A stretch of 64,000 nt of DNA from Thunnus maccoyii (lineage: Eukaryota > Chordata > Actinopteri > Scombriformes > Scombridae). Where the stretch lies: the NCBI RefSeq assembly GCF_910596095.1, contig NC_056537.1:877574-941573 (forward strand). The letters run 5' to 3'. The position numbers and the translations under genes are program-made. The notes below the pieces were generated by a model, which saw nothing but the letters and a program-made list of their open reading frames with translations, had not been told where the DNA came from and made no database searches. This document shows, in pieces, positions 1 to 64,000 of the stretch; the stretch's first letter is position 1, and each line of letters opens with the position of its first letter.

Positions 1-2220
1 GGTAGTTCCCTTTCAGCTTGACAGAGACTCCACATCAACCAGTAAATCACTCGGTGGAGGCTTTGACACTGTGTCAACAAAAGCGGGTGCAACACGGTGA
101 TTGTTAGAGAGACACTTTGCACCCTTGACATTAAACTCTCTACAATCCTTTTATTTACCAAAGGAATTCCCACAGTTATTGGATACGCTGACATTGCAAC
201 TCAGGCGATGGTAAAAATGGTGCAACAGCTTCATGGATCGCACCGGACGCACCGAACTTTGTTTTGGGTGATTTTAATTACTGTAAACCAGGAAAGTCTT
301 TGTGTAATTTTTACCAATATTTGACTTGTGTGACTTATGAAATGTCTGAACCTTTGTTATGGATCTGTCAGGGGAGCTTACAGATCCCTTCGTAGAGCCC
401 CAGTCGGTATGTCTGTTGTTTTGTGTCTTTGGTTCCATCTTACAAACCAGTCCTGAAAAGAAACAAGTCAGAACAATGTTCAGTTCCAGTCTGGTCAGAG
501 GAGTCTATCCAATGTCTCCAGTACTGTTATAGTTGAATAGACGGTGACTTGTTCTGAATGAAGTCACAGAAACTGTGTCTGCATATATCACCTTTTCTGA
601 GGATTTATCCAAATAATAAACTATGAGTTCAAATCTGTCAAAAACACAAGTAACCAGCGAAATATCAGTTTTAATCAAGAGGATGTGACTCGGTACAGGA
701 AACTACAGAAACAAGTTAAATAAGAACTTAAGCTTGCTAAGTGTAGATACAAGGACGAAGGAGAGAACATGCTCAGTACTGGTAATTCACACCTTACATG
801 GGAGGATGTGAAGTCTATGATAAGGATGCAGTCCAAGAAGTTTCCAAGTTCTCTTAATGGGAAGTCTGACCTTGACATTTCTAATGAACTGAAGACTTTT
901 TATGATCATTTTAATGTCTGTGATTGTGGAGAGGAGTTGTCAGTCTTCATAAATGCTGTTCTGAGCAGAACAGTGAACATGTTGATAGAAAGTCCCCGCC
1001 CTGATGGCATCGGAGGTCATATACCTCAGAGCTGTGCCGGACAGTCGGCAGATATATTCTGTTTTATCCATGTTGTCATTCCAGCTCCTTACGTTCCTTT
1101 TCTTTGGAAGGAATCCATCATTGTACCTCTGCTGAAAGATAAAGCCCCAAAGTCACTTAATGACTACAGGCCTGTGGTGCTTATCTCTCTTGTTGTGAAA
1201 TCATTTGAGAAGATTATGAAGGATGTATTTCTGAACACAGTTCAGGCTAATTTGGACCCAATCCACTGTTGTGTTTACGATGCGACGGGCATCCGATTAA
1301 ATATGATTCTGGCAAACCTATAGGGTGCAAAGACTTTAATGCAACTAGTTTTTATTGATTTCTCCTCAGCTGTTAATAATATCCAACCTCACATTTTAGC
1401 AGGAAGGTTAGAGAGTATCGACAACATTGATCCTGACCTGATATGTTGGCTGATGGATTTCTTAACTGAAAGGTCTCATGTGAAGGTTAATGGCGTTTTA
1501 TCTTTTTTCCTCCACTGGATCACCCCAGAGGTGCATCCTCTCATCTCTATTGTTTGTCTTGTACACTAACATGTGCAAAAGCAAAGAAGTGAAGCATCAT
1601 ATCATTACATTTGCCGACGATTCTGTTATCGTGTGTCTTCTCGGCAGTGACGGTCCTGGTCCTGGTCCTGTAGTGGCAGAATTCACCGACTGGTGCAAGT
1701 CGTCCTTCTTGGACATCAATGTGTCCAAAACTAAAGAGATGACAATAGATTGTAGAAAGAATCCTACGCTCATCTCTCCTGTGGTGATTAATGGTCAGGC
1801 TGTTTATCTCAGCACTGTAACTGATGAGAAGCTGACCTTCGAGCTTCATGTGGATGCTAGAAAAAACCATCAGCACATGTACGTTTATCATAGGTTTCAA
1901 AGTTTTAGTGTTGACAGTACCCTCATGATAATGTTTTATTTCTGTTTTATTGAATCAGTCCTCACATTCTCTGTCAGCTGGTACGAGTCACTTACCCTCA
2001 AAAATAGAAGCAGGAACAACCTTGAATGACCTTCCTCACCTGTACAAGGTTTGGACTTTGAAGAAGGTCGAGTCAGTCCTGGCTGATCCGTCGAGGAGTT
2101 CAAGTTGTTTCTATCTGGTTGCAGATACAATCAAAAAGATGCAGGACCAACAGACTGAAGAACTCGTTTGTCAGTTTTGGGTTTTGCTGGTCTGGTACGG
2201 TGTACAAGCTTAAAGCAGTT
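1..2220 (+). pseudogene. Decayed L2-type LINE retrotransposon (endonuclease and reverse transcriptase remnants)
   Basis: Remnant of a non-LTR retrotransposon of the L2 (fish Maui-like) group. Around 260-300 an endonuclease-type GDFN motif can be read, although the frame breaks nearby. From about 769 to 2030 come reverse-transcriptase blocks in order: a DYRPV box near 1160, a VFIDFSSA block near 1345, then FADDS (catalytic Y/F-x-D-D) near 1610, followed by a WCKSSFLDINVSKTKEM block typical of L2. The pieces fall in at least three frames with stops between them, so it is not functional. It lies in the same orientation as the Ca2+ pump downstream, either upstream of the gene or in its first large intron. 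Family assignment is from remembered motifs, not a search. Confidence 0.85.
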
Positions 2221-3778
2221 TGATTTTATGCAAACCAACAGAACTAGAATTGGTCATAATGAGACGTCTAAGTGTCTCACATGGAGGCTCCGACACTGAC
2301 GGGGCCGGCGGCTGTTGACCACCCAGCTGGAGGCCACAGCTGACCCGGGCTGACGGCGCAGATCTCACCCATAACCCGGATGAACCCTAACCCATTCGGT
2401 GACCTGTAAAACTACCTTTCTTATTCCTTTTGATGGTCAAACCAGTTCACCACCTACACTGTGAACTGTGTGGAAGTTCAGATCATCATCATCATCTTCA
2501 AAAACCCAAGAGTTACATGTTTAAGAGACACAATCAGCACATTGTGACATGACGTCAATATGTTGTGACATCATGTACTGACAGTAGTTTTCCAGCCAAT
2601 CACAGGGCAGCAGATCAGTTCCAATCATGTGTTTGAGTGTTATTCTTGTTGTTCTAGTTTAAAAACACACTGAACTACTCTCTGGCAGTATAAAACACCT
2701 GCTCCAGCTCTTCACTGACGCTACAGTATTTGATGTTTCCACAAACTGAAACATTCACATTTTTTTATAGATGGATGAAAATATGCTGCTGCATCAGTTT
2801 AGACACATTTCCCCAAAATACAGACTGACATCTTTGGAAACTTTGCAAATTCCACTAGAATTCAAAGATCCCCTCTTGACTTGTTTTAAGACATGAAAAT
2901 ACTCTGCTTTGATTAATAATTTGTGTCTTGCAAGGTTTTCCTCAAAAAAAGTTCAGTTACAGAGTTTAAATTTCTTTAAATTACATCTTTTCCTTCTCCC
3001 TCATTAAAAATCCAGAATCTATGAATCTTTAAGTATTGTTAATTTCTAAAGTTTTCCTGCTGGACACCAGATGTTTCCTCCTTCACTGTAAAGTTCATTC
3101 TCAGTGTTTGTGCTCTGGAGGCTTCAGATTTACACATCACACTTGTGTAAGTTGAATATTGAACCACGATTGGCTCCAAACTAGTTGTGATGTCACAAAT
3201 CCTGCTCGTAGTCCCGCCCCTTAAAATCAGATTTTCAGTGAGCTCAGAGAAACTTCACCCTGCACAGAGACGAACAAACATCCAGCTGGAGGAACAAGAA
3301 GAAGAAACACACATTATTGAGTAGAGGAACTTTAAAATAACCTTTTTCTCTATAAAGTTTGGACAAACAGCGTGTCTGTAAAGAGAGAGCCTGTCAGTGT
3401 TAGCCTGACAATTAAATGATTCTAAATACACAATATGGGATTTGTTCCTTGTAGTTTAAAACTTATGATGAAGCATAATCTTTGCAGTTTATGACTGGAA
3501 GGAACTACAGAGGATTTTAAAAATGTCTCATAACTTTGAGTCTACTTAGTGACGTCTGTGATTGTTTCTGATGCTGTTTGGTCTTTTTTTATGTCTTGAT
3601 ATGCTTGTTTTCTTTCTCTCCGCTGTGCTCAGGTCTCTCCCACAAAACAGATCTTGATTAAATACAGGTTCTATACTGTATAATGTTGGATCAACAGATG
3701 TAAACTGGGTTTAACGGTGTAAGCCAGGCTCAGGGCAGGACACGTAGAGTGATGATGTCTTTGTGTCTCCCGCTGCAG
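2221..3778. repeat. Non-coding stretch with an interspersed fish repeat (about 2740-3310)
   Basis: No exon was recognised. The part from about 2740 to 3310 has relatives elsewhere in the window. The tract near 2865-3020 (TTCAAAGATCCCCTC through CATTAAAAATCCAGAAT) reappears reversed at about 61570-61710. The tract near 3150-3215 (GATTGGCTCCAAACTAGTTG and a TGATGTCACA segment) reappears reversed near 24640-24670 and 61520-61550. This marks a dispersed repeat of unknown class. The rest is probably intron or 5' flank of the Ca2+-pump gene. The N-terminal coding exon of the pump was looked for here and not found. Confidence 0.6.
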
Positions 3779-28114
<24,336 letters not shown>

Positions 28115-28508
28115 GCCCCGCCCCCTCAGGCCCGACCACTTCCTATTTGTACTGAATTTTGTTGCGACGGGAGTTCTTCCTCCGAGAGCCAAAGAATGAA
28201 AAAACATTTTCAAAACAGACTCGTCTGATTGGTTCTCGTCAGGAGTTCACCTGCTGGGTTTTTAATGTTTCCAGGTGTGTCTGTGTTTTCGTTCCGACAC
28301 GGACGGATGTTTCCTTCTTTACTGTAATAGACATGAACTCTGCAGTTGTTGTTTTAGGAGAAGAGTGTTCGTGAGGTGATTGATCAATAATCAGTTTCTG
28401 ATCTGTAAATATTGATGTTCAGACGTAGTCAGAGCTCGTTTCTGATGTGAGCCGACGTGACGAGTTCAGGTAGTTTTGTGTGAAGGATTAAATTCCGTGT
28501 AAAGCAAT

Positions 28509-28514
28509 AATAAA
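28509..28514 (+). terminator. Polyadenylation signal AATAAA for ATP2B1
   Basis: AATAAA about 395 bp after the stop codon (28112-28114), followed by TGTGTTC, a GT-rich context. It would give a short 3' UTR. Other signals further on cannot be excluded. Confidence 0.5.
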
Positions 28515-29834
28515 TGTGTTCTGAGTTCACACCAAAGAAAAATGTGTAATTAACCAACAGCCAAATTTGAGTGATTAAAAAAAAATCACCAAGTGTATAA
28601 AATTAGGTTTCAAAATGATCAATATTCTGAGCGATAAAACGCTGGGGGCTCGTCCACTGAAGGCTTAAACCAAACTCCCATATAAAAATACACCATTTAA
28701 AATAGGCCTTGTTTGTAGGTTTAAGGCAGCAACATGGACGATATTTTAATAATAAAGTAACATTAGGAGCCGCTGTTTAATTCAGCACATGTTTTGTAGG
28801 TAAATGTGGAATTGTTTCAGTAAAAATGTAACTTAAATGACTAGTTAACAAGCGATTCATCGCCTCAATCACCATTATGTTAAATTATTGTTTTTTTTCA
28901 ATGGAGTTCGGTGCACTTAATGTTACTCACTTCTCTGCTGGAAAGTCCTTGGCGGCTTCATCGTGGCCGCCACCATCGGAGTAAAAGCCTCTCACGCTGT
29001 GCTTTCTGGTGAAGCGGCGCCAGGTAAACGCCGTCCCTCTGGCCGGGGACGTCCCAGCCCGCACAGCCCCGGTGCTGAAGCCGAAGCCGCTGGCGGCTCC
29101 ACCCGTCAACGGACGCTTCAGCTGGGGTTTTAAAATAACTCGTCCAGCGCTAACGTTGACTGAAAATGGCTCCGTTCACCATTAACAGCTGATTATCTGA
29201 AGTGAATCCCAGTTGTCTCCAATGAAAGTTTGTAAAACTACCCGCTGTAAAAATAGTAACTATGAGTATGTGCGCTCTAGTGTTTATATATCTACGCCAT
29301 CGATCCACCATTTCAGTCCCGCCCAAACATTCCTGAACACAGAAATGGTGAAAAACAGTTTAAGGCTCAAACTGCACAGTTCAGTAAAACATAGTTCAGT
29401 GTTTTCACATGTTTTCAGCAATTATTTTCTAATATGTATAATGTGTTCAAAAGGAAATTTCTCATTTTCCTTCACAGACTTTAAGGATCTGTGACATGTT
29501 TAGAGTCAGGGGGGGGGGGGGGGGGGGGGGGGTTATTCTTACAGACGGGTGTTTGTAGACAGAAATGTTTAAAGTAAATGTCTAACGTTGGATTTTATTC
29601 TAGTATTTTTGTAAAAAAAAAATGTTTTAGCTTGTTGTTGTTGTTTCAAAGATGTAAAACCAAAAATGATTAAAAGATAAAAAACAACTTTCAGAGCAGG
29701 ATGTTTGTGATGCAGCTTCACATCGGACAGAAAAGGAAATGTGACGATTCTTTCATTTGTTCTTCTTTACATCAAACTGAAATACGTCTTCACCTCCAGA
29801 ACGATAACAAGTCCAAGTATGAGAGGAAACACAG
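28515..29834. other. Intergenic: GC-rich exon-like island (about 28925-29130) and a 24-base G run
   Basis: Mostly AT-rich sequence without recognised genes. From about 28925 to 29130 base composition changes sharply to GC/CpG-rich. On the minus strand a 60-codon frame (29109 to 28927) is preceded by an acceptor-like AACCCCAG and ends at a donor-like GTGAGTAAC. The product is not recognised, and an open reading also exists on the plus strand. A run of 24 G lies at 29509-29532. Confidence 0.4.
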
Positions 29835-30300
29835 AATACTGCATCACATGTCGGCCTTCAGACAAAACCCACAGTCAAACAAAGTTTATCTGAAGCTAAT
29901 ATGAAGCTTCAGCGTCCAAATGAGTCAAATCAAGTAGATATCTTTCAACGTTACAGTCTTTTTAGTGTCAAAGTTCCTCTTTTTGTTACTATACTTCCAC
30001 CTGCAGCTCAACAGGGAAACACAAAGAGGGAATTTGATGCTAAAAAGACTGTAAATGTGTCAGATATCCACTTGATATGACTAACTCAGACTGCTGAAGC
30101 TGAATAGAAGCTTCACACAGACTTTTAGATGACAAAACTGTGGATTTTATCCTCCATCACTTCCATTAAAGCACATTTGAAGGATCTTTTAATATCCAGA
30201 TTGAACAGGAGGAATGATTACAGCGAGGAAAACCTCTTTCACTGTTACTATGGAAACCTGACTGTAAGACATGCTTGAAAAAATGGTGAATCTGTCCTTT
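29835..30300. mobile_element. Palindromic MITE-like element, copy 1
   Basis: The left half (TCTGAAGCTAATATGAAGC, CAAGTAGATATCTTTCAACG, AGTCTTTTTAGTGTCAAAG, about 29885-29975) is an imperfect inverted copy of the part at about 30030-30120 (TTTGATGCTAAAAAGACTG, GTGTCAGATATCCACTTGA, GAAGCTGAATAGAAGCTTC). The tip is near 30000, so the element can fold into a long hairpin. Related sequence occurs at 61860-62170 and 62480-62700. No coding capacity. Confidence 0.7.
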
Positions 30301-31880
30301 AAAGACAAACGTATTAGAAGCAGTCAGTCAGGCATGAGGAGGTTTTATTAAACATTGGATCTTATATAAAGTCAATACAAAAAAATGAACTCATGTAGTT
30401 TACAGAGGAAGACTAACAGGCCTGAAGGCAGGAGGGTCTAATCAGGAGAAGTGTCACCAAGGAGGTTAAAGGTAAAACTAAACAGGGACTTGAGGTTTTA
30501 CAGCAATAACTACAAACAAGATGGTGTCACTATTTGGAGAATAAAGTTGAAATGTTATGAAATAAAGTCGTTTTGAGGGGAAAAAAGTTGTAAATTTGAG
30601 AATAATCTCATGGTCTTATAAGAAAAAGTTGTAATATTAAAAGTGATCATGTTATGAAAGTAAAGTCGTGTTTTTACACTAATGAGTGTTGGTTTGTCCT
30701 CACTGATGATGGTGCTGAATGAGAACCAGTTGATTTATCCGACAGGTGACGCAGCTTCACTCAGAACAACCTGATGAAGAGTTTTGAGCTGAACTGTTTC
30801 TGCTCAAACACACTGAGAGGAAAGAAAACAGCTGATCACGTGTCGCTGAGGTTGTTGGAGTCATTTAAAGTGTCTCAGCGTGACGTCTGTGGACCTCTAG
30901 TGGTGAATGTCAGTATTACACGTATGTGAAGGAATTTTTAGGTTGCAATGTCTGTCGATCCAAACTGAAATATCTCAACTAATACACGATGGATTAAATT
31001 TTGTGCACACACTCATGTTCCCCAGAGGATGAATCTTACTAACTGTGTTAATCCTCTTGAGTTTTCCTGTAGCACCACTGTGATGTTGACATATGTTGTT
31101 TTTTGGTGAAATGTCTCAACAACCGTTGGATGGATTGCCATCAAATTTGGTTCTGACAGCCACGTTCCCCTCAGGATTAATTATAATAACTCTGGTGATC
31201 CCATAAAGCAGCTATAATCGATAATCTCTCCTCAGTCTGATGTGTCAGTGTGTAATGTGTTGGTGATGAACCTACAGAGAATTATCAGAGACTCTGCAGC
31301 TCCTCTCGGCTTTACGGAGCTTTATAGTGAGTTTCAGCTCATTGTTTATCTGTCCGGCTGCAACTTTACTGTTCTGGTTCACTCTCAGCGTCTCATAGCG
31401 TCGTTTTCAGAGAAAAAGCTGTAAAAAGCCGCTGTACACTACCTGCTCACAGTTAGCTGTAGACTAGCTGGTGAACATAGTGGAGCATTTAGCAGCTAAA
31501 GAGCCAGATATTTCCCTCAGGAGCTGGTAGAGAGTAAAAACAGCTAAAAGAGAAACACGACTCCACATGAATGATAATGTTGCTCCATAACTGCTGGATG
31601 TGGAAACAAGTTCAACATATCAACTTAAAGCTGATGATGAGTCAGAGTTGAGTTCACTACAGCGCTAACGTATCACTTAACGCAGGTTTAACTTTTTATC
31701 TGGTGCCATCATCAGATCAAAATTTCAATTTATCCAACACCTTGATTTATGACCAAATATCTGCTACACAGAGTCTCAGCTGTACTTTGTTTTTGTTTTG
31801 TTTTGATAATAAGCAAATGTTGACCTGAAAGATGAAACACCAGCATCGTAGCGTGCAACTAACTAAACTGAAAATTATTT
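30301..31880. repeat. Intergenic stretch made of dispersed fish repeats
   Basis: Segments near 30950-31210 (AATATCTCAACTAATACACG; AAATGTCTCAACAACCGTTG followed by GATGGATTGCCATCAAATTT) and 31760-31840 (CTCAGCTGTACTTTG) belong to a dispersed repeat that I recognise as frequent in fish. It appears split by an insertion at about 31215-31700. Part of the insertion (GCTCCATAACTGCTGGATGTGG, about 31582) recurs at about 56524 and 58280 in NEDD1 introns. No gene found. Confidence 0.55.
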
Positions 31881-31884
31881 TCTC

Positions 31885-32150
31885 GGTCAGCAGCTACAAC
31901 AGTAACATGCTGCTCTAACACTGAAGCTTCACTATTAATAATCTAATGATGTCATATATAATAATATATCAGTCAGAGGGACCAAACCACTACTTTTACT
32001 GCAATACTTTAACTACATCAAGCTCATAATACTTATGTACTTTTACTGTAGTAGGTTTTTCATGCAGGACTTTTATTTGTGGTGGAGTATTTGTACATTG
32101 CTGTGTTGGTACTTTTCTTCTTCTTCCTCCACTGAGCATTTTTTAGAAGA
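31885..32150 (-). repeat. Dispersed repeat, inverted relative to 33270-33880
   Basis: Reverse complement of the sequence at about 33770-33870 and of one copy of the 47-bp unit in 33330-33765. Shared landmarks in reverse are AACATGCTGCTCTAACACTG, ATCTAATGATGTCATATATA and TACTTTAACTACATCAAGCT. This copy contains the internal 47-bp unit once. The related start (CTTTACTGCAGTAAA) also occurs at 63445-63460. Confidence 0.8.
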
Positions 32151-32319
32151 AGAAATAGATACATTTTTAGCTTATGTATGTAGAGTAAGTTAATGTAATG
32201 GATCCCACATGTAGTTCGTTTTTAAATCAAATTTTTAAATAGGATTTAAAACCGGAAAACCGGTTACAACTCTGCAAACTACAATCCCCAAAACTCGGCT
32301 CGCTTATACGTCACACATG

Positions 32320-32441
32320 TCCAGCCAATGGCTGAGCGCGTTTGAGTCACATGACCCGCAGCGCAGCAGATTTGAATTGTTTTCGTGTCGTTTGAATGCG
32401 GAGCAGGACGGAATCGTGAGTTTTCAGAGAGACTTTGAGGT
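32320..32441 (+). promoter_or_regulatory. GTSE1 promoter region with CCAAT and two CHR-like TTTGAA motifs
   Basis: AGCCAATGG contains a CCAAT box (32325-32329). Two TTTGAA motifs follow at 32371-32376 and 32391-32396, matching the cell-cycle homology region bound by the DREAM/MuvB complex. CpG content rises here, and a possible 5' non-coding exon ends at a GAG/GTTTGT donor near 32441. Human GTSE1 is a known G2/M-expressed gene; assignment of these motifs is by inspection only. Confidence 0.55.
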
Positions 32442-32701
32442 TTGTAGTTTAAAGTTTAATGAAACTGTGACTTTGTGTGAATTCTAAATGAACCAAACTT
32501 CATGTTAAAATTCTCAGTTTCAAGCTCAGAGCAGTTTGATTTAGCTGCAGAGCTAAGCTAACGAGCTAGCAGGCTAACGCTGACGTTAGCCGGAAGGTTA
32601 AAGTTGATGTTTTATTGAATCGATCCGCTGTTTGAAATGTTGTTATAGTTTAATGTCAGAGCTGAATGTTCTGCTGCTGCTGCAGGTGTGATCCGGATCA
32701 G

Positions 32702-33031
32702 ATGGAAGGGATGGACCGTGGAGCAAACAGCGGCAAGTTAACGTTACACTCACTGACCCTGAGTCAGCTGCTACACTCTGTTCATGTGTTCATTAACTGA
32801 CCCTGAGTCAGCTGATACACCCTGTTACACTCTGTTCATGTGTTCATTAACTGACCCTGAGTCAGCTGATACACCCTGTTACACTCTGTTCATGTGTTCA
32901 TCAACTGACCCTGAGTCAGCTGCTACACTCTGTTCATGTGTTCATTAAGTGTTTGTGTCTCTGTACAGGTGTGTTCTTTCTGCCCGATGAGAAGTTTGAC
33001 TTTGATGTTTCTCTGTCACCTGCCAGGTAGG

Positions 33032-33073
<42 letters not shown>

Positions 33074-36000
33074 GTCCAGGTTCTGTTGACTTGGTTTCAG
33101 GTGCTGTGGAAACTCTGCTCATATCAACACTCTTTATTATTCTGTCATGTAGGATTTATATTTCTCTACGATAAAGCTTCGTTAGAACAGGTTGTTTCTG
33201 AATCGACCACAAACAGCTAAAAGTTCCACTGTTGATCTTTAAATGTCTCAAACAGTCGTCAGCAGACGAAGAAGAACTCAGATCCTTTACTGCAGTAAAA
33301 GTACCAGTACAGCAACATCAAAATACTCCATTACAAGTAAAAGTACATAAGTATTATGAGCTTGATGTAGTTAAAGTATTGCAGTAAAAGTACATAAGTA
33401 TTATGAGCTTGATGTAGTTAAAGTATTGCAGTAAAAGTACATAAGTATTATGAGCTTGATGTAGTTAAAGTATTGCAGTAAAAGTACATAAGTATTATGA
33501 GCTTGATGTAGTTAAAGTATTGCAGTAAAAGTACATAAGTATTATGAGCTTGATGTAGTTAAAGTATTGCAGTAAAAGTACATAAGTATTATGAGCTTGA
33601 TGTAGTTAAAGTATTGCAGTAAAAGTACATAAGTATTATGAGTTTGATGTAGTTAAAGTATTGCAGTAAAAGTACATAAGTATTATGAGCTTGATGTAGT
33701 TAAAGTATTGCAGTAAAAGTACATAAGTATTATGAGCTTGATGTAGTTAAAGTATTGCAGTAAAAGTAGTGGTTTGGTCCCTCTGACTGATATATTATTA
33801 TATATGACATCATTAGATTATTAATAGTGAAGCATCAGTGTTAGAGCAGCATGTTACTGTTGTAGCTGCTGGAGGTGGAGCTAGTTTACACTACTTTATA
33901 TACAGTTAGCTAGTTTAGTCCAGTGGTTCCCAACCTAGGGGTGGGGCCCCTCCAAAGGGTCAGCAGATAAATCTGAGGGGTCGTGAGATGATTAATCTGC
34001 TAACCTGCACACTGAGCGTGTGCAGATCACGGTTCAGTCTGCAGCTCCGCTAGTTTAACCCTTTGTTCTACCTCTTGACTGTAGACAGAGCTGCATTCCC
34101 GCACATGCTCAGTGGCGTCTGCTGTAAGAGGAACCTCTTGATGCTGTTATTAGTCTTTGAAGCCGTTTCTAAACAAACTAACGTGATGAAGGAACACGTC
34201 AGCCAGAGCAGCCGTGAGACTCAGATATCAGGAATCAGATATATCAGAGAGAACAACCTCTGAGGCTCCATATGTACAGATGCACCACATTTACATACAT
34301 ATAAATGTATTAAAATGAACAGATCAGTCTGTATTAAATGTAGTTTTATGTCATTAAGATAGTATTTTTTCTATTGCTGCATTACAGACTGAATAACATC
34401 ATTTACTGCATCTGTCTGTCAATGAGTTGTTTTTTGTGTAAGTGGAGCTCTGAGTTGAGATGATGATGATGTCACACTACAGTCAGGTTCAGGTGTGTTG
34501 AGATGATGATGATGTCACAGTACAGTCGGGCTCACGTGTGTTGAGATGATGATGTCACAGTACAGTCGGGTTCAGGTGTGTTGAGATGATGATGATGTCA
34601 CAGTACAGTCGGGTTCAGGTGTGTTGAGATGATGATGATGTCACAGTACAGTCGGGTTCAGGTGTGTTGAAGCTGAGCTGCTGATGTCAGCAGGTAGGAT
34701 GGTCACACCGCGTCGTCCCAGCTGTGAGTTTGTTGTCTGAAGTCAGAACTTGTCGTACTTGTTGTTGATAAAGCCGCCGTGTCACAGTGCACTTCACTTC
34801 CTGTGGGAGGCTTCATACACGGTCCAGGTGTATGTTCGGGTTTGATCCTTCTGATGGAAAGCAGTTGATTGATTGAGTCAGACGGGGACGCCTGCTGGTC
34901 ACCTGCTGGTCACCTGCTGGAACTGCTTCACACGGAGGAAGTGAAGCTGAGACGCCATGAAGTGTTTGCAGGTGAGTTTCAGTCGTCTGATGTGAATAAT
35001 CTACAGCGTTCATGATGTGATGTCTCTCTGCTCCGCAGCTCCAGAGGTGATGAAGACGAGGACGACGTGTTTGTGGACCAAGAGAAGCGTGTCTCTGTTA
35101 ACGTGGCGTCGCGGCTGGAGATCGGAGGTGGCGGCGGCGGCGTGCAGGCGAGCTGGAGCCCGCTGACTGGAGATCAGCTGGAGGCCATGTGTCAGGAAGC
35201 CCACAGAGTGGCCGACCAGCTGCAGAACAGCGAGCCGAGTCCGCCGCACGTCCCGGACGACCGGACCGCCGCCAACGTGATCACAGACTCCACGACCAAC
35301 AGGGAACAGTTTGTCCAGGACGCTGACGCCAAACTGGACCTGTTTGGTCAGCCAGCCACGGCGCTCAGCCCCGTCAAACGCCAGACCTTCTGTGTGCAGG
35401 ACAGTCCCATGAAGCAGCTGCCGCCCGCCATCCAGCGCCGCCTGCAGAGAGGAAGCAGCTCCACCGCAGCTCCATCCACCCGCTCTGCTTCATCCACCGC
35501 AGCTTCATCCACCCGCTCTGCTCCATCCTCCCGCTCTGCTTCATCCACCGCAGCTTCATCCTCCCGCTCTGCCTCCACCGCCAGACTCAGCACCTCCAGC
35601 TCGGAGGCGAAGCCCAGGACGGCGCTGCGAGGGAAGGCCGTGCTGGGCGTCGGCGTCGTGCTGCCGAGCAAACTGGCCGTCCCTTCAACTTCCTGTTCGG
35701 GCAACAAGAGCAGAGTGGAGAGAACCAGACTGCAACCGCCGAGCAAAGTATGAGTTTTTTTTTTTTTTTTTTACTTCTTCAGTCTATAAAACAGCAAACA
35801 TGACGACGTCGTCTGGCCGAGGAATCACACAGAGATGTGATTAAAGCTAATAAGTGGACCTTGAGATATTGATTTATCATGTGACCTGCTGCAGGGTCCC
35901 TGACCCTCAGTTTGGGAACCATTGAGATGAATCAGACGTTGATGTTGTTTGTTGACTTCCTGTTGCAGGCGGCGGCGGCGGGTGGGAGGCGGAGCCCGAG

Positions 36001-39000
36001 CTCTCGTCCATCCAGTCGGGCGGGGTCGTACGAGGATCTTCTCTCCGATTCGACGAGCGTGGCCTCTGACGTCAGCGACTCCTCCCTCAACTCCAGCACG
36101 CTGGGAAAGCGCATGTTGGCTCCGCCCACCAAGGTAACACACCTGTCCTCTGATTGGTTCATCATACGCCGCTCCTTTAAGTAGATTATTACAGAAATCC
36201 TGATTTCTTTTCCTCCATCAGAGGAACCTATCAGGTGTGAAAGCTCCGCCCCCTCAGAGCAGGAGGGTGACGGAGAGGAAGAACACATCCTCGTCTTCAT
36301 CTTCATCGCCGGCTGCAGGTACGACTCTTCATCCCGCCGACAAATAGAACGTGTTGGTGAAAACGTCTCTACAGGTGTCGCGTCTCCTTCGCAGGTAAAC
36401 TGAACGCTTCTCTGAGCCGGCGTCTGAGCAGCTGCGCCGGCCCCGCCCCCAGCAGCGTCAGCAGACCCGCCAATCAGAACAGACCACGCCGCTCCACCGT
36501 CTACGCCGCCGCAGAGCCTTCCGCCGCCGCCGGCCGCCGCTCCCTGTCCACGCAGGCCAGGAAGCCGTCTGAGGCCGACAGGTCCACGCCGCTGAAGAGA
36601 GCTGAGGCCACGCCCCTCCAGCCCACACCCGCCAGAAGAGTTTCAGAGAGGTCCGCCTCCATCCCCGCCCCCGCCTCAGCCCGGCGGCAGAGCGTGCTGA
36701 AGGCCCTCGCCCCCCCGACACCCAGTGGAGGAGTCAGAGCAGTTCGCCATGGAGACGGTAAGAGACGCTGATGATGTCACAGCTGCTTATTCTGTCATCA
36801 GATCATATTTTATTGATTAATTGATTAGTTGTTGTGCGGCGTTCAAACTCTCAGAGTCTTCAAAACCTAAAACCTTTAAATCCAGATGATCAAAATAGTT
36901 GACGAATCGTTACAGCTCCAGACATCAGTTTACATTCTTTCAACCAATCACAGGACAGGAACAGGTGCTCACACAGCTGGTCCACCTTAAAGCTCCGTCC
37001 ACCTTAACTGAGGCTGGTCAGGTCAGGCTAACCTGTTGTTGCTAACTTTAGAGCTAACGGCCTTCACTTCTGCAGCTGTTGGTGAAACAACAGACGGATG
37101 TTAATAGTAACCTGTTGAACAGCAGATAGAAACACTGTTGTTATCAATGAAAGTGATTCTCTGATACGTCTGACTGACTGTCTGACTGACTGTCTGACTG
37201 ACTGTCTGACTGTCTGACTGACTGTCTTCAGGTGTTTCAGGTATTTTGTCTCCAGACGTCTCAGAGACGTTGAAGCCAAAGCGTCTGATGTCAGCGAGCG
37301 GCGTGGACAGGTCAGTGACATCACACTCAGATTTAAACGCTGTTAACATGCAGTCGTTGGTTACCATGGTAATCTCGACCCAGCTTTATGATACAGGAAC
37401 ACCTTTAAAACCTGTAACTCTGCATCCTGTAAAGTGATCTGCCTTCCTCTCCCGTAGTCTTCCTCAGAAGCCTGCGGGTCTTCTGACGCCCTCTGCTGGC
37501 GCCTGCAGGTCGCTGCAGGTGAAGGCGCGTCGTCCTTCGGCCCTCCCCACGCCGCTGAGACGCAGGATGTCCGCCATCCCCTTAGCCACGCCCACCAACC
37601 AGACCCGCCCCGCAAGGCCGCCGCCCACCTCTGACTCTGACTCCGCCTCTGCCAGCAGCGCGAGCAGCTGCAGGTGAGATGCTGTCGACCAATAGAAAAG
37701 CTGCAGATCACCTGCCTGTTTCCTTGACGACACACGCAGACGTCTCACTTTTTATTGGTGTGTGTGGTTGTTTGTGTGAAGCCCCGCCCCCCCAGACACG
37801 CAGGAGGCGGAGCCTGTCGATGCCCCGGACATCCAGCCCTTCTGTCTGGAGGAAGAGGAGGAGCCCCCGGCTGCCCCGCCCCCCGCCGCTCCACAGCCTG
37901 ACCAATCAGAGAGCACGGATACCGGAGAGCTGAGTCAGAGCCAATCAGAGCCGAGCAGAAACCTGATCGAACTGGAGACAACTGAGGAGAAGAAGAATCA
38001 GGAGGTCAGAGGTCACACACATGCACACGCACACACACACACACACACATAGAGAGACACACACACACACACACACGCACACGCACATACACACACACAC
38101 ACACACACACGCACACACACACGCACACGCACGCACATACACACACAGTTATCCAGGGTTGATGGTGACTATTTCTTCATTTCTTGGTTAATTCATTTTC
38201 CTTTTGTTTGTTTGTTTATTTGTGTGTGTGTGTGTGTGTGTGAGTGTGACACAAACAGGAAGTAGACCCATTTTTAAAAGAACAGCTTCACGGTGCTGAA
38301 CTCAGAGAGTCCACAGAGATGTTTAACCAAAATATTCAGTCTGGTTTATTTGATCCATGAACATCTTTATCCAACTGAGAGCTGATTCCTCCTCCTCCTC
38401 CTCACAGATCTTCATCAGTGTAACGTTCTCTTGGTTCTCCTCCTCAGGTTCTCCTGGTGGATCTTCCTCCTCCTCCTCCTCCTCACAGATCTTCATCAGT
38501 GTAACGTTCTCTTGGTTCTCCTCCTCAGGTTCTCCTGGTGGATCTTCCTCCTCCTGCTCTGCAGCCTCAGGAGAAGCTTCTGATCGACCTGACCAACACT
38601 CCCGACCCGCTCCGGACCAGCAACAAGACCTGCACTACGACCCAGGTACCTGACCCCCTCACCTGGTGACATCACACACAGAACTTATGATGTCACAGCA
38701 CTGACATGTGAACACGTGTCCGAAAGTTTGTGGACGGCTGTTTACTGTGGTTCCAAATCTTAATAAAGCAGCACAACAGAAGCATAGAGAGAGAGAGAGC
38801 GGTGGGGCGAGCTAGAGAGTGAATGAGGAGAGAGAGCGGTGGAGCGAGCTAGAGAGTGAATGAGGAGAGAGAGCGGTGGAGCGAGCTAGAGAGTGAATGA
38901 GGAGAGAGAGCGGTGGAGCGAGCTAGAGAGTGAATGAGGAGAGAGAGCGGTGGAGCGAGCTAGAGAGAGAATGAGGAGAGAGAGCGGTGGTGGAGCGAGC

Positions 39001-39717
39001 TAGAGAGTGAATGAGGAGAGAGAGCGGTGGAGCGAGCTAGAGAGTGAATGAGGAGAGAGAGCGGTGGAGCGAGCTAGAGGGTGAATGAGGAGAGAGAGCG
39101 GTGGTGGAGCGAGCTAGAGTGTGAATGAGGAGAGAGAGCGGTGGAGCGAGCTAGAGAGTGAATGAGGAGAGAGAGCGGTGGAGCGAGCTAGAGAGTGAAT
39201 GAGGAGAGAGAGCGGTGGAGCGAGCTAGAGAGTGAATGAGGAGAGAGACAGAAAACCCACTCAGCAGCTGATTTACTGGGGACAGACGCTCTGCTTTTCA
39301 CTCATTCATCACATCCATTCATTCATTCATTCATTCATTCATTCATTCATTCATTCATTCATTCATCCATCTATCCATTCATTCATCCATTCATTCAGAT
39401 CTCCTGAGTGTAAACTGACTCTCTGCTCTCAGATGTGATGAAACAAACAGGAACGTTTAGTTCTTCTGGTGGAAACGGAGGGAACCTTCCTCTGTCCACA
39501 TACTTTTGGCCGTGCAGCGTACCTGTCCTCACCTGATGATGAAAATATTCATGTTGTTTGTTTTTCATCAGTCACAGTAAACACATTCCTCTCAGCTGTT
39601 GTTTGTTGTTGTTTGTTTGAACAGCTGATTGATCTGAGTTCTCCGCTCATCAAGTGGAGTCCAGAAGACAAAAAGGAAAACAACAACAACGCTCTGCTCA
39701 TCAACCTGTCCTTCTGA
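32702..39717 (+). CDS. gtse1: G2 and S-phase expressed protein 1 (12 coding exons, complete)
   Basis: Microtubule plus-end and clathrin-binding mitotic protein that stabilises spindle microtubules and restrains p53 in G2. Exons: 32702-32732, 32969-33026, 35039-35747, 35969-36133, 36222-36318, 36395-36757, 37232-37310, 37458-37673, 37782-38004, 38529-38645, 39625-39717; an upstream exon beginning at 32686 carries the ATG. Phases close exactly to 716 residues; human is about 720-740. Seen: N-terminal block FLPDEKFDFDVSLSP, a WSPL box, an AWSPL-like region followed by long Ser/Pro/Arg-rich disordered sequence, an EB1-type SxIP (SAIP in the exon starting 37458), and C-terminal clathrin-box-like motifs LIEL, LLVDL, LLIDL and LIDLSSPLI, the last a GTSE1 signature. 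The first intron after the ATG uses a GC donor. Eleven coding segments are listed; I count 12 if a 5' non-coding exon is included. Confidence 0.93.
32741..32950. repeat. Four-copy tandem repeat filling the short GTSE1 intron
   Basis: CTGACCCTGAGTCAGCTG recurs at 32753, 32797, 32851 and 32905 (units of 44 and 54 bp), each with CTCTGTTCATGTGTTCAT. The array occupies nearly the whole 236-bp intron between 32732 and 32969 and supplies several CTGAC branch-point-like motifs. Confidence 0.9.
33036..33070. repeat. (CA)n microsatellite directly after a GTSE1 exon
   Basis: A run of about 17 CA units starting about 10 bp after the donor (GTAGGA at 33027) of the 58-nt exon. Confidence 0.9.
33270..33880 (+). 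repeat. Dispersed repeat with a 47-bp unit amplified about nine times
   Basis: From about 33335 to 33765 the unit GTACATAAGTATTATGAGCT + TGATGTAGTTAAAGTATTGC + AGTAAAA repeats at 47-bp spacing (for example 33361 and 33408). Copies are nearly identical, indicating recent expansion. The flanks match, in reverse, the single-copy version at 31885-32150. It lies in the GTSE1 intron between 33026 and 35039. Confidence 0.92.
33918..34060. mobile_element. End of a hAT-like MITE (CAGTGGTTCCCAACCT)
   Basis: CAGTGGTTCCCAACCTAGGG at about 33921 is the well-known terminal sequence of a fish hAT-type MITE family. A related end in reverse orientation (GTTTGGGAACCATTG) occurs at about 35910-35926 in the next GTSE1 intron. 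The internal extent is unclear. Confidence 0.5.
34448..34672. repeat. Minisatellite, about 43-bp unit, five copies
   Basis: Units of TTGAGATGATGATGATGTCA followed by CAGTACAGTCGGGTTCAGGTGTG, with one to three GAT triplets. Located in the GTSE1 intron before the 709-nt exon. Confidence 0.9.
37158..37228. repeat. CTGACTGACTGT tandem repeat abutting a GTSE1 exon
   Basis: About 60 bp of TGTCTGACTGAC-type units ending only a few bases before the acceptor CTTCAG (exon starts 37232). The array itself supplies the branch-point (CTGAC) and pyrimidine context of this exon. Confidence 0.88.
38018..38245. repeat. (CA)n and (GT)n microsatellites in a GTSE1 intron
   Basis: An interrupted CA/CG-A run begins about 15 bp after the donor of the exon ending 38004 and continues to about 38145. 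A (GT)n tract follows at about 38221-38241. Confidence 0.9.
38391..38552. repeat. 81-bp tandem duplication that copies a GTSE1 3' splice site
   Basis: CTCACAGATCTTCATCAGTG begins at 38401 and again at 38482, and TCCTCAGGTTCTCCTGGTGG ends in both copies, an 81-bp offset with essentially no differences. Each copy holds the pyrimidine tract, the acceptor (exon start 38448 or 38529) and the first codons V-L-L-V-D-L. Only the second acceptor leads into the full exon. From the first, the frame reads into a run of Pro codons and then stops at TAA within the second copy's intron-like part. Confidence 0.93.
38788..39250. repeat. Minisatellite, 37-bp unit, about 12 copies
   Basis: Unit GCGGTGGAGCGAGCTAGAGA + GTGAATGAGGAGAGAGA, with a few units carrying an extra GGT. 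Located in the last GTSE1 intron. An (ATTC)n microsatellite follows at about 39317-39372. Confidence 0.95.
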
Positions 39718-41262
39718 CCCGCACCTCCTCAACAACAACAACAACAACAATAACAATAATAATAATAATAACACTCTTACTGAAGCAGTTTGATGTCTCT
39801 AAATGATGATGATGATGATGATGATGATGAAGGTTTTCTGCACCTGATTGTACTTTGATTTGTCTCGCTGCTCTGAATAAATGTTGTAAATGTTGATTCT
39901 TAGTGTTTATTTGCTGCTGAATTCAGTCAAACAACAACGTGAGGAAAATAACAATAATAACAACTATTAGAACACATCAAATTAAAAACACGTCCAGTAA
40001 GAAGCAGCTCCAGTGAGACTGGGACCAACATGGAAACCAGTTTGTTTTTTAGGGAATGGTTCCAGCTCGTCTTCATCAGGAGCTTTGATGTTATTTCTCA
40101 TAAATCTTGTGTCAGTAGAAAGTGAATCTACATGACGTTGATGCTGTTCAACACTTTCATCTGTCAATCATATTAATAAATTAATTCATAGAAATAAAGA
40201 ACAAAGTGTTAAAATCTGACGTTGATTCTTTCTGACGTTTTATAATGAAAATAATTTAAAGTTTAAGACTAAAACAAGTCTTTGATTATTAAGAAGTTCT
40301 CTGATCTACTGACTGTTGCAGCTCCAGTTTTACCTTCATAAATATTATAAAACCTTTATAAATGTGTCGTCTTGTGTTTCTGCCTTCAGTATAAAAGTCT
40401 ACTTCCTGTTTGATTCCTGAGCTTTCAACATCTGTTAAAGTGTTTTAAAGAGTTTTTCTTTATTTGAATCGAAGGTCTGAAGACAAACGATGCTGTAAAA
40501 ACCTCATTTTTATTATTGAGCTGTAATATAAATATATAAATATACATATTTATATTGTTTCAGTCTTAACGGCTGTAAACTGGTTCAAAGTTCAGTAACT
40601 CAGTGAGTTTATGACTGTGATCCTTCCTGAATAAATAAAGATTATTATTATTAATATTAATAAACATACTGAACACAATCAGTAATATAACTCATAACTG
40701 CTGGAATTATTTACAAAGTGCCTGAAAAAAAGTCAGTTTATTTAAATATATTTTATTTTCCTGTTGTTACTTCCTGGAAGTTTATAACAATAATATAACT
40801 GATGACTCGTTAATCAGCAGAATCAATAAATGATGAATATATTCATTAATATATAAACTAACAATAGAATCGGAGATTTTCCAGCCAGATTTTGCTAAAA
40901 TGACATTTAATATTTTAAATAAATCATTTTATAACCAACATTACTGCCGATAGAAGAAAAAACATTTGAAACTTAAAGCCTTTTAATATCTTCTGAAGCA
41001 TTTTAAGACTCTCAGTAACAAAATATTAATATTAATATTTCATTAACGGCTCTGAAAGAAGAAGATTATTGATTAAACTGAAGCTCAGATTCATCTGATA
41101 AAAACATCGATAATAAAAAATAAAAAGCTTTTAAAACATTACAGACGGAACTCTGCAGGTTAAAAACACAAAACGTTTAATGAACTATACAAAGTGAATT
41201 CAGTAGAAATTATATACAGATGTACATTAAAAACGTCGCTGAGTGAGTCTCAGCAGATTCAT
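39718..41262. other. Convergent intergenic region between GTSE1 and PCLAF; GTSE1 poly(A) signal at 39876
   Basis: Directly after the GTSE1 stop come AAC/AAT and GAT microsatellites (39731-39775, 39806-39830). AATAAA at 39876-39881 is the likely GTSE1 polyadenylation signal. From 39900 to 41262 the sequence is AT-rich with no recognised gene; part is presumably PCLAF 3' UTR on the minus strand. Confidence 0.6.
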
Positions 41263-43108
41263 TCATTCATCATCGTCTTCATCAGCAGGCAGCGGCCGGG
41301 ACCTGCAGACAACAACAACAAACACAGAGTCACACACTGAAGAAACCACAACAACCAGTTCAACCAGTTCAGCTGTGACACCATTATAATCTGCATCAAA
41401 CAACAACAACAGTCAGAAACAGTGAAAATGTTCGTTATGACGTCATCAGATGACGTCGTTCTGTCCGACAGATTTTTCAGTTTTCTGTCACGTTCGACAA
41501 AGAAAAACATAAAACCATCAAAACTTAGAAGCTGAAAGCAGTTATGACTACATAGTACAGCTGCAACGATCAGTCTGTCAATCAACTGAAACTATTGATA
41601 ATCAATCAATTGTTTGTCATTTTTAAAGCTAAAATGACTGATTTTCTTCAGTTTGCTGTTTTTATTCGTCACGTCTGACAGTTAATTGAACACGTGAAGG
41701 TTTTTGGGGCTGTTGTGAAGACGTTTGTGTTTATTTCAACGACTAATCAGGTTTATCGATAATTGAAATAATTGTTAGCTGCAGCTGTGAGAACACTTTG
41801 AGTCTGATCAATAATAATAATAAGTAGGTCTTCATACTTCCTGCTGGTCTGTGACATCCCGCTGCCTCCGGCCTCTTCATCATCATCCACCTCCTCAGGC
41901 TGACGGTTCTCCTTCTCCGGCTTCCTGCTGGGACCACCGAAGAAGTCCCCGATGCCCTTCTGCCAGGTCGGGGTGGGACGGGGACACACTGGGTTACCGC
42001 CAGCGTATTTGCTCTTTGCTGTGAATTAAAAAACATCATAACGTCAGTATTTACTCCATCGTACGGTGCAGCGTGTGTGTGTGTGTGTGTGTTGCTGCGT
42101 CTGACCAGGTGTGGCTGCCTGGCTGCTGGAGGAGGCCGAGGAGTTGGCTGCACTGGAGCCCAGAGACTTCCGGGGTGCCGTCGCTGCAACAGCTGCAAAT
42201 CAAAGCATAAACACACCCTGATGACTGGCGACGTAATAAAACACCAAAGAAGAACAGTCACTTTATGGCACCTTGTGCAGGTGAAGCAGAGAACAGTATA
42301 AAAGGCTAAAACAGTGTAAATATAGTCAGACACCAAAGCTCAGTTTTGGAAATATACACCATGTATGTCTTTTCACGCAATGGCCCTTTAATAAAGTCTT
42401 TATACTCAACTTTTCATTCATTGTGGAGATGAAATGCGGATTAACTGGACGCCGAATTTACCTAAATACCCTGTGGATTAACAAAATATGATTGATTAAG
42501 CCCTGTCACGTGTGTATGTTCAATAATAAGCGATACAACGTTAAATTATGAGACTTTTTCAAGGAGTTTGGTGCGACGTCCGCACAAAGCTGCACTGCGG
42601 CGCTAAAAAACTGGCGCCAGTTTGCAGAAAGCGAGACTAACACTCCTAAAAAAAAAAAGACCCAGTGAAATGTCATCAGACGGCTCAGACACGCAGGTAG
42701 AAACTGTGTTTTGATGACAAAAGACTGGAGTTAAATGTGTGTTGTTGTTTTTTTTTTTTAAAGAGAAAGCGGTTCTCTGTCCGGGAGGAACTCACTATCA
42801 GCGCCGTGTTGGCGGGACGCGGCTGTTGGGAGGATTAACTCTGGATTTAACAGATTACCGGCTTCATCTCTATAAACATGCTCACATTTAGGCTGTTTAA
42901 TAAAGAAAAAGATGAGCCATGTTAACGGAAACAATGAACGTTGTGTCCATCTGTCCGCTTTGTTTGGCGCCGCCAGACTGCGACATAAATCCGCTGTAAT
43001 CAAACAGAAATGAGATGTTCGGTGCTGAATCCGTTATAAACGCGTGTAAATCGTTACTTTACCTTTTCTGTATGTTCCGGGAACACTGTCGGCTTTAGTT
43101 CTCACCAT
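41263..43108 (-). CDS. pclaf: PCNA clamp-associated factor PCLAF/PAF15 (4 exons, complete)
   Basis: Small intrinsically disordered protein that binds PCNA during replication and regulates translesion synthesis. Exons on the minus strand: 43063-43108 (ATG at 43108-43106), 42106-42192, 41838-42018, 41263-41302 (stop TGA). Phases close to 117 residues; human has 111. Seen: N-terminus MVRTKADSVPGTYRK identical in pattern to mammals, with Lys15 and Lys24 (the known mono-ubiquitination sites) conserved; YAGGNPVC block; PIP box Q64-K-G-I67-G-D-F70-F71; KEN degradation box at residues 80-82; acidic tail ending A-D-E-D-D-D-E. The second exon has two possible acceptors 9 nt apart; the upstream one gives the K-A-V-A-A-T spacing expected of the family. 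Confidence 0.95.
41545..41795. mobile_element. MITE of the CTGCAACGATTA-type fish family, in PCLAF intron 3
   Basis: One end reads AGCTGCAACGATCAGTC. The other reads, in reverse complement, AGCTGCAGCTAACAATTATTT, with inverted ATCGATTA-rich subterminal parts. Related fragments lie at about 16255-16300, 53540-53640 and 56750-56925. Non-coding. Confidence 0.65.
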
Positions 43109-43230
43109 TTTTGGTCGCGACCTGTGAAGTTAAGTGATGTTAAAGCACCAAACTCTCCGCTCGGAGTGAAGAAGTGAAGCTTCCCGCTCTCGTTTAAAAG
43201 CAACAGCGGATGGGGCGGGAGATTTTCTTC
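43109..43230 (-). promoter_or_regulatory. PCLAF upstream region with E2F-like motifs
   Basis: Within about 120 bp of the ATG lie TTCCCGC (43181-43187 on the plus strand), an E2F-type core, and GGGGCGGGAGA (about 43212-43222), another GC-rich E2F/Sp-like site, with TTTAAA between them. PCLAF is known as an E2F/DREAM-regulated gene in mammals; here the sites are identified by eye only. Confidence 0.45.
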
Positions 43231-45600
43231 TTCGTGGTTTTCTGTTCCGGCAGAATAGACGCAGCGGTGGCGGGATGCTGCCCTCTTTAGAGTTATTCTC
43301 CAAGTAGCAACAAGGAATTCAATGATGTCAACAGAATAAACAATAAACAATAAACATAACCACGTGAGAAAGAGACAGTAGTTTATATTCATGTGTAGCT
43401 GAACTATCTGCATATTCACATGATAAAAAATGTCTATACAAAAAGTATAATATAAATAGAAGCATGAATGCAAGTGTAGATATAAATATAAATTTGAGTT
43501 TAAATAAACTATGTGTGTGTGTTAACAGGATATATATCAGTTAGTGCAGCAAAGATACATCAGATGAACTGATCCTGAGGTGAAGTCGGTATGTTTACAG
43601 ACCTTGTTGACGAGGCGGCTGCAGACGGGAGGAGGTTGTTCTCATGGCGGGAGGATTTGGTCTGGATCGACCTCAGCAGCATCTTGCCGGAGGAGAACGT
43701 TTCGTTTTATGTTTTTTTATCTTTATTTTTTCTCCGTTTCATCAAACTGTTGATGCTGTGAGTAAAGCAGTCCACACATTTCATCATTCCCTCCTCCACA
43801 GGCCACAAACAAACAAACAAACCAAGCAAAACAAAAACAAAACAAACAAAAACATCAACAAAAAGTGCTTCAGTCATATACAATAAGCCACAATGATGTT
43901 GTCCATTAAACAAAACAGCAAACATCTACTTTTTCTGGCATTTCACATTTTCTAAATATGAGATAAAATGTGACTAAAAATCAAAGAAACTTTGTCCACA
44001 ATTTTTATTTTCCAGTGAGAAGTTTTCCAGAAGAAGAAATAAGATATTTAATCAAGAGATACATTAAAAGATGGAGAAGTCTCGTCTTTCCAACATAACA
44101 AAATAGTTTTCTATAGTAATATAGTGAGTGTTCTGTTGTAGCCAAAATCTACTCAAGCCGACTTCTGACTATTTTATTTGGTGACAAATCAAACATAGTT
44201 TAATATCTTTCACCATTTGTGAGGAATTTGTTCTGAACTAGAACGACTAAACAAACACAAACAACCGTCGGATAACCTGAGCCGAAGGAGAAGCTGCGGT
44301 TTAACAGAAATCCCTAAAATTTTAATCTCAAATGTAAAACAGAAGAAGTTGAGATGTTCCAGGTAGTCTGATGTAAGTGACGGCTGGAGATAAGGTGATA
44401 AGGAAACTGATAGATGTTCTAGAGATAAAAAGCCATTTGTGGAAATAACAATGTTAAGAAGAGGAAGTAAAAACCAAGAGAGACTCGAGGTTCCTGTTTT
44501 TCTTTGAGCTTTTTGGGAAATCTCACTGAGACTCACTTTGGTTCTTTAGCTTTCTGTATTTTATTTTTTGCATTCTTAGATTACTTCTTTTGTAAAACCA
44601 AATAAAACTGGTTTGTATTTTTATACAATCCAACCAGAGTTCCTGACTCGTGCTCGTCTCTGAGCTCTTCTGGTGTTTCTTTAAGGTGAGCAAAGACGCC
44701 TCGTTTGGGATCAGCTGACATTAGTTTTACATTTATTCACTTTATTCAATAATTGGCTGAACTGTTGGGATCAGGACTCTATAAAACCAGGTGAATGTCC
44801 TCAGACCGTCAGAGTGGGTCTCCTCCAGAGACCACCTGTTAGAGGATCATCTTGGAGGACTTTCAAACCTCCAACATCTATTTGCACCGATACACATCGT
44901 TGTGACCCGGCTGTTATGATTCCTGACTAAACAGGCCCGTTGGTAGTGGTTCAATGACAGCTGGTGATTATAGAAGCCGGACTGAATCTGGTTCCTGAAG
45001 CAGGTCCAGGATGGTCTCACGTGTAGATTTTGGGAACCCAGATCAATAATCAGTCAGAGGTAGAGGACAACAGTCTGCCAGTTATCTGTAGGCAGAAACC
45101 ATTACAGTTCTTATTATAAAGTATTCTCATTTTAATTCATCTAAGTTCTGATTTGATGTGGAGTTTAATAAAAATAAATAAGAATTGAATTCAATCTCAG
45201 AATCTAACATTGATTTTGTGAAGTTATATATTGATTTACTAAAGGTGCCAAATTTCTCCCAGAAAAGATGAACCGAGTGTCGTCTGCTGTCTCACATCTC
45301 AGATGTTTGAGGAGTTTTCTGTGGAGAGTTTGTGCTTCCTGACTGCTGTGAGATCGAATTTATGAAGGAATCTGAAATTAGTTTCTTTAATGTTATTGCT
45401 ACTAAACAGGAAATGAACTCTGAACCACATGTCATCATTTAATTCCCAGAGCTTTTAATTAATATATTATAAAATCTATCAGGGCGATCAGGAGGGGAAC
45501 GTTTCAGAAAGGTTGTGTCCAGGGTGGGAGGGGTCGGCTATGATGTCACTTCCTGTCTCCGTGTCCTGGAGGGACGACAGCCAATCACCTTCCCAGCACA
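43231..45600. other. Intergenic region upstream of PCLAF, no recognised gene
   Basis: AT-rich, with an AAAC-rich simple tract at about 43800-43860. Short open frames occur on both strands but show no family resemblance or splice support. I could not identify any element with confidence. Confidence 0.45.
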
Positions 45601-46017
45601 GCAGATGATTCGCTGCAGTCTGAGGGTGGAGGTGGTGATGGAGGTGAGGATGGAGGAGGTGATGGAGGAGGTGATGGGGGTGAGGATGGAGGAGGTGAGG
45701 ATGGAGGAGGTGATGGGGGTGAGGATGGAGGAGGTGATGGAGGAGGTGATGGAGGAGGTGATGGAGGAGGTGATGGGGGTGAGGATGGAGGAGGTGAGGA
45801 TGGAGGAGGTGATGGGGGTGAGGATGGAGGAGGTGATGGAGGAGGTGATGGAGGAGGTGATGGGGGTGAGGATGGAGGAGGTGAGGATGGAGGAGGTGAT
45901 GGGGGTGAGGATGGAGGTGAGGGTGGAGGAGGTGAGGAGTTGTTGAAGTTGATCCTCTGTTGAGCCTCCTTGGTGCTGATGTTCTGCTCCCACTGCAGGT
46001 CCTGACTGATGATGATA

Positions 46018-46065
<48 letters not shown>
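45601..46065. repeat. GGAGGAGGTGAT minisatellite followed by a (GAT)n microsatellite
   Basis: From about 45625 to 45945 the sequence consists of units GATGGAGGAGGT, GATGGGGGTGAG and GATGGAGGAGGTGAG, with purines almost only on the plus strand. A pure (GAT)n run of about 16 units lies at 46015-46063. Open frames in both directions (Val-Met-Glu-Glu or His-Leu-Leu-His repeats) are artefacts. Confidence 0.93.
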
Positions 46066-46066
<1 letters not shown>

Positions 46067-46429
46067 GGTCATCACACTACAGTGACTATATTCACCTTCA
46101 TTCTTGGTACATTCAGGAGAAAAAAAGTTTGATGATCTGAGGGATCTGATTGGTCTACAGCCTGTGACGTCAGGAATGTATTTAGGAGCCGAAACATTCA
46201 GGGTCTTTAAATTGTATGGTGTACTGGGAGCCAGTCAGGTGTCCCAGTACAGGAGTGACATCACATCAGAGGATCTCTATGGAGAAGCAACATGGTAAAT
46301 ATAAAGTTAAATATCTTAAGGAAACGGGTTTAATGTTGCTGCTCCGTCCAGCAGGCGGCGGTGAGGCGCCGTTAATCCGGTTTACCAACCGCCAATAAAC
46401 CCAAAACAAGAAGAAGAAGAAGACGCAGC

Positions 46430-46500
46430 AGGAGGAGAAGAAGTGGCGGTTTCTGTGTTTTGCAGCTTCAGCTTCAGTTTATTGTCATTTATCTGACCAG
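46430..46500 (+). other. Possible 5' non-coding exon of NEDD1
   Basis: A GC-richer stretch (AGTGGCGGTTTCTG) ends at ATCTGACCAG/GTGAGTTTTG, a strong donor at 46501. The next acceptor in phase with the NEDD1 start is TCTCCAG (47580-47586). The first exon of human NEDD1 is also non-coding. Inferred; the transcription start is unknown. Confidence 0.4.
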
Positions 46501-46834
46501 GTGAGTTTTGTTTGACTGGTTTTACTGAACGACTGAAACATCTGAACAGTTTGACAGCAGTTGCTGCTTGTTTCGTGTTGTTTGACCGGTTTCTGTCTCC
46601 TGTAGCAGCTAGTTAACGTTAGCTGGAGAGTTTATTTAGCGTCACTCCCGGTGTTTCGGTTCAACTGGTGACCGAGTTAACGGGAGACGTTGAAGTGACG
46701 ACAGCTGCTGAAAACACGCAGGTGTCCTCATGAAACCTTCAACAATAATCTGTAACAGCTGATAGACAGAAGCTGCATCACATGGTCAATATGATCAATT
46801 ATCAATACAATATCAATATAACAGCGGTCCATAC

Positions 46835-47520
46835 AGCAGGACAGCAGGACCAGTGTGTGTTAATGGTTATAACAGCAGGACCAGTGTGTCTTAATGGTTA
46901 TAACAACAGGACCAGTGTGTGTTAATGGTTATAACAGCAGGACCAGTGTGTGTTAATGGTTATAACAGCAGGACCAATGTGTGTTAATGGTTATAACAGC
47001 AGGACCAGTGTGTGTTAATGGTTATAACAACAGGACCAGTGTGTGTTAATGGTTATTACAACAGGACCAGTGTGTGTTAATGGTTATTACAACAGGACCA
47101 GTGTGTGTTAATGGTTATAACAACAGGACCAGTGTGTGTTAATGGTTATTACAACGGGACCAGTGTGTGTTAATGGTTATAACAGCAGGACCAGTGTGTG
47201 TTAATGGTTATAACAACAGGACCAGTGTGTGTTAATGGTTATTACAACAGGACCAGTGTGTGTTAATGGTTATTACAACAGGACCAGTGTGTGTCTTAAT
47301 GGTTATAACAACAGGACCAGTGTGTGTTAATGGTTATAACAGCAGGACCAGTGTGTGTTAATGGTTATTACAACAGGACCAGTGTGTGTTAATGGTTATA
47401 ACAACAGGACCAGTGTGTGTTAATGGTTATAACAACAGGACCAGTGTGTGTTAATGGTTATTACAACGGGACCAGTGTGTGTTAATGGTTATAACAGCAG
47501 GACCAGTGTGTGTTAATGGT
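46835..47520. repeat. Minisatellite, 31-bp unit, about 22 copies
   Basis: Unit TTAATGGTTATAACAGCAGG + ACCAGTGTGTG with two main variants (ATAACAGC / ATAACAAC / ATTACAAC). It is followed at 47525-47582 by a GT/GC-T run that directly precedes the NEDD1 acceptor. Confidence 0.95.
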
Positions 47521-47594
47521 ACTGTGGTTTGTGTGTGCGTGCGTGCATGTGTGTGTGCGTGCGTGTGTGTGTGTGTGTGTCTCCAGGCGTTGCC

Positions 47595-50500
47595 ATGGAG
47601 GAGGTGACCCGCCTGATGTCCACAGGCGACTCTGTGAAGCTCTGGGATGCGGTTTCCATGGCACCTCTGGAGCAGTTTAACCCACACAGCATCAGCCACC
47701 CCGTCGCTCAGGCCTGCTGGAGCTCCAACAGTATCCTGATAGAACCGATCATCTGCTTTGATCATCTCAATAATCACATCAGTGATGTGTCACTAAAATA
47801 CTGCAACAGTGTGAACTGGTCGTTTATGCACTGGTGTGTAAATCACCTGTTTAAGATGTTCACTTGTCCGTCTAATAGTGTTTTTCCGTGGAGGGAGGGA
47901 GGGAGGGATGGATGGATGGAGGGATGGATGGATGATGAATGGAGGGAGGGCTGGGTGGATGGATGATGGATGGAGGGATGGAGGGATGGATGGAGGGATG
48001 GATGGATGATGGATGGAGGGAGGGAGGGATGGAGGGATGGATGGATGGAGGGAGGGATGGATGGATGATGGATGGATGGATGGAGGGAGGGATGGATGGA
48101 TAGATGGAGGGAGGGATGGATGGATGATGGAGGGATGGATGGAGGGAGGGATGGATGATGGAGGGATGGATAGATGGAGGGATGGATAGATGGATGGATG
48201 ATGGAGGGATGGAGGGAGGGATGGATGATGGAGGGATGGATGATGGAGGGATGGATGATGGATAGATGGAGGGACGGATAGATGGAGGGATGGATAGATG
48301 GAGGGATGGATAGATGGATGGAGGGATGGATGGATGATGGAGGGATGGCTGGATGGAGGGATGGATAGATGGAGGGATGGATGATGGAGGGATGGATAGA
48401 TGGAGGGATGGATGGATGGAGGGATGGATGGAGGGATGGATAGATGGAGGGATGGATGATGGAGGGATGGATGATGGAGGGATGGATAGATGGAGGGATG
48501 GATGATGGAGGGATGGATAGATGGAGGGATGGATGATGGAGGGATGGATAGATGGATAGATGGAGGGATGGATGGATGGAGGGATGGATAGATGGAGGGA
48601 TGGATAGATGGAGGGATGGATGGATGGAGGGATGGATAGATGGAGGGATGGATGATGGAGGGATGGATGATGGAGGGATGGATAGATGGAGGGATGGATG
48701 ATGAAGGGATGGATAGATGGATGGATGGATGGAGGGATGGATGATGGAGGGATGGATGGATGGATAGATGAATGGATGGATGGATAGATGGAGGGATGGA
48801 TGGATGGAGGGATGGATAGATGGAGGGATGGATGATGGAGGGATGGATAGATGGAGGGATGGATGATGGAGGGATGGATAGATGGATAGATGGAGGGATG
48901 GATGGATGGAGGGATGGATAGATGGAGGGATGGATAGATGGAGGGATGGATGGATGGAGGGATGGAGGGATGGATGATGGAGGGATGGATGATGGAGGGA
49001 TGGATAGATGGAGGGATGGATGATGAAGGGATGGATAGATGGAGGGATGGATGGATGGAGGGATGGATGATGGAGGGATGGATGGATGGATAGATGAATG
49101 GATGGATGGATAGATGGAGGGATGGATGGATGGAGGGATGGATAGATGGAGGGATGGATGATGGAGGGATGGATAGATGGAGGGATGGATGGATGGAGGG
49201 ATGGATAGATGGAGGGATGGATGATGGAGGGATGGATAGATGGAGGGATGGATGGATGGAGGGATGGATGGATGGATAGATGAATGGATGGATGGATAGA
49301 TGGAGGGATGGATGATGGAGGGATGGATGGATGATGGATGGATAGATGGAGGGATGGATGATGGAGGGATGGATGGAGGGATGACGCTCTCAGCTGTATC
49401 AGAGCCGTGTTCAGTTGCTGCTGCTGTTTCATATTAAAAGCCTGATCGGAGCTTCGTTAGCGGAGCTTCGTTAGCGGAGTTTCGTTAGCGGAGTTTCGTT
49501 AGCGGCGCCGTCGTTCAGTAAAACAGGTCGAATCAACCAGATATCAAGGTTCAAAGTTCACTTTACTGTCATTCAAGACCATAATGCACATGTGAGAAGT
49601 TTACAGCAGAACAAAACTGCATTTACTCAACATGCAAAATAAAAACACTGATAAAGAAATAAAAACATCTGGACACATTCTGCGTTACTTGATGGGCGGA
49701 AAAGTTTTAAATACTGCAGAGAAGAACAGCCGCAGTCAGCTGTTAGATTCCTGTTATTATTTATTGATATGTATGTATTCATGGAAGTCTGAACTGGTGT
49801 CAGTTGACTGAGAAAGATGAAGCAGCCTTGACCAGTTCAACTCAGACCAGTTCATGGTCAGTGCCAGCAGCAGTGGAGACAAACTGGTGGTTTCCAGCCT
49901 CAAGTCGTCTCCTGTTCCAGTGGTGGAGCTGGCTGAGGGGGTGAGTGCACGGCCTCTGATGATGATGATGATGATGTGTTTCTATCATTGCTGTCCTTCA
50001 CTAATCACGGCTCTTTGATGGTCTGTTCAGAAAAAACAGACTCGTGTGTGTTTGAGTTCGTCATCTCAGTTTCTGGTCAGTGGAGGTCTGGATCACTGCG
50101 TTCACATCTGGAACCTGAAGACCACGAGACTGCACCGCTCGCTGAAGGTAAGACCTCACCGAGCAGGACGGCGGCGAAACAACATCCTGCGGTCTCTGCT
50201 TCTCAAACACAAACACAGGCTAGCCTAGGCTAACCGCTAAACCTTTAGTTCAGGTGACCGAACCACGAGAAAGTGTTCCTAGAAGCACACTGAGTTTGAT
50301 CGCTAAAGAAGCATTTTAAGCATTTACGTTTGACTATGACTTATGGTTTCTAGAAGAATAGAGAATTATAGAAAATCTCAATCAATAATTACAATTTAAG
50401 TCCTATAAACTTTGTCCACAACACACTGATATAATTAATATCAAAGAGAATTAAGTGGACTGCCAACGTATAGCTCAGAAACATTATATAGGAGATTATT

Positions 50501-53500
50501 AACTCATCAATTCCACAACTGTACCAGATTTTCATGCTGGGAATAAACAATAAGACGGCAACATATGTTAATGTACAATTACAATCAAACTGTTCCAAAT
50601 ATGAGAGATAGCAGTAAAATGAACCTTTATGCCCATAATGTCTCATAACAAACACTAACAGAGAGCTCAGATTTAAGTCTGTTCCTGTCGTAGATGTGAT
50701 CTTTACATCTGCTACTGGATCTCCAGAGTCAGCTGACCATCCTGAGTCACGACAGTCCCGTAAACTGCGGCGGGTCCACAGACTGAAGTGATTCACGTCA
50801 TAGTTTAAGGGACTGTCGCGACTCAAGACGGCTAATATAGCAGCAACATCTACGTTACTTTTGCACGTGCACGTTGTAATAACAGCAAGAAAACACACAT
50901 ACACGTAACATTTAGTACAAATGAGTAAAGGCACGAATGTAAAGATCGATTAATTGGAGAATCAGTTCTTGTATCCAGTTCTAGCTGTGAGGAGGTTTAA
51001 CAGCCTCGACTGTTGAGGATCTGACGAGAGTGAGAGGTTACTGTCTGTCTCTGTCACAGGACCACAAAGAAGAGGTGACCTGCGTTTCCTTTAATGCCAA
51101 TGACAGCTACATCGCCTCCGGCTCCACCAGCGGAGATCTGGTCCTCCACAGTCTGACCACCAACCTGTCCAGCAAAGCCTTCGGCCACGGCAGCGACCAG
51201 GTCAGACAACCTGCTGCTCATTCATGTCTGCAGCTTTATCTTTAGTGGTGTTTAGTGGTTAGTTTTGGCCACGTGGTTGTACACAACAGGGTTTCACAAT
51301 TACATAGACAGTAGGTCACATCCTATCGGCACATGTAGAGTATGTCGTCCCCTTTAAACATTAAACGTAAACATCAACATCATACGAAAACAAAAGTGTG
51401 TATATTTGGCCCCATAAAAGACAAAAAGAAAACATTAAAATGAATGAAAATTACATCAATGCATCGTTTCCAGACAGTTCGAAATTTATGAGTTTCCAAA
51501 AACTCCATATAAAGGCTCCATGAGCGAGCAAAGTTCTTGTCTTTACAGTTTCTCCAGAGAGAGACTAGGCTGCCGCATAGAAGGTAAGTCCACTACTTTT
51601 AGGAAATATGTAACTTAACCTTGCAGGTGTAAGATAAGTTTGTATTAACCATTTGTACTGTAAAAACTTAACTGGTTCTGGGCCTTAAAACATGCCGTTT
51701 CTGCTCCATGAATATCCTCCTTCATGTCTGTCCTCCATGCCTCGTAGCTTTTTGGAAGACAAATCTTTTGAACTTATTAACAATAAACCATAAACAAAGA
51801 GAACTGACCTTTACCAGTCATATGGGTGAGTTAGTTCCTCAGTTTTAGACAATGGAGGTAAAGACACCAGTAACTTAGGTCTGGATAAAATGTTTAAATA
51901 AATGTTTTTTCAGAATACCATATTTCTCACACACCTGAATATGTGTCAGTAGACGATCTTCTATATATCGATCTGACATTTTCTCCACAACTTTGTGACA
52001 CCGACATGTTTGACGTGCAGAGCACCAAACCGAAAAAGCTTTTTAATCCTCGTTGAATATAGATAAAACTTGAGAGAAAGTCGTGATGATGATATCTGCT
52101 CTATAGTCATCCATGCTGGAAAAGGAGCTGCAGAGAAATAATACATTGCTGATCTTAACTGGGCAGCCCAATAATACCATTTCAAACTGGGGAGCTGAAA
52201 CACTCCCCTTTCATATGGTGTATATAAATAGCCTAAGTTGGAGTCTAGTTTATTATTATTCCAGATGAATTTGTTCAATAAATCTAACCATTTTAACATC
52301 TAAGTATATAAAACCTTCCTTAGTGGCTGTGAGAGGTTCAATAACAACAATGCTGACTTGGAATTGTTTATTTTATGCCCTGAGATACCTCCAAAACTCT
52401 TGATTAAATTCATTAATTGAGGAATAGTATCATTTAAATTTGCTATAAAAAGTATGACGTCATCTGCATACAAAGATATATGATGTTCATGACCAGCAAT
52501 AGTTCTACCTGAGATGCCTTCATGAGCTGTTATGGCCGAAGCTAAAGGCTCAATGGCTAATACAAATAACAATGGCTGTAAGGGGCACTGTAAGGGCAGA
52601 GCGTTGGAGATTAAACATTATTATTGGTCAGTATCTCAGCAGTTGAATCTGCGCATAAAATTTGGACTAATCCCAAATCTCGGGAGCACACTGAGAAGAT
52701 CGCCTCACTGCATCCTATCAAAGGCTTGGAGCGCAATGTAGTCCATTTGTTTTCCAGTATTTGAGAAAACAGACTTGAAAAGACCTTTTGATCTTTCAGT
52801 CCGCTGCTGTTTTCATGAATTCTAACTTTTGTTTTTGTGATCTTCAGCCCATCCATGACCTGAGGCTGTCCACGCTGAAGCGCTCCCTGCTGGGCAGCGT
52901 TTCTGACAGCGGCACCGTGGTCCTGTGGGACTCCAACACCCAGAAGGAGCTGCAGGTGTTTGACAGCGCCCACAAGGCCCCGGGCTCCGGCCTGGCCTTC
53001 TCCCCCATCAGCGAACTGCTGGTGGTCAGCGTCGGTCTGGACAAGAAGATCGTCTTCTACGACACCGCCAGCAAGATGTAAGACTTATTATTCTCATATG
53101 ATGATGTAAGTAGGGCTGGGCCATATGGACAAAATCAAATATCACAACATTTGTAATGTGGATATAATGACTAAGTGGATAAAGGCAAATAATATAACAG
53201 CAGTCCAGTAGGTTCAGAACATTACATCACTTTACTGTGATGAAGCCTTTAAAACCAGGAACATTTATAACATATCACCATATTACAATATCTAAAATCT
53301 AAGACGATATCTAGTCTCATATCTGTCAATATATCAATATATTGCCCAACTGTAAGTGTAAACAGTACAGACACCATCATGCTGTTTCATTTTATAGTTT
53401 AAATTAATATTTGATATGAGCTCCAGCTGACTACAGTCTCTGAAGTCAAAGGTAGCTGACTAAAAACCTCAGGTCTTACAGCTTGTTAAGACTCTGTTAA

Positions 53501-56500
53501 TGATTTAATATCATGTTATATGAAAATTGCATTTAATCAAAATTAAAGCTGCAACATTTCTTTAGTCTCTATGACAGTAAACTGAATATCTTTTGTGGAC
53601 AAAACAAGACATTTGATGACGTCATCTTGGACTTTTTCGCCATTTTATAGACCAAACAACTAAACTAAACTGGGCAGACCTGGTACAATAACCCAGTTTG
53701 GTGCCACAGTCAGCTACAGATATGTGTATAAGGTATATATAAGGTGTGTAGCATGGTCGGGAGGAAGCAAAGTCAGCTAGCCTCCTCTAGAAGAAGCAGC
53801 TGGTCTGACGGGCGGCTGAGTGAAGCGCAGCCTGCGGAGGAAACACCGGGACCGTCAAGGTGAAACAGTCCGTGGAGGGAAGCACAGTTCTGCGGCGGAG
53901 GAGAAGGCAACGAATCGGCCTCTCATAATCGGCAGAAAATGTTCATTTTGGCCGATGTCGATAATATCGTGCATCCGTAGTGTATGATATAATACATGTG
54001 TATGTATAATGTGTTTATAACGTATATAAATATGTGTGTGTCCACAGTGTCGTGAGGTCGATCCGGGTGGATAATCCGCTGACCTCGGTGGACTTTACTC
54101 CGGACGGTACTGGTCTGGTGGTCGGATCCACTCGGGGAAAGATCTACCAGTATGACCTGAGGAACTGTAATGCGTCCACCAGGATCACTGTGGCACATAA
54201 AACCTCCGTGACCTGCCTGCGCTTCCAGAGCGCCGCCAGCAGACACAAGGTACCAACAGACCAATCAGAGCACGGACTGACTCAACACCACTGTAGACTA
54301 GAGATACATGAGGCTCATATTTTACCTGATAGACTGTAAGAGTGTTTTAATGCTGCTGTTCATCATTTGTGATGTGAGAATCAGAATAAGAAGGTATTAG
54401 TGTTAGCACGGAGCGTCCTGATTGGCTGCTGACAGCGCTGTCAGCTGAAGAGTCGATCACACTGGACGGTAGAGAAGACGGTAGAGGAGACGATGGAGGA
54501 GACGATGGAGGAGACAGTAGAGGAGACGGTAGAGGAGACGGTGGAGGAGGTGGTGGAGGAGACGGTGGAGGAGACGGTAGAGGAGACGGTGGAGGAGACG
54601 GTAGAGGAGACGGTAGAGGAGACGGTGGAGGAGACGGTAGAGGAGACGGTAGAGGAGGTGGTGGAGGAGACGGTAGAGGAGGTGGTGGAGGAGACGGTGG
54701 AGGAGACGGTAGAGGAGACGGTAGAGGAGACGGTAGAGGAGGTGGTGGAGGAGACGGTGGAGGAGACGGTAGAGGAGACGGTGGAGGAGACGGTAGAGGA
54801 GGTGGTAGAGGCGACGGTGGAGGAGACGGTAGAGGAGGTGGTGGAGGAGACGGTAGAGGAGGTGGTAGAGGCGACGGTGGAGGAGACGGTAGAGGAGACG
54901 GTGGAGGAGGCGGTAGAGGAGGCGGTAGAGGTGGTGGAGGAGGTGATAGACTTCACTGTATTTAATGCTGGAGCTGAGAGTCGCTGTGCGTCTCACAGAT
55001 GTTACAGGTTGAGGTTTTTCACTCTCTGACCTACAGTAACCCTTCATGTCGTCATGTGATGTAACGTTGGTAAAACAGTTTTATAGTGAATGGATTTGAA
55101 CTGCGAGGCTGTAGCCTTTAACCAGCTGTAAGGACGGCTGATGTTAGGATTATATAGTTACTCTTCATCATCATCATCATCATCGTCGGTCCTGAAACCG
55201 ACTGGAAACTGTGTGCAGGTTGTTTTCACATGAAAACGTAGTGATGTAGTCAGTCAGTGTCTCTCTCTCTCCTCAGAGCTCCACCAAGATTTCCAGCACC
55301 AAGAGACCTTCTACCAAACTGTCCAGCAGCCAGCAAGACCCCGCCCCCTCCCCCGGCACAGGCCCCGCCCCCCACAGACAGATGACAGGTCGGTTCATCT
55401 GATTGGCTGTTGTTAGGGATGCAGCAATTAACAGTTCATAATAAAAACACTTCAGTTTATTACTTATATTAGTCAATGAAGTTCATCTTAATCTTATATT
55501 AATAATAATAATTAAAATACTATATTTTAAATACTAACTTCCTGTTCATGTGATTTTATGCATCTGTATAATAATAAAACACAACATCACAATCTTCAGA
55601 ATGACTCCAGCACAGTAAGCTTTCAGATAATGAAGTACCAGTAAGGTCAGAGGTCAGAGGTCAGAGGTCAGACAGTGAGCTCAGTGTCGTTGTCCAGCAG
55701 GAGGCGCCGGAGCAGAGCTGATGAGCAGAGAGGCTGAAGGCCAGCAGGGAGCGGAGCAGCCGCCCGTCGGACAAAACAGCGTGGACGTCTTCTCTCCTGC
55801 AGGTCAGACCTCTGATTGGTTCAGCCGACGCTGCCTTCACTGCCTCCTCAGAAAACTGAGCTTCTCTCTAAATGATGCAGCCGTAACTGTGACATCATTA
55901 AAGTATGAACCAGTCTCATGTTTTCACTGTGTTGTGCTGTTAAAGAACGAAACTTTTAACAGGAAGTCACCTGCTAGTCTGAAGTGATGCTGCTGCTTCA
56001 GGGATGACTTTGTGTTTCCATAGTTACCAGTTCGAAGCTGCTGTCCAGAGAAGGGGAGGGTCAGCAGTTCATCGGCCGCGGCAGCCTGGACATTTTCTCC
56101 CCAGTCAGAGAAGGTCAGACTCCCCTCACTCTACTGGTTTTTACTGGTTTCTACTGGAAGTCACCTGTCAGTCAGAAACGATGCTGCTGGTTCAGGGGTA
56201 ACCTTTAATGTTGTGTTTCCATAGTTACCAGTCTGGAGCTGCTGTCCAGAGAAGGGGAGGGTCAGCAGTTCGTCGGCCGCAGCAGCCTGGACATTTTCTC
56301 CCCAGTCAGAGAAGGTCAGACTCCCTTCACTCTACTGGTTTTACTGGTTTCTACTGGAAGTCACCTCAGATAGCTGATAATATGACAGAAGTAGTTTTTA
56401 CAGACTATTCTGCTGAAAACAAGTTCAGGCAGCTTTAACCAGGTTGAAACTATGAAGGACCAAGACTAGAACCCTGAGGAACCCCACATGTGATTATTGA

Positions 56501-57712
56501 CATTATCAATGGGAGGATCATGTTGCTCCGTAACTGCTGGATGTGGAAATAAACAACTGTTTACTAACAAGTTCAACACATCAACTTAAAGCTGATGATG
56601 AGTCAGCGTCATTTTGAGGAAACAACATCTACTCATGACTCACATCAGCTCAACTGTCAAATATGAAGAAGTCAGCGATCAATATGTAGAAATTATTAAG
56701 TAAGAAAAACAGCTGATAACTGCTCCAGTTTGTATTATTTGATGATACGACTGAAAGATGTTCAGTTTACTGTCGTAGAGACGAAAGAAACCAGAAAATA
56801 TTCACATTTAACAAGCTGCAATCAGAGAATTTGGACTTTTTCTGCTTAAAAAAAATGACTCAAAACGATGAATTGATCACCAAAATAGTTGATTAATAAT
56901 TAATGTAATAGTTGCAGCTTTACTATTCAGTTTGTGAGAGTCTCAGGATGATAATACAGGAGACGCTGTGACGGCTGTAAGCTGAGACGCATTTATTTGT
57001 GTCTGATATGAATAAACATGAACAGCTGCTGTTGGCAGCGTCGGACCTGTTTTTTTTATCCATTCATTCAGAAATCAATAATCAATAGTGTTTAGGAGCG
57101 TCTGTGAAACGTGAGTCATCCTCTGTGTCGTTGCCTCGGCGCGTACCGCCGGGCCTGAAACAACAAAGTCTAGAGGAAACACTGTCATGTATATTAATAT
57201 TAACACATTAACCCTTTCATGCATGAATTATGATAAACCTCAGTCAGGATGTTTTTATTCCTCTTTAGGCATGAAAATAAAGATTTGAACTCAGTGGACA
57301 GATGATGAATCATCATTTTCTCCCAACATAAAATCAACACTTGGAAATTTGAACAATTGTATAACTTGATGTTACAAAAGAAAACGGCTTTTGAACAGCT
57401 GTCCACTGTAGTGACCACCATGCATGAAAGGGTTAATCCTGTTTACTGTCCCGTCAGATCAGCTGACTGATCAATAAAGACATTCAGGTCAAAGGAGAGT
57501 TTCCTCGTCACCTCCGAGGTGCGTTTGAGCGGTTGGAACCTCCTCCGTGATGGCGGAGGGAGATCAGTGTCAGGGTCACGGCCGGACGACGGCGGCGCGA
57601 TGAGCAGAAAGCAGCTCATATCAGTGTTGTGTTAATTACTCGTTAGTCGTTCATCTCCATTTTTAATACCAAAGATTCTCTGGTTCCATGTTCACTGATG
57701 TGAGAGTTCCAG

Positions 57713-57760
<48 letters not shown>

Positions 57761-60700
57761 TTGGGGTTTTTGTGTGATGCACGTAGATGCACGAAGCACA
57801 GCAGAGTAACCGTCAGCTCTTCTTCCTGTCCAGACTCTAGGACCCAGGGGACGCCTGGAGACACACCTTTCGGAAGAACACAAGGTAAAAAAGGAAGTCA
57901 CCTGTCAGTCAGAAATAATGATGCTGCTGCTGGTTCAGGGACGACTTTTAATGTTGTGTTTCCATAGTAACCAGTCTGGAGCTGCAGGCCAGAGACGGGG
58001 AGGGTCAGAAGTTCGTCGGCCGCAGCAGCCTGGACATTTTCTCCCCAGTCAGAGAAGGTCAGACTCCCTTCACACCACTGGTTTTACTGGTTTCTACTGG
58101 TTTCTACTGGTGACCACACGTTAATCACAGCTAAATAACCTGCTGATATGACGGAGGTTGTTTACAGAAAAACACAAGTTCAAGCAGCTTTAACCAGACT
58201 GAAACTATAAAGGGTTAAGAATAGAACCCTGAGGATGTAATTATTGATTATTGAATGATTATCAGTGGGATGATGATGTCGTTCTGTGTCTGCTGGATGT
58301 GAAATAAGCAACATATCAACTATAAAGCTGCTGATTTGTCAGTTTTCTGCTCGTTTGTGATGAAAACACATCAGTGACTGCAGGTGTAACTTCATCATGT
58401 GGGTGTTGGGACAGACGCTGGGTTTCTGTGATGTCGTTGTTGTCATGGAGACGGGGATGGTTGTGTTTCAGACGCTGACTCGGGTGCTAACTCGCACCGT
58501 AAGACGCCCCTGCTGGCCTCGGCAGGGCGCTGCTACAGCCCGCTGTCCATCTTCCAGACGCCCCCGCCAATCAAAGAAGAGGAGCCGATCGCCGCTGCTG
58601 CGGCTGCTGCGGCTGAACCATGTGACTCTAGAAAGGTGCTGACCTCTGACCTCTGACCTCAGAGATCAAACATCACATACAAAGAGCGCAGCAGGATGTC
58701 GCCGCCAGTCGCTGTTTTTAAAATGAAAAAATGTGTCTTGATTGACAGTCCGACAAGGCCAGCTGCTCCAGCCTGGAGGGTCAGGATCAGACCACGCCCA
58801 CCCCGCCCCAGCAGACCAATCACAGCCAGCCGGCCCCGCCCTTCTTCACTCCGGAGCCCAGCCTCAGGAGAGCCAATGGTATTCAAGCTCAGCTGAGCTA
58901 CGACTCACCTGTCCAAGGAGCTCCGCCCACCACCACCACCACAGGTAGACTCACTAACAGCCAAACAAGTAAACAAACAAACAAACATAAATAAACAATA
59001 CAGGCCGATAAAAACTACACTCTACATAGAGAAGCTGTTTCCTGCAGCATCTCTGGCAATAAAACTGTGACATCATCATTAGAGGCTGACTCTCTGTGTG
59101 TCTGCAGACGCCTCCTCTTCCTCCTCCTCCTCCTCCTCTCTCCCTCAGCACATGGCAGAGGTGGCGGGACAGTCAGCGGCTGCTCCTCTCACCTCCCTGC
59201 AGGTCCACTTCATCCAGAACATGATCCATGACGCCGTGGAGGACTGCAGGTCTCTTTATTTAACACACGGACTTAAAGGATGAGCTGAAGTATTCTGTTT
59301 TGTCTCCGTGACAACAAACCGACGTGGTGTCAGTCGTCTCTCTCTCACTACTTTCTTCTTCTTCTTCTTCTCTTCAGAGACGCCTGTCACCGAGACATCA
59401 TCAACCTCCAGGTGGAGATGATCCGACAGTTTTACATCCAGCTGGTAGGAATCAATACATTCATTTCACACACTGATCGATCAGATTTCACAACGGCTTC
59501 ATGCATCACCTCCATCATCATCACCATCAAACTACACTCCTGCAGCTTTAATGAACATCTTTGAGTGTCAATAATAATTAAAGCTGTAAGCAGCGTTGGT
59601 CGGGACCTCGCTCTCTGGCCCATCGGGATCATTTTGCTTTTTAAAAATAAGGGATATTTCTTACAAGTGTGGTGTGCTTTTATTTTGAAAGTTTGATTGA
59701 CATGTGTAATGTCAGGTGTGTAGAGACAATAAGTAACTGCAGCTGGACACAGAAAAATACTCATATATTTGAATGGAGAGTGTAAGCGAACCCACACCTT
59801 TTTGAACATTTACTGCTTCCACATAGTTTTAGATACAAACTTCATTTGAACTTTAAATGAGTCACGAGACTTTGACCTACAAATCTTGAATTTACATGTT
59901 TTTTCTATCTTTTATTGTTTTTGAGATATTAGAGTGTGAGTTTTAAAGTCTTTTCTTGCTCCTCCTGTGATTTTATAATGAGTGTGTATTGCGGAATGTT
60001 TCACAGCACTGAGGGAGTGACATCACCAGGAGCAGTTGGAGAGGAGGATTTTAGAGTACGCTTCTTGTGAAATCTCCTCATAAATCCCATGACTTTGGCC
60101 AAATCTTACATTAAAAATCATCTTGTAGTAGGAAATTTCGTTGCGAATCCATTGATACAGGTTTGAAAGTGGTCAGACTTATAGTTTAGACGTCAGAAGC
60201 CTCTGTTTGACACAAAGTTCATGCCCATAGATTGCCTCCCCATTGGTTTACATTGTAAGGTATGATGTGGCACTGCAACTTTCAGGGCTTATAAAATCCA
60301 AACCGTTCGAGTTATTACAAAGTTTTTAACAACTTTTTTCCAGCACAGTGTCATAAGTCACCTATTAAAGTTTGAAGCTGATACCATTAACACCCTCGGA
60401 GGAGATAGTGTTTGTTCAGGGTCCAAAATTGGGGCAAAGTCTTATTTTGAAAGGCTAATTGCAGACTTCCTGTTGGATTTAGGTCAGGGGTGTCGGTGTA
60501 TGATTTGTAGGTCTTGATGAGACGAAATAATTGAGTTTTGGCACTTTGGGGGTTAATTTTTACATTTTATCAAATTTTTCACCAGACCTGATGTGGGGTC
60601 AAATTAAGAGTTGAAGTGGCGTAATAATAAAGAAAGAAACAAACACACGATACAGTAGTCCTCTGTCTTTTGGGCTCGGTCCCTAATAAATAAAATGTTT

Positions 60701-60871
60701 TATTATGAATCCAGTGATACACAGAGAGTCTCAGGACAGGAAATGATGTCATCCTCTGTGTTTCAGAACGAGATCCACAGTCTGGTGGAGAAATTCTCTG
60801 TGAACGAGTCTCTGGTGGAGGAGATCGAGAGGCTGCGAGAGGAGAACCGCCAGCTGAGGACCAACTACTGA
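47595..60871 (+). CDS. nedd1: NEDD1, gamma-tubulin ring complex targeting factor (17 coding exons, complete)
   Basis: WD40 adaptor that recruits the gamma-tubulin ring complex to centrosomes and spindle microtubules. Exons: 47595-47730, 49846-49940, 50031-50147, 51060-51200, 52848-53077, 54048-54249, 55277-55388, 55698-55802, 56024-56113, 56225-56314, 57834-57884, 57968-58057, 58472-58635, 58749-58944, 59108-59249, 59378-59444, 60767-60871. Phases agree at each junction: 710 residues; human has 660. Residues 1-307 form the WD40 propeller ([40 protein letters not shown]). The middle is Ser/Pro-rich with FSP motifs. The C-terminus ([62 protein letters not shown]) is the conserved helical gamma-tubulin-binding region. 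The extra length comes mostly from a triplicated 30-residue exon. The 51-nt exon (57834-57884) rests on splice signals and phase only. Confidence 0.94.
47888..49385. repeat. 1.5-kb GGATGGAT/GGAGGGAT array in NEDD1 intron 1
   Basis: A dense array of GGAGGGATGGAT, GGATAGAT and GGATGATG steps begins about 155 bp after the first coding exon. Long blocks repeat (for example the series near 48640-48900 and 48820-49100). The minus strand stays open for 529 codons reading Pro-Ser-Ile-His repeats, with no other sign of coding. A 16-bp repeat (GGAGCTTCGTTAGC) follows at about 49447-49505. Confidence 0.96.
50389..50950. repeat. Intronic sequence with an imperfect hairpin (about 50738-50835)
   Basis: CCATCCTGAGTCACGACAGT + CCCGTAAACTG near 50738-50768 is matched in reverse complement by the stretch near 50801-50834 (CATAGTTTAAGGGACTGTCG followed by CGACTCAAGACGG), with several mismatches and a roughly 30-base loop. 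A 181-codon open frame covers this region on the minus strand but has no recognisable homology, so I treat it as a repeat remnant in NEDD1 intron 3. Confidence 0.5.
51260..52800 (-). pseudogene. 5'-truncated L1-type LINE antisense in a NEDD1 intron
   Basis: On the minus strand a reverse-transcriptase fragment (52572 to 52300) contains the catalytic YADDVILF motif and a GHKINNSKS block. An in-frame stop follows directly, and then a C-terminal-type piece (52299 to 51961) with FIWNN and [13 protein letters not shown], typical of fish L1 ORF2. The segment expected between these two is missing. Upstream (about 52800-52620) a more N-terminal RT piece is in another frame. The truncated 5' end stops about 50 bp before the NEDD1 exon starting at 52848. 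Non-functional. Confidence 0.82.
53105..53355. mobile_element. MITE with GGGCTGGGC / GCCCAAC termini
   Basis: AGGGCTGGGCCATATGGAC at about 53113 and ATATATTGCCCAACTGTA at about 53335 form imperfect terminal inverted repeats, with AT-rich ATATC-containing interior. This matches a common fish MITE that I know by its GGGCTGGGCGATATGG end. It lies in the NEDD1 intron after the exon ending 53077. Fragments of other MITEs follow at about 53540-53640 and 53905-53980. Confidence 0.65.
54473..54947. repeat. Minisatellite, 12-bp unit (GAGGAGACGGTA), about 39 copies
   Basis: Units GAGGAGACGGTA, GAGGAGACGGTG and GAGGAGGTGGTG in a NEDD1 intron. The 12-bp period keeps frames open on both strands (Glu-Thr-Val-Glu, Ser-Ser-Thr-Val and Leu-Leu-Tyr-Arg repeats). 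Confidence 0.95.
56024..56113 (+). CDS. nedd1: NEDD1 repeated exon, copy 1 (90 nt)
   Basis: Phase-1 to phase-1 exon encoding [30 protein letters not shown]. It starts after TTCCATAG and ends at a GTCAGA donor. Residues about 380-409 of the assembled protein. Flanking intron DNA is shared with copies 2 and 3. Confidence 0.85.
56225..56314 (+). CDS. nedd1: NEDD1 repeated exon, copy 2 (90 nt)
   Basis: Same length, phase and splice signals as copy 1, exactly 201 bp further on. Encodes [30 protein letters not shown]. The upstream intron (AAGTCACCTGTCAGTCAGAA, CAGGGGTAACC, TTTCCATAG) and downstream intron (GGTCAGACTCCCTTCAC) match the other copies. Confidence 0.88.
56440..57833. other. NEDD1 intron: MITE fragment and TTA microsatellite
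   Basis: Contains the downstream part of the duplicated block (to about 56650), a MITE fragment at about 56750-56925 (CAGAAAATATTCACATTTAA, CAAAATAGTTGATTAATAA) and a (TTA)n run at 57713-57760. The rest shows nothing recognisable. The 51-nt exon follows at 57834. Confidence 0.6.
57968..58057 (+). CDS. nedd1: NEDD1 repeated exon, copy 3 (90 nt)
   Basis: Same phase and splice signals. Encodes [30 protein letters not shown]. Its downstream intron to about 58340 also matches the intron after copy 2 (AAGTTCAAGCAGCTTTAACC, AGAACCCTGAGGA, TCTGCTGGATGTG), so the duplicated block is about 450 bp. The last ten residues are unchanged among the three copies. Confidence 0.88.
59570..60690. mobile_element. 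Approximately 1.1-kb dispersed repeat in the last NEDD1 intron
   Basis: Begins AATAATTAAAGCTGTAAGCA + GCGTTGGTCGGG and ends TTGGGCTCGGTCCCTAATAA. I recognise both ends (AATTAAAGCTGCAAGCAGCG and GCTCGGGCCCTAATAA forms) as a very common fish repeat. No protein is encoded. It fills most of the intron between 59444 and 60767. Confidence 0.6.
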
Positions 60872-61007
60872 CCACAGCATGTGTGTGTGTCTGTGATGCC
60901 CCGAGTGCAGCCTGCCAGGCGCGCAGCAGGGCTGTGATTGAGTCTGAACACCAACAGTGCCTGTCCGACCAGTGAGGTCCATGTGTGCGTTCTGTAGCTG
61001 GAGACTG

Positions 61008-61237
61008 GATTTATCATTAATAATCAGTCTATAAAGAGTTAATAACCGGATTATAACACACTGTGATGTCGCTGTCAGCTGATATAAATGTTCATTAATG
61101 TAGAAACAGATCATGAATGACAAACAGCTGTAATAATACAAGAGAAAAGAAAACACTTGTATCTGCTTATAAATACATTATAGTGTGTTATAAACATTGA
61201 TTAACTCTTTATAGACTGATTATTAATGATAAATAGG
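61008..61237. repeat. Long inverted repeat (about 53-bp arms) in the NEDD1 3' UTR
   Basis: The left arm, about 61010-61063 (TTTATCATTAATAATCAGTC, TATAAAGAGTTAATAACCGG, ATTATAACACACT), is matched by the reverse complement of about 61181-61235 (TTTATCATTAATAATCAGTC, TATAAAGAGTTAATCAATG, TTTATAACACACTA), with only a few differences. The loop is about 115 bp. AATAAA at 61291-61296, downstream of the hairpin, is the likely NEDD1 polyadenylation signal, so the hairpin would be in the mRNA. It may be a MITE. Confidence 0.85.
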
Positions 61238-61489
61238 GAGATTTGTCTTTTGGTGATGTTTTACTTTTAAGAAAGTTTGTCTACAGATTAAATAAAGATT
61301 CATATTTAAAAAGAAGAAGAAGAAGTGTTTGTGTTGCCTCAGCACATATTCTGACTTACAGCAGGAAAAGCAGAGCTGATATTTTTTAATAAATAAATAT
61401 ATATTTATATGTTTTCCAGTTAGTTCAATGTGTGGATCCATCACAGCCTCAGTCTGGTTTTATATTCATATAATAATTCATTCAATACA

Positions 61490-61800
61490 TTAAACACATT
61501 TCAGGCTCTAATCCCTGAGCACGATGTGACATCACAACTAGTTTTGGAGCCAAATATATATAATAAATATATTTGCATATTCTGGATTTTTAATGAGATG
61601 TAATTTGAAGGATTTAATGTCTACTTTTATAGAAAAACCATATCAGACACATTATAGTTCAAAGTGTTTTTATGTCTTAATACATGTTTGGAGGGGATCT
61701 TTAAATAAACTAATACTAAAAATAATAATATATGATATCAGTTACATGTTTTTCATGCTGTCGTATCAAAATATATATCTGAGTTTTGGTTTTCAGCATT
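61490..61800 (-). repeat. Dispersed repeat, reverse copy of 2740-3310
   Basis: Contains in reverse the landmarks described at 2740-3310: TGACATCACAACTAGTTTTG near 61526, ATTCTGGATTTTTAATGAG near 61578, and GGAGGGGATCTTTAAA near 61690. Non-coding. Confidence 0.65.
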
Positions 61801-61859
61801 AGTGAGTCCAGCAGATAACTTTCATTAAATATGAGACTAATTATAAGATCTGCTCCATA

Positions 61860-62700
61860 CATGAAGGATCACAATATGAACATCAGTCAGGTTTCCATAG
61901 TAACAGTAATGTCATCATTCCTCCTGTTCATACTGGATATTAAAAAGATCCTTCAAATGTGCTTTCAATGGAAGTGATGGAGGATAAAATCCACAGTGTG
62001 TCCACACAGTCATTTAAAAGTCTGTGTGAAGCTTCTATTCAGCTTCAGCAGTCTGAGTTAGTCATATCAATTTATTCTTATTATTATTCCTCAGACAGTG
62101 TTTCCCTGTTGAGCTGCAGGTGGAAGTATAGTAACAAAAAGAGGAACTTTGACACTGTGAAAGAAAACTGAATAGCAGGTTATCATTTATCATTCTTGAA
62201 TATATCATCCATGTTTCAGACAGTGTTTAAGTTCAGTTTAGTGTTTGCTGTGTCTGTTCTAAACTTGCTGTGGAAGATGAGGCAGTTATGTGTCTAACAG
62301 TTAGTTTATTCTGTCATACTTTTACCTGAACCAGTGATGAGATAAACTAGATGTTTATGTGTAAATCTGTAGTATTTAAGGGATTTAAGGTTTGTATCTT
62401 TGTTTCCAGAACTACGATGCTTTATACTTCTGATTGTATTATTTGATCACATTATTTCATAACCTAACAATGCTCTCTGTGTGTGTTTATTCAGTGATCA
62501 GCAATTTCCCCATTACAGCACTAAAAAGACTGTAACGTTGAAAGATATCTACTTGATTTGACTCATCTGGACGCTGAAGCTTCATATTAGCTTCAGATAA
62601 ACTTTAAATACATTTTGTCCTCCATCACTTCATTGTGAAGGATGATCTGATGGTCAGTATGAACAGGAGGAATGATTACAGCAAGATAAACACACAAGAC
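61860..62700. mobile_element. Palindromic MITE-like element, copies 2 and 3
   Basis: 61865-62110 is the reverse complement of about 30060-30290 (landmarks GTTTCCATAGTAACAGTAA, ATGATTCCTCCTGTTCA-like, GGAGGATAAAATCCACAG, TGAAGCTTCTATTCAGCTTC). 62520-62690 matches the other half (ACTAAAAAGACTGTAACGTT, GATATCTACTTGATTTGACT, TCCAGACGCTGAAGCTTC-like, GAACAGGAGGAATGATTACAG). About 350 bp of unrelated DNA separates them, so this may be one interrupted element or two. Confidence 0.65.
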
Positions 62701-62915
62701 TGACTGTTGGTTTAAGACGGACTGGAAACAAAGTGTCAATAAATTCATGAGTGACAGCAGAGTCATCTGAATGTTGGTGGTGGGCGGGGCTTCCCTCTGA
62801 TCGGCCCCTTTAAGGCTGAATGAGAAGAAACGATTTGTTGATTGAGCTCAGTCTGAGGATCTGGAAGCTTGTTTCAAAGACACAGTGAAGGTCATGTGAC
62901 AGGACGATGATGTCA

Positions 62916-63737
62916 TCACTCCTCCACGTCGATGAGCAGTAAGTGAGGTTGGAGCAGGGACAGGATGGGGCCCCGCGGGGCCCCGGCCAGGCAGTACGCC
63001 TCGTCCACACTGACGCCACGGGAACGCAGCTCCTGCAAGGCTCTGCCGCAGCTTTCCCGGCCACCGCGCGACGTCATCAGCACGATACTGAGAGGGCTGT
63101 CGAACACGCTGAACCGCCGCCGCATCGTGCCCAGCTGAGCTGAGAATCGCTGCAGAAGAAGAAAACAAACTGTCCTTTAGAAACACATTAACCCTCGTAC
63201 ATCTGAGGTTTCAGAGGCAGCTTCTGAGAAATCCTCAGCGAGAATAAAAAGTGTTGGCAGGATGTTCGTACCTGAGCCGCCTGGCGACTCGCCGGCGCCG
63301 GGCTGGTGTCGGGAAGGATGACGGCGTCGCCGCACAACAAAACCCTGAGCTGCTCTGACGGACTGGAAGCTGTCAGCTGGTTCAGCAGCGCCGAGAGGAC
63401 GCCTGCAACAAACATCCACCCAGAGGAGGAAGAAGTACTCGGATCCTTTACTGCAGTAAAGATACTGATACAGCAAAGTACAAATACTGCAGTACAAGTA
63501 AAAGTCCTGCATGAAAAATCCTACTGCAGTAAAAGTACATAAGTATTATGAACATGGTTCACATCCATCACACATCAGCTGTAATAAATGACAGAGAAGA
63601 AGAAACTCCCTGACCTCTCTGTGACGCCTGCGACACCTCGTTTCCGTCTGGCGACAGGAAGAGCTGCACGTTATTTTTCAGTAAACTCTCGATGAAATCC
63701 TCCTCGCTGGAAAAACAGAACCTGCTGACTTCCAGAC
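62916..63737 (-). CDS. Cytosolic 5'-nucleotidase I-like protein, 3' part (three exons, N-terminus outside window)
   Basis: Three minus-strand exons: 63615-63737, 63272-63402, 62916-63149 (stop 62918-62916), with agreeing phases. The family (NT5C1A/NT5C1B) hydrolyses AMP with a HAD-fold site. Seen: a FIESLLKNNVQLFLSPDG stretch resembling the cN-I segment before motif I; L-R-V-L-L-C-G-D-A-V-I-L-P-D, aligned to the family L-R-V-x-F-D-G-D-A-V; and I-V-L-M-T-S-R-G, aligned to motif II (L-V-T-A-R-S). The segment G-V-S-V-D-E-A-Y-C-L-A-G-A-P-R-G-P-I-L matches the cN-I D-E-A-L-F-L-A-G-A-P-K-G-P-L-L block. The motif-I nucleophile Asp is replaced by Cys, a linker of about 20 residues is missing, and the protein ends at I-D-V-E-E where the family continues past the D-D motif. 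It may be a pseudoenzyme or decaying paralogue. Which NT5C1 paralogue is uncertain. Confidence 0.75.
63430..63560. repeat. Dispersed repeat related to 33270-33360, inside the nucleotidase-like gene
   Basis: GATCCTTTACTGCAGTAAAG, ACAAGTAAAAGTCCTGCATG and GCAGTAAAAGTACATAAGTA match the start of the element at 33280-33360. It is about 25 bp beyond the acceptor of the exon 63272-63402, in the intron. Confidence 0.7.
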
Positions 63738-63834
63738 CTGCAACAAAGCACTGATGACATCACAACAGGAAGACTACAAACCCCATCACTGATCAGCTGA
63801 CGGTAATCTGTCAACTGATGGTCAAAATTAGATT

Positions 63835-64000
63835 ACCGTAATGTCTGGTGCTGCTGCTGCTGGTCAAAGTTAAATTACCGTAATGTCTGGTGCTGCTGCT
63901 TGTCAAAGTTAAATTACCGTAATGTCTGGTGCTGCTGATGATGGTTAAATTACCGTAATGTCTGGTGCTGCTACTGCTGGTCAAAGTTAAATTACCGTAA
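63835..64000. repeat. Minisatellite, about 42-48-bp unit, four copies, running off the window
   Basis: TTACCGTAATGTCTGGTGCT followed by GCTGCTGCTGGTCAAAGTTAAA repeats at about 63833, 63877, 63915 and 63951 and continues to the window end. Confidence 0.85.

What the first reader, a model, noticed from the sequence alone, without database searches (positions are those of the whole stretch)
55950..58345. NEDD1 linker exon triplicated in frame, multiplying a D-I-F-S-P-V-R motif
Exons 56024-56113, 56225-56314 and 57968-58057 are each 90 nt, phase 1 to 1, with the same acceptor (TTCCATAG) and donor (GGTCAGA). Each shares flanking intron DNA: copies 1 and 2 are 201 bp apart, and copies 2 and 3 also share about 300 bp downstream. 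All encode [10 protein letters not shown] at the end, and the exon before them ends S-V-D-V-F-S-P. Human NEDD1 has, to my knowledge, one comparable site (G-D-M-F-S-P-I-R). The S-P-x-R core fits a CDK site in a region of NEDD1 known to be phosphorylated in mitosis. Tandem copies could raise the number of phospho-docking sites for spindle recruitment.
Basis: partly seen in the sequence, partly recalled or inferred. Interest (0 to 1): 0.72.

Follow-up and report, generated by a model that had tools for sequence, protein, structure and literature searches.

The report
Multiplied mitotic phospho-switch exon in NEDD1
In this fish-like genome, the small exon of the spindle gene NEDD1 that carries two mitotic switch sites known from human cells occurs four times in a row in frame (three intact, one older and worn), which could give the protein several copies of a switch that human and frog show once; whether all copies are used is untested.

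Summary
The window carries a complete NEDD1 gene (47595-60871, + strand; 710 codons if every modelled exon is used). Exons 56024-56113, 56225-56314 and 57968-58057 are tandem copies of one 90-nt phase-1/1 exon. The preceding exon (55698-55802) is a fourth, older copy. A 51-nt in-frame candidate exon (57834-57884) lies between copies 2 and 3. All 32 inclusion combinations keep the frame.

The repeated end GR[S/G][10 protein letters not shown] aligns to human 402-415, so each 90-nt copy repeats both the Aurora A site (S405) and the Cdk1 site (S411), reported essential for acentrosomal and branching nucleation. Human and frog show one such module in the parts seen. Their total of full-consensus Cdk sites (three each there) is not below the fish's three.

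Corrections: the "300 bp shared downstream" is a high-copy dispersed repeat; the duplicated unit is about 200 bp. The three recent copies show no purifying selection, so function is inferred. An assembly error is unlikely: the exons differ at 5-10 of 90 bases, with indels in the flanking intron. Transcripts, raw reads and other fish could not be checked. It is a new variant of a known kind (tandem exon duplication).

The parts
47595..60871 (+). NEDD1 coding gene, 17 exons in the model including the 51-nt candidate, 710 codons
   Evidence: protein aligns to Xenopus and human NEDD1 over the WD40 and C-terminal parts
55698..55802 (+). copy 0: older, divergent module exon (105 nt, phase 1-1; alternative acceptor at 55701 would give 102 nt): [11 protein letters not shown]...[12 protein letters not shown]; lacks R at -2 of the S405 equivalent and R at +3 of the S411 equivalent
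56024..56113 (+). copy 1: 90-nt exon, phase 1-1, [30 protein letters not shown]
56225..56314 (+). copy 2: 90-nt exon, phase 1-1, [30 protein letters not shown]
57834..57884 (+). 51-nt phase 1-1 candidate exon, [17 protein letters not shown]; not detectably related to the module
   Evidence: only candidate at its splice scores in 55389-58471 or in four other introns; no homology
57968..58057 (+). copy 3: 90-nt exon, phase 1-1, [30 protein letters not shown]
55958..56157 (+). duplicated unit around copy 1 (about 200 bp, exon plus flanking intron)
56156..56357 (+). duplicated unit around copy 2
57893..58100 (+). duplicated unit around copy 3
56372..56609 (.). dispersed high-copy repeat downstream of copy 2, not part of the exon duplication
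58164..58312 (.). more diverged member (79-82% to seven copies compared) of the same dispersed repeat downstream of copy 3

Best explanation
NEDD1 is the adaptor that places the gamma-tubulin ring complex on centrosomes and spindle microtubules. Here the exon encoding its S405 (Aurora A) / S411 (Cdk1) regulatory module was duplicated repeatedly. An older duplication left a divergent copy (55698-55802), and later duplications of a ~200-bp unit gave three near-identical, symmetric exons. Because all are phase 1-1, inclusion of any number simply lengthens the unstructured tether by 30 residues per 90-nt copy. The most likely product is a NEDD1 chain with up to three intact Aurora A/Cdk1 modules plus one degenerate one. 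With four chains per ring complex, that would be up to twelve S411-type sites where human has four. In mitosis Cdk1 and Aurora A would phosphorylate several modules, making recruitment to microtubules (branching) and chromosome-driven nucleation more graded, or more robust to loss of any one site. Shown: the exons as open, spliceable, in-frame sequence, their homology and the residue correspondence. Inferred: joint inclusion in mRNA, phosphorylation, multivalent effect.
For: Intact frames and splice sites in all copies; 32 of 32 inclusion combinations stay in frame. Within the duplicated units introns carry 3, 1 and 5 gap events in the three pairs and exons none. GR-S-S-L-(G)-D-[IM]-F-S-P-[VI]-R aligns to Xenopus 418-430 and human 402-414, placing the S405 and S411 equivalents inside each 90-nt copy. 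The only three S/T-P-x-K/R sites in the predicted protein are in copies 1-3, and each keeps R at -2 of the S405 equivalent; the module motif [DE][IVM]FSP occurs four times here and once each in Xenopus 64-580 and in human 48-348 plus 369-544. S405 and S411 phosphorylation are reported essential for chromosome-driven nucleation and for branching (PMC9836086: abstract, passages, discussion and one results section seen). NEDD1 is a tetramer on the ring complex and the sites lie in an unresolved tether (PMC12094035 passages). A genome search with 56000-56330 matched this locus only, at two places. A scan for phase-1/1 exons found one candidate beyond the copies in the array region and one in four other introns (splice matrices recalled; copies 1-3 set the threshold, so their own recovery is by construction).
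Against: No transcript evidence. Copies 1-3 show pN above pS in all three pairs (0.067/0.022, 0.125/0.069, 0.059/0.046), so no purifying selection is visible. Exon divergence does not differ from that of intron within the same units (Fisher p 0.42, 0.78, 0.46). Full-consensus Cdk sites total three in the fish protein and also three each in the printed parts of Xenopus and human NEDD1, where others lie in the WD40 part and further along the tether, so the overall number of such sites is not raised. Donors AAG|gtcaga have C at +3, a weak form by recalled matrices, though WD40 exon 51060-51200 has the same intronic donor; some copies may be skipped. No yUnAy match lay 15-60 nt before the copy 1 acceptor. 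S411D failed to rescue HeLa cells (PMC9836086), so more phosphorylation is not simply better. No other fish could be examined.
Confidence: 0.45

Rival explanations
1. Neutral expansion: the copies are real and spliced in, but extra length and sites in a flexible tether are tolerated and make no functional difference; one module does the work.
For: pN exceeds pS among copies 1-3 and exon divergence equals that of intron in the same units; the frame-neutral 90-nt unit breaks nothing; the total of full-consensus Cdk sites equals that seen in the printed parts of human and frog.
Against: The older copy 0 against copy 2 has pN 0.17 and pS 0.57 over 22 aligned codons (codons chosen by alignment, which favours low pN). 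All eight amino-acid-changing codons lie in the first 20 of 30 and the phosphosite end is untouched (p 0.02), though the intron just after is also nearly unchanged.
Confidence: 0.3
2. Alternative or mutually exclusive exons: only one (or a varying number) of the copies is included per transcript, giving near-identical isoforms or a splicing-tuned number of sites.
For: Tandem duplicated exons are known substrates for substitution splicing (PMC9741552 passages); donors and acceptors of the copies are of moderate score.
Against: Every combination is in frame, so frame does not enforce exclusivity. Introns of 111 and 83 nt have a yUnAy match 95 and 67 nt from the donor, so no steric block is evident (minimum distance recalled). 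Copies 2 and 3 differ at only four residues. No complementary arms of 25 nt or more around single copies were found.
Confidence: 0.18
3. Assembly or haplotype artefact: extra copies come from misassembly of alleles.
For: Tandem near-identical DNA is a common place for assembly errors; raw reads could not be seen.
Against: Copies differ at 5, 5 and 10 of 90 exon bases and by intron indels, more than expected between alleles; the duplicated unit is about 200 bp; no N in the window; the genome is in 54 contigs for 782 Mb with the window inside a 35.6 Mb contig.
Confidence: 0.04
4. Copy 0 is not a copy of the S405/S411 module but the orthologue of the tetrapod S377 (Nek9) segment, so that NEDD1's tether is an ancient two-module repeat.
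For: Xenopus has FPRSTSLDIIPSKE upstream of FGRSSLGDIFSPVRD; fish copy 1 scores marginally against it (p 0.034).
Against: Copy 0 shows no similarity to the S377 segment of Xenopus or human (p 0.75, 0.52) but does to the S405/S411 segment (p 0.003, 0.016); copies 2 and 3 do not match the Xenopus S377 segment (p 0.11, 0.11); the two tetrapod segments do not resemble each other (p 0.20, 0.92).
Confidence: 0.03

Closest known systems
Human and Xenopus NEDD1 regulatory tether (S377 Nek9, S405 Aurora A, S411 Cdk1)
   Same: Same gene; the module GR/KSSL(G)D[IM]FSP[VI]R with S405 and S411 equivalents; WD40 domain before it and C-terminal helical region after it.
   Different: Human and frog show one such module in the parts of the chains printed; here three intact plus one degenerate, each on its own exon. 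The fish module lacks the G before D, and no clear S377 segment was found.
Tandem duplicated exons with substitution splicing (human set in PMC9741552, passages; SNAP25 exon 5, PMC2581893, search listing and start of abstract)
   Same: Adjacent homologous exons of equal phase with shared flanking intron.
   Different: Here the copies are almost identical and additive inclusion is frame-neutral; nothing found enforces mutual exclusion.
Teleost domain amplification (Piccolo zinc fingers, PMC3484663, search listing and start of abstract)
   Same: Amplification of one coding module in a fish gene.
   Different: Here the module is a disordered phosphorylation segment, not a folded domain.
Multisite Cdk phosphorylation switches (Sic1, Whi5; recalled, also named in the listing)
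   Same: Several Cdk sites in a disordered stretch could give graded or threshold responses.
   Different: Here one composite Aurora A/Cdk1 module is copied by exon duplication. Function untested.

Membership tests
NEDD1 | N-terminal WD40 propeller matching NEDD1 best | tested here: met
   best matches in the PDB are Xenopus and human NEDD1, E 8e-144 and 8e-142; WD40 in Pfam
NEDD1 | C-terminal helical gamma-tubulin/MZT1:GCP3-binding region | tested here: met
   C-terminal part aligns to Xenopus 385-671 and human 445-659; oligomerisation itself not testable
NEDD1 | tether with S405/S411 module | tested here: met
   present three times intact
NEDD1 | S377 (Nek9) segment | tested here: inconclusive
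   only a marginal match of copy 1 to the Xenopus segment (p 0.034) and none to human; only copies 0-3 were tested
tandem exon duplication | adjacent homologous exons with homologous splice sites and flanking intron | tested here: met
   copies 1-3; copy 0 shares exon sequence, its flanking intron was not shown to be shared
tandem exon duplication | exons of equal phase, length a multiple of three | tested here: met
   90, 90, 90 and 105 nt, all phase 1-1
mutually exclusive tandem exons | never two copies in one transcript | not testable with these tools
   no transcripts; neither frame nor the two short introns enforce it
exonised transposable element | exon sequence belongs to a dispersed repeat | tested here: not met
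   56000-56330 matched only this locus in the genome search; the nearby repeat begins at 56372, outside the exon unit

The most novel reading that the evidence does not exclude
In this lineage NEDD1 has become a multivalent, splicing-tunable phospho-switch: the exact Aurora A S405/Cdk1 S411 module is copied so that one chain carries three intact modules, letting mitotic kinases set the strength of branching and chromosome-driven microtubule nucleation in steps, with the number of included exons varying by tissue or by embryonic stage.
Probability: 0.15. Interest if true: 0.75.

Novelty: new variant of a known kind. Interest (0 to 1): 0.5.

Why it matters
S405 and S411 of NEDD1 are reported as essential single sites, and constitutive mimicry at S411 (S411D) did not support spindle assembly in HeLa cells. 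An animal that carries the module three or four times is a natural experiment on whether the dose of this switch matters, and suggests a ready construct (one, two or three modules) for egg-extract branching assays. It also shows exon duplication multiplying a phosphorylation module rather than a folded domain. If only one copy is ever spliced in, or the extra copies are silent, it is an ordinary exon duplication.

Tried and rejected
Rejected: that copies 2 and 3 were duplicated together with about 300 bp downstream. The shared stretch is a dispersed repeat; the element after copy 2 is 88-98% like the seven other genomic copies compared, and the one after copy 3 is 79-82% like the same seven, so separate insertions are likelier. 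The genome search with the stretch after copy 3 itself did not complete, so its nearest relatives are unknown. Rejected with it: my first exon-versus-intron test (10/180 against 63/433, p 0.0015), because its intron set included that repeat; within the units there is no difference.

Rejected: copy 0 as orthologue of the S377 segment. Rejected: homology of the 51-nt exon to the module (16925, 17650 and 18388 of 20000 shuffles as good). In one search the three copy 0 comparisons aligned only intron, because the copy 0 stretch overlapped the copy 1 flank, and say nothing about the copy 0 exon; its homology rests.

Mended in checking: I had first written that human and frog show one full-consensus Cdk site; one search shows three each in the printed parts, and only the module is single.

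Led nowhere: a pattern scan of viral contigs gave one chance hit; the genome-contig scan gave no relative (406 pattern matches, none confirmed). Literature: no listed title or abstract start reported this duplication in searches (5 of 5 shown; 20 of 43; 20 of 44; 20 of 45; 20 of 2909; 7 of 7; 20 of 78; 20 of 1487; 20 of 89); most of these papers were not opened. Not answered: whether the genome holds a second NEDD1 and a search with the intron before copy 1 (not repeated).
Full report
The gene. The window contains a complete NEDD1 gene on the + strand from an ATG at 47595 to a stop ending at 60871. With every modelled exon used it encodes 710 residues with a single terminal stop. It matches Xenopus NEDD1 (PDB 9i8m) and human NEDD1 (9qvm) at E 8e-144 and 8e-142 across the WD40 part and the C-terminal helical part. 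That the host is a teleost is inferred from the gene's sequence and compact introns; no tool named it.

The array. Exons 56024-56113, 56225-56314 and 57968-58057 are 90 nt, phase 1 to 1, with identical acceptor ends (ttccatag) and donors (AAG|gtcaga). They differ at 9 of 30 codons, one silent and eight altering the residue; all lie in the first 20 codons. Intron around each copy is shared as a unit of about 200 bp: 55958-56157, 56156-56357, 57893-58100, at 84-91% identity. Copies 1 and 2 are head to tail; copy 3 starts 1743 bp after copy 2.

A fourth copy. The preceding exon, 55698-55802, encodes [29 protein letters not shown] against [26 protein letters not shown]. In each of 3 comparisons (copies 1, 2 and 3) 0 of 20000 shuffles scored as well, and exon DNA alone also aligns (0 of 5000 for each of the three copies). 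Over 22 aligned codons copy 0 and copy 2 have pS 0.57 and pN 0.17: this reads as an old duplication kept under amino-acid constraint, with the caveat that the codons were chosen by the alignment. Copy 0 lacks the R at -2 of the S405 equivalent and the R at +3 of the S411 equivalent.

A possible fifth exon. Between copies 2 and 3, 57834-57884 is a 51-nt phase-1/1 open candidate exon. It is the only such candidate at its splice scores in 55389-58471, and none appears in four of the gene's other introns totalling 4851 nt. At the copies' lower thresholds the scan returns five in 55389-58471 (copy 0 through its alternative acceptor 55701, copies 1-3 by construction, and this one) and one in the four other introns (matrices recalled). 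It is not recognisably a module copy. All 32 combinations of the five exons keep the frame.

What the module is. The conserved end GR[S/G][10 protein letters not shown] aligns to Xenopus 418-431 and human 402-415, so its serines include the equivalents of human S405 and S411. These are reported as the Aurora A site required for RanGTP/chromosome-dependent nucleation and the Cdk1 site required for microtubule-based nucleation; S411A failed and S411D worked for branching in egg extract, while S411D did not rescue HeLa cells (PMC9836086; abstract, passages, discussion and section 10 seen). Aurora A phosphorylation of Ser405 within a complex of TPX2, RHAMM, NEDD1 and the ring complex is described in PMC4831974 (passages). 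NEDD1 forms a tetramer on the ring complex and these sites lie in an unresolved tether (PMC12094035, passages; tetramer also PMC2835750, passages).

Counts of sites. In the fish protein the motif [DE][IVM]FSP occurs four times, and the only three S/T-P-x-K/R sites are those of copies 1-3, each with R at -2 of the S405 equivalent. In the printed parts of Xenopus (64-580) and human (48-348, 369-544) NEDD1 the module motif occurs once each, but S/T-P-x-K/R occurs three times each: one in the module, one in the WD40 part and one further along the tether. So the module is multiplied, but the total of full-consensus Cdk sites is not larger than in those species. This weakens a simple more-sites argument and leaves the argument from the specific S405/S411 module.

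Genome context. The window lies in a 35.6 Mb contig of a 782 Mb, 54-contig assembly; a search with 56000-56330 matched this locus only, at copies 1-2 and at copy 3, and one with 57770-57967 also only this locus. So the exon does not look like a dispersed element. The stretch shared downstream of copies 2 and 3 is a high-copy dispersed repeat: 1536 candidates at first look, 40 scored, 75 matches. The element after copy 2 begins at 56372 in six of the seven other loci compared (56375 in the seventh) and is 88-98% like them; the one after copy 3 (58164-58312) is 79-82% like them.

Selection. Among copies 1-3 pN is above pS in all three pairs, and exon and intron of the same units diverge equally (Fisher p 0.42, 0.78, 0.46). 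Absence of indels in the exons (0 in three pairs against 3, 1 and 5 gap events in the unit introns) hints at frame constraint but the numbers are small. The unchanged phosphosite end (p 0.02) is weakened by an almost unchanged stretch of intron directly after it, which could reflect conversion between copies.

Splicing. Introns of 111 nt (copy 1 to 2) and 83 nt (51-nt exon to copy 3) have yUnAy matches 95 and 67 nt from their donors, so neither looks blocked; the 221-nt intron before copy 1 has no such match 15-60 nt from its acceptor, and the other array introns were not examined. Frame does not enforce a choice. I therefore favour additive inclusion over mutual exclusion, without transcript evidence. 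The intronic donor gtcaga is shared with the WD40 exon 51060-51200.

Conclusion. Residue correspondence makes it specifically the S405/S411 module that was multiplied. Whether the animal uses the extra copies is open. I rank it as a new variant of a known kind, of moderate interest.

Noticed in passing
54465-54931: Minisatellite of a 12-bp unit (GACGGTAGAGGA), about 39 copies, inside a NEDD1 intron.
   Followed up: no
55647-55671 and 58639-58663: A short GGTCAGA repeat upstream of the array and its inverted complement (25 nt, 96%) downstream flank the module exons; paired in RNA they would loop out the array, but it is simple sequence and may mean nothing.
   Followed up: no
57714-57760: TTA microsatellite, about 16 units, in the intron between copy 2 and the 51-nt exon.
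   Followed up: no
56372-56609; also 31571-31694 and 58164-58312: High-copy dispersed repeat of about 240 bp with a sharp left end; in many matched loci a partial copy of its right part lies just to its left, suggesting a tandem-prone element.
   Followed up: partly
47793-49456: GATG-type minisatellite in the first NEDD1 intron (read from 49000 on); the stretch leaves open frames of 505-546 codons on the minus strand, presumably by repetition.
   Followed up: no
58472-59249: Homopolymeric runs in the tether: eight alanines, five threonines and nine serines in three successive exons.
   Followed up: no
62848-63760: Open stretches on the minus strand downstream of NEDD1 that could be exons of a neighbouring gene; not identified.
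   Followed up: no
55698-58057: No clear equivalent of the human S377 (Nek9) segment among copies 0-3; only a marginal match of copy 1 to the Xenopus segment.
   Followed up: partly
47595-60871: The fish NEDD1 model has no S/T-P-x-K/R site outside copies 1-3, whereas the printed parts of human and Xenopus NEDD1 have two each outside the module.
   Followed up: partly
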